A stretch of 64,000 nt of DNA from Capnocytophaga granulosa ATCC 51502 (GTDB lineage: Bacteria; Bacteroidota; Bacteroidia; Flavobacteriales; Flavobacteriaceae). The translations under genes were made by a program, and so were the position numbers. Under the pieces are notes generated by a model. The model was not told the DNA's origin and made no database searches. It saw only the letters and a program-made list of their open reading frames with translations. Where the stretch lies: NCBI RefSeq assembly GCF_000411115.1, contig NZ_KE150242.1, positions 157,791 to 221,790 of the forward strand, read 5' to 3'. Positions 1-64,000 of the stretch are shown piece by piece (position 1 is the stretch's first letter; the number at the start of each line of letters is the position of its first letter).

Positions 1-90
1 TCATTGTTGGCATTAATCATTAATCATTATGGCATTAATCATTAATCATTGTTGGCATTAATCATTAATCATTGTTGGCATTAATCATTA
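1..90. repeat. Four tandem 22-23 bp AT-rich units
   Basis: Four back-to-back copies of a 22-23 bp unit (starts near 1, 24, 46 and 69) made of ATTAATC heptamers separated by TTGTTGGC or TATGGC. The last copy runs directly into the ATG of the terminase gene at 90. The array may extend upstream of the window. The same heptamer (TTAATGA/TCATTAA) recurs at 5236-5262, 37053-37107 and 56350-56460. Confidence 0.9.
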
Positions 91-1958
91 TGGAAGAGGC
101 TTTAGAAATTCTTTGGACATACGCTCGTCGTGAGCCTTTGGATAGCAATGGAGAGACTATAGTCCCTACCATCAACAATAGTATTGCCGCCATTCGTATC
201 ATTATGCGCTTGGAAGGATGGGCTATGGAAAGTGAAAAGAGAAAAGTTAATAGTGAAAAGCGGGCAACACATGATTTGCCAGCGTCTAAAAGTAGGGGCG
301 AATGGCAATTCGCCCAACCCCAATATGCTCAATCGCAATTCGCCCAATCGCAAAATACCCAACACAATACGAATAATAACACGAACAATCATAATGGGAG
401 CGAATTATCAAATAAGGGCGAATTGCCCAACATGGGCGAATTGCTCACATACTCCGCTCTCGCGGACTTTGCCCCTACACCTGCTCAACACCAATATCCC
501 CAACCCAATACAGCTTCCACTGCTGGCGCGAGCTTGCAGCTCGTGCCCCAAGAAAACCTCCTATCCTTCACCCGCCATACACTCCCTTCTTTTGCCCCCG
601 CCCCTTTCCACATTGCCTATTACGAGGTGCTGACACGCTTTGCCTTGGGAGAAATCAAAAAGCTGATGATCACCATGCCGCCCCAACACGGCAAGAGCGA
701 AGGTGCTACTCGTCGCCTACCTGCTTTTGTCTTAGGGCAAGATCCTGACAAACGTATTGCTATTGTTTCCTACAATGCTATCAAAGCGCGTAAGTTCAAC
801 CGCGAACTCCAACGTATCATGGACGATGACCGCTACTATGAGCTGTTTCCTCAAACGCTCCTTGCGGGTCAGGCAAGCTACCAAGAACAAGGCCGACGTA
901 GTCGCAACTATGCCCGCAACTCCGATGAGTGCGAAATTGTAGGCTACCAAGGCAGCTTTAAGACGATTGGTGTAGGAGGTTCCCTAACTGGCGAACCTGT
1001 GGATATGCTGATTATGGACGACTTATACAAAGATGCATCGTCGGCTTGGTCGCCTGTCATCAGACAGAACGTGGCCGACTGGTACGATACAGTAGCCTCC
1101 ACACGTTTGCACAATGATAGTCAACAGCTGTTGGTCTTTACCCGCTGGCATATGGAAGATTTAGCAGGACGCTTGCTCGAACAAGAGGGCATATATGACC
1201 CCATAGAAAACCCGCAAGGTTGGCTATTGGTGAGCTTCCCCGCTATACAGAACAGGCCGCCAAGCGAGCAAGACCCTAGAGCAGAAGGCGAACCCCTATG
1301 GCCTGAACGACATAGCTTGGAAAAACTCTTAGAGATAAAAGGTCGCTCCCCAACTGTCTTTGAGAGTTTGTACCAACAGAATCCACAGCCTTCCCAAGGG
1401 TTGATGTACGAGGAATTTACTTGTTATACCGACTTGCCTTCTCGTTCCTACTCAGTAGCGTATATTGACGCGGCTGATAGTGGGGCGGATTACCTATGTG
1501 CTTTATTTTATAAGGAAGCCGAAGACGGCAACTATATTACAGATGTGCTCTACACCAAAGACCCTATGGAGGTCACGGAAACCACGCTGACCTATATGCT
1601 CCAACAACACCAAGTAGAGCGCTGCCATATTGAGAGTAACAACGGCGGCAACCTCTTTGTCAGCAACCTCCAGCAACGCTCATGGGACACAGGCAACCGA
1701 CTGACGCGCTTCAATCCGTTTCACCAGAATCAGAACAAAACAGCAAGGATTTTTGCCGCTTCCGCCTCAGTGCAAAAGCTGATTAAGATGCCTCTGGATT
1801 GGAAAAAGCGCTTCCCCAAGTTTGCCCGCGACCTGACGGGTTACCTCCGCGTGGGCACCAATGCCCATGACGACGCCCCCGATGCGCTCACTGGCTCCAT
1901 AGAGTGTCGCCAGCCCCCGAAGAGAGTCAGCGTTGCGGAGATGTTTGGACTTAGATAG
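90..1958 (+). CDS. Phage-type terminase large subunit-like protein
   Basis: The C-terminal two thirds look like a phage terminase large subunit, the DNA-packaging motor that couples an ATPase to a nuclease. A Walker A-like PPQHGKSE lies near residue 198 and a Walker B-like DMLIMDD near 305. An RNase H-like nuclease shows as YIDAADSGAD near 455, an HIESNNGG segment, and a final HDDAPDALTG. I chose the ATG at 90; an in-frame TTG at 72 lies inside a tandem repeat. Residues 1-45 form a separate helical segment. About residues 50-150 are low complexity (FAQ/SQ, NTN and GEL repeats) encoded by palindromes that also occur between genes. No other phage gene (portal, capsid, small subunit) is visible downstream, so it is either the end of a prophage lying upstream or a solitary relic. 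Fold call firm, function in packaging inferred. Confidence 0.85.
   Translation: MEEALEILWTYARREPLDSNGETIVPTINNSIAAIRIIMRLEGWAMESEKRKVNSEKRATHDLPASKSRGEWQFAQPQYAQSQFAQSQNTQHNTNNNTNNHNGSELSNKGELPNMGELLTYSALADFAPTPAQHQYPQPNTASTAGASLQLVPQENLLSFTRHTLPSFAPAPFHIAYYEVLTRFALGEIKKLMITMPPQHGKSEGATRRLPAFVLGQDPDKRIAIVSYNAIKARKFNRELQRIMDDDRYYELFPQTLLAGQASYQEQGRRSRNYARNSDECEIVGYQGSFKTIGVGGSLTGEPVDMLIMDDLYKDASSAWSPVIRQNVADWYDTVASTRLHNDSQQLLVFTRWHMEDLAGRLLEQEGIYDPIENPQGWLLVSFPAIQNRPPSEQDPRAEGEPLWPERHSLEKLLEIKGRSPTVFESLYQQNPQPSQGLMYEEFTCYTDLPSRSYSVAYIDAADSGADYLCALFYKEAEDGNYITDVLYTKDPMEVTETTLTYMLQQHQVERCHIESNNGGNLFVSNLQQRSWDTGNRLTRFNPFHQNQNKTARIFAASASVQKLIKMPLDWKKRFPKFARDLTGYLRVGTNAHDDAPDALTGSIECRQPPKRVSVAEMFGLR
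295..315. repeat. REP-like palindrome inside the terminase ORF
   Basis: Arms GGGGCGAAT and ATTCGCCC around a GGCA loop. The same palindrome (arms GGGGCGAAT/ATTCGCCCC, loop GACA) lies between genes at 53216-53247. Further half copies of the GGGCGAATTGCCC type follow at 334-347 and 414-446 in the same reading frame. Confidence 0.8.
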
Positions 1959-1999
1959 TGACAAACGACAAGTGACAAGTGACTAATCCTATTGTACTC

Positions 2000-2066
2000 G
2001 CCTCTCTTTCCCCCTTCGGGGGTTAGGGGGATTACTCTTTCCTCCCTTTGGGGTTAGGGGGATTAA
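2000..2066. repeat. Two direct copies of a C-rich/G-rich hairpin repeat
   Basis: Two consecutive units reading CCCCTTCGGGGGTTAGGGGG-ATTA and CCTCCCTTTGGGGTTAGGGGG-ATTA. The first can fold on CCCCC/GGGGG. Related copies lie at 3988-4016 (inverted) and 4157-4190. They form part of the 208-bp gap between the terminase and poxB. Confidence 0.8.
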
Positions 2067-2118
2067 TCTCTGTTCTGTTATTTGTTCTTAAAAAAACAAA
2101 AGTGAAAAATTAAAAACG

Positions 2119-2126
2119 TACTTTTG
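2119..2126 (+). promoter_or_regulatory. -7 box TACTTTTG for poxB
   Basis: This exact match to the Bacteroidetes TAnnTTTG core lies 40 nt before the poxB ATG. No TTG-type -33 box is seen at the usual 19-21 nt spacing. Confidence 0.6.
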
Positions 2127-2166
2127 CGTTTGATTTAGATGAATTAAAAAGATTAAAATACCTATT

Positions 2167-3912
2167 ATGAGTAAAAATGTATCTGACCAATTGGTCGAAA
2201 TGTTAGTACAAGCAGGTGTAAAAAGAGTTTATGCCATTACTGGAGATAGCCTCAACCCTGTAAATGATGCCATTCGTCGCGATGGTCGTCTTGAGTGGAT
2301 ACATGTACGCCACGAAGAATCAGCAGCTTATGCAGCCTCTATGGATGCCGAACTTAATGGCATAGGCTGTTGTATGGGAAGCTCAGGCCCTGGACATGTA
2401 CACCTTATCAATGGGCTCTATGATGCCAATCGTGCAGGCAACCCTGTCATTGCTATAGCTAGTACTTGTGCTACACAGAAGTTTGGTACCCACTGGTTCC
2501 AAGAAACAAATCCTTTTTTGTTATTCCAAGATTGTAGCAAATATGTATATGTGGCCAACACGCCTAAGCAGTTTACTACCATGATGCAGCGAGCTATACA
2601 AACGGCAATCAACGAAAAAGGAGTGGCTGTATTGGGCTTACCTGGCGATGTGGCGGGAGCTGATTTGGAAGAAGTACCTACCGCTACTCAGACCTTTTTG
2701 GCCAAGCCCGTTGTACGTCCTTCCGATAGCGAGCTAGATAAGTTGGCCGCAGTATTGAACGACACCAAGCACAAGAAAATAACCCTTTACTGCGGACATG
2801 GCTGCCAATATGCTGTAAGTGAAGTAGAACAACTAGCCGAGACGCTCAAGGCACCTATTGTAACTTCTTTCCGCGGGAAAATATTCTTTGACCGTACCGA
2901 TAGCCCCTATATAGCAGGTATGAACGGACTCCTAGGACATCGCTCTGGCTATGATGCTTGTGCCGAGTCCGATGTACTTGTGATGCTAGGCACTGACTTC
3001 CCTTATGCCGAGTTCTTGCCTAAGAAAAATACCATCATCCAAATAGATCAGCGCCCTGATATTATCGGCCGTCGTGCCAAAGTGGATTATGGTTTTGCAG
3101 GCGATGTAAAAGATACCATTGCCGCGCTATTGCCTAAACTTACCCCACGCAGCGATGATAGCTTCCTTAAGGATATCCACAAGGAATATGTGTCACTTGA
3201 GAAGTCTTTGGACGATTATACCAAGAGAAAGACCGAAGAAGACCAGATAGACCCCGAATATGCAGCTAAACTTTTAGACAAATACGCCGCTGAGGACGCT
3301 ATTTTCACCGTAGATACAGGTATGAATGTGGTTTGGGCGGCTCGTTTTGTCAAGGGTACAGGCAAGCGCTACCTCACTGGTTCTTTCAACCATGGGTCTA
3401 TGGCCAATGCACTGCCTATGGCTATCGGAGCAGCGGCTGCCTCTCCAGGCAGACAAGTAGTGGCTATGTGTGGCGACGGGGGACTCTCTATGCTTTTGGG
3501 CGACTTGGCTACCCTTATGCAATATCAATACCCTGTAAAGATATTTGTATTTAATAACCGTTCGCTTGCCATGGTCAAACTTGAAATGGAAGTCTCTGGC
3601 TATCTAGATTGGCAGACCAATATGGTCAATCCTCCTTTTGACAAAATAGCCGACCTGATGAATATCAAGGGCTATGAGGTACACAAAACAGAAGAGTTGG
3701 AAGCCACTGTAAAAGCTGCTTTTGAGCATGAGGGACCTACTTTGGTCAATATCTACACCAATCGCGATACCTTGGCCATGCCTCCTCACATTACTTTTGA
3801 CCAGATGAAAGGTTTTGCTACCAATGTGATGAAGAAAATAGGACAAGGTGATTTTTCTGAAGCCAAAGAAAGTATTGCCAATAGTATAAAGCATATTAAG
3901 GACATTTTATAA
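2167..3912 (+). CDS. poxB: Pyruvate dehydrogenase (quinone) / pyruvate oxidase, PoxB type
   Basis: A ThDP- and FAD-dependent enzyme that decarboxylates pyruvate to acetate and CO2 and passes electrons to quinone at the membrane. The 581 residues follow E. coli PoxB along their whole length (572 aa). The catalytic Glu50 sits in RHEESAA, SGPGH lies near 75, and the ThDP motif runs from GDGG near 435 to NN near 463. The segment LTGSFNHGSMANALP is almost the PoxB sequence. The last ~30 residues form the amphipathic membrane-binding helix expected of PoxB. The gene is monocistronic: promoter at 2119, then 393 bp without a gene downstream. An acetolactate synthase is excluded by the closer PoxB match and lack of a small subunit. 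Confidence 0.93.
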   Translation: MSKNVSDQLVEMLVQAGVKRVYAITGDSLNPVNDAIRRDGRLEWIHVRHEESAAYAASMDAELNGIGCCMGSSGPGHVHLINGLYDANRAGNPVIAIASTCATQKFGTHWFQETNPFLLFQDCSKYVYVANTPKQFTTMMQRAIQTAINEKGVAVLGLPGDVAGADLEEVPTATQTFLAKPVVRPSDSELDKLAAVLNDTKHKKITLYCGHGCQYAVSEVEQLAETLKAPIVTSFRGKIFFDRTDSPYIAGMNGLLGHRSGYDACAESDVLVMLGTDFPYAEFLPKKNTIIQIDQRPDIIGRRAKVDYGFAGDVKDTIAALLPKLTPRSDDSFLKDIHKEYVSLEKSLDDYTKRKTEEDQIDPEYAAKLLDKYAAEDAIFTVDTGMNVVWAARFVKGTGKRYLTGSFNHGSMANALPMAIGAAAASPGRQVVAMCGDGGLSMLLGDLATLMQYQYPVKIFVFNNRSLAMVKLEMEVSGYLDWQTNMVNPPFDKIADLMNIKGYEVHKTEELEATVKAAFEHEGPTLVNIYTNRDTLAMPPHITFDQMKGFATNVMKKIGQGDFSEAKESIANSIKHIKDIL

Positions 3913-3987
3913 TGACTAATTTAAGTTTCGTAAGTTGTTTTTAGGTTGCTATTAAAATTGCAAGTAACTGATAAACAATTATTTGTA

Positions 3988-4190
3988 AAAACCTCCCCCC
4001 ACCCCCCTCCAAAGGATAGTCTGCGAATACTTGGAGCAGAGTATGTGAGTTGCGAGAGCGGAGTATGTATCTTTAAGGGCGTTGAAATGGTCTAATTTGT
4101 TTATTAAATTAGAAATTTTCCCTTCTATAACTTATTGAACCTCTACTACTTACTAACTCCCCCCTTGAGGGGGGGTAGGGGGGATGTTTT
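3988..4190. repeat. Inverted pair of C/G-rich repeats
   Basis: The left arm at 3988-4016 is a C-run unit ending CTCCAAAGG. The right arm at 4157-4190 is CTCCCCCC-TTGA-GGGGGGG followed by TAGGGGGGAT. They belong to the same family as 2000-2066, in opposite orientations about 140 bp apart. Confidence 0.7.
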
Positions 4191-4243
4191 GAGAATCAGT
4201 TGATTACAGAGCTTGCGAAACTTAAATGGCTAATGACTAATGA

Positions 4244-4276
4244 AAAAGTAGGGATAAAGGAAATTATTCCTACTTT
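4244..4276. terminator. Hairpin with flanking A and T runs
   Basis: AAAAAGTAGG pairs with CCTACTTTTT around a loop of about 14 nt. It has the form of a bidirectional intrinsic terminator, placed just upstream of the FabK-like gene. Confidence 0.55.
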
Positions 4277-4305
4277 TTTACACTCTAACATTTAACAATT
4301 AACAA

Positions 4306-5259
4306 TTGAAAACAAGAATAACAACTTTATTAGGTATAGAACATCCTATCATTCAAGGGGGTATGATATGGGCGAGCCAATGGCAGTTAGTAACAGCCGT
4401 AAGTAACGCAGGCGGATTGGGGCTGCTAGGTTCTGGCTCTATGTCAGCCGAGGAGTTACGTACTCAAATCAGGCAGTGTAAAGCACATACTAGCAAACCT
4501 TTTGGGGTAAATGTGCCTATTATGTACGCCAATAGTGCCCAAACCATGGAGGTCATTATGGACGAAGGCGTCTCTGTAGTTTTTACTTCGGCAGGGAATC
4601 CAGCCCTTTGGACAGATAAGCTCCATGAGAAAGGAATGAAAGTGGTACATGTAGTAAGTAGTAGTAAGTTTGCGCTCAAAGCTCAAGCAGCAGGAGTAGA
4701 TGCCGTAGTAGCCGAAGGCTTTGAAGCTGGCGGACATAACGGACGAGAGGAGACCACCACTTTGGTATTAGTGCCTGAGGTATGTCGGAAAGTAACCATT
4801 CCTGTGATTGCAGCTGGAGGAATTGCCACAGGTAGCGCTATGTATGCTACTATGGCGCTCGGTGCCCAAGGGGTGCAAATGGGTAGCCGCTTTATTGCCA
4901 CAGAGGAGGCCTCTGTACATTCCCTTTTCAAACAAGAGGTACTCAAAGCCAAGGAGGGTGACACGGTATTAACTCTTAAGGAACTCTCTCCCGTACGTCT
5001 GCTAAAGAATCCTTTCTACGAGCAGGTAGAAGCTCTTTATCAGCAAAGAGAAGCCACCCCTGAGAATCTCAAACAGCTATTAGGTAAGGGACGAACCAAA
5101 TTAGGTATGTATGACGGAGACCTTAAAGAAGGCGAATTAGAAATAGGCCAAGTAAGCAGCCTGATAGAGGAGGTAAAAACCGTCAAAGAGGTCTTCGAGG
5201 AAGTATTAGCAGAGTTTCAACAAACCAGAAACTTAATGATTAATGCCACTAATGATTAA
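4306..5259 (+). CDS. FabK / nitronate monooxygenase family flavoprotein
   Basis: A FMN-binding TIM-barrel protein of 317 aa. The N-terminal LGIEHPIIQGGM, a catalytic-type His in GGHNG near residue 145, AAGGIATG near 180 and GAQGVQMGSRF near 190 are shared by FabK enoyl-ACP reductases and class I nitronate monooxygenases. The sequence alone does not separate the two activities. The conserved N-terminus begins at a TTG codon (4306) that is itself part of an AACAATT repeat; the next in-frame ATG (4363) would delete the conserved flavin-site start, so TTG is preferred. It converges with comEC on the other strand. Confidence 0.85.
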   Translation: MKTRITTLLGIEHPIIQGGMIWASQWQLVTAVSNAGGLGLLGSGSMSAEELRTQIRQCKAHTSKPFGVNVPIMYANSAQTMEVIMDEGVSVVFTSAGNPALWTDKLHEKGMKVVHVVSSSKFALKAQAAGVDAVVAEGFEAGGHNGREETTTLVLVPEVCRKVTIPVIAAGGIATGSAMYATMALGAQGVQMGSRFIATEEASVHSLFKQEVLKAKEGDTVLTLKELSPVRLLKNPFYEQVEALYQQREATPENLKQLLGKGRTKLGMYDGDLKEGELEIGQVSSLIEEVKTVKEVFEEVLAEFQQTRNLMINATND

Positions 5260-5340
5260 TGATTAATACCACTAATAACTATTAGTCACTAACCACTAAC
5301 CACTAATCACTAATCACTAATCACTCGTCATTAGTCACTA
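5228..5340. repeat. Heptamer repeats (TTAATGA then ACTAATC) between convergent genes
   Basis: Starts inside the end of the FabK-like ORF (its last residues NLMINATND are encoded by it), changes from TTAATGA-type to ACTAATC/AACCACT-type units, and ends inside the 3' end of comEC on the minus strand (…VTNDE). Both genes therefore use repeat sequence for their C-terminal codons. Confidence 0.8.
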
Positions 5341-7309
5341 TTATTGGTTTTATTTTCGTCTCATAGAAAGGAATTTGTAATCTCTGACAGGTATATTTCC
5401 ATTTTTCTATGATAAAAGGGTAGTTACTACCATCGGCAATGAGCATTTTAGGGCGGATATTACTCAAAAATTTCTCTAAGTGAATTTTAGGATTATTTCT
5501 TAGCAATAGGTAATGAGTCGGGTAGGAGGTATCCAAATAGAATTTATCATCAATGATGGTGAGAAAATCTTCTTTAAAAGGGACTATATTCTCTAAGGCC
5601 TTATAATGAAGGTTTGACACTTGTTGTTGAGTACAGAAATTCTTAATAAGAGTTTGAGGTACTGACAAAGTGTCAGAAAGATAAAAAGTAGCTTCTCTAC
5701 CCTGCTGTAAAGCAATAACAGTCTTTTTATATTGGTGAAAGACAATAAGTTGCTCCTTTTTTGCACTTTCATATTTCAGATAAAAGAAATAGGTCTGCAA
5801 AGACAGTAGCGTTAGAAAGAAAAAATAGACAAATTTTATCTTTCTAGCCCTTAGGTATATGACAGCCCATGCAATAGCTAAGTAACACAAGCACAAGCAG
5901 ATAGTGTCAAAATACACATCGCGAATAACCAGCTGTTCCACCGAAGCTATATAGCCTATGATATGGTTCATCAGCGAAAGAGCCTTCTCGTAACAGACTA
6001 AAAGCCAATAGGGGAGTAGCTGTATACTGGCCAAAAGGACAACGCCTATTCCTACGGATAGGATAACTCCTAAGATTGGTAAAATCAGTACATTGGTTAC
6101 TAGAAACAATCCCGCAAATTGGTGAAAGTAGTACAAGGAGAGTGGTAACACACCTATCTGAGCAGCGATACTCACCTTTATAATATCCCAAAAAAAGTTA
6201 AGAAATCTATTTTCAAATCGATACTTCTCTCCTAGCGGTAAAAACAAAGCAATAGAGAGTACCGCCATATAACTCAGCTGAAATCCTACCTCAAAAAGAA
6301 AAGTGGGTTTGCAAAGCAGTAGTATAAAAGCCGAAAGTAGCAGACTATCATAGCGAGCTCTTCTACTTTCTGCCAAATAAGCAATACTATAGCCGCCAAA
6401 CATGACTACAGCTCTCAGAACAGAAGCAGAAAATCCTGTAATAGCCGCATAAGTAAGTAAAAAGACTAAGAGGAGTACTATTTTTACCCCTTTTCTATGT
6501 GCAGGTACCACCAAGGAGATAAAAAGCGTTAGCAAATAGGTAATAATACCTATGTGAAGCCCTGAAATAGCTAAGATATGGACAGCTCCCGCATTGATAT
6601 ATTGTTGGTAGAGCTCTGGAGTAATATCCGAGCGAACCCCCAAGACTAAGGCTTTGAGTACCCCCACAGTTTCTTTAGAGAATGGATAGTGGGAGAGGGT
6701 AGCTGCCAAGTAGCCTTGTAGCTGTTTGGCTTTTATAAAGGGAGAAAAGGAAGGAGCATCCTTGATTTCATAGCAGGTAGGGTAGCCCTGCCAATAGATC
6801 CCTTGGTGTTCCATATAGCGTTTGTAATCAAACTGATAGGGATTTTGAGCAGGAGCAATAGGGGAGAGCTTACTGTGAAAGAGAATCGCTTGTCCTAAAG
6901 CCTTTTCCCTGAGGGTATCCTTTAGGTAAAGTACGAGTTTCCCTTTATAATTCGCCGTTTCTGTAGGTTCTAGCGCAACGATCACCTGCCTATTCTTGAT
7001 GTGTTCTATCCTTCCCACAAGGCTATATGCTTTCTCAGGGGAGAGCTTATGTAGGTAATGCTTGCTATCGCTAGGTTCATAATGTATATTGTAGGCCAAA
7101 ATACCCAAGCTCATTCCTGCTAAAAATACGGTCTCTTTTAGGAACTTTTTCAGTCTAAAATGGCAGTAATAAATACCCCCTACTGCTATTCCGCTCAACA
7201 GCAGGCTCATGGCTATTCCTATCTTATTGAGTAAGTCTTGTCCTATAATACCAAGGATCATACCCAAAAGAAGGATGCACAAGGGGAAATTGAAGGGAGT
7301 AGGCTTCAT
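5321..7309 (-). CDS. comEC: ComEC/Rec2 family DNA-uptake channel
   Basis: An integral inner-membrane protein that carries single-stranded DNA into the cytoplasm during natural transformation. The 662 residues hold an N-terminal DUF4131-like part (about 20-180, three membrane helices then a small beta domain with FDYKRYMEHQGI) and a Competence domain (about 210-500) with the family signature ILAISGLHIG near 245 and many membrane helices. The last ~140 residues are where other ComEC proteins carry a metallo-beta-lactamase domain; no HxHxDH motif is present, so that domain is replaced or degenerate, as is common in this phylum. It follows a terminator for the upstream 62-aa gene. No other competence gene is in the window. 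Confidence 0.88.
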   Translation of the reverse strand: MKPTPFNFPLCILLLGMILGIIGQDLLNKIGIAMSLLLSGIAVGGIYYCHFRLKKFLKETVFLAGMSLGILAYNIHYEPSDSKHYLHKLSPEKAYSLVGRIEHIKNRQVIVALEPTETANYKGKLVLYLKDTLREKALGQAILFHSKLSPIAPAQNPYQFDYKRYMEHQGIYWQGYPTCYEIKDAPSFSPFIKAKQLQGYLAATLSHYPFSKETVGVLKALVLGVRSDITPELYQQYINAGAVHILAISGLHIGIITYLLTLFISLVVPAHRKGVKIVLLLVFLLTYAAITGFSASVLRAVVMFGGYSIAYLAESRRARYDSLLLSAFILLLCKPTFLFEVGFQLSYMAVLSIALFLPLGEKYRFENRFLNFFWDIIKVSIAAQIGVLPLSLYYFHQFAGLFLVTNVLILPILGVILSVGIGVVLLASIQLLPYWLLVCYEKALSLMNHIIGYIASVEQLVIRDVYFDTICLCLCYLAIAWAVIYLRARKIKFVYFFFLTLLSLQTYFFYLKYESAKKEQLIVFHQYKKTVIALQQGREATFYLSDTLSVPQTLIKNFCTQQQVSNLHYKALENIVPFKEDFLTIIDDKFYLDTSYPTHYLLLRNNPKIHLEKFLSNIRPKMLIADGSNYPFIIEKWKYTCQRLQIPFYETKIKPIIVTNDE

Positions 7310-7316
7310 CTGATAT

Positions 7317-7352
7317 ACAAAAAAGCCAGTTACCCCTTAGGATAACTGACTT
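7317..7352 (-). terminator. Intrinsic terminator of the 62-aa gene
   Basis: Read on the minus strand, AAGTCAGTTA pairs with TAACTGGCTT around CCTAAGGGG and is followed by TTTTTTG. It separates the 62-aa gene from comEC, whose start codon lies 8 nt beyond. Confidence 0.75.
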
Positions 7353-7360
7353 GTTGAATA

Positions 7361-7549
7361 TTATTTTTTACATTCCGCCTCATCGGGGAGCTTTCCACAA
7401 AAACTGCAAGGCGTCCCTTCAGGGTTCAAATAAGGACTTTGGCTGGCACAAGTACCGGAGAATCGACCTCCTTTTTTGCCCCATATTTTTATTGCCATGC
7501 CTAGAACACATAGGCCTAAGATAATCAATACGATGACAAATAGTTTCAT
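7361..7549 (-). CDS. Small membrane protein with conserved C-terminal cysteines
   Basis: 62 aa: one N-terminal membrane helix (about residues 3-22), a basic KKGGRF stretch, then a Cys-rich tail with GTCASQ, CSFCGKLP and a final AECKK (four cysteines after the helix). Proteins of this shape are conserved in flavobacteria and usually called 'membrane or secreted protein'. The CxxC pair could bind metal or form disulfides; function unknown. It has its own terminator and probably is transcribed downstream of gapN. Confidence 0.7.
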   Translation of the reverse strand: MKLFVIVLIILGLCVLGMAIKIWGKKGGRFSGTCASQSPYLNPEGTPCSFCGKLPDEAECKK

Positions 7550-7575
7550 ATGATATATATTAAAAAATTAAAATC

Positions 7576-9162
7576 CTATAGTATATAAGTGGTATTGATG
7601 AAGTTGGACGTTTCTGTTTTTAGTAAGTTTTCAAGGATTTCATTATTATATGGATTATCCTTAGAAGCTACAAAAGTACGTATAGAGAACGAGCGAAGTG
7701 CATCATACACACTAAGAGTACCCACAGCCGAATCCTTGCGGCCTGTGAAAGGAAATACATCAGGACCTCGCTGACATAAGCTGTTGAGGTTCACCCTACA
7801 TACAAGGTTTACCATAGCATCAATTAGTGGTGCCAATGTATAGACATCATGCCCAAAGATACTCACCTGTTGGCCATAGTGAGAGTCGGCAATCTCTTCT
7901 CTTACTTGGTCAATATCAGTAAAGAAACGTACAGGTACCACAGGGCCAAATTGTTCTTCCTGATAGACACGCATATCGGGGCTCACAGGAGCAAGTACCG
8001 CAGGGAAGATAAAGTTCTCACAACGCTCACCACCTTTCTTGTTGAGAATCTTAGCTCCTTTCTGTAGGGCATCATCTATAAGGTCTTGGATATATTGTGG
8101 TTTATCAGGCTCGGGTAGGGGAGTGAGTTTTACGTTCACCTCCCAAGGGTTTCCAAAGGGGAGTTTGTCTACCTCCTCAGTGAATTTGGACAAGAAAGCC
8201 TCTTTTACATCCTCATGTACATAGAGTATTTTCAAGGCGGTACAACGTTGCCCATTGAAGGTAAGCGCTCCTGCCACACATTCTTTTACAGCAAGATCTA
8301 TATCTGCATCGGGTAGGACAATGGCAGGATTTTTAGCTTCCAAGCCTAGTACCAAACGCAATCGATTCTTGTGAGGGTGTTTGTCTTGTAGGGCTATAGC
8401 CGAGCGGCTATTACCGATAAGTGCTAAAACATCTATACGGCCAGTTTCCATAATAGGAGAGGCAATTTCTCTACCGCGCCCAAAAACAATATTGATAACT
8501 CCCTTAGGGAAACAATCTCTAAAGGCTTCCAATAGAGGAGTAATAAGCAATACGCCATATTTTGGGGGTTTGTAGATAACCGTATTTCCCATCAGCAGTG
8601 CAGGAATCAGCAGCGCAAATGATTCATTAAGAGGGTAGTTATAAGGCCCCAAACAGAGGACAATTCCTAAAGGGCCACGACGAATATGAGCATAGATACC
8701 ATCTTTTTTTTGGAAATGGGCACTATCACGATCTAATTTCTTATACTCCTCTAAGGTATTGTATAAGTATTCTATGGTGCGATCAAACTCTTTTTGACAT
8801 TCAAGAATTGTTTTACCAATCTCCCACATCATCAGCTGTACCACCTCATCACGCTTGTGCTGGATCTCTTTGGTAAAGCGTTCCAAGATCTCTACACGAT
8901 CTTTTACACGCATAGTAGCCCATAGGCCGTTACCCTTTCCATAGGCATTTGCTGCTGCTTCAAGGGCTTCAAGAGCTTCTTTTTCAGTCAAGTGAGGAAC
9001 ACTTCCTACCAAGGTAGGAGCATATTGTTCTGTAGAGGAAATAGTGGAATACACCTCATCACAGGCTCCTTTCCACTCTCTGAGTTCTCCATTTATAAGA
9101 TAAGTCTTATGATGTAAGGGGTTACAAACATAAGCCTTAGGTATAGGTTGAAATTCGTTCAT
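7576..9162 (-). CDS. gapN: NADP-dependent non-phosphorylating glyceraldehyde-3-phosphate dehydrogenase
   Basis: An aldehyde dehydrogenase of 528 aa. It would oxidise glyceraldehyde-3-phosphate directly to 3-phosphoglycerate and yield NADPH, bypassing the ATP-forming step. Catalytic Cys307 (NGQRCTA), general base Glu275 (GLEAKNP) and the oxyanion Asn175 (GPYNYPLN) are all present. The '[17 protein letters not shown]' block and [19 protein letters not shown] near the C-terminus are typical of the GapN branch rather than of general ALDHs. It lies 20 bp after the CAL67264-type gene in an apparent minus-strand transcription unit. Substrate assigned by family resemblance. Confidence 0.85.
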
Positions 9163-9182
9163 TATTTTATAGTTAAGTTGTT

Positions 9183-9365
9183 TTATACTCTGCCTTTTAG
9201 TGCATCAAACACCCAAGCAATAGCTAGGAATCCCACCCCAGTAGCAGCAAATCCCCAGCCAGCTACATCTTCATAACGGAAGATACCCAGCCCTATGAGT
9301 ATTAATCCAAAGAGGATCATAATCAAAGTAGCATATCCTAAAACAGAATTTTTATTTAAACCCAT
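9183..9365 (-). CDS. CAL67264-family small membrane protein
   Basis: About 60 aa, two membrane helices (about 9-27 and 36-55) separated by [11 protein letters not shown]. It starts [17 protein letters not shown], the pattern of the Bacteroidetes-specific CAL67264 family, whose function is unknown. I take the ATG at 9365; a TTG three codons upstream is also open. It lies 26 bp after wzz and 20 bp before gapN. Confidence 0.75.
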
Positions 9366-9391
9366 AATAATCAATATTTTAAAGATACTAT

Positions 9392-10501
9392 TTATATATC
9401 TCCCTCAGAAGTAGATTTATTTTTTATACTCTTGATGAAATCTCTACCAAAAATAATGCCAATTCCTACAACGATACCCAAAAATCCCCAAATGGCAATA
9501 ATCATGCCTCTTTTAGGTTTTGATTTTTCTAAGGGAATACTGACAGGTTCTATGTCAATAAAAGCAGGGGTGTCCTCTTGTAGTTTGATTTTTTGGTTTT
9601 CAAGCTGCTTGGCCAGTTCTATATACACATTATTAGCCAAGCTATATTCGGCTTGTAATTGTGTTTGGCGGGTCATAGGTACCGCAGTGATAAGACCTCT
9701 ATTACTATCCTGGAAAGCTGCCAATCTCATTTGTTTTTCCTTAAAGTTCTTTTCGGCCTCTTCATACTGTCTTTCTATAAACTCCAATTGGCTTTTAGCC
9801 TTACGAGTTTTGAACTCTATGATAGTCTCTTGTAGTGTTTTTTTAGCCTGACTTAGCATCTGAGCAGCAGCTACAGGATCACCCATGGAGAAAGAGAAAG
9901 AAATAGTATTGTCTTTCTCGTTATTAGTGATCTGTAGTTGGCTGCTTAGTAGAGAAAATAATTCTTTCTCTTTAGGAGTAACACTATATACTTCTAAGGA
10001 ACCATCGGCTGTTGGCTCAGGTACAACCTCTTTATCTTTGGAGGAAAAGGCTCCTATGATAACTCCAGGTAAGCCAATGGTATATTTCTTTACCACGTCC
10101 AAGGCTCCTGCTTTTTGGTATTTCTGGCAATATTGCTCATAAGTTATAGGAGTACTGTCTTTGGAAGTTTGTATAGAAACTTGTGTCATCTTCCTTTGAA
10201 AAGGAATACTGGAGGCAATACTTGTATAGAGCTTAGGAGAAATTAGTTCTCCTGAAGAGGAACCCAAATTGATACCCGCTAAAGAAGCCAAGCCTGATAA
10301 GCCTCCACCAGAGGAGGAACTACTTTCTTGAGCTAATACTAATGAAGTAGCAGTATATTCCTTTTTAGAAAAAATAGCAATAAAAATACCTATAAGTAGG
10401 AATATGATAAAATATTTTAAAATAGTTTTCTTTCCATTCCATATTTTTAGCAATAGGGCAAGCAAATCTATCTCATCATCTTTTTGTATTTCTTGATCCA
10501 T
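9392..10501 (-). CDS. Wzz/chain-length determinant-type polysaccharide co-polymerase
   Basis: A 369-aa inner-membrane protein of the PCP family that sets chain length of surface polysaccharide. It has a cytoplasmic N-terminus, a membrane helix at about 28-46 (KYFIIFLLIGIFIAIF), a periplasmic alpha/beta domain with a Gly/Ser-rich stretch near 60-80 and long helices (about 210-300), then a second helix at about 330-352 (GMIIAIWGFLGIVVGIGII). There is no C-terminal tyrosine kinase domain. It is translated 7 bp after the Wza-like gene, its normal export partner. Confidence 0.88.
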   Translation of the reverse strand: MDQEIQKDDEIDLLALLLKIWNGKKTILKYFIIFLLIGIFIAIFSKKEYTATSLVLAQESSSSSGGGLSGLASLAGINLGSSSGELISPKLYTSIASSIPFQRKMTQVSIQTSKDSTPITYEQYCQKYQKAGALDVVKKYTIGLPGVIIGAFSSKDKEVVPEPTADGSLEVYSVTPKEKELFSLLSSQLQITNNEKDNTISFSFSMGDPVAAAQMLSQAKKTLQETIIEFKTRKAKSQLEFIERQYEEAEKNFKEKQMRLAAFQDSNRGLITAVPMTRQTQLQAEYSLANNVYIELAKQLENQKIKLQEDTPAFIDIEPVSIPLEKSKPKRGMIIAIWGFLGIVVGIGIIFGRDFIKSIKNKSTSEGDI

Positions 10502-10508
10502 ATTTCTA

Positions 10509-12944
10509 TTATTTAAAAGTGTTGTAAATAAGTATAGCTAAGGTAGTTATTGCGGTCATTATACTAACCGTTTCAGCTGTAGAGACTGCTTTTTTCTCTG
10601 GTTTTTCAGGAACAATCACCAATGCTCCTGGAGCAGCTTTAGGGTAGCTTCTAAAGAAAAGGAAGCGGTTGGTACCTTTTACATCTCCATTGGCATATAC
10701 TACATAGACTGATTTTTTCTGAGCATTGTCGGAGAATCCTCCTGCACTATTGATATAGGATTTAGTAGATTTTCCCTTTTCATAGCGCACTAAAGAAGGA
10801 GCCAGTACCAATCCCTTTACCTCAACGGTTTGTTTTTCAGAAGGGATAATAAGAACATCCCCATCTTTTAGTACAAGATCTTGATAGGAGTTCTTATTCT
10901 CCATGATTTTTTTAAGATTGATACCTACACGGTATTCAGACGCTTCAGGGGTATTTTCTTCCTCTTTAGTTTCAATAAGAGTGAGATCCTTGTCCGTCTT
11001 TTTAAGTTTCTTAAGTTGTTTTTCTTGGGCTTTTCGATCTTTTTCGTCTTTATCTTTCCTTCTTACTAAGGTAGCACCTTCCACATAGGCATAAGGAGCT
11101 AATCCTCCAGAGCGTTCTATAAGGCTTGAGATACGCTCTTCTTTAGTAAGGATAGCATAAAAACCAGGAAAAGAGACTTCTCCTTCTATCTTGACTACTT
11201 GTTGGGGTACATAGCCCTTTTGATAGCGGACGGTTACTATATCATTGGGTTCTAAGGCGATACTTTCCCCTCCTTCTTTAGAGAGGGATACAGTATATAC
11301 TTTGCTGATGGTCTTGAAATTGGCATCATTCAGTTGGCGAGCTACCTCCACTTGTGTTTGGTCAGCGCCTTCTATAAAGCCGCCAGCCATGATGATAAGG
11401 TCGGCAGGGAGTAGTCCCTTGGCATAGGCAAACTTCTGAGGCTTGCGTACAGCTCCTTCTATACGTACCATAGGCTTGGCGATGAGACTATCTCTGCCAT
11501 ATATATGCAGACTATCATTGGGTTGTAGGGCAATACTTTGTTTCTTTTCTAAGAGATCTTTGAGTGAAAAATTAAGACTTTGCTTATCTACATGGTCTAT
11601 AGAGCGGAAGAGAATAGCACGATTCAGATAGGCTTCTTCCCTTACACCTGCAGCTTTTTGTATAAGGTCTAAGACGGTCATACCTTCTGAGTAAGCATAG
11701 TTGCCTGGTTGATATACCGCCCCTGTGATACTGATTCGGTTGTGATATACATCGGAGAGCTTATGTACTAGGAGTTTGTCACCTGCTTGCATAGTAAATT
11801 TGCTGGCTTCATTATAGGGGACTTCCTTTACTTCGCGCTTGGCACCTATGATGCGCTCTACTACCATTACATCTTTGTAGGCATTGGATTTGAATCCTCC
11901 AAAATAATCCTCTAAAGCAGAGAGTTTTTCACCATCTTTGACCTCATAGATACCTTCTCTTTTGACAAAGCCGATTACCTCTACTTGGTTTTTATAAGGA
12001 GGTACAATGATGACATCTTGGTCATTGAGGTTGATATTCCCTTCTTGGGAACCCTTGAGTAAGAAGTTGTAAATATCTAAGTGGGCGATGGTTTTTCCTC
12101 CACGAACCACTTGTATATTTCTAAAAGAACCATTTTCAGTAGGGCCTCCACTGGCATAGAGCGCATTGATTACTGTAGAAAGAGCACTAAGAGAGTAAGT
12201 GCCTGGGGCTTCTACTTCTCCTATGATATTGACTTTTACGGTACGGATATTGGCAATGGAAACGCCTGTATATACCTTAGCATAACTACCTTCAGGGGCG
12301 GAGATACCTGCATATATCTTACGCAAAGCAGTATTGATACGTGCTTTAGCTTCTACAAAGTTGAGACCTCCTACATGCACCTTTCCAGCCATAGGGAGAA
12401 TAATATTTCCTTGATTATCCACTTTTTGGGTAGTGCTACTTTCGGCAGCACCCCATACCTCTACCAAGAGTTCGTCTCCTGTATTGATGATGTAACTCTC
12501 AGGGGTAGGTACATTGATCGTTGGGTTAAAGGAGATTTTAGGATTTTGGAAAAAATCGTAGCCAAAAACTCTACTTTTTTTCATAACCATGATAGAATCT
12601 CTTTCTTTTCCTGTACGGCCAAATACTTCTTGCTCAGAAGAGGTAGGCTTACTACTTGGGGTAGTTGTTTTCCTTTTGGCAGTAGTAGAAAGGGTCATGA
12701 TACGTTGTCTGAGCTTAGTAATCTGAGAGACAGGCACGCCTTTTACACGAGCAGCAGTCTCTAAGTCAGTGATGGAGTAGCCTTGTGCTTGTGCTTTTTC
12801 CCAAAAGGATTGAATTTGTTCGTCAGAGAGTTGATCTACATTGATATAGGCAAGTTGCTCTAAGTTAAGATTCTGTACTTGTGCAGAAAGTGAAAGGGAG
12901 AAACCTACACTTAAAAGAAGAAAAAATAAGATTTTCCTAATCAT
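10509..12944 (-). CDS. Wza-like SLBB-domain polysaccharide export outer-membrane protein
   Basis: 811 aa. A signal peptide (about 1-21, cut after SLSAQ) is followed by a helical segment, a Poly_export domain (about 150-235, INTGDELLVEVWG) and at least five SLBB-type repeats, each ending in a pattern such as LNDQDVIIVPP or LEPNDIVTV. A charged insert lies near 640-690 and a C-terminal membrane segment (TAITTLAILIYNTF) near 792-808, as in proteins that form the export channel for capsule or EPS. With the Wzz-like gene it makes a two-gene export operon. No glycosyltransferases are adjacent. Confidence 0.9.
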   Translation of the reverse strand: MIRKILFFLLLSVGFSLSLSAQVQNLNLEQLAYINVDQLSDEQIQSFWEKAQAQGYSITDLETAARVKGVPVSQITKLRQRIMTLSTTAKRKTTTPSSKPTSSEQEVFGRTGKERDSIMVMKKSRVFGYDFFQNPKISFNPTINVPTPESYIINTGDELLVEVWGAAESSTTQKVDNQGNIILPMAGKVHVGGLNFVEAKARINTALRKIYAGISAPEGSYAKVYTGVSIANIRTVKVNIIGEVEAPGTYSLSALSTVINALYASGGPTENGSFRNIQVVRGGKTIAHLDIYNFLLKGSQEGNINLNDQDVIIVPPYKNQVEVIGFVKREGIYEVKDGEKLSALEDYFGGFKSNAYKDVMVVERIIGAKREVKEVPYNEASKFTMQAGDKLLVHKLSDVYHNRISITGAVYQPGNYAYSEGMTVLDLIQKAAGVREEAYLNRAILFRSIDHVDKQSLNFSLKDLLEKKQSIALQPNDSLHIYGRDSLIAKPMVRIEGAVRKPQKFAYAKGLLPADLIIMAGGFIEGADQTQVEVARQLNDANFKTISKVYTVSLSKEGGESIALEPNDIVTVRYQKGYVPQQVVKIEGEVSFPGFYAILTKEERISSLIERSGGLAPYAYVEGATLVRRKDKDEKDRKAQEKQLKKLKKTDKDLTLIETKEEENTPEASEYRVGINLKKIMENKNSYQDLVLKDGDVLIIPSEKQTVEVKGLVLAPSLVRYEKGKSTKSYINSAGGFSDNAQKKSVYVVYANGDVKGTNRFLFFRSYPKAAPGALVIVPEKPEKKAVSTAETVSIMTAITTLAILIYNTFK

Positions 12945-12968
12945 TGTTCGCTGTTTTTAATCAGAGTG

Positions 12969-12976
12969 CAAATATA
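12969..12976 (-). promoter_or_regulatory. -7 box TATATTTG for wza/wzz operon
   Basis: Reading the minus strand, TATATTTG lies about 24 nt before the wza ATG at 12944. The -33 region is AT-rich without a clean TTG. Confidence 0.55.
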
Positions 12977-13156
12977 CTTCGTTTATCTGAGAAAATAAAA
13001 TATTTTAAACATTAATTATTCATTCCAATTTCGCAAGTACTTTTAAATAACAAATAAGCACTAAATATATTTTTAAAATATTGATTGTCAATGAGTTTAT
13101 ATGATAGGTAAAAGTAAATTTTGATGATAACAATATCAATAAAATGCGGGTGTAAT

Positions 13157-13186
13157 AATTAACAATTAACAATTAACAATTAACAA
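13157..13186. repeat. AACAATT tandem repeat (4 units)
   Basis: Four 7-bp units of TTAACAA in a row, just upstream of a TATCTTTG promoter core. The same unit precedes the TTG start of the FabK-like gene at 4290-4306. Confidence 0.85.
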
Positions 13187-13196
13187 ATATTTTCAC

Positions 13197-13204
13197 TATC
13201 TTTG
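13197..13204 (+). promoter_or_regulatory. -7 box TATCTTTG upstream of relic and SWIM gene
   Basis: A TAnnTTTG match about 200 nt before the SWIM start codon, so the mRNA would carry the C-terminal relic (13250-13381) as leader. Confidence 0.5.
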
Positions 13205-13249
13205 CCGAGTAAATTGCTCTTATCCTTTGTTTATCATGGAAGAAGTGTA

Positions 13250-13381
13250 AAGTTCCCTACTTACTATTGGGAAAATGGCACAGAGCCTCTTGAAATGTGT
13301 AAATATATCTATTTATATAGTAATAAAAACCTGAAATATCATTTACTATATACCCCTGTGGGTACTTATATTATAAAATAA
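13250..13381 (+). pseudogene. C-terminal relic of the membrane-protein family found at 15640-20361
   Basis: This open frame (continuous from about 13214, no good start) ends in a stop at 13379-13381. Its 43 residues align with the C-terminus of the 428-aa protein at 15640-16926. PTYYWEN matches PTYYIEN, the LE pair is kept, LYSNKNLKY matches LYTNKHLSY, and YIIK-stop matches YMIK-stop. Roughly half of the positions are identical. It is too short to be a gene and lacks the N-terminal membrane segment, so I read it as the remnant of a deleted paralogue. Confidence 0.75.
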
Positions 13382-13405
13382 TCCTCATAAAAGAGTAAAA
13401 AAATC

Positions 13406-13639
13406 ATGACTATTCAGAATTTTGATAAGTTTGTAGATAAAATCTTGGTAAAACAAGGCGAAGAAGCCTTTGAACAAGGTAAAGTATCTTCCTTAGAAGA
13501 GCTTGAGGACGGTCTATGGGTCGCCTCGGTAGAGGGAGCTACTACTTATGAAGTGGAAATACTACTGCATAAGAATACCATTAGGGAGACTTCTTGCTCT
13601 TGTGAGCATAAAAAAAAGGTGTTTGCTCGCATATGGTAG
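13406..13639 (+). CDS. SWIM zinc-finger protein, 5' part (zero frame)
   Basis: 77 aa as read in the zero frame. It begins MTIQNFDKFVDKIL and carries the first half of a SWIM zinc motif (Cys64-Ser-Cys66), then stops at 13637. At the A8 run 13610-13617 the codons are AAA AAA AAG. A one-base backward shift there gives GVCSHMVAVF and completes CxC-x7-CxH with Cys74 and His76, continuing into the frame of the next entry to make a 578-aa protein. SWIM domains bind nucleic acid or protein. The exact restoration of the motif shows the two ORFs are one gene. Whether the product is made by programmed -1 frameshifting or transcript slippage, is phase variable, or reflects a sequence error cannot be told here. 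Confidence 0.85.
   Translation: MTIQNFDKFVDKILVKQGEEAFEQGKVSSLEELEDGLWVASVEGATTYEVEILLHKNTIRETSCSCEHKKKVFARIW
13610..13618 (+). promoter_or_regulatory. Slippery sequence A AAA AAG within an A8 run
   Basis: The heptamer is phased in the zero frame exactly as the E. coli dnaX -1 frameshift site. A small hairpin (TAGCC at 13637-13641 with GGCTA at 13650-13654) follows 18 nt later, further than the usual 5-9 nt. The run could equally be a slipped-strand phase-variation tract. Confidence 0.65.
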
Positions 13640-15141
13640 CCGTTTTCTTGGCTATAGAGGCTAAAAAACAACAAGAAGCAGCCAAAGGAAAACAAGGAAC
13701 TAAAAGTAAGAGAGATAGCCTTAAAAGCTTATTGGAAAAAATATCCCGTACAGAGCTGGAGGAATTTATCAAAACTTATATGACTAAGAATAAGGTTTTC
13801 AAAAGTGATTTTCAACTTTATTTTATAGATAAAAATGAGAATAACGATTTTGAAAAGAAGATAACAGATATTATAGACCAAACCATCAAGCCTCGCTATC
13901 GTGGTGGCGAGCCTCAAAATCTACCAGACCTGAACAAAGAAATTAAGAAACACCTTAAAACTATTAATACCTATATAGGAAATAGTAACTATCGCGATGC
14001 TTTTATATTCGCTAAATGTCTTTTTGTCAAGTTACATGAGATAATCGTTAAGTCAAGCTATCCAATTAATACCTTTATCAGTAATACTAATAAGGTACTA
14101 GATGTTATTATCTTCTTAGCAGAGGATGAAAGAGTACCACTAAGCCTAAAAGAGGTAATATTTTCCTTTCTCTTAGAGCAGATGGTTAAAAATGCAGAAC
14201 TTTATGAAGATTATTATGATAACAAACTTCCTCAAGCAGGTAGGAAACTTAGTATTACATTACAAAAAGAGGAAGATTATTTACAGGCAATAGATAAATT
14301 ACTTGATAAAAATAGAATATCAGGTAGTATAAGGAGATTTTATACGATTGAAAAGATAAAATTGTTATCACAATTAGGAAAACAAAAAGAAGCAGATAAA
14401 ATCATAGATAAAAATATAGAACATCCTTTCTTTAGAAGGATTAAAGTAGATATGCTTATAGAGAAAAAGGATTATAAAGCAGCAAAAACATGTCTAAAAG
14501 AAGGGATTACAGAACTAAAACAGCGATATGGAACAGAAAATATTGTAAGAGAATGGGAAGAATTGCTGTTACAGATAGCTAAAGAGGAAGGAGACTTTGA
14601 TACAATGCGGAAATATTACAAGAAATATGCTTTTTATGGAGATGGAGATAGTCAATACTATGATAATTGGAAAAGCACTTATACCGCTGAAGAATGGGAA
14701 AAGGTAATAAGTGAAGAAATAAAGAAACAAGAGACCTACTATAATGAACGAAAGAAAAGATTGAGTGCTTATAGGAATGTTGCTGTCGTATCTCCTATTC
14801 TTTTTCTTATCTACCAAAAAGAAGATATGCACGAAGTTCTATGGGAAAAGGTAAAAAATACGGATATACCTACGATCCTAAATTATCTACATTATCTGAA
14901 GAAAAATCATGATACTGAAATCATGGACAAACTTTATAAAGATGTGATTGCTTATGCAGAAAATGCCTATTATCGTACCGAATATGAAAAAGTAGCTTCG
15001 TTTATTCGTAAAATGATAGAGGATGCACCTGAAGAAAAAGAAAAAATAAGAAAATTAATAGAAAAATTGAAGCAGCGACATAAGAAAAAGTACTCTTTTG
15101 TACAAATCTTAAATGAAATAATTATAGACTATAAAATATAA
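13633..15141 (+). CDS. SWIM zinc-finger protein, 3' part (-1 frame)
   Basis: The frame is really entered at 13618 by the -1 shift; the ATG at 13633 is the Met of CSHMVAV inside the zinc motif, not a likely start. The following ~490 residues are charged and helical. They have a Lys-rich KGKQGTKSKR linker, a LEKISRTELEEFIKTYM segment common to bacterial SWIM proteins, and helical pairs resembling TPR-type repeats (for example DYKAAKTCLKEGITEL). The C-terminus is rich in Lys/Glu. It is followed 4 bp later by the first membrane protein of the array, so co-transcription is likely. No MoxR or VWA partner, often seen with SWIM proteins, is present. Confidence 0.8.
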   Translation: MVAVFLAIEAKKQQEAAKGKQGTKSKRDSLKSLLEKISRTELEEFIKTYMTKNKVFKSDFQLYFIDKNENNDFEKKITDIIDQTIKPRYRGGEPQNLPDLNKEIKKHLKTINTYIGNSNYRDAFIFAKCLFVKLHEIIVKSSYPINTFISNTNKVLDVIIFLAEDERVPLSLKEVIFSFLLEQMVKNAELYEDYYDNKLPQAGRKLSITLQKEEDYLQAIDKLLDKNRISGSIRRFYTIEKIKLLSQLGKQKEADKIIDKNIEHPFFRRIKVDMLIEKKDYKAAKTCLKEGITELKQRYGTENIVREWEELLLQIAKEEGDFDTMRKYYKKYAFYGDGDSQYYDNWKSTYTAEEWEKVISEEIKKQETYYNERKKRLSAYRNVAVVSPILFLIYQKEDMHEVLWEKVKNTDIPTILNYLHYLKKNHDTEIMDKLYKDVIAYAENAYYRTEYEKVASFIRKMIEDAPEEKEKIRKLIEKLKQRHKKKYSFVQILNEIIIDYKI

Positions 15142-15145
15142 TCCT

Positions 15146-15625
15146 ATGGAAAAGCCTCCTTTTTTAAGAGTTATGACCATCGCAATGGTTATACTATTGG
15201 CTATTTTAGTAGCCTTCTCCCTATGGATGTTCCGTACAGATAGTTCGGGATATGCCATTTTCTATGTTGTCCCTCAGGTGCTATATCTTTTTTTCTTTTG
15301 CCTGATGGTAAATCTGTTAGGATATAATATATATAAGAAAAACCAAACGGGAATTATTATTTGTTCTATTGTTACCTTTCCTTTTCTTTTTCCTTATTTT
15401 GATACCTCATCATTCTTTGAATTTTGGTTTGGAATCTTTGGTATGCTGGGACGTATATCGGAAATATCAATGTTATTTTTGGGTATTTATGTATTTATAT
15501 ATCCTAAATTATGGAAGATATTAGCTGCTTCCGGAGTTATTCTTATAGTTTGTACTTTATTATTCCATTATACACCTCTTTTGTTTGCATTATATTATAT
15601 TCTATTTCCTATTTGGCATAATTAA
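15146..15625 (+). CDS. Unrecognised multi-pass membrane protein
   Basis: 159 aa with five or so hydrophobic segments (about 9-29, 35-58, 66-83, 92-118, 128-155) and very few charged residues in between. No family recognised. It starts 4 bp after the SWIM gene and 14 bp before the first long paralogue, so it belongs to the same transcription unit. Confidence 0.7.
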   Translation: MEKPPFLRVMTIAMVILLAILVAFSLWMFRTDSSGYAIFYVVPQVLYLFFFCLMVNLLGYNIYKKNQTGIIICSIVTFPFLFPYFDTSSFFEFWFGIFGMLGRISEISMLFLGIYVFIYPKLWKILAASGVILIVCTLLFHYTPLLFALYYILFPIWHN

Positions 15626-15639
15626 AAGTATTTACAGCT

Positions 15640-16926
15640 ATGAAAAAGAAATTATTACACTTATTTTTTGCCTCTCTTACAGGAATTGCTTTTGTTGTAG
15701 TTTATGCTTTTATAGTTTATGAGATATATACTATAGTTACACAAATGGGAGGTAAGTTCTTAGCAAAGTTTGTTCTTATTCCTTTTGTCTTGGGAATGTT
15801 GGTGTTTTATAGCTTTCATTATCGTTGGGCTAAAAGAATTTTTTTCTATGGAATAGGGGTGTTTACAGCTTTTGTACTCTTTGTACTTTATTCGCCAAAT
15901 ATATGCCAAGAAGTGTTTTTACAATATTCACGTATTGGGAAGCAAGAGGAAGCACGCCGTTTCCTTTCCTTAGCAGATACCTCAGGAGTTACAGCTAATA
16001 CGAGATTTTCGCTACTTTCCACTAAAGAAGGATATCATATAAAACAATGTTTGCTTAATGAAAATCACGAGTTAGTAGTACTATATACAGAAAAACATCA
16101 AGTGGAAAATCCTTTCTATATATCAGGGGAACTTGTAGGTGATGATTCTTTTGAGACACCTCCTTATATGGTTGTGTATGATACAATAGGAAAAGTTAAG
16201 TATATTGTTTTCTTGGCACATCCAGAGGAAGAACCAATAGGAGAGTTTTTGCTAAAAGGAAACTATATTATAGATCTTAGTACTTATGAATATGCAAATC
16301 ATACCTATGACGGATCATTTATTATGCAACCTATGGAATATTTGAAGGGATATGATCCTGCTCATAGAGAAACGACGGCACCTATATCTTATTACGAAAC
16401 ATTCCTCTCTGATGAAGGAGAATGTGGAGGATATCCTGCAATAATAGGAATATTTGTAGAGGATGGCCAAGCCTATTACTTTTTCCCTCCTACATCAGAA
16501 AAGAATACTCAGTACAGAGATGATCAGGATGAAAATATGCTTATAAGTAATCTGTTTTCCATATTGGAAAAAGAGGAAGAAAAGGGAGCGTATTCCTTCG
16601 AGCGGAAAAATATTCTTCCACAAGATTTTTATTATGAGTATCTTACTATGAATGGCTTTTTTAGGAATGACGAAGGGGAAAATTGTGAGGTGGCTTATTC
16701 TGATATACAATTGTTATTTGACCTTAAAATAGGAAAAGATACTTTTCACTTTAAAAAAGAAAAAGTATCTAACTATAAAGGATACGACCAACTTAAAACC
16801 CCTACTTATTATATAGAAAATGAAGAGGAAACCTTAGAGAAGTACAAAGATATGTTTCTTTATACCAATAAGCATCTATCTTATGCTATTTTCTATGATG
16901 GGGAATATGTTTATATGATAAAATAA
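15640..16926 (+). CDS. Membrane-anchored protein, array family member 1
   Basis: 428 aa, family not recognised. The N-terminal ~95 residues contain three membrane helices (about 8-30, 38-56, 64-84). The rest is a soluble, beta-rich part with short strand motifs such as NENHELVVLY, YMVVYDTIGKV and GNYIIDL. The C-terminus is TPTYYIEN…LYTNKHLSYAIF…YMIK. Its paralogues are the next gene and the 410-aa gene at 19129. The first ~45 nt of coding sequence and the leader 'acagct' are almost identical to those of 16940-18181, while the C-terminal halves have diverged. A sensor or immunity role is possible but unsupported. Confidence 0.75.
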   Translation: MKKKLLHLFFASLTGIAFVVVYAFIVYEIYTIVTQMGGKFLAKFVLIPFVLGMLVFYSFHYRWAKRIFFYGIGVFTAFVLFVLYSPNICQEVFLQYSRIGKQEEARRFLSLADTSGVTANTRFSLLSTKEGYHIKQCLLNENHELVVLYTEKHQVENPFYISGELVGDDSFETPPYMVVYDTIGKVKYIVFLAHPEEEPIGEFLLKGNYIIDLSTYEYANHTYDGSFIMQPMEYLKGYDPAHRETTAPISYYETFLSDEGECGGYPAIIGIFVEDGQAYYFFPPTSEKNTQYRDDQDENMLISNLFSILEKEEEKGAYSFERKNILPQDFYYEYLTMNGFFRNDEGENCEVAYSDIQLLFDLKIGKDTFHFKKEKVSNYKGYDQLKTPTYYIENEEETLEKYKDMFLYTNKHLSYAIFYDGEYVYMIK

Positions 16927-16939
16927 ATATTTCACAGCT

Positions 16940-18181
16940 ATGAAAAAGAAATTACCACATTTGTTTTTTGCTTTTCTTACAGGGGTTATTTTTTTATTGG
17001 TATATTTTTTAATTTTATCAGGTGATTATGGAACTGTATTTATAAAAAAAGAAATATTATTATATACATTGTATGTGTTATCTTTCTTGATAGGTGTATT
17101 TTCCTATTATTACTATCAAAAGAATAGCGTAACTAAGCGTTTTATACGTATATTTCCTATTTGTATGCTTGTGTTTTCTCTTGTTAAGCATTCGTCTGTG
17201 GTATATTCCTATTACAAATATCTTATTTCTTATATAGAGATGCCCAAAGAGCTTAGAGGATATGATTTGTTAGATGACAAAGAGGTAAGGCAAGCAGGAA
17301 AAATAATTATGCCTATTCCTCAAAATGACATATATGCTTATACTGATTTGTTCTTTGACCCAAATGATAATCTGTTAGTGTATTACAAATATGATGAGAA
17401 AGAGGCCAATGCGCCCGTGGATTGTATATTGAAATATGATAAAGAGGGAAACCTTTCGGATACCTTATATTTGGAGAATCATCAGGAAGAGAAGAGAAAC
17501 ATCGCACTTAAAGAGGGCTATTTGATAGATTTTGTAGAAAAATCCTATTCTTCTTTTATGATAGATGGTAAGAAGGATTTTCTACCTATGAAAGAACTAA
17601 AAGGGGAAGCTCAACTCTCAGAAAAAGATATAAAAGCCTATTTGTTTGAGGATCCTACCGATTTGATAACCATTATACACATATATGGTGAAGAGAACCA
17701 AATTGTTATTATCAAAAAAGAAAATGAATTGTATTATTCCTATACGAAAGGTTTCTTCTCTTCAAAAGATATAGATTTTTCTTTTCCAGCTCATTTTTAT
17801 TTGTTTACAACTTTCAAAAATCCTACTCCTGAAATAGGAGAAGCCCCAAAAGAGCGCCATATAGAACCTGTGTATTATTTGAAAAAACAAACCTATAATT
17901 CTGGACTTCAACTACTGGGAGAAAGAGAATCTTTTGAAGAAGAGAAATATCGAGGCGATGTATATTTCAAGTTGCTCTTGAATGAACAGCAGCTACACCT
18001 AAAGACTTTCTATTATCAAAATCTTTTTCCTTTTGGCCATACCGATGATATTCGCTATTATCAGAATCAGAATGAAACACTGGAAATATACAATGATATA
18101 CGATTATATACTAACAGACACTTATCCTATGCTTTGCTCGGTACAGGATACAAATATTACCTAATAAAAAACAAATCTTGA
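16940..18181 (+). CDS. Membrane-anchored protein, array family member 2
   Basis: 413 aa. Three N-terminal membrane helices (about 8-28, 36-55, 66-90) are followed by a soluble domain with NDNLLVYYKYD, CILKYDKEGNLSDTLYL, GYLIDF and SFMIDGKKDFLPMKELKG. The 410-aa paralogue has matching blocks (YDTQGNRIDTL, DYLVDF, SWAIDGNKSFQSMEQL). It ends LYTNRHLSYALLG…YYLIKNKS. It lies 13 bp after member 1. Function unknown. Confidence 0.75.
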   Translation: MKKKLPHLFFAFLTGVIFLLVYFLILSGDYGTVFIKKEILLYTLYVLSFLIGVFSYYYYQKNSVTKRFIRIFPICMLVFSLVKHSSVVYSYYKYLISYIEMPKELRGYDLLDDKEVRQAGKIIMPIPQNDIYAYTDLFFDPNDNLLVYYKYDEKEANAPVDCILKYDKEGNLSDTLYLENHQEEKRNIALKEGYLIDFVEKSYSSFMIDGKKDFLPMKELKGEAQLSEKDIKAYLFEDPTDLITIIHIYGEENQIVIIKKENELYYSYTKGFFSSKDIDFSFPAHFYLFTTFKNPTPEIGEAPKERHIEPVYYLKKQTYNSGLQLLGERESFEEEKYRGDVYFKLLLNEQQLHLKTFYYQNLFPFGHTDDIRYYQNQNETLEIYNDIRLYTNRHLSYALLGTGYKYYLIKNKS

Positions 18182-18186
18182 AGATT

Positions 18187-18441
18187 ATGAAAGAATATAC
18201 GAAAAATAAAAAGGGATTTCCTATATTGGCTTGGCTTCCGATAGTAATTTTTATTGTTTTAGCAAAGATAAAATATTCCTCAGATATTAATATTGACGTA
18301 CCTATTAAGCTTTTTATCTATATTTCAGTAGGGATGATTGCTTGGCTTGTCTCACTTGCTAATGTGCTCTCTTATGTCAAGCGCTATCATTGGTTGGTTA
18401 TTCTATTATATAGTCTTGTTTTTGTGTATTATACAGTATAA
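18187..18441 (+). CDS. Small membrane protein in the array
   Basis: About 84 aa with three hydrophobic segments (about 10-26, 36-56, 61-82). The TTG at 18178 would overlap the previous stop; the ATG at 18187 is preferred. Resembles an isolated N-terminal membrane part of the long paralogues but similarity is weak. Confidence 0.6.
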   Translation: MKEYTKNKKGFPILAWLPIVIFIVLAKIKYSSDINIDVPIKLFIYISVGMIAWLVSLANVLSYVKRYHWLVILLYSLVFVYYTV

Positions 18442-18483
18442 ATGTTTAAAATATAACCGTTTTACTAATTAAAAATTAATTAT

Positions 18484-18759
18484 ATGAAGAAAAAGCCGAA
18501 TATCAAAATAGGAATTATTATAAACATAGCACTTACTGTGTTATCTATTGTTTATATGTTTGTATATTATATAGAAAGAAATGGTTTCGAATTTAATTAC
18601 AATAGTTTAGAGTTTTTTATTTATCTTTTTATATTCTATATATTTCCTTTTATCATTGGAGTCAATCTATTATTCTTTCTATTTTATAGTTTCTTCTATA
18701 AATGGGCGAGAATAGGATTAGTTATTACGTTATTAATGGCAGCTTTGTTTTATTTATAA
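18484..18759 (+). CDS. Small membrane protein, short array family, copy 1
   Basis: 91 aa, begins MKKKPNIKIGIII, with helices at about 9-29, 41-57 and 60-90. It contains LLFFLFYSFFYKWAR, which is matched by LLFFLFYSFFYRWAK in the next gene. This identifies a second, short paralogous pair. It could be a free-standing version of the N-terminal membrane module of the long proteins, since the 410-aa paralogue has IYFSFFYKSEKVRK in the same setting. Confidence 0.65.
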   Translation: MKKKPNIKIGIIINIALTVLSIVYMFVYYIERNGFEFNYNSLEFFIYLFIFYIFPFIIGVNLLFFLFYSFFYKWARIGLVITLLMAALFYL

Positions 18760-18781
18760 GATAAGATACTATCATTAGTTT

Positions 18782-19099
18782 ATGAAAAAGAAACCAAGTA
18801 TCTCAGTAGGCATCGTTATAAGTTTGATTCTCTTACTTATCAATTTCTATTACGCTATAATGGCACACATTACCGATTTGGATTATCTTGATTTTAGTAA
18901 TTTCAGAGTTTCAATGATGTATTTCTATATGAATCTTATAGCGGTTCCTTTATTGATAGCTTTATTATTCTTTTTATTTTATAGTTTTTTCTACAGATGG
19001 GCAAAGAAAGGACTTTGGATAACAAGTATTTTTATTCGCAATGTCAATAATATGGTTTCGGCTATATATCTCTATGTGAAAATGTATCAAAGTACATAA
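18782..19099 (+). CDS. Small membrane protein, short array family, copy 2
   Basis: 105 aa, begins MKKKPSISVGIVI, paralogous to 18484-18759 (shared MKKKP.I..GI start and LLFFLFYSFFY(K/R)WA block). After the block it diverges to ITSIFIRNVNNMVSAIYLYVKMYQST, which suggests either a different C-terminus or a frameshifted end. Spacing to both neighbours is 20-30 bp. Confidence 0.65.
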   Translation: MKKKPSISVGIVISLILLLINFYYAIMAHITDLDYLDFSNFRVSMMYFYMNLIAVPLLIALLFFLFYSFFYRWAKKGLWITSIFIRNVNNMVSAIYLYVKMYQST

Positions 19100-19128
19100 T
19101 TCATCTCTTATAAAATAATTTTACACTT

Positions 19129-20361
19129 ATGAAAAATAAAAAACCACGCTTTTGGAAAGTTTTTCTTGTTAGTATCTTACTATATGCTTTATATCTTACT
19201 ATTGTAACCTATGATATTGATACTTATATAAATGAAAAACTATTTCTTGTGCTTATAAGCCCTCTTCTTTTAGTATTGGGGCTTTTGATTTACTATGCAT
19301 TTTATTCTGACATAGCAAAATATATGTTATTTTTCTTTATCATAATTGCTATGTTATGTCTTTCTATAATATTTACCTTAGTGATAGGAGTACTTATCTA
19401 TTTTTCTTTCTTTTATAAATCAGAAAAAGTTAGGAAAATAGCCAAAATAGGACTTTTTATTTCAGGACTTTTTGTCATTCCATTAATAGCAAGTCTCTTT
19501 GGTTATGATGGACTTTATAACTCTATAGTAAAAACATTTTCAAATATGACACTTCCTTCTAAATATGAAAAATATGTAACACTTAGTGGAAATACAATTT
19601 CTTATGAAGGAAATACGATGGAGATGCTTCCCGAAGGAGAAAACAAATTAATAGAATTTGCTTTTGTCAATCAGAAAAATGAACTTATTATAAGTGATGA
19701 TGAACCTTTAGGTTATTTATCCAAATATGATACGCAAGGAAACAGGATTGATACATTGAAAATAGAAAAAAAAGATGGGATAGAGAATCTTTTTGATGGG
19801 TTCTATGGGGATTATTTGGTAGATTTTAAGGGAAAACGTTATTGCTCTTGGGCAATAGATGGCAATAAGTCTTTTCAGTCTATGGAACAGCTTTCTGATT
19901 ATGAAAAAGAGAATATCATTGGTGATGATAAGATGTTAAAAGGAAAAAGAATGGACTTATTCTCTTACAAAGATGAAAATATTCCTAAAGAAGAGAGCCA
20001 AAGACGTGAGAAAATCATTCCTCAATATTTCAAAAAAGAAAGTTCAGGAAGTAATATAGGCTCAGGAATTGGAGGAGGATCAATCTCTTATCGTACCACT
20101 TGGGAAGAAGGTATTCTTTTCCTTTCTATTGAGGTAAATGGAAAAACCTTTCATCTGAAAGAAGAAATGACTATGTTCGATGGAGAAAACCTCTTGGATA
20201 ATAATACTTCCTACTTTTCTATCTCAGGAGGAACTTTAGAACAATACGAAAACTATCTGATATATACCCATCCTAAGTGGGATTATGCTTTATTCGTTTA
20301 TAAAAATTATTTTTTCTCGACGACTTACAGGTTATTTATCATCAAAAATAAAAAAGAATAG
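19129..20361 (+). CDS. Membrane-anchored protein, array family member 3
   Basis: 410 aa. Four to five N-terminal membrane helices (within about 10-130) precede a soluble domain with the blocks KNELIISDD, YDTQGNRIDTL, GDYLVDF, WAIDGNKSFQSMEQL and a C-terminal LEQYENYLIYTHPKWDYALFVY…LFIIKNKKE. A Gly/Ser-rich loop (SGSNIGSGIGGGSIS) lies near 305-320. It is the most diverged of the three long paralogues and the last gene of the array before mnmE. Confidence 0.75.
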   Translation: MKNKKPRFWKVFLVSILLYALYLTIVTYDIDTYINEKLFLVLISPLLLVLGLLIYYAFYSDIAKYMLFFFIIIAMLCLSIIFTLVIGVLIYFSFFYKSEKVRKIAKIGLFISGLFVIPLIASLFGYDGLYNSIVKTFSNMTLPSKYEKYVTLSGNTISYEGNTMEMLPEGENKLIEFAFVNQKNELIISDDEPLGYLSKYDTQGNRIDTLKIEKKDGIENLFDGFYGDYLVDFKGKRYCSWAIDGNKSFQSMEQLSDYEKENIIGDDKMLKGKRMDLFSYKDENIPKEESQRREKIIPQYFKKESSGSNIGSGIGGGSISYRTTWEEGILFLSIEVNGKTFHLKEEMTMFDGENLLDNNTSYFSISGGTLEQYENYLIYTHPKWDYALFVYKNYFFSTTYRLFIIKNKKE

Positions 20362-20384
20362 CTATAAATTAAAGTACTTCACCT

Positions 20385-21812
20385 ATGAATCACGAAAAAA
20401 CACCTTATACTGATGATACTATTGTTGCTTTAGCTACTGCCACAGGTGTGGGAGCTATTGCCGTCATTCGCCTGTCAGGAAAAGAAGCGATTACACTCTC
20501 TGACAAAATATTCAAAACACTAAGTGGAAAGTCCTTATCCGAGGCGCCTTCTCATACCGTCCATTTGGGAACGATCAAAAGTGAAGACCAAGTGATAGAT
20601 GAGTGTTTGGCAACGATTTTCAAGGGAAAGAAATCCTATACAGGTGAACCAGTGGTAGAGTTCTCCTGTCATGGTAGTCCTTATATCATTCAGGAAGTGA
20701 TCAAACTATGTTTGTCTCACGGAGCAAGACTGGCAGAAGCAGGAGAATTTACCAAGCGCGCTTTTCTCAATGGAAAATTAGCTCTTAACCAAGCCGAAGC
20801 GGTGGCTGACCTGATTGCCTCGGATAGTCAGGCCGCTCACCAAATAGCCTTGCAACAAATGCGCGGAGGTTTTACCTCCGAGATAGAAGGACTTAGACAA
20901 GAATTGCTTAACTTTGCCTCGCTGATAGAATTGGAATTAGATTTTTCAGAGGAAGATGTTGCCTTTGCCGATAGACGTCAATTGGAACAACTTTTGCAAA
21001 GGATAAAAACAACTCTGCAAAGACTTGTGCAATCTTTCTCCGCAGGCAATGCGATCAAGAATGGGATACCTGTTGCTATTGTAGGCAAACCCAATGCAGG
21101 CAAATCAACTCTGCTTAATACGCTGCTCAATGAAGAGCGCGCCATAGTGTCGGACATAGCAGGGACAACACGCGACACCATAGAAGAAACACTCCATATA
21201 GCAGGAGTAACTTTCCGCTTTATAGATACCGCAGGAATCCGTGATACACAAGATAAAATAGAAGCGATTGGGGTAGAAAAGGCCAAGGAAAAGATAAAAA
21301 AGGCACAAATCGTACTCTATTTGTACAACGAAAAAGAGAATACTACCGATGAAGTAGTTCAATTTGTACAAGAGAATTACCGAAAAGGATTAAAAATATT
21401 ACTTTTACATAACAAAACAGATAATGAATATATAGGTCTGTCTGATTTTGATAAAGAAATAGAAGAAAAACTAAACCATAAAGAACAAAAATATGATTAT
21501 AGTCAATTAAGAATATCGGCTAAAGAAAAAAACAATATAGAAGCACTCAAAGAGATTCTTTCTTCCTATGCCAAAGAACTCACCACAACAGAAAGTGCTA
21601 CCATTATTACCAATATTCGTCATCTGGAAGCACTTCAGCAAACCCTTATAGCTCTTGATAGGGTAGAGGAAGGACTTGCTACACAGCTCTCAGGAGATTT
21701 GTTGGCTATAGATATACGAGAGATGCTCTATCACTTAGGCAGTATCACAGGAGCGGTGAGCAATGACGAAGTCTTGGGAAATATATTTTCACGATTCTGC
21801 ATAGGAAAGTAA
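20385..21812 (+). CDS. mnmE: tRNA modification GTPase MnmE
   Basis: Together with MnmG it installs the 5-carboxymethylaminomethyl group on U34 of tRNAs. The 475 residues are complete. The N-terminal tetrahydrofolate-binding domain (about 1-120) includes the GEFTKRAFLNGK block. A circular helical domain is interrupted by the GTPase, with G1 GKPNAGKS at 234-241, G3 DTAGI near 281 and G4 NKTD near 343. The C-terminal FCIGK carries the catalytic Cys. It sits between two accessory blocks, 23 bp after the membrane array, with no clear promoter of its own. Confidence 0.97.
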   Translation: MNHEKTPYTDDTIVALATATGVGAIAVIRLSGKEAITLSDKIFKTLSGKSLSEAPSHTVHLGTIKSEDQVIDECLATIFKGKKSYTGEPVVEFSCHGSPYIIQEVIKLCLSHGARLAEAGEFTKRAFLNGKLALNQAEAVADLIASDSQAAHQIALQQMRGGFTSEIEGLRQELLNFASLIELELDFSEEDVAFADRRQLEQLLQRIKTTLQRLVQSFSAGNAIKNGIPVAIVGKPNAGKSTLLNTLLNEERAIVSDIAGTTRDTIEETLHIAGVTFRFIDTAGIRDTQDKIEAIGVEKAKEKIKKAQIVLYLYNEKENTTDEVVQFVQENYRKGLKILLLHNKTDNEYIGLSDFDKEIEEKLNHKEQKYDYSQLRISAKEKNNIEALKEILSSYAKELTTTESATIITNIRHLEALQQTLIALDRVEEGLATQLSGDLLAIDIREMLYHLGSITGAVSNDEVLGNIFSRFCIGK

Positions 21813-21885
21813 AAATGCAATAAAGGCAAATAGTGATTATTTATTTGAGTTTCTAAAAAACGCTTAAATCAATGTTTAAAAAACA

Positions 21886-22947
21886 ATGAACGACTTAGAT
21901 CAATATATAAAGGAAACAGAACCCCATCGACGTGAAAAAGGTGAGGCGTGGCAGACAGCTATTGGCTTGCAGGCGGTAGATGGATTGAAACCCTCGGATT
22001 ATCTTGTGCAAACGGCAAAGCAGCACATCGAGGGGGATATTACTATACAGGAAGCTAAGCACCTCATTGATAGTTATTACCAGTCCAAGACAGTACGCCA
22101 CGAGCAGGGGGAAGAACGTACGGAGGAAGCCGACAAAGTTTCGGCACGCATCACCGAATTGCTTACCGAGTCGGCTTTTAGCTTTTCCCCAGTGGCATAT
22201 ATAGGCATTCATCGTAAGTTGTTCACCGGTATTTACAAGTTTGCAGGCCAATTGCGCGACTACAATATCACAAAAAAAGAGTGGGTACTCGGTGGAGAAA
22301 CGGTTCTCTACGCTAGTGCACACCATTTGCGCGAGACTTTAGACTATGACTTCGAGCAGGAAAAACATTTTTCTTATCAAGGCTTGCCTGTGGAGGAAGC
22401 GATTAAGCATATAGCCAAATTTGTGTCAGGACTCTGGCAAATACATCCTTTTGGCGAGGGCAATACGCGTACCACAGCGGTTTTCACAATTCAATATCTG
22501 CGTACCTTTGGCTTTGCGATGAGCAATGACGCTTTTGCCTACCATTCTTGGTATTTTCGTAACGCCTTAGTCCGTGCCAATTACAACAACCTTGCTAAAG
22601 GGATAACAGCAACTACCGAATATATAGAACGTTTCTTTAGAAACCTACTTTTAGGCGAAGATAACGAGCTTAAAAACAGGTATTTATTAGTAGGGGACGA
22701 ATTTCAAAGTGCAAAAGAACAAATTCCAAAGTGCAAAATTTGCACTTTGAATTGCACTTTGGAGGAAATGGCAGTATTACAATACTTACAACAAAATCCT
22801 ACCGCTACTCAAAAGATTATTGCTGAGCATATAGGAAAATCAGAACGTACCGTAAAGACTATTACAGCAAATCTGGTAGAAAAGGGACTTATTGAACGCA
22901 AAAATGGCAAGCGAAATGGCTTTTGGGAAGTAAAAACAAACAATTAA
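21886..22947 (+). CDS. Fic family protein with C-terminal HTH
   Basis: 353 aa. The Fic motif HPFGEGNTRT is at 187-196, with the catalytic His187. Fic enzymes transfer AMP or other nucleotide moieties to target proteins. The N-terminal segment (WQTAIGLQAVDGLKPSDYL…IEGDITIQEAKHLI) matches a common group of bacterial Fic proteins. The C-terminal ~60 residues are a winged HTH (TQKIIAEHIGKSERTVKTI). Between the domains lies a short Cys-rich stretch KCKICTLNCTLEE encoded by a DNA palindrome (22704-22762). A canonical inhibitory (S/T)xxxE(G/N) motif was not found with certainty. It heads a block with SUKH and AlbA_2 genes. Confidence 0.88.
   Translation: MNDLDQYIKETEPHRREKGEAWQTAIGLQAVDGLKPSDYLVQTAKQHIEGDITIQEAKHLIDSYYQSKTVRHEQGEERTEEADKVSARITELLTESAFSFSPVAYIGIHRKLFTGIYKFAGQLRDYNITKKEWVLGGETVLYASAHHLRETLDYDFEQEKHFSYQGLPVEEAIKHIAKFVSGLWQIHPFGEGNTRTTAVFTIQYLRTFGFAMSNDAFAYHSWYFRNALVRANYNNLAKGITATTEYIERFFRNLLLGEDNELKNRYLLVGDEFQSAKEQIPKCKICTLNCTLEEMAVLQYLQQNPTATQKIIAEHIGKSERTVKTITANLVEKGLIERKNGKRNGFWEVKTNN
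22704..22762. repeat. Palindromic repeat embedded in the Fic gene linker
   Basis: Four copies of CAAAGTGCAA in order forward, forward, reverse, reverse (22704, 22727, 22739, 22752). The two middle copies make an 11-bp perfect palindrome arm pair around one base. It encodes the linker between the Fic domain and the HTH. Confidence 0.85.
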
Positions 22948-22968
22948 TTCCATAAAATAAATATTATC

Positions 22969-23655
22969 ATGACATCAATTTTCAATTTCGATCTTTTTAG
23001 AAAGCGTTTAAACCTATTTTTAGAAAAGATAGAAACCCTTGGTGGTAATATAGACCCTTTAACAATAGGAAAACCAGCTACCGAAGAGGAAATCAAAGCA
23101 GTAGAGGAGCAATTAGGCTATATATTGCCTTCGTATTTCCGTGAAGTACTCTTGGAAAACACCGCCCATTTGGATTTTTATTGGGATATTAATGATATTA
23201 CAGACGAGGGGGACATTTCTCTACCTGATAAATTAGTTGAAATCTTTCGTGGACAGTTGCTTTTTGGATTGGATTTACTTTTGGACTATGAGGATAATCG
23301 CCAAGGCTGGGTAAGAGAGGTATATCCCGATTATAATAACGAATATGATCGCGTTTGGCATAATAAAATGGCTTTTCACCAAGTAGGCAATGGTGACTAT
23401 ATCGCAATTGAGTTAGAACCAGAGAATTATGGTAAGATTGTGTATCTCAGTCACGATGGCAGTGAGAACCACGGACTCTATATAGCCAGTAGCTTTAAAG
23501 AATTTCTGATGAACTACGCTGCTATTGGCTGCATAGGAGGAGAGGATTGGCAGTGGGAACCTTTTTATACCGAAGGCAAAGGCATAGACCCAACCTCAGA
23601 TAACGCTCAAGCGTGGTATAAGGTATTAGGGATAGATCCTAAGGAGTTGGGGTAA
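22969..23655 (+). CDS. SMI1/KNR4 (SUKH) family protein
   Basis: 228 aa. ATEEEIKAVEEQLGYILPSYF near residues 38-58 is the SUKH start pattern. It is followed by the acidic, aromatic strands expected (YWDINDI, DDYEDNRQGWVREVYPDY) and FKEFLMNYA near 182. SUKH proteins commonly act as immunity proteins against polymorphic or contact-dependent toxins. No cognate toxin is next to it, unless the Fic protein upstream is the partner. A 21-bp gap on each side suggests an operon with the Fic and AlbA_2 genes. Confidence 0.85.
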   Translation: MTSIFNFDLFRKRLNLFLEKIETLGGNIDPLTIGKPATEEEIKAVEEQLGYILPSYFREVLLENTAHLDFYWDINDITDEGDISLPDKLVEIFRGQLLFGLDLLLDYEDNRQGWVREVYPDYNNEYDRVWHNKMAFHQVGNGDYIAIELEPENYGKIVYLSHDGSENHGLYIASSFKEFLMNYAAIGCIGGEDWQWEPFYTEGKGIDPTSDNAQAWYKVLGIDPKELG

Positions 23656-23675
23656 AACAAAAGCAAAAACAAGCA

Positions 23676-25418
23676 ATGATAACCAAGGAACATTTACAGA
23701 AAATACTTTCAGATACCGAAAGCTATCACATAGAAAAAACAGTCGCTACGGACAATATGGATAAGTTCTCTCAGGCGATATGTGCTTTTTCTAACGATGT
23801 AGCAGATAGTAAAAAGAAAGGATATCTGATCATAGGGGTCAGGGACAATGGGGAATTAGCAGGCCTACAAGTAGATGACAAATTACTGCTGCAAATCTCT
23901 AATATCCGTACTGATGGTAATATACTGCCTCAACCAGTGATGACGGTAGAAAAGTTTTCTTTTGCTCAGGGAGATGTTTTGGTAGTAGAGGTAACGCCTT
24001 CTCAGGTGCCTCCTGTGCGTTATCGTGGGCGTATTTGGGTAAGGGTAGGTCCAAGAAAGAGTATTGCCACAGAGGCAGAAGAAAAGCTTTTGACAGAGCG
24101 TCGGCTTTCTAATATTCGCACTTTTGATGCCATGCCTTGCTTGGGAACCACTCTTGAGGATTTAGATATTACATTATTCAAAAAGGAATACCTCTCTAAA
24201 GCAGTTGCTGAGGATATTCTACAAGAGGACAAACGTACTATAGAGGAGCAAATGGCCTCTTTGGGGCTCTATGACCTACGCTATCAGTGTCCTACTAATG
24301 CCGCTATTGTCTTATTTGGTAATAATCCAGAACGTTTTTTGCATGGGGCTTATATTCAGTATGTCCGCTTTAAGGGACTGGATAGGGCAGGGGATATCAT
24401 TAACGAACATAAGTTCTCAGGAAATCTCTGTAAGGTACTCCCAAGGATAGACGTGTTTGTAGAGACAAGTATAGCACAAAAGCGTCCTATTCCTATCAGT
24501 GTATTGAGGGAAAAGACAGTATCCAAATATCCTTATTGGGCAACTCGTGAGCTCTTGATGAATGCTATAATGCATCGTGATTATGAGAGTAATGCACCAG
24601 TGGCTTTCTATGAGTATGATGACCGTATCGAGATACAGAATGCAGGAGGGCTTTATGGTAAGGTGAGTGCTAATAATTTCCCCAATGTAAGTGATTATCG
24701 CAATCCTTTTATAGCAGAGGCTATGAAGGTATTGGGTTATGTGAACCGCTTTAGTCGCGGCGTATATAGGGTACAGAAAGAATTGGAAGAGAATGGCAAT
24801 GGAAAGGCTTCTTTTGATTTTTCACTTATTACCGCTTTTAGAGTTGTAGAACCAATTTCTACAACCTACTTTGAAGAAGGTTTTGGAGAAGAAGAATCTG
24901 ACAATAAATTAGGAGAATCTACCGATAAAACACCCAATAAACTACCTAATAAATTGGAGGGACTACCCAATAAAACGCCCAATAAATCGGAAGAAACACC
25001 TAATAAATCTGAGGAACTACCCAATAAAACATCCATTAAATCGGAAGAACTACCCAATAAATCAGGGGAACTACCCAATAAAATAGAGAAAATACCCAAT
25101 AAATCTACCAATAAAACACCCAATAAAAAGGAAGAATCTACCAATAAATCAGGGGAAACACCCAATAAATTTGAGGAACTACCTAATAAATCAGAGGGAC
25201 TACCCAATAAATCGGGAGGGACTACCCAAGAAACTACCCAAGAAAGAATTTTAGTAGCTATTCAAGCAAAGCCAGAAGTTACTCAAAAGGAGTTAGCTCA
25301 AACTATAGGTATTACTCTTGATGGCATTAAATACCATATTAAGAATATGACTAAATTGGGGATTATCAAGCATGAAGGTTCTACAAAGTCAGGTAAGTGG
25401 ATTATAATCAATAATTAA
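23676..25418 (+). CDS. AlbA_2 / HATPase_c_4 transcriptional regulator-like protein with repeat linker
   Basis: 580 aa. An N-terminal AlbA_2 (Schlafen-type) domain (about 10-125, with YLIIGVRDNGELAGL and YRGRIWVRVGPR) is followed by an HATPase_c_4 region (about 285-385, ELLMNAIMHRDYESNAPV). Residues about 410-515 are a hydrophilic repeat built on PNK (PNKSEELPNKS-like units, about 15 NK copies). The C-terminus is a winged HTH (TQKELAQTIGITLDGIKYHI). Proteins with this layout are annotated as ATP-dependent DNA helicase RecG-related or DNA-binding regulators; targets are unknown. The repeat linker varies in length among relatives in my experience of the family, which is knowledge, not shown here. 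Confidence 0.85.
   Translation: MITKEHLQKILSDTESYHIEKTVATDNMDKFSQAICAFSNDVADSKKKGYLIIGVRDNGELAGLQVDDKLLLQISNIRTDGNILPQPVMTVEKFSFAQGDVLVVEVTPSQVPPVRYRGRIWVRVGPRKSIATEAEEKLLTERRLSNIRTFDAMPCLGTTLEDLDITLFKKEYLSKAVAEDILQEDKRTIEEQMASLGLYDLRYQCPTNAAIVLFGNNPERFLHGAYIQYVRFKGLDRAGDIINEHKFSGNLCKVLPRIDVFVETSIAQKRPIPISVLREKTVSKYPYWATRELLMNAIMHRDYESNAPVAFYEYDDRIEIQNAGGLYGKVSANNFPNVSDYRNPFIAEAMKVLGYVNRFSRGVYRVQKELEENGNGKASFDFSLITAFRVVEPISTTYFEEGFGEEESDNKLGESTDKTPNKLPNKLEGLPNKTPNKSEETPNKSEELPNKTSIKSEELPNKSGELPNKIEKIPNKSTNKTPNKKEESTNKSGETPNKFEELPNKSEGLPNKSGGTTQETTQERILVAIQAKPEVTQKELAQTIGITLDGIKYHIKNMTKLGIIKHEGSTKSGKWIIINN
24921..25219. repeat. Degenerate coding repeat (CCCAATAAA-based)
   Basis: About 15 copies of CC(C/T)AATAAA spaced 9-21 nt apart, always in frame as PNK or TNK, with spacers of the SEEL, SGEL or SEGL type. 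Multiples of 3 keep the frame, so slippage would change linker length without breaking the protein. Confidence 0.85.
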
Positions 25419-25430
25419 AACATTACAATT

Positions 25431-26366
25431 ATGTCCATAGAGCAAAAAGACAAAGAACAAATGGAGCGACTCATTGCTTCTGAAAAGTATCAACAGATAT
25501 TAGATAAGCTTTGCGCTATTATAGATATGGTATTCGAGGAAGAAATGCCGAGCTTTACCGTGCTAAATTACACACATAAAGCACTAAAAGATGCAGGTGT
25601 TACCCTGGAGGAAATCGCCCCAGTGGCATTGGCGGACAATCATTTCTTGAACTTTACCATTCTCAAGATGGATTATATCAAGAGTGAGAAAACGATGCAC
25701 TTTAGCAAGGACTTTCTCATTCGCAATATGATAGAGTTTTACTTGCAAAAGACCAATCCCAAAGCATTATCTGATTATCTGAAGAAAGCAGGGCTAAAAG
25801 GCAAGTATGCGACCTCGCTAAAAAAATGGTTCACAGAGGCTACTGATACGGAGCTTGTCGCCGCAGTTTCTGCTTATCTCAAAGAACTCAAGAAGAAAAG
25901 GAAAGGCGCAGAGCAGACAAGCTCACAAACAGCTACCCCTCAAGATTGGGAGCGACTTTCGGTGGTATATCCCAAGCTTACCAAGCAGGTACTGAAAGAT
26001 TTTGATGAATATAATGTGGTTACCGCAGGCATTCCCTTAGCCGAGATTACCCAAAAGAGCCAAGACTTGGGCGTTACTTTCTCTGAGGAACTTACTTTGT
26101 TCTTCGAACATATAGGGGAACTCAGATTGGAAGGGGTAGAAATCCGCTTTACCGACTTATATACCGATGTGTTCAATGGCAAAGATTATTTAGTGCTTGG
26201 AGAGTTTTGGAAATACGGCGATGGCGACAAACTGCTCTATGCTCCCGACACTCAGCAGATATTTTGCTTTGCCCACGAATACGCCAAACCCAAGGTCATC
26301 AAGCAAGCCGATACTATGACCGAATTTGTAGAAAAGAAATTAGTAGCTTATTTAAAATCAAAGTAA
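25431..26366 (+). CDS. Two-domain protein with C-terminal SUKH-like domain
   Basis: 311 aa. The N-terminal ~150 residues are helical and charged, with no family recognised. A Lys/Ser/Thr-rich linker near 150-170 leads to a C-terminal part that has the shape of a second SMI1/KNR4-like domain: SEELTLFFEHIGELRL, FWKYGDGDKLLYAP, IFCFAHEYAKPK, TMTEFVEKKL. It begins 12 bp after the AlbA_2 gene and ends 15 bp before the flippase. The SUKH assignment is moderate; a role as immunity protein is inference. Confidence 0.65.
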   Translation: MSIEQKDKEQMERLIASEKYQQILDKLCAIIDMVFEEEMPSFTVLNYTHKALKDAGVTLEEIAPVALADNHFLNFTILKMDYIKSEKTMHFSKDFLIRNMIEFYLQKTNPKALSDYLKKAGLKGKYATSLKKWFTEATDTELVAAVSAYLKELKKKRKGAEQTSSQTATPQDWERLSVVYPKLTKQVLKDFDEYNVVTAGIPLAEITQKSQDLGVTFSEELTLFFEHIGELRLEGVEIRFTDLYTDVFNGKDYLVLGEFWKYGDGDKLLYAPDTQQIFCFAHEYAKPKVIKQADTMTEFVEKKLVAYLKSK

Positions 26367-26381
26367 AATCAAGAAAAGATT

Positions 26382-27836
26382 ATGGGCATCGTACTCCGAC
26401 AATCGTTTAAGAATGTAGTGGCTACCTATTTGGGGTTTGCCATAGGGGCACTGAACACTCTTTTCTTATTTACCTATTTCCTTTCCAAAGCACAATATGG
26501 CTTGGTAAGCTATGTTACTTCCACTGCTACGATTCTCTCTCCACTGATAGCCTTTGGGGTGTCTAACACTTGGGTACGCTATTACTCCGCTTACACCGAT
26601 AGGCAGGAACAAGGCAAACTCAACCTGATGCTTTGCCTTTTGCCACTACTAGTGATTCTCCCTGCTACGCTTTTTGGAAGTATGGCATATGAGCAAATCA
26701 CACAATGGTTATCGGCAAAGAATGCAGAAGTACGTCCGTATGTGTGGCTTATCTTTCTTACAGCAGTGGCTATGGCCTATTTTGAGATAGCTTACGCGTG
26801 GATGCGGGTACAACTCAAAACGGTCTTTGGTAATTTCCTCAAGGAGGTATTCCATAGGGTAGGGGTGATGCTTCTATTAGTAGCTGTTTACTTTGGTGTT
26901 ATTGATTTTCATCAGCTAATGTGGGGCGTGTTTTGGGTGTATGCCCTGCGTATGTTCTTGATGTTTATTTCCGCTTTTTATGTACGCCGACCTACCTTTG
27001 CTTGGGGGCTACCACAGGGCAAAAAAGAAGTCTTTTTGTATAGTCTTTTTGTGATTTTATCAGGCTCAGTAGCTTCTGTATTGATGGACATAGATAAGTT
27101 TATGCTCAACCAATATTTGCCGATTAGTGAGATTGCGGTGTACAATGTAGCTATCTTTACCGCCACAGTGATTGCTATTCCTTACCGCAGTATGTATCAG
27201 ATTGTAAGTCCGCTCACGGCACAGTTTATGAACCAACAGAAGCCCCAAGAGCTTGCAGATTTGTACAAGCGCAGTACGGTAAATACTTACTTTGTGAGTA
27301 TGGTCATTTGTGTGCTTATTGTGGTCAATGCCCAGCAGTGTTATGCCCTCTTGCCTGATAAGGATTACAGCACAGGGCTTTGGGTGCTTATTATCATATC
27401 CGTAGTAAAGCTCTCCGATGCCTTAGTAGGGTTTAGTAATGCCGTATTGCTCAATTCTCCTTACTATCGCACAGTGCTATTTTTGGGCGTTTTCTTGGTC
27501 ATAGGAGCCGTTCTGATGAATAGGTGGCTGATTCCCCTTTACGGTATTAATGGAGCGGGCGTAGCGACCCTGATTGCTTTTAGTTCGTATAACTTGCTCA
27601 AGTCGGTTTTTGTATATCGCAAGTATGGCTTACAGCCTTTTTATAAGGAAACATTACAGACTACTCTCTTTGGTTTGTTAGCGATAGGATGCTTTTTCTT
27701 TTGGGATTTTCCGTTTCACCCGCTGGTGAATATTGGTTTGAAATCCTTGCTTGTAGCGGGGATGAGTGTGTTTTTTCTCCTTAAATATAAGGTTTCGGAA
27801 GAGTTGGTGAGGCTGATTAGTAAATTTAGAAATTGA
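26382..27836 (+). CDS. Wzx-type polysaccharide flippase (MATE/MVF-like)
   Basis: 484 aa with about 14 membrane helices. Family features include an N-terminal VVATYLGFAIGALNTLFLF, a charged turn in helix 7 region (DIDKFMLNQYLPISEIAVYNVA) and long hydrophobic pairs to the C-terminus. Such proteins flip undecaprenyl-linked oligosaccharide units. No glycosyltransferase is adjacent, so the substrate is unknown; the Wza/Wzz-like pair at 9.4-12.9 kb may use the same polymer. Confidence 0.85.
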   Translation: MGIVLRQSFKNVVATYLGFAIGALNTLFLFTYFLSKAQYGLVSYVTSTATILSPLIAFGVSNTWVRYYSAYTDRQEQGKLNLMLCLLPLLVILPATLFGSMAYEQITQWLSAKNAEVRPYVWLIFLTAVAMAYFEIAYAWMRVQLKTVFGNFLKEVFHRVGVMLLLVAVYFGVIDFHQLMWGVFWVYALRMFLMFISAFYVRRPTFAWGLPQGKKEVFLYSLFVILSGSVASVLMDIDKFMLNQYLPISEIAVYNVAIFTATVIAIPYRSMYQIVSPLTAQFMNQQKPQELADLYKRSTVNTYFVSMVICVLIVVNAQQCYALLPDKDYSTGLWVLIIISVVKLSDALVGFSNAVLLNSPYYRTVLFLGVFLVIGAVLMNRWLIPLYGINGAGVATLIAFSSYNLLKSVFVYRKYGLQPFYKETLQTTLFGLLAIGCFFFWDFPFHPLVNIGLKSLLVAGMSVFFLLKYKVSEELVRLISKFRN

Positions 27837-27866
27837 CAAAAAAGCTTAATATTACTCACTCATCAC

Positions 27867-27956
27867 ATGCGTATTCCTGCTGATATTTTAGCTATTATTG
27901 ATGTAGTGGAAGACCCTCATATTTGCAGATTACAGACTTCGTTATGGAGAGTGTAA
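27867..27956 (+). other. 29-codon ORF of unknown status
   Basis: ATG at 27867 to TAA at 27954-27956, with MRIPADILAIIDVVEDPH at its start. It has coding-like composition but no family recognised and no promoter core of its own. Could be the end of a deleted gene or noise. Confidence 0.25.
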
Positions 27957-27989
27957 AATGAAAATTTTTCTAATTATTTTTGAGATTTC

Positions 27990-28021
27990 TTTGCAAAATA
28001 CGAAAATTATTACTACCTTTG
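27990..28021 (+). promoter_or_regulatory. Full promoter of the SemiSWEET gene
   Basis: TTTG at 27990-27993, a 20-nt spacer and TACCTTTG at 28014-28021. This is the consensus Bacteroidetes -33/-7 layout. It shows that translation starts at the ATG at 28039 and not at upstream in-frame ATGs. Confidence 0.8.
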
Positions 28022-28038
28022 CAGAAAAAAATATTATT

Positions 28039-28317
28039 ATGAACGAAAAAAGAAATATCAAGCAAAAAATTAATTTGTTTATAGGTTCCATAGGAGCCTT
28101 TATAGGAGTGGCGGTATTTGTAGCCTATATTCCTCAAATTATGGCCAACTTAGAGGGGCATAAAGCACAACCTTGGCAACCTTTGTTTGCAGCGGGGTCT
28201 TGTCTTATCTGGGTGGTGTATGGCTGGACAAAAGAGCCTAAGCCAGATTATATTCTCATTATCCCCAATTTGGTAGGGGTAGTTTTAGGATTCTTAACTT
28301 TTATTACTTCGCTTTAA
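28039..28317 (+). CDS. SemiSWEET-type sugar transporter
   Basis: 92 aa, three membrane helices (about 12-33, 42-60, 67-88). Helix 1 contains the PQ pair in AYIPQIM and helix 2 the SCLIWVVYGW block typical of SemiSWEETs, which dimerise to form a small sugar uniporter. A longer frame opens upstream at 27958, but the promoter at 27990-28021 lies inside that extension, so the ATG at 28039 is the start. Confidence 0.85.
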   Translation: MNEKRNIKQKINLFIGSIGAFIGVAVFVAYIPQIMANLEGHKAQPWQPLFAAGSCLIWVVYGWTKEPKPDYILIIPNLVGVVLGFLTFITSL

Positions 28318-28390
28318 AGCTACTTGTATGTTTTTGCTTTGTCCTTAAAAGCAAAAACGATCACTAATTCCTACTTTGGAATAATTTTTG

Positions 28391-28398
28391 TATCTTTG
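28391..28398 (+). promoter_or_regulatory. -7 box TATCTTTG for the antitoxin-like gene
   Basis: The core lies 20 nt before the ATG at 28419; an upstream TTTG (28375-28378) is too close to be its -33 box. Confidence 0.55.
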
Positions 28399-28418
28399 CC
28401 TTACAAAATAAGAATCTT

Positions 28419-28679
28419 ATGTCTATGACCTTTACCATTAATGCGAGTCACCCACAAGCCTCTGCCCTTATGGAACTTCTTAAGACATTTAGCTTTGTTT
28501 TCTTTAAGGGGACCAAAACAAAGACAAAAAAGACTGTTACAAGGGAAAAATCAGCCCTTGTAGAGCCTACTTTCGAAGAAGAAAGCCCTGAAGATTATGA
28601 ATTTATTATGGCACTTTCTAAAGAAACCAATAGAAATGTAGCCCTCCGTCTGGCTAAGGAAAAAAATATACTATTGTAG
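28419..28679 (+). CDS. Putative antitoxin of a decayed PIN-toxin pair
   Basis: 86 aa. N-terminal MTFTINASHPQASALMELLKTF has the beta-strand-then-helix start of small antitoxins that precede PIN-domain toxins in flavobacteria. The middle is Lys/Thr-rich (KTKTKKTVTR) and the C-terminus acidic (EEESPEDYEF) then helical. Identification rests mainly on the truncated PIN frame that overlaps its stop codon. Named function is inference. Confidence 0.55.
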   Translation: MSMTFTINASHPQASALMELLKTFSFVFFKGTKTKTKKTVTREKSALVEPTFEEESPEDYEFIMALSKETNRNVALRLAKEKNILL

Positions 28680-28846
28680 AGGATATTGACGAAGATGATT
28701 ATCCTTTTATTGCTATGTACTTTCAGTACAAGCATAGAATTTGGTCAAGAGACAAAGAACTTATTTTGGAGCTGACAGAAAAAGGTTTTGGGCATTTTTT
28801 TATTTCTACAGATGAGATAAGAGGACATCTCTACAAGAAAAATTGA
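28658..28846 (+). pseudogene. C-terminal remnant of a PIN-domain toxin
   Basis: The open frame overlaps the antitoxin stop and ends at 28844-28846. It encodes EDIDEDDYPFIAMYF…RIWSRDKELILELTEKGF…FISTDEI…: the C-terminal half of a PIN ribonuclease, with the acidic ED.DEDD and W(S)RDKEL motifs of VapC-like toxins. The N-terminal part with the first catalytic Asp and any start codon is missing. An internal deletion between antitoxin and toxin is the simplest explanation. Confidence 0.65.
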
Positions 28847-28860
28847 TCATCGAATAACAA

Positions 28861-28890
28861 AAAAGGCTGTCTTTTTCAGGCAGCCTTTTA
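28861..28890. terminator. Bidirectional terminator
   Basis: AAAAGGCTG and CAGCCTTTT arms around TCTTTTTCAGG lie between the PIN remnant and the convergent ferritin gene. Confidence 0.75.
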
Positions 28891-28907
28891 TTCTGTTAAG
28901 AGCTTGA

Positions 28908-29423
28908 TTAGCTTTCTAGTGGCACACGCTCGTCAAGGAGTTTGATAGCGAAAGGCTCTTCTTTAGTAACGAACTCGAACATATCAAGTATATCATGTAC
29001 AAGGCGTTCTTCTTCCAATTGTTCGTTAACGAACCATTGTAGGAAACTTTCACTAGCGAAATCATTTTCATGACGTGCTACCTTTACGATGTTGTTGATA
29101 GAGTCGGTAACAGCGATTTCGTGCTCTAAAGTTTTTTCAAACACGTCCTTAAGGCTCTTGTATTCTTGTTGGATGTTGGTCACTTCAGGAGAGAGCGCTC
29201 TTACACCGTTTTCGTTCAAGAAGTTAAATATTCTGAGCATATGGCCACGTTCTTCGTCAGCATGGTTAAGGAAGAAAGCAGCGCTTCTCTTATAACCATG
29301 ATCATCACACCAAGAAGACATAGCCAAATAAGTGGCACTTGCATGGGCTTCCATAGCTATCTGTGCTTGAAGTAACTCTGTTACTTTACTGTGCAAACTA
29401 GTTGCTTTTCTTGTTTGAGACAT
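28908..29423 (-). CDS. ftnA: Ferritin (non-heme, FtnA type)
   Basis: 171 aa from the ATG at 29423; a longer frame is excluded because the promoter core (29445-29452) lies inside it. It is an iron-storage four-helix bundle. Ferroxidase ligands are visible: Glu in QIAMEAHASATYLAM, the EERGH pair (HADEERGHMLRIF) and Glu/Gln in WFVNEQLEEERLVHDI. The gene is single, with a terminator shared with the opposing strand. Confidence 0.93.
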   Translation of the reverse strand: MSQTRKATSLHSKVTELLQAQIAMEAHASATYLAMSSWCDDHGYKRSAAFFLNHADEERGHMLRIFNFLNENGVRALSPEVTNIQQEYKSLKDVFEKTLEHEIAVTDSINNIVKVARHENDFASESFLQWFVNEQLEEERLVHDILDMFEFVTKEEPFAIKLLDERVPLES

Positions 29424-29444
29424 ATAATGCTTTTTAATTTGGTG

Positions 29445-29452
29445 CAAAAGTA
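29445..29452 (-). promoter_or_regulatory. -7 box TACTTTTG for ferritin
   Basis: The minus-strand match sits 21 nt before the ferritin ATG; the upstream sequence is AT-rich. No Fur-like palindrome was evident. Confidence 0.65.
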
Positions 29453-29493
29453 TTATTTTTTTTCGATATATACACCATCATACTATAAAAAAA

Positions 29494-29524
29494 TTGATAA
29501 ACTCAAAATAAATTCTTATCTTTG
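29494..29524 (+). promoter_or_regulatory. Promoter of the YciI gene
   Basis: TTG at 29494-29496, 20-nt spacer, TATCTTTG at 29517-29524. The resulting leader of about 95 nt is made almost entirely of heptamer repeats. Confidence 0.7.
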
Positions 29525-29529
29525 CCACT

Positions 29530-29616
29530 TATAGTGAATAGTGATCAGCGAATAGTGATTAGTAGCTAAGTCGCTGATAACTAAACACTAAACACTAACT
29601 ACTAATCACTAAAAAC
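29530..29616. repeat. Inverted heptamer repeats in the YciI leader
   Basis: The left half has AGTGAAT/AGTGATTAGT units and the right half CTAAACACTAATCACT units. AGTGATTAGTAG (29554-29565) pairs perfectly with CTACTAATCACT (29599-29610). ATCAGCGA (29544-29551) pairs with TCGCTGAT (29571-29578). The two pairings interleave, so they cannot both form as simple hairpins. Confidence 0.8.
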
Positions 29617-29622
29617 TATCCT

Positions 29623-29910
29623 ATGTATCTTATTATTTTAACCTATCAGAAAGACCTCAATGAGGTTGAAAAACACTTAGAGGCACATCGTGCTTACTTA
29701 GATAAGCATTATGCTTCAGGGTATTTTGTAGCATCAGGAGCGCAAGTACCTCGCACAGGAGGGGTGATTTTGTGTAAGGCAAGCAATAGGGGAGAGGTAG
29801 AGGGAATCATTGCCCAAGATCCGTTCTATGAGCACCAAATAGCTACCTATCAAATCATTGAATTTACCCCTACCAAATACTCAGAGGCGTTTGGCAAGGT
29901 ACTCTCTTAA
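29623..29910 (+). CDS. YciI-like protein
   Basis: 95 aa dimeric alpha/beta-barrel (ferredoxin-like) protein of the YciI family. The characteristic pattern of N-terminal MYLIILTYQKDLNEVEKHLEAHRAYLDKHYASG, RTGGVILCKA and IAQDPFYEHQIATYQIIEF is complete, including the conserved His in LEAHRAY and Asp in QDPF. Biochemical role unknown for most members. It has its own promoter at 29494-29524. Confidence 0.88.
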   Translation: MYLIILTYQKDLNEVEKHLEAHRAYLDKHYASGYFVASGAQVPRTGGVILCKASNRGEVEGIIAQDPFYEHQIATYQIIEFTPTKYSEAFGKVLS

Positions 29911-29934
29911 ATACTAAAATCTTATAATCCTTCG

Positions 29935-29969
29935 AACTCAAAACTCAAAATTAAAAACTCAAAACTCAA
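29935..29969. repeat. ACTCAAA tandem repeat before dgt
   Basis: Five copies of ACTCAAA/AATTAAAA heptamers run into the ATG of dgt. A shorter run of ACTCAAA units precedes the adaptor gene at 35315-35330. Confidence 0.8.
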
Positions 29970-31325
29970 ATGATGGACTGGCAACACCTACTATCCTTGC
30001 GTAAACAAGGAGATACCAAGACTCGCTCACGTGAGGAGGAAGACCCAACACGGCTGAGCTATGATGTGGATTATGACCGTATTGTCTTCTCTGGAGCTTT
30101 CCGTAGCTTGCAGGACAAGACACAAGTCATTCCCCTCTCAGGCTCAGGCTTTGTACATACACGCTTGACCCATAGTATGGAGGTCTCCGTGGTAGGGCGT
30201 TCGTTAGGGCGAGCCATAGGAGCCAAGGTACTCCAGAAGTATCCCCACTTGCAAGCGCTGGGCTACCAAATGAATGACTTTGGTACCATTGTCGCCTCGG
30301 CTGCTTTGGCGCATGATATAGGCAATCCGCCTTTTGGGCATAGTGGTGAGAAGGCCATAGGTGATTTCTTTCGCTATCACGAGGGGAGCGTACTCAAAGA
30401 ACAGCTCTCCGAGCGGGAATATGCCGACCTATGTAGTTTTGAAGGCAATGCCAATGGCTTTAAGATTCTGACCGAAAGCCGCGCAGGAGTACAGGGAGGC
30501 TTGCGCCTTACTTATGCTACTTTGGGTACCTTTATCAAATATCCTAAGGAATCCTTACCGATAAAACCCACTGGGGCAGTATATGATAAGAAGTATAATA
30601 TCTTCCAGTCGGACAAGGCATTTTTCCATGAGGTTGCCCAAGAGCTTTCGCTCTTACCTATAGGCGAGGGAGACCAAGCGCGCTATGTACGACACCCCTT
30701 GGCTTTCTTGGTAGAGGCAGCTGATGATATTTGCTATACGCTCATTGATTTTGAGGACGGTATCAACTTGGGTTGGATTCCCGAAGACAATGCCTTGGAG
30801 TACCTTATACAACTGATACGAGGGAGCAAAATAAAGCCTGAGAATATCACCCAAAAGTACTACCAACTTACCCATAAGCAAGATAGAGTAGCTTACCTTA
30901 GAGCACTTTCCATAGGTACGCTGATAGGGGAGACGGTTGCCCTCTTTGAGGAAAACGAAGAAAAGCTGCTCAGGGGGGAGTTGACCTCCTCACTTTTGGA
31001 GCAAAGCAAGTATAAGAACCAAATCAAGGATATTATAGACCTGAGTGTAGGCAATATCTACCAGTCACCACAGGTTGTAGAGAAGGAGTTGGCCGGGTAC
31101 GCAATTCTCCAGCATCTGCTTAGGGTATATTTTACAGCTGTCTATCACAAGTGGCATGGGACGACTTCCTCCTATGACCATATTATACTCAAGACCATTC
31201 CTGCACGTTACTTACAGGAACAGGACAGCCTCTATGAGCAGATATTGGCCATTACCTGCTATGTAGCCAGCCTTACCGATACACAGACGACGAAGCTACA
31301 CTCTAAACTTAATGGAATCCTTTAA
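29970..31325 (+). CDS. dgt: dGTP triphosphohydrolase (dGTPase)
   Basis: 451 aa HD-domain enzyme that hydrolyses dGTP to deoxyguanosine and triphosphate. Metal ligands appear in order: His in VHTRLTHSMEV near residue 60, HD in AALAHDIGNPPFGHSGEKAI near 115-130, and Asp in EAADDICYTLIDFEDGI near 250. It is close to the usual length. Two adjacent ATGs (29970 and 29973) are possible starts. It lies 60 bp after the YciI gene across a repeat and is followed 70 bp later by fmt. Confidence 0.95.
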   Translation: MMDWQHLLSLRKQGDTKTRSREEEDPTRLSYDVDYDRIVFSGAFRSLQDKTQVIPLSGSGFVHTRLTHSMEVSVVGRSLGRAIGAKVLQKYPHLQALGYQMNDFGTIVASAALAHDIGNPPFGHSGEKAIGDFFRYHEGSVLKEQLSEREYADLCSFEGNANGFKILTESRAGVQGGLRLTYATLGTFIKYPKESLPIKPTGAVYDKKYNIFQSDKAFFHEVAQELSLLPIGEGDQARYVRHPLAFLVEAADDICYTLIDFEDGINLGWIPEDNALEYLIQLIRGSKIKPENITQKYYQLTHKQDRVAYLRALSIGTLIGETVALFEENEEKLLRGELTSSLLEQSKYKNQIKDIIDLSVGNIYQSPQVVEKELAGYAILQHLLRVYFTAVYHKWHGTTSSYDHIILKTIPARYLQEQDSLYEQILAITCYVASLTDTQTTKLHSKLNGIL

Positions 31326-31395
31326 GCGAAAAATTAAAAATGAATAGTGAAAAACGGGTATTCACTTTTCACTCTTCACTATTAACTAATTAAAG
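31323..31395. repeat. AGTGAAA-type repeats between dgt and fmt
   Basis: GAATAGTGAAAA on the left and TTCACTTTTCACTCTTCACTATT on the right flank ACGGGTA, giving an imperfect inverted repeat just upstream of the fmt start. Confidence 0.75.
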
Positions 31396-32343
31396 ATGAA
31401 AGATTTACGTATTATATTTATGGGGACGCCTGATTTTGCTACGGGGGTACTCCAGCGCATGGTAGAAGCGGGCTTACAGGTAGTAGCCGTAGTAACGGTA
31501 GCCGATAAGCCTGCCGGGCGTGGACAGAGGCTACAAGAGTCGTCTGTCAAGAGGTATGCCCTTTCTCAGCAGATTCCTGTATTGCAACCTATTTCCCTTC
31601 GCGATGAGGGCTTTTTAGCTCAGCTGAAGGCCTTCCAAGCCGATGTACAGGTGGTAGTGGCTTTCCGTATGCTTCCTAAGGTAGTTTGGCAGATGCCCCG
31701 AAAGGGAACTTTCAACCTACACGCTTCTTTACTTCCCGATTATAGAGGGGCAGCCCCTATCAACTGGGCGATTATTGGTGGAGAGGCGACCACAGGGGTA
31801 ACCACTTTCCTTATAGATGAGCAGATAGATACAGGGGCAATCCTCCTTAGGAAGGAAGTAGCTATTGCTCCCAGAGAGACGGCGGGTACACTCCATGACA
31901 AGCTCATGACAGTAGGGGCAGACCTGGTAGTGGAGACCCTCGCTCTGATTGCTTCAGATAAGGCAGTTCCACAGTCACAGCCGAAACAAGTGGTAGAAAA
32001 ACCAGCCCCTAAGATACACAAGGAGACTTCCCACATATCTTGGGAGCAATCCCTTGCCCAGATAGACAGGTTTGTACGTGGTATGTCGCCTTACCCAACA
32101 GCCTGGGCACAGCTTCATCATGAGGGAGAGACGTATGCGGTCAAGATATATGAAGCCACTCCACAGGAGGCTACCCATAACCTACCTATAGGGCGTGTTT
32201 TCTTGGAAGATAAGCAGATAAAAGTAGCTGTACAAGGCGGCTTTCTCAAGATAGAAAGTTTGCAATTTCCTTCCAAAAAACGCATGAGTGCTCGTGAGTT
32301 TCTCAATGGTTTTCACTTTGCAGAGGGCGATTTTTTTGCTTGA
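31396..32343 (+). CDS. fmt: Methionyl-tRNA formyltransferase
   Basis: 315 aa. Transfers formyl from 10-formyl-THF to the initiator Met-tRNA. N-terminal IIFMGTPDFA, the SSVK loop region (LQESSVKRYA), the catalytic block FNLHASLLPDYRGAAPINWAIIGGE with the active-site Asn and His near 108-110, and TTFLIDEQIDTGAILL are all present. The C-terminal tRNA-binding domain (about 205-315) is intact. Confidence 0.97.
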   Translation: MKDLRIIFMGTPDFATGVLQRMVEAGLQVVAVVTVADKPAGRGQRLQESSVKRYALSQQIPVLQPISLRDEGFLAQLKAFQADVQVVVAFRMLPKVVWQMPRKGTFNLHASLLPDYRGAAPINWAIIGGEATTGVTTFLIDEQIDTGAILLRKEVAIAPRETAGTLHDKLMTVGADLVVETLALIASDKAVPQSQPKQVVEKPAPKIHKETSHISWEQSLAQIDRFVRGMSPYPTAWAQLHHEGETYAVKIYEATPQEATHNLPIGRVFLEDKQIKVAVQGGFLKIESLQFPSKKRMSAREFLNGFHFAEGDFFA

Positions 32344-32433
32344 TTATTTAGGTCATTTTCTCATAAAAAAATAAAGTAAGGGCTAAGGAAACGATAAAGT
32401 TTTTCATTTTCAATGAATTTTCGTCTTAAATGG

Positions 32434-32463
32434 TTGGTTATCTCAATAAAAACCTTACTTTTG
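32434..32463 (+). promoter_or_regulatory. Promoter of the HU gene
   Basis: TTG at 32434-32436, 19-nt spacer, TACTTTTG at 32456-32463, about 30 nt before the ATG: a consensus Bacteroidetes promoter. Confidence 0.8.
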
Positions 32464-32494
32464 TACTGTATTTAACGATTTAAGTATTTATTTT

Positions 32495-32767
32495 ATGAAC
32501 AAGACAGAACTCATCGACGCAATTGCACAAGAGGCTGGACTTTCAAAAGCCGATGCAAAAAAGGCCTTAGAAGCTTTTTTAGCAACTGTAGAAAAGACCT
32601 TGAAAAAGGGAGATAAGATCTCCTTGGTAGGATTTGGTTCATGGTCAGTATCTGAAAAGGCTGCCCGTGAAGGAAGAAATCCACAGACAGGGAAAACCAT
32701 CAGTATCCCTGCTAAAAAAGTAGTAAAGTTCAAACCTGGAACTGAACTCTCTAATGCTGTAAACTAA
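32495..32767 (+). CDS. HU family DNA-binding protein
   Basis: 90 aa, the standard HU length. MNKTELIDAIAQEAGLSKADAKKALEAFL forms the helical dimer part, VGFGSWSVSEKAAREGRNPQTGKTI is the family signature, and the beta arms end in PAKKVVKFKPG. It bends and compacts DNA and is abundant in most bacteria. The gene is monocistronic with a consensus promoter and a strong terminator. Confidence 0.96.
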   Translation: MNKTELIDAIAQEAGLSKADAKKALEAFLATVEKTLKKGDKISLVGFGSWSVSEKAAREGRNPQTGKTISIPAKKVVKFKPGTELSNAVN

Positions 32768-32787
32768 TTTAAAATAGTTTTGTAAAA

Positions 32788-32819
32788 CAAAAGGCAGTCC
32801 CCAAAGGGACGGCCTTTTC
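32788..32819 (+). terminator. Terminator of the HU gene
   Basis: AAAGGC-A-GTCCC pairs with GGGAC-G-GCCTTTT around CAAA, followed by CTTATTT, 20 nt after the HU stop. Confidence 0.8.
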
Positions 32820-32824
32820 TTATT

Positions 32825-33054
32825 TAACGTGAGTTCGATATAACGAAAGCTCCCACAGATTTTCACGGATTTCACAGATTTTCTATGTTTGTGTAATTGT
32901 GCTGTTGCGATTTACACAGATTTTTATAAGGCCAAAGGCCTTATTTATCCGTGGAAATTAAGGAGTTATACTTGTCGTTGTATCATTCTCTCCGTGAAAA
33001 TCTGTGGAATCTGTGGGAGAAAAATATAATTTTGCTTACGTCGAACTCACGTTA
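32825..33054. mobile_element. 230-bp fold-back (MITE-like) element
   Basis: The ends are perfect 14-bp inverted repeats, TAACGTGAGTTCGA (32825-32838) and its complement (33041-33054). Inside, CTCCCACAGATT and CACAGATTTTCACGGA on the left are matched in inverse by TCCGTGAAAATCTGTGG and ATCTGTGGGAG on the right. A short palindrome AAGGCC-AAA-GGCCTT lies near the centre. No ORF is inside. A short version of the CTCCCACAGATT stem lies at 57158-57210. Together with flanks this accounts for the 420-bp gap between HU and batA. Confidence 0.7.
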
Positions 33055-33145
33055 TTTAATTAACGGGAGTTCAGCAAGTAAGTTAAAATGAGTCTGTTCT
33101 ATATAAAAAAACAATTTTTCTATTGAAATATCCCGAAAAAATTAG

Positions 33146-33153
33146 TAACTTTG
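33146..33153 (+). promoter_or_regulatory. -7 box TAACTTTG for batA
   Basis: TAnnTTTG core about 36 nt before the batA ATG, directly after the fold-back element. Confidence 0.55.
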
Positions 33154-33188
33154 AGCCTTGAAAGCATGTATGTTTTTGAATATTAAAA

Positions 33189-34187
33189 ATGAAAGATATC
33201 ACCTTTGAGAATCCCCAATTTTTTTGGCTTTTCTTACTCTTTCCTCTGCTGATTCTTTGGCAGTGGCTTAGCAGAAAGAAGGAAATGCCGTCTGTACTTT
33301 TCTCTTCTCTGCAAGGGGTACACCCCCTGCGTACATGGCGAGTTAGGTTACGCCCACTCTTGTATGTACTGCGAGGCTTGGCATTGGCTGCACTTATTGT
33401 AGCTTTGGCGCGCCCACGCTCTTCCTCAGAAATTACCAAAACGAAAACTACCGAAGGGATTGATATAATCCTTTCTATAGATATGTCCTCCAGTATGCTT
33501 GCCAAAGACCTCAAACCCAATAGGATAGAAGCGCTCAAGCGAGTAGCATCTCAGTTTATAGAGCAGCGCATGTCCGACCGTATAGGGATTGTCGTCTATT
33601 CTGGGGAGAGCTATACCAAGGTACCTGCTACCACGGATAAATCGGTTGTGCTTCAGGCACTTAAGGACATCAAGCAGGGAGAAATAGAGGATGGTACTGC
33701 CATAGGTATGGGATTGGGGACGGCCATTAACCGCCTTAAAGATAGCAAGACCAAGAGTAAGGTAATTATTCTAATGACAGATGGGGTAAATAACACGGGG
33801 GTAATAGACCCACTTAGTGCGGCCGAACTGGCCAAAGAATATGGTATACGTGTCTATACCATTGGGATAGGTACCAACGGTAAAGCACTTTCGCCTGTGG
33901 CCTATAACCCCGACGGCTCTTTGCAGTACGATATGGTACCTGTGGAGATAGACGAGAAGCTCCTCACTCAGATAGCACAAACCACAGGTGGACAGTATTT
34001 TAGAGCAACGGATAACCAGAAGTTGGCACAAATATACACTGAAATAGATAAGTTAGAAAAATCAAAGATAGAAGAACTCAAGTACTACCAACATCAGGAG
34101 AATTTCCGCTTATGGGCACTCTTAGCCTTGGTTTTCTTGGCTGCTGAGTTCGGATTACGACACACAGTTTTTAGAAGTTTTGTATGA
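33189..34187 (+). CDS. batA: BatA: VWA-domain membrane protein
   Basis: 332 aa with two N-terminal membrane helices (about 9-25 and 56-76), a von Willebrand A domain (about 88-290) and a C-terminal helix (about 308-326). The MIDAS metal site DxSxS is intact in SIDMSSSML near 98, with the later Thr/Asp positions in EDGTAIGMG and LMTDGVNN. In Bacteroidetes the Bat proteins form a membrane complex linked to aerotolerance and stress. Its stop overlaps the batB start by 4 nt. The usual neighbours (moxR, a DUF58 gene, batC-E) are not in the window. Confidence 0.92.
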   Translation: MKDITFENPQFFWLFLLFPLLILWQWLSRKKEMPSVLFSSLQGVHPLRTWRVRLRPLLYVLRGLALAALIVALARPRSSSEITKTKTTEGIDIILSIDMSSSMLAKDLKPNRIEALKRVASQFIEQRMSDRIGIVVYSGESYTKVPATTDKSVVLQALKDIKQGEIEDGTAIGMGLGTAINRLKDSKTKSKVIILMTDGVNNTGVIDPLSAAELAKEYGIRVYTIGIGTNGKALSPVAYNPDGSLQYDMVPVEIDEKLLTQIAQTTGGQYFRATDNQKLAQIYTEIDKLEKSKIEELKYYQHQENFRLWALLALVFLAAEFGLRHTVFRSFV

Positions 34188-35230
34188 TACACCTCGAAGA
34201 AAAAATATATTTTTACCTATTGCTCTTGCTTCCTCTTTTTACCTTACTTTATGTAGGTGTACAGCTTTGGAGGGCAAGAGCTGTAAAGCGTTTTGCAGAG
34301 AAGCCCACTTTTTCCCGTTTGGCTTCGGAGACTTCCCACTTCAAGCCTTGGGTAAAGTTTGTTTTCTTTATCCTTGTATTCACTTTTATTATCATAGGGC
34401 TTGTCAATCCCAAAGTAGGGACAAAACTGGAGACTGTAAAGCGAGAAGGAGTGGACATTGTTTTTGCCATAGACGTCTCCAAGAGTATGTTGGCTGAGGA
34501 TGTGAAGCCTAACCGCATAGAAAAAGCCAAGCATATTATCTCCCAAGTTATAGAACAATTACATGGGGATAGGGTTGCCTTTGTGCCCTATGCTGCACAG
34601 GCTTACCCGCAACTGCCACTGACATCGGACTACTCGGCCGCCAAGATATTCCTTCAAGGGATTAATACCGATATGCTCTCCTCTCAGGGAACGGCCATAA
34701 GGGAGGCTATACAGACGGCCATAGATTACTTTAAGGACTCTGGACAGGCTTCCAAAATACTTGTGATCCTCTCCGATGGGGAAGACCACGAGCAGGGAGC
34801 AGGGGATTTGCTGCAAGAGATTAATGATAAGGGAATCCGTATCTTTACCATTGGACTAGGAACTGCTCAAGGAGCGACCATTCCAATTACTGAAAATGGG
34901 CAGACCTTTCCCAAAAGAGACAAAGATGGGCAGGTGGTCATTACCAAGCTCAACCAATCTCTATTGGAGGAAATAGCACAAGGGGCATCGGGTAAGTATT
35001 TTGACGGTACCAATACACGTGAGGTGTTGGATAATATAAAAAAGGCCTTGGACAACATAGAGAAAAACGAATATGAGTCTCAGGTTTTTTCCGATTACAA
35101 AGACCAATTCCAGTGGTTTTTAGCTATAGCCTTTGTGTTGTTGGTCATTGATATTTTTATCTCTTACAAGAAAACTTCTTGGGTAAGAGCACTGAACCTT
35201 TTCGGGGAAAAAGAAAAGAGTGAAAAGTGA
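34184..35230 (+). CDS. batB: BatB: VWA-domain membrane protein
   Basis: 348 aa, the same plan as BatA: N-terminal helices (about 8-26 and 60-78), a VWA domain (about 90-300) with MIDAS motif AIDVSKSMLAEDVKPNRI near 100 and ILSDGEDHEQG near 195, and a C-terminal helix (about 307-326). Translationally coupled to BatA (ATGA overlap). It ends in a GEKEKSEK tail whose last codons merge with an AGTGAAA repeat. Confidence 0.92.
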   Translation: MIHLEEKIYFYLLLLLPLFTLLYVGVQLWRARAVKRFAEKPTFSRLASETSHFKPWVKFVFFILVFTFIIIGLVNPKVGTKLETVKREGVDIVFAIDVSKSMLAEDVKPNRIEKAKHIISQVIEQLHGDRVAFVPYAAQAYPQLPLTSDYSAAKIFLQGINTDMLSSQGTAIREAIQTAIDYFKDSGQASKILVILSDGEDHEQGAGDLLQEINDKGIRIFTIGLGTAQGATIPITENGQTFPKRDKDGQVVITKLNQSLLEEIAQGASGKYFDGTNTREVLDNIKKALDNIEKNEYESQVFSDYKDQFQWFLAIAFVLLVIDIFISYKKTSWVRALNLFGEKEKSEK

Positions 35231-35262
35231 ACAATGAATAGTGAAAAGTGAATCATTATTAG
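35217..35262. repeat. AGTGAAA repeat at the batB 3' end
   Basis: GAAAAGTGAA/ATGAATAGTGAAAAGTGAA units start within the final codons of batB and run past its stop, giving another case where a repeat supplies C-terminal residues. Confidence 0.75.
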
Positions 35263-35332
35263 TAATGCGAATCAATAGCTAAAACCTTATAGTCCTTAGA
35301 CTTTATAATACTAAAACTCAAAACTAATTGTA

Positions 35333-36412
35333 ATGAAAAGAAAGAAAAAACTCTTTATCTTCTTAGCCATAGTGCTCGTGGGAGTGGTAGCCTTCCTTTG
35401 GCTTAACAGCTCCAAAGCACAGGTGGAAATGCCTTCTGTAAGTATAGCCAACAGAGACATCAAGGAAGAAATCTATATCCCTGGCAATGTGTATCCTGTC
35501 AAGGAAATAGAACTCAAGTCGCAGCTCTCAGGGGTCTTGGACAAAATCTTTGTCAAGATAGGCGATGTAGTGCAAGAGGGGTCTCCAGTGGCCTCTATCA
35601 GCCTTGTACCTAGTACCTTAGAGCTGGAACGCTTGGAGAACAATGTCAAAATGGCTCAGATAAACTTTGATGCAGCCAAGCTGTCCTATGAGCGCTCTAA
35701 GAAACTCTATCAGGCACAGACTATTTCCCAAGCTAATATGGAAACCGCAGAAAGAGAATACGGTACGGCCAAGGAACAACTCCTATCGGCTCAGAACCAA
35801 TTGGCAATCCAGAAAACAGGCAAGGTGATCGGCAAGAGTGAGACCTCCAATATCGTAAAATCCAGTATTTCAGGTACGGTCATAGACCTACCCTTGCAAG
35901 AAGGGGCTTCAGTGATTGAGCGTAACACCCTCAATTCAGGAATTACCGTGGCTATCTTGGCCAAAATGGGAGAGTTCGTTTTTCGTACTCAGCTGGCCGA
36001 ACAGTACTTGGAGAATATACACTTAGGGGATAGTATCTCTTTGGCTTTCAATGCGTATAAAGACCTTAAGGCTACGGCCAAAATCACCAAAATATCCTCC
36101 AAAGGTACCTTGGAGAATGGGATCATGAAATACACCTTGGAGGCGGAATTTCCTGTAAATGCACAGATGCCTGTGATTCGCTCTGGCTATTCTGCAACCG
36201 CTGAAATTATCCTCAATAGCAAGAAGAATGTACCTTCTATCGAGGAAAAATATATTGGTTATAAGAATGATTCTACCTATGTATGGGTGAAAAATGGGGC
36301 AACATTGGAGAAAAAGTATATAGAACTGGGAATTTCCGATGGAAAATATACTGAAGTTACCAAAGGACTAACCACTAACGATAAAATAGTGCAGAATGAT
36401 TCAGCTCAATGA
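35333..36412 (+). CDS. MacA/HlyD-type periplasmic adaptor
   Basis: 359 aa. An N-terminal signal anchor (about 6-24) leads to a biotinyl-lipoyl half (YIPGNVYPVKEIELKSQLSGVLDKIFVKIGDVVQEG), a long alpha hairpin (about 95-160), the second lipoyl half (SSISGTVIDLPLQEGASV) and a beta-barrel/MP domain. It links an inner-membrane transporter to an outer-membrane channel. It overlaps the ABC ATPase by 17 nt, so the two are coupled. No permease or TolC-like gene follows. Confidence 0.88.
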   Translation: MKRKKKLFIFLAIVLVGVVAFLWLNSSKAQVEMPSVSIANRDIKEEIYIPGNVYPVKEIELKSQLSGVLDKIFVKIGDVVQEGSPVASISLVPSTLELERLENNVKMAQINFDAAKLSYERSKKLYQAQTISQANMETAEREYGTAKEQLLSAQNQLAIQKTGKVIGKSETSNIVKSSISGTVIDLPLQEGASVIERNTLNSGITVAILAKMGEFVFRTQLAEQYLENIHLGDSISLAFNAYKDLKATAKITKISSKGTLENGIMKYTLEAEFPVNAQMPVIRSGYSATAEIILNSKKNVPSIEEKYIGYKNDSTYVWVKNGATLEKKYIELGISDGKYTEVTKGLTTNDKIVQNDSAQ

Positions 36413-37055
36413 TATTAAAAAGGCCTATCATACCGAATATGACACCCTACAGGTGCTCAAAGGGATCAATCTCACAGTAGAGCGCGGTGAGATGGTTTCT
36501 ATCATGGGGGCATCGGGTTCGGGCAAATCAACCCTGATGAATATCATAGGCCTATTGGATACTTACGATAGTGGTACGTATTACTTTGATGGTCAGGATA
36601 TGAGTCTTTTGGATAGTGTAGAGCGCTCGGCCTATCGCAGCCGAAATATAGGCTTCGTATTCCAAGCGGCCAACCTGATTGCCTATAAGAATGTGGTGGA
36701 GAATGTAGCCCTGCCGCTCTTCTACCAGCATGTCCCTAAGAAGGAGCGAGAGGAGCGCGCCATGGAAAAGCTCGAACCCTTAGGCATTGCCTCTTGGGCA
36801 AAGCACTATCCCAATGAGCTTTCAGGTGGACAGAAACAGCGTGTGGCCATAGCCCGCGCACTGATTGCCAATGCGCCCTTGCTACTGGCCGATGAGCCTA
36901 CAGGACAATTGGACTCCAAGACAACCGCAGAGGTGATGCAGATCTTCAAAGAGGTGAATGCCAAGGGCACAACCATTGTTATCGTAACCCACGAGGAGGA
37001 CATCGCCGCCCAGACACAACGCATTATCCGTATTGTAGATGGACTTATACAATAA
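36396..37055 (+). CDS. MacB/LolD-type ABC transporter ATPase
   Basis: 219 aa. Walker A GASGSGKST near 37-45, Q-loop FVFQAANL, signature LSGGQKQRVAIARAL near 140, Walker B LLLADEPTG near 160 and H-loop VTHEED near 197. This is the MacB/LolD class that powers FtsX-like permeases. The expected permease gene is absent downstream; apt follows after an inverted repeat. A permease elsewhere or a deletion are both possible. Confidence 0.9.
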   Translation: MIQLNDIKKAYHTEYDTLQVLKGINLTVERGEMVSIMGASGSGKSTLMNIIGLLDTYDSGTYYFDGQDMSLLDSVERSAYRSRNIGFVFQAANLIAYKNVVENVALPLFYQHVPKKEREERAMEKLEPLGIASWAKHYPNELSGGQKQRVAIARALIANAPLLLADEPTGQLDSKTTAEVMQIFKEVNAKGTTIVIVTHEEDIAAQTQRIIRIVDGLIQ

Positions 37056-37107
37056 TGTTTAATGATTAACGCCGATAATGATTAATGGCATTAATCATTA
37101 AACATTA
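37053..37107. repeat. Perfect 16-bp inverted heptamer repeat
   Basis: TAATGTTTAATGATTA (37053-37068) and its complement (37092-37107) flank a 23-nt loop that carries another TAATGATTAATGGC unit. It starts within the stop codon of the ABC ATPase, where the FtsX-like permease would be expected. Confidence 0.85.
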
Positions 37108-37142
37108 ATCATTATATATTAGGTTTTTCAATTAAAAAAACG

Positions 37143-37150
37143 TATCTTTG
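37143..37150 (+). promoter_or_regulatory. -7 box TATCTTTG for apt
   Basis: 27 nt before the preferred ATG of apt (37177), showing that the upstream in-frame TTG at 37162 is unlikely to be the start. Confidence 0.6.
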
Positions 37151-37176
37151 CAAAAGGTTTTTTGAAAGCAATTGTA

Positions 37177-37698
37177 ATGAATAATATACAAATAAAAGAT
37201 TTTGTACGAGACATTCTTGATTTTCCTAAGAAAGGAGTAGTCTTCAAGGATATAACCCCTATACTATCCAGTGCAGAGGCAACCGAGGCTGTATTGCAAC
37301 AGCTCTTAGCCCCTCTCAAAAATGAGCGAATAGACAAAGTGGCTGCCATAGAGAGTCGTGGTTTCTTTTTTGGAATCCTCTTGGCGCATGCGCTTAAGGT
37401 GGGGTTTGTACCTATTAGAAAACCAGGTAAGCTCCCAGGAGAGGTTATAGGCGAACACTATGACCTAGAGTATGGTAACAGTAGCTTAGAGATTCATACC
37501 GATGCGATTGCTAAGGGCGAGCGCGTGCTTTTGCATGACGATGTGTTGGCCACAGGCGGTACTGCACAGGCAGCAACCAAGCTCATAGAGCACTTAGGCG
37601 GGGAAATCGTACAATGTACTTTCCTTATGGAATTGGACTTTCTTCATGGACGAGAAAAATTGAAAAAATACAGTATAAATAGTATTCTAAATTATTAA
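37177..37698 (+). CDS. apt: Adenine phosphoribosyltransferase
   Basis: 173 aa. Converts adenine and PRPP to AMP in purine salvage. FPKKGVVFKDITPIL at the N-terminus, AAIESRGFFFG near 62 and the PRPP loop VLLHDDVLATGGTAQAA near 120-136 are diagnostic. The ATG at 37177 (MNNIQIKDFV) gives the normal APT length. The first C1 peptidase gene begins 2 bp after its stop. Confidence 0.96.
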   Translation: MNNIQIKDFVRDILDFPKKGVVFKDITPILSSAEATEAVLQQLLAPLKNERIDKVAAIESRGFFFGILLAHALKVGFVPIRKPGKLPGEVIGEHYDLEYGNSSLEIHTDAIAKGERVLLHDDVLATGGTAQAATKLIEHLGGEIVQCTFLMELDFLHGREKLKKYSINSILNY

Positions 37699-37700
37699 TT

Positions 37701-38891
37701 ATGACAAAAAAAATACTTTCAGTACTTGTGCTCATGGGAGCAGGACAGCTCTTTGCACAAGACAACTTGATCAATGCCTTGGCAAACAATCAAGGAAAAG
37801 ATGTACAAAAGTACTACCAGATTAAGCCTATCTTTGCCTTAGGGGTAACCGATGTCAAAGACCAAGGACATAGTGGTACTTGTTGGAGCTATACAGGGGC
37901 TTCTTTCTTAGAGTCAGAAATGATGAAAAAGAAAAAACAACCTGTGGATTTGTCAGAAATCTATACAGCTCGTAAGGTGTATTTGGAAAAGGCTATTAAC
38001 TACTTGCGTATGCATGGTGCTCTTACTTGGGGAGATGGTGGCGAATTGCACGATATTATCAATATCTATCGCAAATATGGAGCGGTTCCACAGTCTGTCT
38101 ATACAGGTTTAATTAATGGTGCTACTGTCAATAATTTTAACGAAATGCAAAAGGACCTAGAGGGTTACCTCAAGGGAATTGTAGAGAGTGAAAAAGTACC
38201 AGCCGACTGGAAGGAAGTATTTGAACAAAAAATGGATACTTACTTAGGAGCTGTGCCTAAAACCTTCCTCTACAATGGCAAGATGTACGATCCAAAATCT
38301 TTTGCTAAAGAAGTAGTAGGCTTAGAGGACGAAAAGTATATAGAAATGCTTTCGGTAGAGCACAAACCTAAATATCAAAATACTCTTATGGCAGTGCCTG
38401 ATAACTGGAGCTATGATTATGCCTTCAATGTGAGTATGGAGGATATCATCCGCACCATAGATTATGCACTCAGCAAAGGCTATACTGTAGCTTGGGCAGC
38501 CGATGTATCTGAGAAATATTTCAGTTGGAAAAATGGATTGGCCTTGGTACCTGAAAAAGATTACAAAGACCTTACAGAGGCAGAACAAAAAGATTATTTC
38601 CATGTATACTGGAATGAAAAAGAAATCACACCAGCTTTGCGCCAACAAGGTTTTGATAACTATGAAACTACCGATGACCATGCCATGCACATCGTAGGTC
38701 TAGCCAAAGATCAAAAAGGTAGAGAGTACTATATTGTAAAGAACTCTTGGGGAGCTGATAATGATAACAAAGGGTATCTATACGTATCTAAGAACTATGT
38801 ACGTTACAAAACTATGTCTATCTTAGTCAATCAAAAAGGAACCCCTAAGGACTTGCTTAAAAAATACAAAAAAGCAGGGTATGTAAGTTAG
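37701..38891 (+). CDS. Secreted C1B peptidase (bleomycin hydrolase / aminopeptidase C type), copy 1
   Basis: 396 aa papain-fold cysteine peptidase with signal peptide (about 1-20, cut after LFAQ). Oxyanion Gln55 and catalytic Cys61 lie in VKDQGHSGTCWSY, His327 in DDHAMHIVG and Asn348 in VKNSWG. The C1B family is normally cytosolic; a signal peptide makes these periplasmic or exported, a pattern found in Bacteroidetes. Paralogous to the next gene over its full length (about 70 percent identical by eye). It starts 2 bp after apt. Confidence 0.92.
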   Translation: MTKKILSVLVLMGAGQLFAQDNLINALANNQGKDVQKYYQIKPIFALGVTDVKDQGHSGTCWSYTGASFLESEMMKKKKQPVDLSEIYTARKVYLEKAINYLRMHGALTWGDGGELHDIINIYRKYGAVPQSVYTGLINGATVNNFNEMQKDLEGYLKGIVESEKVPADWKEVFEQKMDTYLGAVPKTFLYNGKMYDPKSFAKEVVGLEDEKYIEMLSVEHKPKYQNTLMAVPDNWSYDYAFNVSMEDIIRTIDYALSKGYTVAWAADVSEKYFSWKNGLALVPEKDYKDLTEAEQKDYFHVYWNEKEITPALRQQGFDNYETTDDHAMHIVGLAKDQKGREYYIVKNSWGADNDNKGYLYVSKNYVRYKTMSILVNQKGTPKDLLKKYKKAGYVS

Positions 38892-38919
38892 TGATACTTA
38901 GCATCAAAATTACTATATA

Positions 38920-40113
38920 ATGATAAAAAGATTTTTTTCTGTCTTGGTACTTCTTAGTGCAGGACAGGCCTTTGCGCAAGAAAACTTGATTAACGCATTG
39001 GCCAACAACAAGGGCAAAGACATACAGAAGTATTACCAAATTACTCCTGTTTTGGCCTTGGATGCTACCGATGTAAAAAACCAAGGTTGGAGTGGTACTT
39101 GCTGGAGCTATGCAGGTTCGTCTTTCTTGGAATCTGAAGCCTTGAAAAAGAAGAAAAAACCTGTAGACTTGGCCGAGATCTACACTGCGCGTAAGATTTA
39201 TTTGGACAAAGCTATCAATTATGTGCGTATGCAAGGTGCACTTAACTGGGGTGATGGTGGCGAGCCTCATGATGTAATCAACAGCTATCGCCGTTATGGA
39301 GTGCTTCCACAATCGGCTTATACGGGGCTGATCAATGGGGCTACCTATAACAATTTTGACGAGATGCAAAAGGACTTAAAGCCTTACCTAGAAGAGCTTG
39401 TCAAAATGAAAAAACTCCCAGACAACTGGAAAGAGGTGTTTGAAAAGAAAATGGACGCCTACTTAGGAGAAGTGCCTAAGACCTTTATGTACAATGGTAA
39501 GATGTATGATGCCCACTCTTTTGCCAAAGAATATGTAGGTTTGGAAGATGAAAAATACATAGAGATGATCTCCGTAGAGGACAAGCCTAAGTATCACAAT
39601 GTCCTTATGGCAGTACCTGATAACTGGAGCTATGATTATGCCTTCAATGTAAATATGGAGGATCTAATTAGAACCATAGACTATGCCCTCAAAAAAGGTT
39701 ACACTGTAGGTTGGGAGGCCGATGTCTCTGAAAAATTCTTCAGCTGGCAGAATGGGTTGGCAATCGTTCCTGAAAAGGATTTTGAGAGCCTAAGCCCTGC
39801 AGAGCAAGAAAACTACTATCATACTTACTGGAAGGAAAAAACAATTACGCCCCAGTTGCGCCAAGAGGCTTTTGATAACTATCAAACCCTTGATGATCAC
39901 TCTATGCACATTGTAGGCCTAGCGAAAGACCAAACAGGTAAGGAATACTACATAGTGAAGAACTCTTGGGGTACAGAGAATGATAACAAAGGTTATCTGT
40001 ATGCCAGCAAGGACTATGTACGCTACAAAACCATAGCTATCTTAGTCAATCAAAAAGGAGCACCTAAGGATTTGGTAAAGAAATTCAAGAAAGCCCCTTA
40101 TACCAGTTTATAA
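38920..40113 (+). CDS. Secreted C1B peptidase, copy 2
   Basis: 397 aa tandem paralogue of the preceding gene, with signal peptide (cut after AFAQ), Cys61 in VKNQGWSGTCWSY, His in DDHSMHIVG and Asn in VKNSWG, so both copies keep the complete triad. The 28-bp gap and shared operon suggest a recent tandem duplication; differences are spread over surface positions (KK/KEKK inserts). A terminator follows at 40137-40174. Confidence 0.92.
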   Translation: MIKRFFSVLVLLSAGQAFAQENLINALANNKGKDIQKYYQITPVLALDATDVKNQGWSGTCWSYAGSSFLESEALKKKKKPVDLAEIYTARKIYLDKAINYVRMQGALNWGDGGEPHDVINSYRRYGVLPQSAYTGLINGATYNNFDEMQKDLKPYLEELVKMKKLPDNWKEVFEKKMDAYLGEVPKTFMYNGKMYDAHSFAKEYVGLEDEKYIEMISVEDKPKYHNVLMAVPDNWSYDYAFNVNMEDLIRTIDYALKKGYTVGWEADVSEKFFSWQNGLAIVPEKDFESLSPAEQENYYHTYWKEKTITPQLRQEAFDNYQTLDDHSMHIVGLAKDQTGKEYYIVKNSWGTENDNKGYLYASKDYVRYKTIAILVNQKGAPKDLVKKFKKAPYTSL

Positions 40114-40136
40114 TTTTTCTGTTAAACATAGGTTTG

Positions 40137-40174
40137 AAAAAGGACTATCTCCCTTGGGGGGTAGTTCTTTTCTT
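40137..40174 (+). terminator. Terminator after the peptidase pair
   Basis: AAAAAGGACTA…CTCCC pairs with GGGGGG…TAGTTCTTTT, followed by CTTTT, 24 nt after the peptidase stop. Confidence 0.65.
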
Positions 40175-40194
40175 TTGACATAAGAGCAAAAAAA

Positions 40195-40222
40195 CTATCC
40201 TACACACGGGGTGTAGGATAGC
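40195..40222 (-). terminator. Terminator of the DUF4293 gene
   Basis: CTATCCTACAC and GTGTAGGATAG arms; on the minus strand the hairpin is followed by TTTTTTTG, 23 nt after the DUF4293 stop. Confidence 0.8.
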
Positions 40223-40244
40223 TTACACACAAAGTTACTTGGTA

Positions 40245-40616
40245 CTAACGTAGGCGGTCTGCCGATTTTACCAATTCTTCGTCCCTGCGAATGGCGCGAT
40301 TGGCCAAAAACAAAAATACGATAGAAATGAATGGGACTACGAGCTGAACACCTTTCTCAGAAAACGAATTTTCTCCAGATGACTGTAGCGTCCTCCACGA
40401 AAATACACCCAGTAAAATAAGGTTACTCAATATGTTGAATCTGTTCAAAACAAATTGATTTTGTCGGTTCTTGAAAGCAAATATGCTTATTATAGCCAGT
40501 AGGGCACTTAGTCCAAAGAGCAATAATGAAGGCCAATCTCCAAAACTAAAGAACAAAGCAACTCCACTTATAAGGCTGACAATCAGCATATAAATAGTTT
40601 GAATACGTTGTATCAT
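40245..40616 (-). CDS. DUF4293 family membrane protein
   Basis: 123 aa with four membrane helices (about 8-24, 28-45, 61-76, 90-106) and a basic tail RRDEELVKSADRLR. The start MIQRIQTIYMLIVSLI is typical of DUF4293, a Bacteroidetes family regularly encoded divergently from rho, as here. Function unknown. Confidence 0.8.
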   Translation of the reverse strand: MIQRIQTIYMLIVSLISGVALFFSFGDWPSLLLFGLSALLAIISIFAFKNRQNQFVLNRFNILSNLILLGVFSWRTLQSSGENSFSEKGVQLVVPFISIVFLFLANRAIRRDEELVKSADRLR

Positions 40617-40690
40617 TTCATTGATTTAGTGGGGACAAAGATAGTAAAAAAAAATTTCATGAAAAAATGTTTTTCCTTAAAAAAAATGTG

Positions 40691-40698
40691 TATCTTTG
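40691..40698 (+). promoter_or_regulatory. -7 box TATCTTTG for rho, with long leader
   Basis: The core lies 160 nt before the rho ATG. The AT-rich leader contains no ORF. A long leader would fit autoregulation of rho known from other bacteria, but no structured element is evident. Confidence 0.6.
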
Positions 40699-40857
40699 CC
40701 ATCTCAAATAAGTACTTGAAAATAAAATAGATCGCTTGCTCTACAGGTGATATTCTCAAAATATTCCCAACTATATTTTTAAAAATCTTTCCAAATAGAA
40801 TATTTTTTCTATTTTAATCCCCTATATAAAATAAACTCATATCAATCTATTGAATAT

Positions 40858-42669
40858 ATGTTTGAAATTTCCGATCTGAAGGAGAAAAAACTTCCTGATT
40901 TGCAAGAAATTGCACAATCCTTAGGAATGAAAAAATTTAAGACGCTCAAAAAAGAAGAGCTTATCTATCGTATCATTGATTTCCAAGCCGAGAATCCAGC
41001 CACGATCCTCTCTGAGAAAGAGACCAAGCCTTCTGAGGAGGGAGAGAAAAAGGTGAAACCTGCCAAGGCGGCACCTAAAGCTAAAGAAAATCAGGATAAT
41101 AGAGATAAAAAAGAAAAAGCTCCTAATACCACAAAATCTCAAGAGGCACGTCCTAAAAAAGAGAAAAACAAAAAAGAAGCGCAGCCCAAGGAAAATAGTA
41201 CTGTCTTGGAAAATAAGGACGCTGTTGCTCAAGCTGCTCGCAAACAACCAGAGAATACTAATAAGGAAAACAAAGGGAAATTCTCCCAACATGCCAATAA
41301 GGACAAAAAAGCTAATAATTTCCCCAAACAAGAGCGAAAGGAGGCTGATACAGCTATCCCTGCTGTGAAAAAAACAGAGCCTACTCCAGCAGCAAAACCA
41401 GTTTCTACGGAAACTGTCCCCCCGACGACCGCCCCTAATCCACTTCCTCAGCCAAATGCTGCCCCTTCAAATCATAACAATACCCCTAAGGTAAATAACA
41501 ATGAGAATTTTGATAAGGAGAAGAAGAACCGCTATCGCTCTCCAGATTTCGAATTTGACGGGATTGTAGAGTGTGAGGGCGTCTTTGAACTGGTAGCCGA
41601 CGGTTATGGCTTCCTTCGCTCCTCGGACTTCAACTATTTGGCTTCTCCAGACGATATCTACGTTTCTCCCTCTCAAATTCGTCTTTTCGGCTTGCGTACA
41701 GGCGATACTGTACAGGGAACCGTACGTCCGCCTAAGGAAGGTGAAAAGTATTATCCGCTTATTAAAGTACTGAAAATCAACGGTTGTGACCCACAATCGG
41801 TACGTGATAGGGTAACATTTGACAACCTAACCCCTATATTCCCCAATGAAAAATTTAATCTTTCAGGGCGTAGGAGTTCTGTCTCTACCCGTATCATAGA
41901 TCTTTTTGCCCCTATCGGAAAGGGACAGCGTGGTATGATTGTCGCTCAACCTAAAACAGGGAAGACGAGCCTTTTGAAAGATATAGCCAATGCCATATCC
42001 GACAATCACCCAGAGGTGTATCTCATGGTATTGCTGATAGATGAGAGACCAGAAGAGGTAACTGATATGCAACGTAGTGTACACGGGGAGATTATTTCCT
42101 CTACCTTTGACAAGGAAGCCACTGAGCACGTTAAGATTGCCAATATCGTTTTGGAAAAAGCCAAACGCTTGGTAGAGTGTGGCCACGATGTGGTAATCCT
42201 CTTGGATTCTATCACTCGCTTGGCACGTGCATACAACACGGTACAACCTACCTCAGGTAAGGTGCTCACAGGGGGATTGGACGCCAACGCTTTGCACAGA
42301 CCTAAGCGCTTTTTTGGAGCCGCCCGCAATATAGAAAATGGAGGTTCTCTCTCTATCATCGCCACTGCCCTTACCGATACAGGTTCTAAGATGGACGATG
42401 TTATCTTTGAAGAATTTAAGGGTACGGGTAACATGGAGTTACAGCTGGATCGCCGTATTGCCAACAAGCGTATTTTCCCTGCTATTGACCTGGTGAACTC
42501 TTCTACTCGCCGAGATGATCTCTTGCAAGATGAAAAGACACTCCAGCGTATGTGGATCGCCCGTAAGTATCTGTCAGATATGAATTTAGTGGAAGCTATG
42601 GAGTTTATCCAAGACAGAATAAGGAAGACAAAGGACAATGAAGAGTTCCTTATGAGTATGAATGAATAA
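40858..42669 (+). CDS. rho: Transcription termination factor Rho
   Basis: 603 aa hexameric RNA translocase. A Rho-N helix domain (about 1-48) is followed by a Lys/Glu/Ala/Pro/Asn-rich disordered insertion (about 50-225) that E. coli Rho (419 aa) lacks. Then come the cold-shock RNA-binding domain ([22 protein letters not shown] near 245-265), Walker A PKTGKTS near 365-372, Walker [17 protein letters not shown] near 440 and the Q/R loops. Similar insertions are known in Bacteroidetes Rho. A perfect terminator follows the stop codon directly. Confidence 0.96.
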
Positions 42670-42702
42670 AAAAAATCGGGAGTGAATCCCGATTTTTTTA
42701 TT
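42670..42702. terminator. Bidirectional terminator rho / PepSY-like gene
   Basis: AAAAAAATCGGGA and TCCCGATTTTTTT arms around GTGAA, placed right after the rho stop and before the end of the convergent gene. Confidence 0.9.
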
Positions 42703-42706
42703 TTAA

Positions 42707-43150
42707 TTAGTCGTCTATACGTAGGAATTTTCCGTTTTGGCTAAATTCTAAGTCAGTTCCTCCTGAGAGTTCTACTTCGTATCCATAGCGTTTTTTACTA
42801 ATTTTTTTAATAGGATGACCATTGTAGTTTTGGCTTACATATTGGGCAATACCACTAGGAATAATCTTGGCAGGAATTTCTGTACCACGTGATTTTACTT
42901 CTTTCCATTCGCCACTTGGATAGAACTCGATTTCAGTACCATTGTTGAATACAACGGTGTAATCCTCTACAAGAAGCATTTCAGTATCTTTCCATACAGA
43001 GGCTATATCGGACTCTGAAAAATGCGTTTTTACAAAGGTTTGCGCCTTCTGAGGCAATTCACTGAATTTGATTGGTACGTCATTAGCAGCAGCAAGGTTT
43101 ACAGCAAAAAGTACAGTAACAACAGTTACGATTTTTCTAAATGTGTTCAT
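42707..43150 (-). CDS. PepSY-like domain periplasmic protein
   Basis: 147 aa with signal peptide (about 1-22, cut after LAAA). Two repeats of the PepSY-like fold follow: [16 protein letters not shown]…[21 protein letters not shown] and [14 protein letters not shown]…[19 protein letters not shown]. Such Bacteroidetes proteins are secreted and of unknown role. It has its own promoter at 43179-43186. Confidence 0.85.
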
Positions 43151-43178
43151 AATCTAATTATTTTATTATTTTACGATG

Positions 43179-43186
43179 CAAAGGTA
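43179..43186 (-). promoter_or_regulatory. -7 box TACCTTTG for the PepSY-like gene
   Basis: Minus-strand core about 29 nt before the ATG at 43150. It lies about 45 bp from the divergent core at 43230-43237. Confidence 0.65.
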
Positions 43187-43229
43187 AAACATAATTTGGG
43201 AAAGAAATGGGAAAGAAAAAAAATTTTCG

Positions 43230-43237
43230 TACATTTG
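43230..43237 (+). promoter_or_regulatory. -7 box TACATTTG for the Mur ligase-like gene
   Basis: Plus-strand core 18 nt before the ATG at 43256. Confidence 0.6.
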
Positions 43238-43255
43238 CACTTCTAAACAATAGCG

Positions 43256-44056
43256 ATGAAAATACACTTTATTACAGAGGGGGCGTCTTGCCTGTCATCC
43301 CTTGTAGCGGCACTCTCGCCTGTGCATGAGGTCTCAGAAAGTGGCTCAGTGTCAGAGATTTCCCCAAGTACAGAAGCCGTAGTAATAGGAGAGCATGTAT
43401 CCCCAACCCATCCGCAATGGCAACAGGCACAAGCACTTGGATTGCCTATCTATTCCTATGGGGCTTTCCTCTATGAATTGCATAAGATGAAAACCAGAGT
43501 GGTTATTGCTGGCACTCAGGGAAAAAGTGAGATAGCGGCCATGGTACTACATACGATGGATTATTTTTCCAAAAAGATAGATTATTTTTTGGAATTTCCT
43601 ATAGGAAATATCCCTACCTGTAAGTATTCTCCTGAGGCAGAATTCGTACTTATTGAGGGCGGAGATACCCTCTCACCCATAGAACAAGTACCTATGTTTC
43701 AGCTCTATCGCCCGACTCTTGCACTGATCAGTCATATAGAGAATGGTAAGGAAAAGCAGTATACCAACTTCATAAATACCCTTACCAAAGGGGGGATACT
43801 ACTATATAATGAGGAAGATGCGGCTCTCAAAGCATTGGCTGAAAGTACAGAAAACCAACTGCGCCTGATGCCTTATGAGACAGCTCCACACCAAGAAAGT
43901 AGAGGCACTACCTATCTTATTACCCCAGAAGGCGAAATGCCCCTGATGATTTCAGGCAAGGAGCATATGAACTACCTATCAGGAGCCAAATGGCTCTGCC
44001 AAAACCTCGGTATAGATGAACAAGACTTCTATGAAGCAATAGAAACGTTTAAGTGA
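43256..44056 (+). CDS. Truncated Mpl-like Mur ligase with altered P-loop
   Basis: 266 aa against about 450 for Mpl (UDP-MurNAc:L-Ala-gamma-D-Glu-mDAP ligase). The N-terminal Rossmann part (MKIHFITEGASCLSSLVAAL) and the central domain align with Bacteroidetes Mpl. But the ATP loop GSHGKTT reads GTQGKSE, the EGDEY loop reads EGGDTLSP, and the HINVF segment is lost. The protein ends at EDFYEAIETFK-like residues (EQDFYEAIETFK), just where the third domain would begin, in front of an AGTGAAGAGTGAAAAA repeat. Catalysis is unlikely; it may be a decayed paralogue or a binding protein. Confidence 0.7.
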   Translation: MKIHFITEGASCLSSLVAALSPVHEVSESGSVSEISPSTEAVVIGEHVSPTHPQWQQAQALGLPIYSYGAFLYELHKMKTRVVIAGTQGKSEIAAMVLHTMDYFSKKIDYFLEFPIGNIPTCKYSPEAEFVLIEGGDTLSPIEQVPMFQLYRPTLALISHIENGKEKQYTNFINTLTKGGILLYNEEDAALKALAESTENQLRLMPYETAPHQESRGTTYLITPEGEMPLMISGKEHMNYLSGAKWLCQNLGIDEQDFYEAIETFK

Positions 44057-44071
44057 AGAGTGAAAAAACAG

Positions 44072-44102
44072 AAAAGCACTACCTTTTGGGCAGTGCTTTT
44101 TT
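44072..44102. terminator. Bidirectional terminator
   Basis: AAAAGCACT and AGTGCTTTT arms with T-run TTTTTT, between the Mur ligase-like gene and the convergent fbaA. Confidence 0.85.
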
Positions 44103-44115
44103 ATGAATGCAGTTT

Positions 44116-45183
44116 TTATAAAGTATTCACATTGTTGAGGTCTTCGAAGGCTTTCTTTACACGAGCGATGAAAGTCTTTTCACCTTCTCTAAGCCATACA
44201 CGAGGGTCGTAGTACTTCTTGTTAGGTACATCGGCTCCTTCAGGGTTTCCTATTTGACCTTGTAGGTAAGCGGCTTTGTTCTTCATATAGTCACGTACTC
44301 CTTCGGTGAAAGCATATTGTAGGTCGGTGTCTATATTCATCTTCACTACTCCGTAGCTGATAGCCTCGCGGATTTCCTCAAGGGTAGAGCCTGAACCTCC
44401 GTGGAATACAAAATCAATAGTGTTGTGTGCAACATTGTATTTTTTGGAGATATACTCTTGTGAGTTTCTTAGAATCTTAGGAGTAAGTTTCACATTACCA
44501 GGCTTATATACTCCGTGTACATTACCGAAAGCAGCCGCAATGGTAAATTGTGGACTTACCTTGAGGAGTTCTTCGTAAGCATAAGCCACATCTTCAGGCT
44601 GAGTGTATAGGCGAGATTCGTCCGCATCGGAGTTATCTACCCCGTCTTCTTCACCTCCTGTGATACCGAGCTCTATTTCAAGGGTCATGCCCATTTTGCT
44701 CATACGCTCGAGGTATTTCTTACAGATTTCAATGTTCTCTTTGAGCGGTTCTTCAGAGAGGTCAATCATATGAGAGCTGAAAAGGGGCTTGCCTGTAGCC
44801 TTGAAGTGAGCTTCAGAGGCATCCAATAGGCCATCTATCCAAGGAAGTAATTTTTTGGCACAGTGGTCAGTATGTAGGATCACCGTAGCGCCATAGGCTT
44901 CAGCTAGTTGGTGTACTTGTTTTGCTCCTACGATAGCCCCCAAGATAGCTGCTTTTTGGCCTTCGTTGGAAAGGCCTTTACCAGCCATAAATTGGGCACC
45001 TCCGTTGGAGAATTGGATAATCACAGGAGCTTTCATAGCTACTGCGGCTTCCAATACCCCATTGATACTGTTGGAACTGATGACATTGGTAGCAGGGAGG
45101 GCAAATCCTTTTTGCTTTGCATACTGGAAAATCTCTTGTACTTCTTTTCCTACTGCAACTCCAGGTTTGATGTTGTGATTCAT
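44116..45183 (-). CDS. fbaA: Class II fructose-bisphosphate aldolase
   Basis: 355 aa Zn-dependent aldolase of glycolysis/gluconeogenesis. HTDHCAKKLLPWIDG carries the first zinc His and the catalytic Asp. Later ligands are seen in AAFGNVHGVYKPG and FHGGSGSTLEEI, and the phosphate site GVVKMNIDTDLQYAF follows. A longer frame is open upstream but the promoter core (45206-45213) lies within it, so the ATG at 45183 is used. Confidence 0.96.
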   Translation of the reverse strand: MNHNIKPGVAVGKEVQEIFQYAKQKGFALPATNVISSNSINGVLEAAVAMKAPVIIQFSNGGAQFMAGKGLSNEGQKAAILGAIVGAKQVHQLAEAYGATVILHTDHCAKKLLPWIDGLLDASEAHFKATGKPLFSSHMIDLSEEPLKENIEICKKYLERMSKMGMTLEIELGITGGEEDGVDNSDADESRLYTQPEDVAYAYEELLKVSPQFTIAAAFGNVHGVYKPGNVKLTPKILRNSQEYISKKYNVAHNTIDFVFHGGSGSTLEEIREAISYGVVKMNIDTDLQYAFTEGVRDYMKNKAAYLQGQIGNPEGADVPNKKYYDPRVWLREGEKTFIARVKKAFEDLNNVNTL

Positions 45184-45205
45184 GGTATTATCTTTAATTT
45201 TGCCA

Positions 45206-45213
45206 CAAATGTA
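45206..45213 (-). promoter_or_regulatory. -7 box TACATTTG for fbaA
   Basis: Minus-strand core 22 nt before the fbaA ATG at 45183. Confidence 0.6.
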
Positions 45214-45251
45214 ATATTTTTTCTCCAAACAATAAAATATATTTGAGAAAA

Positions 45252-47576
45252 TTATTTAAAAAATAATTCACTCACCTTTCCTTGTCCTGCCCACTGCATA
45301 TCATAGACCTCGTCGGCAAGGGTAGGGTCATTTTCTATTTGTAGCCCTTGGGCTTCGGCTTTGAGCTTTAGTAGGTTTCCGATAGTGAATTTGCTGTTGA
45401 GTTTTTCTAAGAGAGCATTTACGCCACTTATAGAAAGCGCCTGGGCTACCTGTCCTTGGAAAGGGAGTTCCATCCAGATAATCTCTTTAGCCTCCACGTC
45501 CAACACCCCAAAGAGCAGTCCCTTCTGCAAGGGCTGGGTGATACGTACCTGATGAATCACCGCCGAAGGATCATAAGCTACTCCAGTGCGTTCGGATACT
45601 TTCATCTTATACTTACTATCCATCCATCCTACCACTAAGTTAGGCGACAAAGCACCACAAGAATACGCATTGCAGACAAAGGTTACATATTTGGCCTTGT
45701 GCTGGCGTAGAGTATTGACATCAATATTGATATATTCGGCCGTACCTACCTTGTCAGGGATACTGCGAATATCTCCGCTGTGCTGGCACCCTAAGGTGGT
45801 AAGTCGCCCAAAATAGCAAATATCTGACCTATCCTGATAGATGATGCGGCAGGACAAGTCCATATCGAGATGCTGAGCAGGCAGGTCTTTCCCCCATTGC
45901 ATAAAAAGGCGTATCTCATTACCCTCTAATGGGAAACGAGTACCCATAAGGGTCGCATTGAAGTCATGTACATTATGGCTTCTATCACCTATAGGTAGCG
46001 GTATATGGTAGAGTTGTGGGTCTATATAAATAAAATGATGTTCGTTTTCCTCCTTAGCGAACTGATGCTGTATTGTCCATAAGCAAAGGTCTTCTATCTT
46101 AGCCTTCATCTCAGCCAATTGCTCCTCATTATAGCTTTCGACAACCAAGGGATGCTTAGGAATCTCCACTCGTGTTCCCATGATGGTCTGTACGCTGCGT
46201 TTGCCCTCTTTGCTAAAGTACAAATCGGCATACGTATTTAGGGTAAAGAGTAGGCGAGTAGGCACTTGGTCTATGATTTCCTTGAAGGTAGAAAGCGTGT
46301 CGTCGGCTCCCAGCCAAAGCATACAAGCAAAGAGAGAGCGGGCAAAGACCCCAGGGCGCTGTTTAAGCAGGAAAAAAGCCTTTTCGCTATCCATATTCTG
46401 GTAAGCAGCATTAAGTTCGGCTTGCCATACACTATAACGCTCGTTATAGAATACGTCCAAAAGGGTAGCGAGCTTTTCAAAGCCCTTCTTCTTGCTGTAT
46501 TCTGCCAAGCGCAAGGCACGGATAAAGCGCACCCACATCTCACGCTTGGGGTGCATGATCTCACATGCCTTTTCCGCTGAAAGAGGTAAGGCATTGAGCC
46601 AATGCGCTACTCTGGCACATTCCTGGCGGGAGTACTTGAGCTTGAGTTCTTTTTGTGCTCTTTCTTTGACAGTCATACTCAGGTCTAAGGATCTGACGAT
46701 ATGATAGTTGTTCTTAGCGTCCTTCTTCATGATGGTCTTAGGTTCTACAATTTGTAAAAAACCTGTTCTTTTATACCACAAATAGCGCAATATATCGGTA
46801 GGAGAGCTAAAGCAAGCTCCAGCTTCGGCTTCCTTATCCTGAGCAATATAGCTATCTACTACCAAGACGAGCGTCTCCTTCATACCAATACGAGTCTCAG
46901 GAGCCACTGAGAAATAAGGTAACAGCAGCTTAAGCGAATCGGACTGAGTAGCATCCAAAGCAGTTTTGGAGCTTAGTAGGTTTTGGAAAAAGGTATTGGC
47001 CTCTGCCTCACGCCATAGATCAAGGATTTTGAGTTTGCTACCCTGTCCTTGATATTCTATTTCACCCAATTCAAAAGGGGTTCCACAGAAAGGACAACCA
47101 TTGTAGCGATCCAGCGGAAAAGTACCATAAGGAATATAGTGTCCGCAGGCTGAAAAGCGTTCATGCTTAGGGGTAAAAGGCTCCTTATGATTTTCTTTCT
47201 TATAGCTCTCTTCATATAGATAGTCAAAGTAATCATCAGACTTTATCAAATGAGGATATTGGTTATAAAAAGCGGTGATAAGATGGTCAATGAACCCTTC
47301 CCCTGTAGGCACTTCCCAATTCTTGATAAGGGGTGTCCAGTTGAGTTTTACATGAAGTACCTCTTTTATTATCTTGACAACAGACTGGCGATACTCGTTT
47401 GTCGTACCATTGATAGCATGCAAAAGGTCTTCGGTAAGGCCAAAACCATGCTTTCGCAAGGCAGCTACCAATTCCAAGGTACCTGGTTGTATAGCCTTTT
47501 GAGAAGGCATCGTATCAGGGACGAATAAAGCGTTTTGCCTAAGGGCAACTTTCAGTAGGGCAGTTATCTTTTCCAT
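45252..47576 (-). CDS. RING-like and TerD-like large protein (MXAN_6230/SCO0854 type)
   Basis: 774 aa from the ATG at 47576 (a GTG 11 codons upstream overlaps the terminator that precedes the gene). A RING-like Cys/His cluster SACGHYIPYGTF…GCPFCGTPF lies near 142-170. The long middle is helical, and the C-terminal ~230 residues resemble TerD-type beta sandwiches (IRLFMQWGKDLPAQHLDMDLSCRIIY, AEYINIDVNTLRQ, YVTFVCNAYSCG). This matches the MXAN_6230/SCO0854 RING-domain family linked to ter stress gene clusters. No other ter gene is close. Family name from memory, moderate confidence; function unknown. Confidence 0.65.
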   Translation of the reverse strand: MEKITALLKVALRQNALFVPDTMPSQKAIQPGTLELVAALRKHGFGLTEDLLHAINGTTNEYRQSVVKIIKEVLHVKLNWTPLIKNWEVPTGEGFIDHLITAFYNQYPHLIKSDDYFDYLYEESYKKENHKEPFTPKHERFSACGHYIPYGTFPLDRYNGCPFCGTPFELGEIEYQGQGSKLKILDLWREAEANTFFQNLLSSKTALDATQSDSLKLLLPYFSVAPETRIGMKETLVLVVDSYIAQDKEAEAGACFSSPTDILRYLWYKRTGFLQIVEPKTIMKKDAKNNYHIVRSLDLSMTVKERAQKELKLKYSRQECARVAHWLNALPLSAEKACEIMHPKREMWVRFIRALRLAEYSKKKGFEKLATLLDVFYNERYSVWQAELNAAYQNMDSEKAFFLLKQRPGVFARSLFACMLWLGADDTLSTFKEIIDQVPTRLLFTLNTYADLYFSKEGKRSVQTIMGTRVEIPKHPLVVESYNEEQLAEMKAKIEDLCLWTIQHQFAKEENEHHFIYIDPQLYHIPLPIGDRSHNVHDFNATLMGTRFPLEGNEIRLFMQWGKDLPAQHLDMDLSCRIIYQDRSDICYFGRLTTLGCQHSGDIRSIPDKVGTAEYINIDVNTLRQHKAKYVTFVCNAYSCGALSPNLVVGWMDSKYKMKVSERTGVAYDPSAVIHQVRITQPLQKGLLFGVLDVEAKEIIWMELPFQGQVAQALSISGVNALLEKLNSKFTIGNLLKLKAEAQGLQIENDPTLADEVYDMQWAGQGKVSELFFK

Positions 47577-47587
47577 AGCATTATACA

Positions 47588-47660
47588 ATAAAAAAAGAAA
47601 GGTAATCACAGAAGTAAATCTTAACCTAAAAGAGAGAAGTAACTTCTGTTTGACCTTTCT
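47588..47660 (-). terminator. Terminator-like hairpin after the tRNA
   Basis: On the minus strand AAAGGT…ACAGAAGT pairs with ACTTCTGT…ACCTTT and is followed by CTTTTTTT. It ends 12 nt before the RING-like gene's ATG. The plus strand contains CAGAAGTAAAT (47609-47619), an 11-mer also present in the tRNA insertion (47718-47728). Confidence 0.6.
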
Positions 47661-47673
47661 TAGTTGTTTTTTG

Positions 47674-47796
47674 TAGGACAGACGGGACTCGAACCCGCAA
47701 CCAGGGAGTTAGAAGCTCAGAAGTAAATAGTAATTGACCTCCTCAAGGAGAATAATCTTACTATTGACCTGCTCTACCCAATTGAGCTACTGTCCT
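47674..47796 (-). tRNA. tRNA-Arg(UCU) interrupted by a 49-nt insertion
   Basis: Read on the minus strand. The acceptor stem is AGGACAG/CTGTCCT with discriminator A. D arm GCTC-AATTGGGTA-GAGC, variable TGGTT and T arm GCGGG-TTCGAGT-CCCGT follow the tRNA rules. The anticodon stem is complete only if nt 30-78 (plus-strand 47719-47767) are skipped: GG joins GAG to give GGGAG-CTTCTAA-CTCCC with anticodon TCT. The mature form would be 74 nt. The insertion lies in the 5' strand of the anticodon stem and folds on itself (AATAGTAA/TTACTATT, CTCC/GGAG). No CCA is encoded, as usual in this phylum. It could be a spliced gene, a tRNA tolerating a bulged hairpin, or a pseudogene. Confidence 0.85.
47719..47767 (-). 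other. 49-nt insertion in the anticodon stem of tRNA-Arg
   Basis: AT-rich, with an 8-bp stem AATAGTAA/TTACTATT enclosing a CTCC-TTGA-GGAG hairpin. The 8-mer AGGTCAAT occurs at its 5' junction (plus-strand 47763-47770) and again 30 bp further in (47733-47740). It is far shorter than a group I intron and has no recognisable intron core. Confidence 0.75.
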
Positions 47797-47903
47797 AATG
47801 TTAATCTCTCTTTCTGGGTGCAAAATTATAACCCTACTGCGCAATGTTTTTGCGTAGTTGTAGAAAAAGAGAAAGATTAACAAAAATATAACATTATTGT
47901 AAT

Positions 47904-48725
47904 TTATACCGCTACATTGAAATCCCTAAGTGCTTCATTTAGAGATGTTTTTAGATCGGTAGAGGCTTTTCGCTGTCCGATGATAAGGGCGCAGGGTACT
48001 TGGTAAGCGCCAGCGGGGAATTGCTTGGTATAGCTCCCTGGAATCACCACTGAGCGGGCAGGGACATAGCCCTTGTATTCTACTGGTTTTTCACCTGTTA
48101 CATCTATAATCTTGGTGGAGGCTGTCAGTACAACATTGGCGCCTAAGACAGCTTCTTTCTCTACACGTACCCCTTCTACTATGATGGAGCGAGAGCCTAA
48201 GAAAGCACCGTCCTCTATCACAACGGGGGCTGCTTGTAGAGGTTCCAATACCCCTCCTATACCTACCCCTCCGCTTATGTGTACATTCTTACCCACTTGG
48301 GCACAACTACCCACGGTAGCCCATGTATCAACCATGGTGCCACTATCGACATAAGCACCAATATTTACATAAGAAGGCATCAGTACGACCCCTGAGGCGA
48401 GATAAGCCCCACGACGAGCGGTAGCAGGGGGTACTACACGTACGCCCTTATCCTCATAGTTGTGCTTGAGGGGAATCTTATCATAGTACTCGAAGATCCC
48501 TACCTCTTTGGTTTCCATTTTGCGGAAAGGAAAGTATAGAATGACTGCTTTTTTAATCCATTCGTGTACATACCAACCCTTATCAGAGGGAGTGGCTACC
48601 CTTAGTTCTCCACGGTCGAGTAGGTCTATGGTAGCATCAATGGTTTTCATAGTAGCTTCATCGGAAAGCAGATGGCGGTTTTCCCATGCAGCCTCTATTT
48701 TCTCTTGTAAATCTTTTATATTCAT
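47904..48725 (-). CDS. dapD: Tetrahydrodipicolinate N-succinyltransferase
   Basis: 273 aa. Lysine/mDAP pathway enzyme that succinylates tetrahydrodipicolinate. Left-handed beta-helix hexapeptide repeats run from about 105 to 230 (VVLMPSYVNIGAYVDSGTMVDTWATVG, GGVGIGGVLEPLQAAPVVIED). Length and N-terminal MNIKDLQEKIEAAWENR match DapD. The promoter core at 48750-48757 overlaps the longer upstream frame, so the ATG at 48725 is the start. Confidence 0.95.
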   Translation of the reverse strand: MNIKDLQEKIEAAWENRHLLSDEATMKTIDATIDLLDRGELRVATPSDKGWYVHEWIKKAVILYFPFRKMETKEVGIFEYYDKIPLKHNYEDKGVRVVPPATARRGAYLASGVVLMPSYVNIGAYVDSGTMVDTWATVGSCAQVGKNVHISGGVGIGGVLEPLQAAPVVIEDGAFLGSRSIIVEGVRVEKEAVLGANVVLTASTKIIDVTGEKPVEYKGYVPARSVVIPGSYTKQFPAGAYQVPCALIIGQRKASTDLKTSLNEALRDFNVAV

Positions 48726-48749
48726 AATTGATGATTCATTTCTTATTTG

Positions 48750-48757
48750 CAAAGATA
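48750..48757 (-). promoter_or_regulatory. -7 box TATCTTTG for dapD
   Basis: Minus-strand core 24 nt before the dapD ATG; decides the start codon. Confidence 0.65.
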
Positions 48758-48804
48758 AGAAATTTAATGATTGATGAAGTAATGTTTAATGATTAATTAA
48801 CGCC

Positions 48805-49350
48805 TTAAGATTGGTATACTAGGTGCTTGTAAGGAGCCCCTGCGAGCATCTTCATATCGGCATATACAAAGCCCATACGAAGGTAAAGTTTTTCCGCTTG
48901 GGGGTTGTCCATGGAGACCAATAGTCCTATGGTCTCTCCCTTGAGCTGTTCCTTGAGGTGAAGTAGCAGGGAGGAGCCTATACCCTTGCCTTGTGCTTTT
49001 GGGGATACGCTGAGGGTATCTATATAAAATTCACCGGCTTGTGTCTCCTTCTCTAAGCGTATATTGTGGCCGTAGGAGGCTTTGACAAAGTCAAAAACAG
49101 ACTGGGACAAGGGATCTATATGGGCACCATTGTAATAGACAAGCGAGCCGAGAATCTGTTTGTCTTTTTCATATACCAAAGTATTCTCGTAAGAATACTG
49201 ATTGTTCTGCTTTAAGAAGAGTCTTTCCAAGAATCGGACAGACTCATGGGGGTCTTCCCGCTGGATAAGTTTGAAAACGATTTCAGACATAGCCTGAAAC
49301 ATAAGGGGTGCCACAAAAGGGGCATCGGCGGGGGTGGCTGTACGTATCAT
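48805..49350 (-). CDS. GNAT family N-acetyltransferase
   Basis: 181 aa single GNAT domain. The acetyl-CoA-binding motif is seen in VSPKAQGKGIGSSLLLHL near 115-132, preceded by strand FYIDTLSV and followed by LLVSMDNPQAEKLYLRMGFVYAD. Substrate unknown. Its start overlaps the stop of the TonB-like gene by 4 nt, so it is part of a truB-tonB-like-GNAT operon on the minus strand. Confidence 0.88.
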   Translation of the reverse strand: MIRTATPADAPFVAPLMFQAMSEIVFKLIQREDPHESVRFLERLFLKQNNQYSYENTLVYEKDKQILGSLVYYNGAHIDPLSQSVFDFVKASYGHNIRLEKETQAGEFYIDTLSVSPKAQGKGIGSSLLLHLKEQLKGETIGLLVSMDNPQAEKLYLRMGFVYADMKMLAGAPYKHLVYQS

Positions 49351-50114
49351 TGAAATAGGTAAGTAATGGTTCCGAGTTGTTTGTTTTTGCTATCTTTGTT
49401 AAAGCGAGCTTTGCGGGCGTAATAGATAGCATTGTCTATCAAGCATCCGTTGGCTGTACTTGAAGAGGCTTTGTTATAAGAGGCCTCTATGACTCGTCCT
49501 TGGTCATCTACAGTGATATTGACGACCACTTTGCCTGATTCCTCACAAGTATAGACGGGGTTAGGGAGTTCTGCAACGGCTTCTCTTCCAGAGAGATAAT
49601 AGGAAATAAGGGTACGCTTATTGGCTTTTTTCTCATTCTTGTTTTGTGGCTTATATTTCTCCAAATCTTTGAAAGACATACCATCATTGACCTTATAGGG
49701 TTCCACTTTGGGTGGTTCTATGCCTTCTGCTTCGCCAGGGGTCTTATCTGTCTGACCAGAAGCTTCTTGAGCTTGTTGTTTGGCTAAAAGGTCGTCCAAA
49801 CTCTCAAGGTCTTTGGCCTGTTTGATACGAGAATCAGCTTCGTTATAGGAGCGGGTGGTTATTGGCGCATTATCGGGAACACTTTCTTGTTCTTTTTGGG
49901 TATCCTCAGGGATTTTTTCTTCCTTTAGGAGCTTGTCTATTTCCTCGGCAGGGGGAATCTCTAACCAAATCTCTTCAGGCTTATTATTGACCCTAATGAT
50001 AATAAATGAAACCACTATACAAAGCATAATCACTAAGGTAATGACAAAAGCCCTTTCCTTACCAGACAAGCTTGTGGCTTCAATTTCTCTCTTAATGTAT
50101 TGTGTTAGTTTCAT
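49347..50114 (-). CDS. TonB-like energy transducer
   Basis: 255 aa. A short cytoplasmic N-terminus, one membrane helix (about 24-41, ITLVIMLCIVVSFIII), an extended Glu/Pro/Gln-rich periplasmic linker and a C-terminal domain with VVVNITVDDQGRVIEASYNKAS and a paired Cys (TCEES, NGCLID) as in Bacteroidetes TonB-related proteins. The usual ExbB/ExbD genes are not next to it. Overlaps the 3' end of truB by 23 nt. Confidence 0.75.
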   Translation of the reverse strand: MKLTQYIKREIEATSLSGKERAFVITLVIMLCIVVSFIIIRVNNKPEEIWLEIPPAEEIDKLLKEEKIPEDTQKEQESVPDNAPITTRSYNEADSRIKQAKDLESLDDLLAKQQAQEASGQTDKTPGEAEGIEPPKVEPYKVNDGMSFKDLEKYKPQNKNEKKANKRTLISYYLSGREAVAELPNPVYTCEESGKVVVNITVDDQGRVIEASYNKASSSTANGCLIDNAIYYARKARFNKDSKNKQLGTITYLFQ

Positions 50115-50805
50115 GGGGGGTGTGGTTTATAAATTGTTGCACAAAGTCCTCAGGGGTGTAGGCTTGTGCTACAGCGTATGCTCCTATCTGGGTACGCCTT
50201 AGGGAGGTAAGGTGAGCTCCACTACCTAAGGCCTTGCCTATATCATGTACCAAGGAACGTATATAAGTCCCTTTGCTACAATGTACCTTAAAGGAGAGTT
50301 CTTTTTCTCCTATGAGGGAGAGTTCTAAGGCATGTATGGTAATAGCTCTTTTGGGCACTTCGGTAGTCTCTCCTTTGCGAGCGAGTTCATAGAGGCGCTT
50401 TCCATCTTTTTTGATAGCCGAGAATAGGGGAGGGGCTTGAATGAGATCTCCAACAAACTGTTCTCTGACCTGCTCAATGAGTTCGGGAGTGATATGCTCG
50501 GTTGGGAAGGTGGCGTCAATCTCTGTTTCTAAGTCATAGGAAGGTGTGGTAGCTCCTAGCGCAATGGTGCCAGTGTATATCTTGGGAGCGTCCTGTATCT
50601 GAGGGATTTGCTTGGTATGCTTGCCTGTGCATAATATCAAAAGCCCTGTAGCCAAGGGGTCAAGGGTACCAGCATGGCCTATCTTGAATTTTTTCAGACG
50701 ATACTTCTTCATGATAGCCCACTTGAGTTTGTTGACCGCTTGGAAAGAACTCCAGTGTAAAGGTTTGTCAATCAGTATGATAGTTCCTTCTATGAGTGAT
50801 TGCAT
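50092..50805 (-). CDS. truB: tRNA pseudouridine(55) synthase TruB
   Basis: 237 aa. Makes psi-55 in the T loop. The catalytic Asp lies in KIGHAGTLDPLATGLLILCTG near 45, with Tyr in GATTPSYDLETEI and the late LVHDIGKALGSGAHLTSLRRT block near 200. It lacks the C-terminal PUA extension of longer TruBs, as is common in Bacteroidetes. Confidence 0.95.
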   Translation of the reverse strand: MQSLIEGTIILIDKPLHWSSFQAVNKLKWAIMKKYRLKKFKIGHAGTLDPLATGLLILCTGKHTKQIPQIQDAPKIYTGTIALGATTPSYDLETEIDATFPTEHITPELIEQVREQFVGDLIQAPPLFSAIKKDGKRLYELARKGETTEVPKRAITIHALELSLIGEKELSFKVHCSKGTYIRSLVHDIGKALGSGAHLTSLRRTQIGAYAVAQAYTPEDFVQQFINHTPHETNTIH

Positions 50806-50840
50806 AGGTAAAATGATTTTTAAGGAAATGAAAGTTGTGG

Positions 50841-50848
50841 CAAAAGTA
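50841..50848 (-). promoter_or_regulatory. -7 box TACTTTTG for the truB operon
   Basis: Minus-strand core 36 nt before the truB ATG. The rest of the 260-bp truB/nrfH gap shows no gene and no clear TAnnTTTG for nrfH. Confidence 0.6.
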
Positions 50849-51066
50849 CATTTATTTTTTTAATTCTAATAGCTTTTTGCGAAAATAAATCAGTCAAGCG
50901 GAAAAAATAAGAGTGAAGAGGATACTTTTCTCTTTTCTCTTCTTCCACTTCACAATTGATATTTCGGACTTATAAGTGTTAAATTTATGTTTATTTAGAA
51001 TGAAAACAAAATACCCTTGAAGCATTATTTTTCTTTGGAGAATGCGAAAAATTGATTATTTCTGCA

Positions 51067-51702
51067 ATGGAAATAAAAAAACAAAACATTAATAATATGC
51101 CAACGTCTTCAAATGAAAGCACCCCTAAGAAAGGCCGATTCTTTCGGTATCTGATTCCTTCTTTTGTAGGAATTATATTGGGCTTGTGTGGGTATATATT
51201 TTACCTTTCCAAGGCGCATTCTTATCTTTCGGATGACCCCAAGGTGTGTGTGAACTGCCACATCATGGAGCCAGAATATGCTACATGGTCGCACTCCTCA
51301 CATGGTCGCAATACGGTCTGCAACGATTGTCATGTACCTCATGACAATGTGTTCCGTAAGTATTACTTCAAGGCCAATGACGGGCTAAGGCATGCTACCA
51401 TGTTCACCTTTCGACTCGAACCACAGGTGATCAAAATGCATGCTCCAGGGCAGAAGGTCGTACAGGAGAACTGTATCCGCTGCCATAGCACTCTTGTCTC
51501 TGAAGTAAGGCTAGGTAAAGTAACTGCTCCTATGGCACATGCCGGTAATGGTAAGCTCTGCTGGGAGTGTCACCGCGAGGTGCCGCACAGTCGCGTACGC
51601 GGATTGAACTCCGCTCCTCACTCTCCTGTACCTATCATAGATGATATGGGTGAAAATACCCCGCAGTGGATACAGGACTTAATAAAAACAGAAAAAAAAT
51701 AA
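51067..51702 (+). CDS. nrfH: NrfH tetraheme cytochrome c quinol dehydrogenase
   Basis: 211 aa. It is a membrane-anchored NapC/NirT-family protein that feeds quinol electrons to NrfA. A basic N-terminus and one membrane helix (about 30-48) precede four CxxCH heme sites: CVNCH 61-65, CNDCH 85-89, CIRCH 136-140 and CWECH 165-169. I use the ATG at 51067 rather than the upstream TTG. It ends immediately before the nrfA reading frame and forms the first gene of the nrfHA-resB-ccsA unit. Confidence 0.95.
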   Translation: MEIKKQNINNMPTSSNESTPKKGRFFRYLIPSFVGIILGLCGYIFYLSKAHSYLSDDPKVCVNCHIMEPEYATWSHSSHGRNTVCNDCHVPHDNVFRKYYFKANDGLRHATMFTFRLEPQVIKMHAPGQKVVQENCIRCHSTLVSEVRLGKVTAPMAHAGNGKLCWECHREVPHSRVRGLNSAPHSPVPIIDDMGENTPQWIQDLIKTEKK

Positions 51703-51732
51703 TTGATTAAAAACAAACTAATTTATACAACG

Positions 51733-53199
51733 ATGAAAAAGAAAAATTGGTTACTAGTAGGAATATTAGCTATAGTGACGTTCCTTTTAGGTTTGTTAGC
51801 TAATTCCATAATGAATAGGTCTCATGAGGCCGAATTTATAGCCAAAGGTGGTAATAACTTGGAAGACCAAGAATGCCGCAATGAGCTTTATAAACCGTTC
51901 TACCCTCGTCAGTATGACTCTTGGGAAGCTACTGCCGATACTACCTTCCGCTCTAAGTATATGAGTAGCCGTGCCGACGATATGTTAGCACAACGCCCTG
52001 AAATGGTTATCCTTTGGGCAGGGTATGCCTTCTCTAAGGACTATACTTCACCACGTGGACATATGTACACTATCGAGGATGTTACTCGTACCCTCCGTAC
52101 AGGAGCTCCTTCTGAGACTACCCACTCTCCACAGCCAGGTACTTGCTGGACTTGTAAGAGCCCTGATGTACCTCGTCTTATGAAGAAAGTAGGTTTGGAA
52201 GAATACTATAGTGCCCCTTGGGACAAGTGGGGTAGCGAAATAGTGAACCCTATTGGTTGTGCTACTTGCCACAATACTAAGACTATGAAATTGGAAGTAC
52301 ACCAACCAGCGTTGGCTGAGGCTTTTGCTCGCCAAGGAAAAGACATCAACAAAGCGACTCACCAAGAAATGCGTTCCCTTGTATGTGCCCAATGCCACGT
52401 AGAATACTACTTCAAAGGAGATAAGAAATACCTTACTTTCCCATGGGACGAAGGTATGACTGTGGAAAAAATGGAAGAATACTACGACAAAGAAGGCTGG
52501 ACAGACTATGTTCATAAACTGAGTCGTGCTCCTATTATCAAGGCACAACACCCCGATTATGAGCTTTCTCAGCTCGGTATCCACGGACAGCGTGGAGTAT
52601 CTTGTGCAGACTGCCACATGCCTTACAAGACCGATGGGGCTGTGAAATTCACTGATCACCAAATCTCCAGTCCTTTGCGTAATATTTCTGCCAGTTGCCA
52701 AACTTGTCACCGCCAAAGCGAAGAAGACCTTAGAAAGAATGTATATGACCGACAAGATGCTGTATATGGTATGCGTATGAAACTTGAAAAGGAATTGGCT
52801 AAAGTACATTTTAAAGCTAAATTCTTGTGGGACAATGGGGCAACTGAAGAACAAATGAAACCTACCTTAGCTCTTATCCGTAAGTCTCAATGGCGTTGGG
52901 ATATGGTACACTCCTCACATGGAGCGGCTTTCCATGCTCCTATAGAGTCAGAGCGTCTCCTTAGTGATGGGCTTATTTATGCTCTTGAAGCTGAAAAGAA
53001 CTTGGATGTGCTTAAAGAAAAATTGCATATCGCAGCTGAGTTCGTAATGCCAGACATTAGTACTAAGGCTAAAGCTCAAAAAGAAATAGGCTTAGACATA
53101 CCTAAAGAAGAAGCAGCTAAGAAAGAATTCTTGAAAACTATCGTTCCTAAATGGCTCGAAGAAGCTCGTAAAGAAGGTCGCTTAGTTACACAAAAATAG
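51733..53199 (+). CDS. nrfA: NrfA ammonia-forming cytochrome c nitrite reductase
   Basis: 488 aa. Periplasmic pentaheme enzyme reducing nitrite to ammonium with six electrons. From the ATG at 51733: signal anchor (about 6-26), the special catalytic heme site CWTCK at 138-142 (Lys ligand), then CATCH 176-180, CAQCH 218-222, CADCH 291-295 and CQTCH 322-326. The calcium-site elements EYYFKGD and IIKAQHPDYE and the active-site His region HGQRGVSC are present. It forms the NrfHA complex with the preceding gene. The REP-like hairpin at 53216 follows. Confidence 0.97.
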   Translation: MKKKNWLLVGILAIVTFLLGLLANSIMNRSHEAEFIAKGGNNLEDQECRNELYKPFYPRQYDSWEATADTTFRSKYMSSRADDMLAQRPEMVILWAGYAFSKDYTSPRGHMYTIEDVTRTLRTGAPSETTHSPQPGTCWTCKSPDVPRLMKKVGLEEYYSAPWDKWGSEIVNPIGCATCHNTKTMKLEVHQPALAEAFARQGKDINKATHQEMRSLVCAQCHVEYYFKGDKKYLTFPWDEGMTVEKMEEYYDKEGWTDYVHKLSRAPIIKAQHPDYELSQLGIHGQRGVSCADCHMPYKTDGAVKFTDHQISSPLRNISASCQTCHRQSEEDLRKNVYDRQDAVYGMRMKLEKELAKVHFKAKFLWDNGATEEQMKPTLALIRKSQWRWDMVHSSHGAAFHAPIESERLLSDGLIYALEAEKNLDVLKEKLHIAAEFVMPDISTKAKAQKEIGLDIPKEEAAKKEFLKTIVPKWLEEARKEGRLVTQK

Positions 53200-53215
53200 T
53201 GCGAACTGCACAAAT

Positions 53216-53247
53216 AATTAGGGGCGAATGACAATTCGCCCCTAATT
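53216..53247. repeat. REP-like palindrome after nrfA
   Basis: The 14-bp arms (AATTAGGGGCGAAT and its complement) flank GACA and are followed by TTTT. It could act as a terminator or mRNA-stabilising hairpin. The core is shared with the terminase coding sequence at 295-315. Confidence 0.85.
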
Positions 53248-53335
53248 TTTACTCACATACTCACTTTTGCGACTTTTCAAAGTTCCAAGTATTTGCTTGG
53301 CTTTACTTTTTATTTTTTACTTTTTATCTTGAAAA

Positions 53336-54535
53336 ATGAAGTCTTATCCTTTCGCTATTGTTTTTTCTCTTACCGCTGTAGTGGTAGGACTGGTGCTACA
53401 ATTCTCCATAGGCAGTATCAGTAAGAGTTGGTTTAGCTTTCCTTACAATGTGGTAGGGGGAGCCGTCTTTGTCTTTTTGACAACGGCTATTTATTTTCTT
53501 TGGCGCAAGACTAACTTTATACTTCGTTTCGCCTCGGCACCTTTTGCCATTGTTACGGTAGTAACACTTGGGGTACTGACCATTGGGCTGGGAAGTATCA
53601 ATGTAAAGCCTGAGGGACTTAAAGGTATCCTGGGCAAGTTGGGCTTAGATGACCTTACCAAGACATGGTATTTTGGCCTTGTTTTCTTTTTGACCTTAAC
53701 CAATCTTTGGTTTTCTATCCTCAAGCGCTCTATGGTTTATCAGCGTAAGAATATTGCTTTCTTGCTCAATCACTTTGGTTTGTGGCTGGCTATGTTTGCA
53801 GGCGTCTTAGGTCAGGGAGATATTGTTCGCCTTACGATGGACCTTAAGAAGGATATCCCCCAGTGGCAGGCCAAAACAGCCGATGATAAGGTAGTAAATC
53901 TGCCTCTGGCGATAGAACTCAAGGAATTTTCTATAGACATTTATCCTAACAAACTCTTTGTGATAGATACCACAGGTACTTCGCTGCCTAAGGGCAAGCC
54001 TGTTGGTTTTATGTTAGAGCGGGAAGGAGAGCAGGCCACACTGCTTAATTGGAAAATTACCCTACACAAGTATTTAGAAAAAGCCATTCCAGATACAGAT
54101 TCCACTTATATTAACCATACCATGTGGGGAGCTGCCAATGCAGCTCTAGTTACAGTAGAGGACTTGCGTACCCACCAGAGGAAGAAAGAATGGATCTCGG
54201 CAGGGAACTTCCAGCTTCCTCCTCGTGCAATAGACTTAGATAAAGAACATACTCTAGTTATGGCGCCACCTGAAGCACGTAAGTTCCAATCTCAAGTACT
54301 TATCTATCAGAAGGGTAGCAATCGTATCTTGGAAGAAAAGATAGAAGTCAATCACCCCATAAGTGTAGGCGGTTGGCGTATCTATCAGCTCAGTTATGAT
54401 GAGCGTATGGGGCGCTGGTCAGACCTCAGTGTAGTGGAACTGGTATCAGACCCTTGGCTTCCAGTGGTGTATGTAGGTATTTTCTTACTTATTGCAGGCG
54501 GTGTAGCGCTATTATTTGAAGTAAAAAAGAATTAG
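53336..54535 (+). CDS. ResB-like cytochrome c maturation protein
   Basis: 399 aa System II cytochrome c biogenesis component (Ccs1/ResB). Three N-terminal membrane helices (about 7-24, 38-56, 66-86) and further ones near 110-130 and 140-158 precede a large periplasmic domain (about 170-370), with a last helix at about 376-393. FLLNHFGLWLAM and GGWRIYQLSYDERMG near the end are family patterns. With CcsA it forms the heme ligation machinery, here placed directly after nrfA, as in NrfI-containing systems. Confidence 0.85.
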   Translation: MKSYPFAIVFSLTAVVVGLVLQFSIGSISKSWFSFPYNVVGGAVFVFLTTAIYFLWRKTNFILRFASAPFAIVTVVTLGVLTIGLGSINVKPEGLKGILGKLGLDDLTKTWYFGLVFFLTLTNLWFSILKRSMVYQRKNIAFLLNHFGLWLAMFAGVLGQGDIVRLTMDLKKDIPQWQAKTADDKVVNLPLAIELKEFSIDIYPNKLFVIDTTGTSLPKGKPVGFMLEREGEQATLLNWKITLHKYLEKAIPDTDSTYINHTMWGAANAALVTVEDLRTHQRKKEWISAGNFQLPPRAIDLDKEHTLVMAPPEARKFQSQVLIYQKGSNRILEEKIEVNHPISVGGWRIYQLSYDERMGRWSDLSVVELVSDPWLPVVYVGIFLLIAGGVALLFEVKKN

Positions 54536-54656
54536 TTGTCAGTTGTTAGTTGTCAGTTGTTAGTTGTTAGTTGTCAGTTGTTAGTTGTCAGTTGTCAGTC
54601 TCTAGAAACTAACCACTAATCACTGATAGTTATTCACTAATCGTTATTCACTTATT
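54536..54656. repeat. TTGTCAG/TTGTTAG and ACTAATC tandem repeats
   Basis: About nine GTTGTCA/GTTGTTA heptamers (54537-54600) are followed by CACTAATCACT units up to the ccsA start codon. The 121-bp gap is wholly repeat. It lies between two genes whose products must act together. Confidence 0.85.
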
Positions 54657-55451
54657 ATGTGGTCATATTTTAACATCATCACCTACCTTACCATAGCCTT
54701 ATGGCTTGTGGGAGGAGGGCTTATTTACAGCAAAAGTAAGGCCCTAAGAGGCTTTGCTATTACGAGCCATTTGGTAGCAACAGTACTCATAGGAGGCTTT
54801 ATTGTTGCCTTGTGGAAGGGATTGGAGCGTCCGCCCTTGCGTACCTTGGCCGAAACACGTATATGGTATGCCTTCTTTATGGGGCTGATAGGTTATGCGA
54901 TCTACCTGCTCTATAGGCAAAAATGGATGCTCAGCTATTCGGCAGTGATGGGTATTGTCTTTGTAGGACTTACCTACACCCACCCCGATACGATGAACAA
55001 GGCACTGATGCCTGCCCTGCAAAGTGTGTGGTTTATCCCGCATGTGATCGTCTATATCTTTGCCTATGCCATGCTCGGTATGGCTTCACTGACGGCTTTT
55101 TATGGGATTTATCGCTATAAGAGGGGACAGGAGATTCTTTCGGTCTTTGCCCTTACAGACCAGCTTATCAAGATAGGCTATGTATTCCTTACCTTTGGGC
55201 TGCTCTTTGGCGCTCTTTGGGCAAAGGAAGCATGGGGGCATTACTGGACATGGGATCCTAAAGAAACGTGGGCTTTTATCACTTGGCTGGGGTATTTGGT
55301 CTATCTGCATCACAAGTATAATCATAAAGAGAAAAAGCCCTTACAGAGTTTTATCATTGTAGGGATAGCCTTTGTATTGCTCCTTATCTGCTGGTTTGGG
55401 GTCAATTACCTCCCTACAGCCCAGTTGAGTGTACATACTTACACAGGGTAA
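54657..55451 (+). CDS. ccsA: CcsA-like cytochrome c assembly protein
   Basis: 264 aa with about eight membrane helices. It carries the tryptophan-rich heme-handling motif WGHYWTWDPKETWAFITW near residues 200-217 and flanking His residues (FIPHVIVYIF near 125, YLHHK). It partners with ResB to deliver heme to the CxxCH sites of NrfH/NrfA and other cytochromes. The CcmC family shares the motif, but the ResB neighbour favours CcsA. Confidence 0.9.
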   Translation: MWSYFNIITYLTIALWLVGGGLIYSKSKALRGFAITSHLVATVLIGGFIVALWKGLERPPLRTLAETRIWYAFFMGLIGYAIYLLYRQKWMLSYSAVMGIVFVGLTYTHPDTMNKALMPALQSVWFIPHVIVYIFAYAMLGMASLTAFYGIYRYKRGQEILSVFALTDQLIKIGYVFLTFGLLFGALWAKEAWGHYWTWDPKETWAFITWLGYLVYLHHKYNHKEKKPLQSFIIVGIAFVLLLICWFGVNYLPTAQLSVHTYTG

Positions 55452-55514
55452 AGAGCTAAAGAAAAAAGAGACAATGAGTCAATTTGCCAAATGGTAAATT
55501 GGCTCATTTGTAAA

Positions 55515-55545
55515 TTGTCAAATTACCAAATTATTCGTACTTTTG
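55515..55545 (+). promoter_or_regulatory. Promoter of the Fe-S (CCG) gene
   Basis: TTG at 55515-55517, 20-nt spacer, TACTTTTG at 55538-55545. A 13-bp GU-containing hairpin (55476-55504) lies just upstream. The start codon is therefore 55561, not the ATG-like site at 55543 inside the core. Confidence 0.7.
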
Positions 55546-55560
55546 CCGCTTGAAAAATAT

Positions 55561-56349
55561 ATGTCTATGAACTTTCATGTTCCCACTATGGCGGAGCTTA
55601 GCGCACAAGGGATTAAGCCCGACGTCCTTTTCTGGATAGGCTGTGCAGGCAGCTTTGATGAGCGGGCACGCCGCGTGACCAAAGCTATGGCCAAGATACT
55701 CCACAAGGCGGGGGTTTCTTTTGCGGTACTGGGTGCCGAAGAAGGTTGTACAGGCGACCCCGCTAAGCGTGCTGGCAATGAGTTCCTCTTCCAGATGCAA
55801 GCGCTGACCAATATAGAGACCCTTAATAACTATGGTATTACCAAGATTGTAACGGCTTGTCCGCACTGTTTCAATACCTTGCGCAACGAATATCCTGCCC
55901 TAGGGGGTAAGTATGAGGTCTTGCACCATACCCAGCTCCTCCAACAGCTTTTGGACGAGGGGCGACTGAAGGTAGAGGGGGGAATGTTCAAAGGCAAGCG
56001 CATCACCTTTCACGACCCTTGCTACTTAGGACGAGGTAATGGAGAGTATGAAGCACCGAGGGCTATCTTGGAGAAGTTGGAAGCCGAGATTGTAGAGATG
56101 AAGAAAAGCAAAGCCCGCTCTTTCTGTTGTGGGGCAGGAGGCGCTCAGATGTTCAAGGAAGCCGAAAAAGGAACAGGAGAGATTAACAATGCTCGTGCTG
56201 CTCAGGCCTTGGATGTACGCCCTGAGATTATCGTAACGGCTTGTCCGTTCTGTAATACCATGCTCACCGATGGGGTGAAAAACCAACAAAGGGAAATCGT
56301 CCCCGTTAGCGATATTGCTTTGCTGATAGAACAAGCGGAAGAACTGTAA
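55561..56349 (+). CDS. Heterodisulfide reductase-like (CCG-domain) Fe-S protein
   Basis: 262 aa. Two CCG-type cysteine clusters: ACPHCFNTL…HHTQLL with GCAGSFDERA, and DPCYLGRGNGEYEAPR…SFCCGAGGAQM with ACPFCNTMLTDG. Such subunits bind a non-canonical [4Fe-4S] cluster in lactate, glycolate or heterodisulfide oxidoreductases. There is no ferredoxin CxxCxxCxxxC motif, so a partner with normal clusters is needed. In other flavobacteria that partner gene usually sits just upstream, but here ccsA is upstream. Donor/acceptor unknown. Confidence 0.85.
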   Translation: MSMNFHVPTMAELSAQGIKPDVLFWIGCAGSFDERARRVTKAMAKILHKAGVSFAVLGAEEGCTGDPAKRAGNEFLFQMQALTNIETLNNYGITKIVTACPHCFNTLRNEYPALGGKYEVLHHTQLLQQLLDEGRLKVEGGMFKGKRITFHDPCYLGRGNGEYEAPRAILEKLEAEIVEMKKSKARSFCCGAGGAQMFKEAEKGTGEINNARAAQALDVRPEIIVTACPFCNTMLTDGVKNQQREIVPVSDIALLIEQAEEL

Positions 56350-56460
56350 TAATGATTAATGCCAATAATGATTAATGATCAATGGAGGGCTAATTGTTAT
56401 TAATCCCTTTAATATCCTTGTTATTAATCATTAAACATTAATCATTAAACATTAATTATC
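56350..56460. repeat. TTAATGA heptamer repeats, inverted halves
   Basis: AATGATTAATGCCAATAATG-type units on the left and ATTAATCATTAAACATTAATC units on the right fill the 111-bp gap between the Fe-S gene and trmB, ending at the trmB ATG. Confidence 0.85.
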
Positions 56461-57138
56461 ATGGGAAGTAAAAACAAACTCAAACGATTTAGAGAAAACG
56501 AAACCTTTGCCAATGTGATTCAGCCTAACCGAGAGGAGGTAATCGCGGGTAATTTCCCACTCAAAGGGGTGTGGGCAAGGGATTTTTTCAAAAATAACCA
56601 CCCTATCGTCTTGGAATTGGGTTGTGGAAGGGGAGAATATACGGTAAATCTAGCCAAAGAGTACCCCGATAAGAACTTTATAGGTGTGGATATCAAGGGT
56701 GCACGCTTTTGGAGAGGGGCGAAAACTGCTTTGGAGGAGCAAATCCCCAATGCGGCCTTTCTTAGAACCCAAATAGAACTGATAGACCACCTTTTCGCTC
56801 AAGGAGAGGTATCCGAGATATGGATTACCTTTCCCGACCCTCAGATCAAGTACAAGCGTACCAAGCATAGGCTTACCAATCAGGATTTCTTGGCCAAGTA
56901 TAAGCATATCCTTTCCCCTGAAGGGCTTATACACCTGAAGACCGATAGTGAATACTTGCACGGATATACCTTGGGACTCTTGCATGGTATGGGACATGAG
57001 ATTCTCTATGCCAATCATCATATCTATCGTAACGAAGGCGCTCCTAAGGAAGTACTGACCATACAGACCACTTATGAAAAGCAGTATCTAGCTCAGGGCA
57101 AACCTATTACCTATATTCGTTTTCGATTGAAAAAATAA
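56461..57138 (+). CDS. trmB: tRNA (guanine-46-N7)-methyltransferase
   Basis: 225 aa class I SAM methyltransferase. VLELGCGRGEYTVNLA near 50-65 is the SAM motif, FIGVDIKGARFWRGAK near 77, and WITFPDPQIKYKRTKHRLT near 120-138 is the TrmB signature. Forms m7G46 in the variable loop. Confidence 0.95.
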   Translation: MGSKNKLKRFRENETFANVIQPNREEVIAGNFPLKGVWARDFFKNNHPIVLELGCGRGEYTVNLAKEYPDKNFIGVDIKGARFWRGAKTALEEQIPNAAFLRTQIELIDHLFAQGEVSEIWITFPDPQIKYKRTKHRLTNQDFLAKYKHILSPEGLIHLKTDSEYLHGYTLGLLHGMGHEILYANHHIYRNEGAPKEVLTIQTTYEKQYLAQGKPITYIRFRLKK

Positions 57139-57157
57139 AGACCTTTCTAGGCAGAGA

Positions 57158-57210
57158 AACTCCCACAGATTACATGGATTTGAAGGTTATCCGTGAAATC
57201 TGAGGGAGTT
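57158..57210. terminator. Hairpin element between convergent trmB and fsa
   Basis: AACTCCC-A-CAGATT pairs with AATCTG-A-GGGAGTT, with inner GGAT/ATCC, and TTTTTAT follows. It shares CTCCCACAGATT with the fold-back element at 32825-33054. Confidence 0.65.
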
Positions 57211-57230
57211 AAGTTTTTATAAGAAATTAT

Positions 57231-57878
57231 TTATCCCTTAGCGTCGGCTAAGAACTTGGCCAAACCTATATCGGTAAGGGGGTGTTTCAAAAGGCCTAAA
57301 ATGGCTGAAAGGGGAGCGGTAATGACATCGGCACCTATCTTGGCGCACTCTATGATGTGCATAGTATGCCTTACTGAAGCGGCAAGTACCTGAGTCTGGT
57401 AACCATAGTTGTCATAAATCAGGCGAATATCGGCAATCAGACCAAGCCCATCGGTAGAGACATCGTCCAAGCGGCCGATAAAAGGGGATACATAAGTAGC
57501 ACCTGCTTTGGCAGCCAAGAGCGCTTGTCCTGCTGAAAAGACTAAGGTACAGTTGGTTCTGATTCCCTTTTGAGAGAAGTAGCGAATGGCACGTATCCCG
57601 TCCTTGATCATAGGCACCTTAACCACAATCTGAGAGTGGAGTGCCGCTAAGGCTTCTCCTTCTTTGATGATTCCTTCATAATCAGTGGCAATTACCTCGG
57701 CAGAGACATCGCCCTGTACCATTTCACAAATCTTCTTATAGTGCTCAAGAATGTTGGCTTCTCCGCGTATACCTTCCTTGGCCATGAGAGAGGGGTTGGT
57801 AGTTACCCCGTCCAAAACCCCTAAGTTTTCGGCCTCTTCTATCTGTGCCAAATTGGCCGTATCAATAAAAAATTTCAT
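57231..57878 (-). CDS. fsa: Fructose-6-phosphate aldolase / TalC-type transaldolase
   Basis: 215 aa, the short transaldolase branch. [16 protein letters not shown] and [13 protein letters not shown] at the N-terminus, the Schiff-base Lys in [11 protein letters not shown] near 85, and [18 protein letters not shown] near 132 are present. Length alone does not separate FSA from TalC transaldolase activity; in Bacteroidetes it usually serves as transaldolase in the pentose phosphate pathway. Confidence 0.9.
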
Positions 57879-57896
57879 GTGTATAATATTTTATGA

Positions 57897-57904
57897 CAAA
57901 GGTA
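57897..57904 (-). promoter_or_regulatory. -7 box TACCTTTG for fsa
   Basis: Minus-strand core 18 nt before the fsa ATG at 57878. Confidence 0.65.
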
Positions 57905-57982
57905 CTATTTTCTTTTGAGATAGCCCCCCAAAATAGGAAAAATCTTTTCACAGAAAAATTTTTTAATATGTATAAATAATCG

Positions 57983-57990
57983 TATCTTTG
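57983..57990 (+). promoter_or_regulatory. -7 box TATCTTTG for the 481-aa gene
   Basis: Core 33 nt before the ATG at 58024, about 80 bp from the divergent fsa core. Confidence 0.65.
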
Positions 57991-58023
57991 ACATTTATTA
58001 CAATAATCTAAAACAAACTATAC

Positions 58024-59469
58024 ATGGGAACTTATATCGTGGGGGATAGGGATTTTGAGGAAATTCCTTCCCTGAGTGCTAAAGCACTTCGTATCAATCT
58101 TAATAAACATATCTACGGGACTTTCTCGGAAATAGGGGCAGGCCAAGAGACTGTACGTTATTTCTTTCGTGCAGGAGGGGCATCGGGGACTATAGCCAAG
58201 GCAGTAAGTGCCTATGATAAGAATTTTAGCGACGCCCTCTATGGGGCGGAAAAGGACGGACGTTATGTAACCGAAGGGCGCCTCAAGAAGATGCTTAGCC
58301 ACGAGATTAAGCTCTTGGAGGAACGCTTGCCACGAGACAAATATCCAGACAAACTCTTCTTTACCTATGCCAATACGGTTACCACGATTGACTTTGCCAA
58401 ACGCTACAAGGGGCATGGCTGGGTAGGGATTCGTTTCCAGACAGAACCCGAAGGGGGGTATAATGATATTATCCTGCATATTCGTTTTCACCAGACTGAA
58501 ACTCGAGCCCAACAAGAGACCTTGGGTAAGCTAGGGGTGAACCTTATCCATAGTGCTTTCTACAAGGCGGATAAGCCACAGCGCATCGTCAAGTACCTCT
58601 ATGACCATATAGACAAAGACCTCATCGAGATAGATATGATTAACTTCTCAGGGCCTAAATTTGCAGGGGTAGATAATCGCTTAATGAGCTTGCAACTAAT
58701 CAAAAATGGCATGACCGAAGCGGTGATGTTTGACGCCGATGGGAACAACCAACTCCCTGCCGAACAGCTCTATAAGAAGAATATCCTCACCCTTAGGGGT
58801 AGTTTCCGCCCAGTGACCAATGTCAATATAGACATGCTCGAACGCTCCTTGGAACTCTTTCTCAAGGAAAAGGGCGTAGAGAAGGACAATACACAGGTGA
58901 TTTTTGAGATTACTCTCTCCAACCTTTTGGCCTCTGGGGAGTTGGACGAACAAGATTTTATGGATAGGGCACGTATCCTCTGCTCGCTGGGCTATAAGGT
59001 GCTTATTTCCAACTTCAAGGAGTACTACCGCTTGGCTGAATATTTCTCCAATTATACCAAAGCACAGATGGGTATGGTTATGGGAGCGGATAACCTGATA
59101 GCGATTTTTGAAGAGGACTATTATAAGCACCTAAGTGGCGGTATTTTGGAGGCCTTCGGAAAGCTCTTCTATCGCGATATCAAAATCTACCTATATCCTA
59201 TGCGCAATAAGGAAACAGGCCAGATAATCACCAGCAATAACATCCATGTATCGCCTCGTATGAAGGAGTTGTATAAGTTCTTTAAATTCAATGAAAAAGT
59301 GGTAGATATAGAAGACTATGATGCCAAGAACTTGAATATTCGTTCTCGTGATATTGTACAACAGATAAAAAGTGGGCAAGAAGGCTGGCAATCCGCACTG
59401 CCTAAGGGGGTAGCTGAAATGATAGAGAAGAACGGCTATTTCGGCTGGAACAAAGATAAGACTGATTAG
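58024..59469 (+). CDS. Conserved protein of unknown function
   Basis: 481 aa, cytosolic (no signal peptide or membrane helix). The N-terminal part MGTYIVGDRDFEEIPSLSAKALRINLNKHIYGTFSEIGAGQETVRYFFRA is highly conserved across Bacteroidetes in my memory of the family, where it carries inconsistent names (adenylyltransferase or TonB-dependent receptor) that I do not trust. Alternating strands and helices (VIFEITLSNLLASGELDEQDFMDRARI, YKVLISNFKEYYRLAEYF) suggest an alpha/beta fold. The gene is monocistronic with its own promoter and a perfect terminator. Confidence 0.7.
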   Translation: MGTYIVGDRDFEEIPSLSAKALRINLNKHIYGTFSEIGAGQETVRYFFRAGGASGTIAKAVSAYDKNFSDALYGAEKDGRYVTEGRLKKMLSHEIKLLEERLPRDKYPDKLFFTYANTVTTIDFAKRYKGHGWVGIRFQTEPEGGYNDIILHIRFHQTETRAQQETLGKLGVNLIHSAFYKADKPQRIVKYLYDHIDKDLIEIDMINFSGPKFAGVDNRLMSLQLIKNGMTEAVMFDADGNNQLPAEQLYKKNILTLRGSFRPVTNVNIDMLERSLELFLKEKGVEKDNTQVIFEITLSNLLASGELDEQDFMDRARILCSLGYKVLISNFKEYYRLAEYFSNYTKAQMGMVMGADNLIAIFEEDYYKHLSGGILEAFGKLFYRDIKIYLYPMRNKETGQIITSNNIHVSPRMKELYKFFKFNEKVVDIEDYDAKNLNIRSRDIVQQIKSGQEGWQSALPKGVAEMIEKNGYFGWNKDKTD

Positions 59470-59490
59470 ACTCGTGAAGGTGTCTAAAAA

Positions 59491-59526
59491 TAAAGGAGTG
59501 TTGCCCTAAGAGCAACACTCCTTTAT
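59491..59526. terminator. Perfect bidirectional terminator
   Basis: AATAAAGGAGTGTTGC and its 16-bp complement around CCTAA-GA, between the 481-aa gene and the convergent coiled-coil gene. Confidence 0.9.
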
Positions 59527-59541
59527 TATAAGTATTAAATT

Positions 59542-60318
59542 CTACATAGTTGCAAAAAATGCTTCCATTTTCTCTCTCTCTTCCCTGGCCAACTCAGGGT
59601 CTATAAGGATACGCCCACTGTGCTCATCGGTGATGATTTTCTTACGGGTAGAGATTTCCACTTGTACCTGAGGCGGAATCACGAAGAAAGATCCACCAGA
59701 GGCACCACGCTCTACAGGTACCACAGCTAAGCGGTTTACCACACTATTGCGAATACGTTGGTAAGCACTCAAAAGGCGTGGTTCTATCTCGGAGGAGATT
59801 TCCATTTCCTTTTTAAGGAGAGTTTCCTCATCCTTTTGGGTTTCTTCAAGGATAGATGAAAGCTCTTCTTTCTTGTGTTGTAGGTGCTTTTTGCGCTCTT
59901 CAAGTTGTTCTTTTATCTTGGAGATAGAGAGTTTCTTTTGCTCAATATCCGCTTTGAACTCTTTTAGGTGTTTTTCAGCCAATTGGATTTCAAGCTCTTG
60001 GAACTCTATTTCCTTGGAGATAGCGTTGAACTCACGGTTGTTACGTACATTCTTCTGTTGTTCCGCATATTTTTTGATAAGCGCTTTGCTCTCCTCAATA
60101 AGGTTCTTTTTGGCGGTGATATCCACATTGATCTTTTCAATATCATCGGTCAGACGCTCGGCACGACTTTCCAATCCAGCCACCTCATCTTCTAAATCTT
60201 CTACTTCCAAGGGGAGTTCGCCACGCACATTTCTCAGTTCATCTATTTTGCAATCAATGAGTTGCAAATCATATAGGGTTCTTAGTTTGTCCTCTACGGA
60301 TACTTCTTTTTTTGTCAT
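59542..60318 (-). CDS. Coiled-coil protein with a cysteine-less zinc-ribbon remnant
   Basis: 258 aa. Residues about 10-185 form a long coiled coil. The C-terminal part has the outline of the zf-RING_7/C4 zinc-ribbon found in homologues: GGSFFVIPPQVQVEI and ITDEHSGRIL. The positions that are Cys in zinc-binding homologues (CGGCF… and CEHCG…) are Ala/Gly/Ser and Asp/Ser here, so no Zn can be bound. It lies 2 bp from the Nif3 gene and is probably co-transcribed, a common pairing in this phylum. Function unknown. Confidence 0.8.
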   Translation of the reverse strand: MTKKEVSVEDKLRTLYDLQLIDCKIDELRNVRGELPLEVEDLEDEVAGLESRAERLTDDIEKINVDITAKKNLIEESKALIKKYAEQQKNVRNNREFNAISKEIEFQELEIQLAEKHLKEFKADIEQKKLSISKIKEQLEERKKHLQHKKEELSSILEETQKDEETLLKKEMEISSEIEPRLLSAYQRIRNSVVNRLAVVPVERGASGGSFFVIPPQVQVEISTRKKIITDEHSGRILIDPELAREEREKMEAFFATM

Positions 60319-60320
60319 AA

Positions 60321-61415
60321 CTATAAGTAGTTGATAGGATTCGTATTTGTATTCGCTAAATAAAATGCAAAGGTACTAAATTTTTTCGTAAGTTGTTCCC
60401 ATAAAAGCAATTTTGTGAATTGTTCGCTTTCATAGTGTCCTATATCGGCCAAAAGCAGCCGCCCTTCGGCCTTGAAAAATTCGTGGTACTTAATATCGGA
60501 AGTGACGTAGGCATCGCAACCAGCGGCTATGCAAGCCCCTATAGCATCGGCACCACTTCCCCCCAGTACGGCCACTTTTTGTATCTTTTTTCCTAAGAGA
60601 GCGGAGTGTCGTACACAAGCGGTTTGCATGCGTTCCTTTACAAAGTTAAGGAAAGGGAGTTCTTCCATAGGTGTCTCCAGATAGCCTATCATACCTAGCC
60701 CTATATGCTGGTGCGTATTCTCTAGGGTATAGATCTCATAGGCGACTTCCTCGTAAGGGTGATGAGTGAAGAGAGCTTGTAAGATACTACGCCTGAGGTG
60801 CTTAGGGAAAATAACACTGATACGGGTCTCCCCTTCGCTATGAAATACTTCAGGCGCTCCTATAGTGGGGTGACTCTGGGCATTGCCCATATAAGTGCCC
60901 ATGCCTTCTGTATTGAAACTACACTTGGCGTAGTTGCCTATATTTCCTGCACCTGCAGCAAAGAGGTGTTCTCTTAAGGCAGCGGCATCCTTGTGGGGTA
61001 CATAGGTTACCAATTGTTCTATCGTATGGGCTTGGGGGAGGAGTATTTCTCGGTTGGAGAGTGCTAAGCGGTCACAGATACGGGAGTTGACCCCCCAGAA
61101 GGAATTATCCAAGGCGGTGTGTATCGCATAGATAGCGATATGGTGCTCTATGGCTTTGATAACGGTGCGTTCCACATAGCTGCTCCCAGTGAGTCGCTTA
61201 AGACCACCGAAGATGATCGGGTGAAAACTTACAATGAGATTACAATCCCGTGCTATGGCCTCTTCAACGACCGACTCTAAGGTGTCGAGAGTAATGAGCA
61301 CCCCACGCAAAGGCGTATCGGGGTTTCCTACCAGTAGGCCTACATTGTCGAAATCCTCCGCATAGGTAAGGGGCGCAAGGGTTTCCAAGTACTGGATAAC
61401 ATCTTGTATTTTCAT
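60321..61415 (-). CDS. Nif3/YqfO-type dinuclear metal protein
   Basis: 364 aa, the long YqfO-like version with the PII-like/CutA insert. Metal-binding residues are visible in LIVSFHPIIFGGLK near 65 (His), IAIYAIHTALDNS near 100 and the late DIGHYESEQF near 330. Hexameric ring-forming family, GTP cyclohydrolase type 2-like annotation is unproven. The promoter core at 61421-61428 is so close to the ATG that the mRNA could be leaderless. Confidence 0.92.
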   Translation of the reverse strand: MKIQDVIQYLETLAPLTYAEDFDNVGLLVGNPDTPLRGVLITLDTLESVVEEAIARDCNLIVSFHPIIFGGLKRLTGSSYVERTVIKAIEHHIAIYAIHTALDNSFWGVNSRICDRLALSNREILLPQAHTIEQLVTYVPHKDAAALREHLFAAGAGNIGNYAKCSFNTEGMGTYMGNAQSHPTIGAPEVFHSEGETRISVIFPKHLRRSILQALFTHHPYEEVAYEIYTLENTHQHIGLGMIGYLETPMEELPFLNFVKERMQTACVRHSALLGKKIQKVAVLGGSGADAIGACIAAGCDAYVTSDIKYHEFFKAEGRLLLADIGHYESEQFTKLLLWEQLTKKFSTFAFYLANTNTNPINYL

Positions 61416-61420
61416 TGTAG

Positions 61421-61428
61421 CAAAAGTA
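61421..61428 (-). promoter_or_regulatory. -7 box TACTTTTG abutting the Nif3 start
   Basis: Minus-strand core with only 5 nt between it and the ATG at 61415, placing the expected transcription start at or near the A of ATG. Confidence 0.55.
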
Positions 61429-61444
61429 AATCAGAACAAGGGTA

Positions 61445-62212
61445 TTAGAAAATATTGTCTTCGGTGAGACTGCTCACTTTCAAGTATTTAGAAGAAGCTA
61501 AATATCTCTTGTTGGTGTAATAGGCAAAGACCATAGTTCCATCCTTGATAGTTTCAATAACCTCTTTGTATATGTTTGTAGGCAACACAGGGCAGCCCAA
61601 GCTACGGCCAAAGCGTCCGTTTCTCTTTAGGAAATCCTCATTCATATAGTCGGCTGTATGGATAACGATACCGCGCTTATAGGCATTGGAATTGTAGTTA
61701 CGTTCGTTGCCATAAAGTTTTAGACTAAAGCCTGCATCACCATTGTAGGTCTTGCCAGTAACATAGAACCCCAAGCTACTCTTGTGGGATTCTTCCTCGT
61801 TGGAGAAATAAGTGGAGGCGGAAGTACCTGTCTTCTTGCCATGTGCCACATAGGTATGGTAGAGGATTTGTCGGCTGTCTAAGTCTATGGTATAGAAGCG
61901 CTTTTTATCGCTGTCTTTGGTGAAATCAATGATAGAAAGCAGGCGCTTATCATTGAGTTTGTTCTGTAACTTCATGTTCTGATAGCCAATATAGGCATAT
62001 CTAAAAGCTTTGAAATCAAGATCATATTCTCGTCCTTTGATATCAACATACATTCTCTTGATGGCATATTCAAAGTTCTCATGAGGAGAGTCTAAGCTAT
62101 CAAGTACAATACGGGAGAGCTTGGAGGAAACAATATTGGACTGCTGCCCATAGAAGGTAGTGGCTGTAATAAAACAGAAGAGAGATAGCGCGAATGAGGT
62201 AATTCTTTTCAT
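61445..62212 (-). CDS. Secreted L,D-transpeptidase-like (YkuD_2) protein
   Basis: 255 aa with signal peptide (about 1-22). The catalytic block NGRFGRSLGCPVLP carries the nucleophile Cys207, and the HTADYMNEDF segment the upstream His, in the order seen in YkuD_2/murein L,D-transpeptidase catalytic-domain proteins of Bacteroidetes. These cross-link or attach to peptidoglycan in the periplasm. Single gene. Confidence 0.88.
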   Translation of the reverse strand: MKRITSFALSLFCFITATTFYGQQSNIVSSKLSRIVLDSLDSPHENFEYAIKRMYVDIKGREYDLDFKAFRYAYIGYQNMKLQNKLNDKRLLSIIDFTKDSDKKRFYTIDLDSRQILYHTYVAHGKKTGTSASTYFSNEEESHKSSLGFYVTGKTYNGDAGFSLKLYGNERNYNSNAYKRGIVIHTADYMNEDFLKRNGRFGRSLGCPVLPTNIYKEVIETIKDGTMVFAYYTNKRYLASSKYLKVSSLTEDNIF

Positions 62213-62484
62213 ATTAAAGAGAAGTTTATTGATAGGTGTGGCAAAATTCTGAAAATATCATGAAATATACAAGTTTTATTTTCTTCAATCTGTTAATAAC
62301 TTTTCTCTGTGTTAATAAATAGAATGGTAAAATAAATTGTAATAACTTGATAATAAACAAATTGCAATGTTTTTGCAATAAAAGATAAGGTTGTATGGTA
62401 ATGAAAATTTTAACTTTTTGATTGATAAAAATAACTTTTCAGAAAGAAAAATAAAGGAAAATAGGTATGCTTTTTGAATAAAGG

Positions 62485-63726
62485 TTAAGATTGGTGTGCT
62501 TCTTCACAGGGCTGATTGTGTACTTTTTTAAAGATAAGATAGCACCAATAACTTACAGCAACAAAAAACAGTGCACTGAAGAGTACTAGCAATATATAAT
62601 AGTTATCAGGTAAGAAGATCTCGTAGAGTATAGCAAGCCCTTTATAAGTAATCAGTGTTTCACTACCTACAAAAGCGGTGGTATATAGGGAAATACTCCA
62701 GTGAGGAAAGCGAATATGCAGGCTCTTTTGCAAAAAATATAGGACACCAAAGCCCACAACCCCTAAGAAAGTGAAGTGTAAGTAGCTGATGACAAATTCT
62801 CTGTTGGGTAATACCACTTCGGCAATCCAAGGGAAGGAGCCTAAAAACATGAAAATAGTCTTGATCAAGCAAAGCAATAGGAATAGCTGCATAAGAAAGG
62901 CAGGTTTCTCCAATCGCATATAAGTTCTATATAGCTTAAAGATACTAGCCAAGAGCAAAAAGCCTGAGATATTTCCAATAATATATAAGAGGGGTTCATT
63001 GAAAAAGCCCACCCAAGAGAGCGTAACAGAGCCTATGGTGCCTATGATAAAGCTGTAGAGTGCTCCCGTGAGTCGCTTGCTGCTCACAAGGCTCTTGTGC
63101 TCGATTTCGCTTACCAAAAGGCCAAAGAGTACGGCCAAGAACCAACCATTGTACTGGAAATGTAGGAAGAAGTACAAGGCACTGTTATACCATTCGCTTC
63201 CCTTACCGGCCTTGACAATAGCCACAGGAAGCAACCATATCCCGATGCTGGAGAGTATAAGAAAATAGACACCCCAGCGGACAAATCTCAAAGAAAGAGG
63301 TTTGTCATGCTCCGTATCTACACTCTTGGAGATAGAAAAGCGTATAAAGTTATATTTTTTACTCCTTTTGAGAAAGAAAATGCCAAACCAATAGGTACAA
63401 ATCACAAAAAGAGATGAGAAAATAATAGAATATAAGAAATATCCCCCAAAAGGGAAAGAAAAAAGCATCCCAACAATGGCCAATTGGGTGCAGAGAAATA
63501 GAATAAAATAAGGCTTCCTATCGGTCGGTCTTAGAAAATACTGACAGATGAGCGAGGTAAGTATTGTATATATCCACCCCAACAACCCAATATGAGAATG
63601 AGTGTGGGTAATGTGGCGAACATTAAAAAAAACATCGGCTATATAAGACACTCTAAGGGACAAGCCCAATAGAATGGTGATAATAAAATAAAGGAAAGCC
63701 CACTGAATATCCTTGCGAGTATCCAT
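62485..63726 (-). CDS. Heme-copper oxidase subunit I-like / NnrS-like membrane protein
   Basis: 413 aa with about 12 membrane helices. His-rich positions include HTHSHIGLLGW near 40, HFQYNGWFLAVLFGL near 190 and HFTFLGVVGFG near 312, resembling the heme-ligand helices of oxidase subunit I or NnrS. The Cu-B tyrosine/histidine cross-link motif is not seen, so it is probably not a terminal oxidase. Role unknown. It could relate to nitrogen oxide handling next to the Nrf genes 8 kb away, but that is speculation. Confidence 0.65.
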   Translation of the reverse strand: MDTRKDIQWAFLYFIITILLGLSLRVSYIADVFFNVRHITHTHSHIGLLGWIYTILTSLICQYFLRPTDRKPYFILFLCTQLAIVGMLFSFPFGGYFLYSIIFSSLFVICTYWFGIFFLKRSKKYNFIRFSISKSVDTEHDKPLSLRFVRWGVYFLILSSIGIWLLPVAIVKAGKGSEWYNSALYFFLHFQYNGWFLAVLFGLLVSEIEHKSLVSSKRLTGALYSFIIGTIGSVTLSWVGFFNEPLLYIIGNISGFLLLASIFKLYRTYMRLEKPAFLMQLFLLLCLIKTIFMFLGSFPWIAEVVLPNREFVISYLHFTFLGVVGFGVLYFLQKSLHIRFPHWSISLYTTAFVGSETLITYKGLAILYEIFLPDNYYILLVLFSALFFVAVSYWCYLIFKKVHNQPCEEAHQS

Positions 63727-63758
63727 AAGAATAAGGTCTTTTCATTAGAAACGGCAGG

Positions 63759-63766
63759 CAAAAGTA
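63759..63766 (-). promoter_or_regulatory. -7 box TACTTTTG for the oxidase-like gene
   Basis: Minus-strand core 33 nt before the ATG at 63726. Confidence 0.6.
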
Positions 63767-63867
63767 AAAATAAATTGTCACATAAGTATCCTTGCAAATG
63801 CTAAAAAAAGTATAATTAATTGATGAGGATATTTTTATGGTGTGTAAAATAGATTTTTACATAAGAA

Positions 63868-63900
63868 AAAATAGTTTGCCTTTTGGGCAAACTATTTTAA
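63868..63900 (-). terminator. Terminator of the gene at the window end
   Basis: AAAATAGTTTGCC and GGCAAACTATTTT arms around TTTTG, followed on the minus strand by TTTTTTCTT. Confidence 0.85.
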
Positions 63901-63944
63901 CACTAATAAAAATCAAACTTTAAGGTATGAATACATGAAATAAT

Positions 63945-64000
63945 CTATAGGAAGTAGCGTTCTTTTTCTCCATTCTTATTAAGAACCACAATAGCGTTAC
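63945..64000 (-). CDS. 3' end of a gene running off the window
   Basis: On the minus strand the frame NAIVVLNKNGEKERYFL-stop is open from the window edge to TAG (63945-63947) and is followed by the strong terminator. 17 residues are too few to name a family. Confidence 0.5.
   Translation of the reverse strand, partial: NAIVVLNKNGEKERYFL

Follow-up and report, generated by a model that had tools for sequence, protein, structure and literature searches.

What kind of molecule is encoded where the anticodon stem of an otherwise regular tRNA is interrupted by 49 nucleotides? The question is raised by a 123-nt locus on the minus strand of the window, the 64,000-nucleotide stretch of Capnocytophaga granulosa ATCC 51502 analysed here, at positions 47796-47674. 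The Rfam tRNA model matched this locus in full, around a long insertion, at 43.6 bits, and covariance model R1 scored it at 110.1 bits. Acceptor, D and T arms are accompanied by an anticodon-like arm, GG before the break and GAG CUUCUAA CUCCC after it, with the loop CUUCUAA (UCU) at 47709-47715 (minus strand). An earlier note on this DNA had described a tRNA split by exactly 49 nt, with every stem perfect outside the insertion. The split was confirmed, and all pairs of the acceptor (7/7), D (4/4) and T (5/5) stems are standard; 'perfect' was slightly generous, because one T-stem pair is G-U. The same note was also right that removing the segment restores a tRNA-Arg(UCU). Default ARAGORN called no tRNA at 47796-47674 in the window, and when the 49 nt (47719-47767) were deleted by script it named the joined 74-mer tRNA-Arg(tct). 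As it stands, the molecule lacks the continuous anticodon stem of an elongator tRNA-Arg(UCU), the insert breaking that stem after G28. Programs that find tRNAs overlook such RNAs or assign them doubtful anticodons or introns.

Reading along the minus strand, one passes from dapD to a palindrome with a promoter-like box, the tRNA fold, a hairpin with a run of U residues, and finally a gene for a protein of 774 amino acids. We consider it likely that the locus encodes a Y-RNA-like mimic of tRNA, from which the 49-nt segment is not removed and whose anticodon stem houses a presumed binding helix.

The gene is conserved. In C. gingivalis ATCC 33624 (L002) and oral taxon 863 (L001), whose DapD proteins are 94% and 95% identical to that of the window, it occurs in kept synteny with the insert at the identical position, and L003 lacks such an insert-bearing gene. 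Further relatives were found in other Bacteroidota. Because independent assemblies of other species carry the locus, the assembly error which that note had considered is very unlikely. The 8-bp stem it placed in the insert is real and covaries in relatives: between the window and L002 a compensatory change turns AATAGTAA/TTACTATT into AATGGTAA/TTACCATT, and the T stem is also altered in L002. The CTCC/GGAG hairpin it listed beside that stem is missing in both L001 and L002 and is therefore not the conserved part. Pairing was counted, leaving out the two anticodon-stem parts, in 11 tRNA-like sequences (the window, L001, L002, L134, L174, L175, two in L176, L210, L212 and L213; L211 was excluded because the long stem of its tRNA-like lacks the motif described below). 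In all, 98.6% of 286 cells were paired, with two-sided changes at 18 of 26 pairs, including all seven pairs of the insert helix, and none of 500 shuffles matched the real values on any of five structure measures. The covariance model extended the set with relatives from 10 additional genomes. In the resulting 22 sequences, aligned by fitting to the model and counted in the same way, 98.3% of 572 cells were paired and 16 pairs changed on both sides, again with all seven of the insert helix among them. Covariation consequently spans the acceptor, D and T arms and the insert, and the tRNA-like is kept across genera. Three tandem tRNA genes (Gln, Pro and Leu by ARAGORN) lie upstream of the array in L210 (633-929), the middle one scoring only 37.4 bits in Rfam.

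The nature of the insert is clarified by the hairpin that trails the tRNA fold, on which the earlier note, partly supported overall, was silent, as it was on the Ro60-like gene and the RNA-repair context. The insert helix (47727-47764, minus strand) pairs a 5' arm at 47764-47758 with 47733-47727. Between its arms lie GAUUAU (47757-47752) and GGUCAA (47739-47734), and on its 3' side stands the strand UUACUUC (47720-47726), common to the trailing hairpin and to relatives. The trailing Y-like hairpin (47597-47659, minus strand; fold z -3.85) reads GGUCAA-N7-UUACUUC...N7'-GAUUACC with an extended lower stem. The U run that follows at 47596-47589 makes it a probable terminator or attenuator ahead of the protein gene. 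Its relatives occur in 9 of 20 Capnocytophaga genomes (E<=3e-12). The general order of elements in the hairpin is GGUCAA-N7-UUACUUC-loop-N7'-(G/C/A)AUUACC and that in the insert N7'-GAUUAU-loop-GGUCAA-N7-UUACUUC. The insert (47719-47767, minus strand) is therefore a circular permutation of the trailing hairpin, made of identical elements and opened at the opposite end. Compensatory changes recur in both forms: GGA with AUUUCC replaces GGU with AUUACC in one hairpin of L227, and the insert of L134 has an identical change at that pair.

A perfect 7-nt downstream complement accompanied 20 of 40 motif copies, against 4.1 expected. This is a fairer test than a separate count of 21 among 30 listed hairpins, whose pairing is partly by construction because they were preselected for at least 6 of 7 complementary bases. 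Ten genomes that had played no part in discovering the rule held 51 motif copies, which divide into 28 of hairpin type, 10 permuted and 13 of neither kind; permuted copies occurred in nine of these genomes, and the remaining one shows 5 of 7 pairs. Some array hairpins carry a lone T-arm-like hairpin (GGTTCGA) in their loop and are half-tRNA forms (L222 7204-7269, L220 11600-11670, L237 1626-1704). A mobile repeat was rejected as the origin of the insert: a 25-nt piece of it, with up to 3 mismatches allowed, had no second copy within the window, and a search of 20 genomes with the locus gave no extra insert copy in G001 or G002.

The gene downstream (45252-47576, minus strand) encodes a protein of which 98%-identical copies are labelled C. 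granulosa. This protein contains a Prok-RING-like zinc motif (residues 142-165), a Ro60-like HEAT domain (about 181-535) and a TerD domain (about 551-718). The HEAT-repeat core is predicted, and its best alignments were to four Ro60/TROVE structures, so that the protein is Ro60-like as judged from its modelled core. No sequence similarity to Rsr/Ro60 was detectable in the family; none of 18 members matched PF05731 (TROVE) at E<=10, and a sequence search of solved structures gave nothing useful. The MXAN_6230/SCO0854 RING family (NF041916) matched residues 153-721 of the 785-aa frame in part, at 114.3 bits, far under the cut-off of 600, and a search of an open-access collection yielded no paper on MXAN_6230.

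Is the association of this RNA with this protein a regular one? The protein family is present in 11 of 20 Capnocytophaga genomes, in pieces in G010, where the gene (L227 8260-10547) is fragmented and its hairpin retained. Of the 18 motif matches from a pattern scan of the genus, 16 fall at the gene or within its array and two elsewhere, in genomes without the gene. In G015 the array and the gene are on different contigs; the ends of the two contigs share an overlap of about 55 nt, so that the array probably lies upstream of the gene there as well. The one exception, G360, has the protein and neither motif nor RtcB, which suggests that protein and RNA can occur separately in this family of 4130 hits. 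Under the covariance model of the tRNA-like, members scored 92-115 bits; the highest score of an ordinary tRNA was 50.7 bits in one search and 60.5 in another, which covered 395 Flavobacteriales genomes. That larger search, with 9 candidates per genome scored under strict filters, gave among those candidates 16 matches of at least 100 bits in 14 genomes, 10 of them new; at a loose E-value 238 of the 395 genomes matched, and among the listed matches were many ordinary tRNAs of 74 nt, with 60.5 bits at most. The protein was encoded directly beside the RNA in all 14 loci, each of which has 2-7 motif copies. Neither protein nor motif was found in any of 16 lower-scoring loci, which comprised 3 ordinary tRNAs, 12 members of a second class and one TROVE locus. 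The second class (L245, L246, L248-L256 and L260, about 1501-1622) consists of RNAs of tRNA shape, about 100-122 nt long, whose insert is different; an uncharacterised protein of about 460 amino acids adjoins them in all 12 loci, and RtcB in 11.

Genes of RNA repair (RtcB, Pnkp/Hen1, RlaP, T4-type ligase) were present in five of ten neighbourhoods inspected, with Pfam run on selected ORFs. RtcB lies directly downstream in G144 and upstream in G469. Near the locus, G400 has two copies each of RtcB and RlaP, together with an RF-1 domain protein resembling PrfH. G148 has Hen1 with PNKP ligase and PNKP kinase/phosphatase, and G022 a T4-type RNA ligase. No repair gene was recognised in the neighbourhoods of G282, G464, G007, G010 and G016. 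At the level of whole genomes, RtcB was found in all 18 searched genomes with gene and motif (the 10 newly found ones left out) and in 5 of 9 Capnocytophaga without the protein gene; in G001 and G002 RtcB and the locus are on separate contigs. G005, G006, G012 and G018, also Capnocytophaga, matched neither RtcB nor the Ro60-like gene.

The locus also has a recurrent upstream signature. The palindrome CGCAAAAACATTGCG (minus strand, 47840-47854) is a probable operator, and TAATTTTG (47821-47828, minus strand) is a promoter-like box that fits the Bacteroidota -7 box TAnnTTTG. Of 21 loci that have a tRNA-like, 19 carry the palindrome CGCA-N7-TGCG ahead of their first motif; of 8 that lack one, a single locus does. 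The background is 29 in 281,315 bp, a figure that partly includes the sites of the counted loci. A regulator of WYL/WCX type lies nearby in 5 of 10 neighbourhoods (L219-L223; Pfam checked for three of the five), and our guess is that it binds the palindrome. A scan for promoter and terminator consensus, of a form that excludes Bacteroidota promoters, found none of either in the window. Around the promoter palindrome there is a 13-nt imperfect inverted repeat (47799-47811 and 47870-47882).

In the mechanism that we propose, the 49-nt insert would stay in the RNA as a protein-binding helix within the anticodon stem, and the trailing hairpin would offer a second binding site of the same kind. By analogy with YrlA, the insert helix would serve to hold the Ro60-like protein, leaving the tRNA body to engage enzymes that act on tRNA, and the mimic would thereby partner the protein in RNA repair. 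According to one study, the basal stem of YrlA tethers Rsr and its tRNA-like domain binds PNPase (PMC8394870). Another places rsr, Y RNA and rtcBA in one operon in some bacteria, with tRNA fragments as inducers, and its authors raise the possibility that the tRNA-like domain inhibits nucleases (PMC7790460).

The most obvious competing explanation is a short tRNA intron, with an unknown endonuclease excising the 49 nt and RtcB joining the halves into a second tRNA-Arg(UCU), or elsewhere a tRNA-Lys(UUU). The joined 74-mer is indeed a canonical tRNA-Arg(tct), UUU or UCU arms are intact across the insert in 15 of 22 relatives (one of them, L238:1501-1618, judged by eye), and RtcB accompanies gene and motif in all 18 genomes searched for it. 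However, the motif also occurs in stand-alone hairpins that need no splicing, the flanks rebuild no canonical Lys or Arg anticodon arm in 7 of the 22, and Rfam matches up to E 10 included no group I or group II intron. Such introns were rejected because Rfam thus showed no ribozyme core in the insert, which is 49 nt long. Furthermore, an ordinary tRNA-Arg(UCU) signature was recovered by pattern search from 18 of 20 Capnocytophaga genomes, a set outside which the window's own genome falls and which includes L001 and L002, where it belongs to full tRNAs of 74.3 bits. We therefore regard excision as very improbable, and the new short intron type put forward in the earlier note is unsupported; among the possibilities it listed, that of a hairpin-bearing tRNA comes closest. 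The second, ordinary tRNA-Arg(UCU) of relatives could speak for a decaying pseudogene struck by a chance insertion, and that note had counted an intact copy elsewhere in the same genome towards this verdict. Such a copy exists in the relatives, but a pseudogene does not follow. Because acceptor, D and T arms covary together with the insert, and the RNA is kept across genera, we reject decay as scarcely credible; conservation and covariation likewise refute a freshly broken gene.

The anticodon-like loop bears on a different proposal, in which a Lys-UUU or Arg-UCU loop baits stress anticodon nucleases and a repair particle senses or absorbs the attack. In 15 of 22 RNAs a UUU or UCU loop is retained on a full stem, which would agree with such a decoy, as would the Pnkp/Hen1, RtcB, RlaP and T4-type ligase genes that adjoin the locus in some genomes. 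Yet the loop is degenerate, non-canonical or absent in the other seven, and the 15 retained loops represent just two closely related groups, with 3 in Capnocytophaga and 12 accompanied by a protein that shares about 83-100% identity with that of G022; in Salmonella, moreover, according to the cited literature, no YrlA fragments were detected. A decoy is thus unlikely in our judgement. Because of those seven RNAs decoding is unlikely to be the shared function, and the loop may be important where it is retained. We think it very unlikely that the RNAs act only in cis, as a leader of tRNA-like and hairpin attenuating the protein gene. The U-run hairpin stands just ahead of the start codon, and at the examined motif-bearing loci of the Ro60-like/TerD family the gene comes immediately after the RNAs, as it would after a leader; a full tRNA fold with up to 7 motif copies is nevertheless more than an attenuator needs, and the array of G459 lies downstream of a TROVE gene.

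The reading as a Y-RNA-like mimic, which we prefer, gains from loci with true TROVE genes, a rarity in the phylum (found in 1 of 395 genomes at E<=1e-20). In L247 a tRNA-like of 70 bits by the covariance model (1501-1632) lies beside such a gene (31-1407, minus strand; PF05731, 42.6 bits), in the order palindrome, tRNA-like, hairpin GGUGUGA-helix-UUACUUC, TROVE gene. Within this tRNA-like the insert contains a helix of 7 bp, with UUACUUC following it. Nearby genes encode Thg1 and a kinase-like protein. In a second TROVE locus, that of G459, the palindrome precedes the gene and an array of RNAs comes after it (L261, reverse strand, about 4245-4480). The array combines YrlA-like permuted tRNA modules with several RNAs in which UUACUUC or CUACUUC follows a helix. 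With 35.0 and 33.6 bits, two array RNAs stay short of the gathering score of 69 in the Rfam YrlA model, which may miss members in Bacteroidota.

If the interpretation is correct, there is a second Ro-type ribonucleoprotein, of other protein architecture, in bacteria without a detected TROVE gene (none in 28 genomes searched). One presumed binding helix in two circular permutations, free and within a tRNA, would link Y RNAs and tRNAs directly, and the compact systems (a 123-nt RNA, a 60-nt hairpin, one protein of 750 amino acids and RtcB) would suit tests of the role of Y RNA in RNA repair. A bolder version, which we hold to be decidedly unlikely, would see a second Ro-type lineage (Ro60-like ring plus TerD) with its own RNAs, in which the tRNA with a live Lys-UUU or Arg-UCU loop is the fuse of the particle, cut by stress anticodon nucleases, the damage being sensed and repaired with RtcB or Pnkp/Hen1. 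No title or abstract among the best open-access matches described the RNA-protein pair; a prior account in Burroughs and Aravind 2016, Chen 2014 or Sim 2020 is possible.

Several known systems invite comparison. Burroughs and Aravind in 2016 reportedly described a tRNA-like molecule of RNA-repair systems; it resembles the window RNA as a tRNA-like RNA in an RNA-repair operon and differs in its reported linkage to SPFH/Band-7 modules. Ro60 has a C-terminal vWA/MIDAS domain. The window protein would share the HEAT-repeat core of Rsr/Ro60 by prediction, and the true TROVE gene in L247 is preceded by the same RNA layout, but the window protein has a RING-like motif and, after the HEAT core, a TerD domain. 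The window RNA thus adjoins a protein that is Ro60-like only in its predicted fold, whereas the related RNA of L247 adjoins a true TROVE gene. Compared with YrlA (RF02553), the window RNA scores 13.7 bits over 19 positions, short of the gathering score of 69, and 9 related loci gave no match up to E 1. Both nevertheless are built on a tRNA-like body that includes D, T and acceptor arms, both are found alongside Ro-type or Ro60-like proteins and RtcB, and the putative Ro-binding stem occupies the place of the anticodon stem, a role taken from that of the YrlA stem (PMC8394870). The YrlA alignment runs from T arm to D arm within the Ro stem, and the window RNA from D arm through the presumed binding stem to T arm within the acceptor stem. 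The ends of the window RNA thus form an acceptor stem instead of a Ro-binding stem, the latter being internal; furthermore, RNAs of the window type often retain an anticodon loop and are arrayed with simple hairpins. Because the order of arms is permuted in this manner, the window RNA represents the YrlA layout opened elsewhere.
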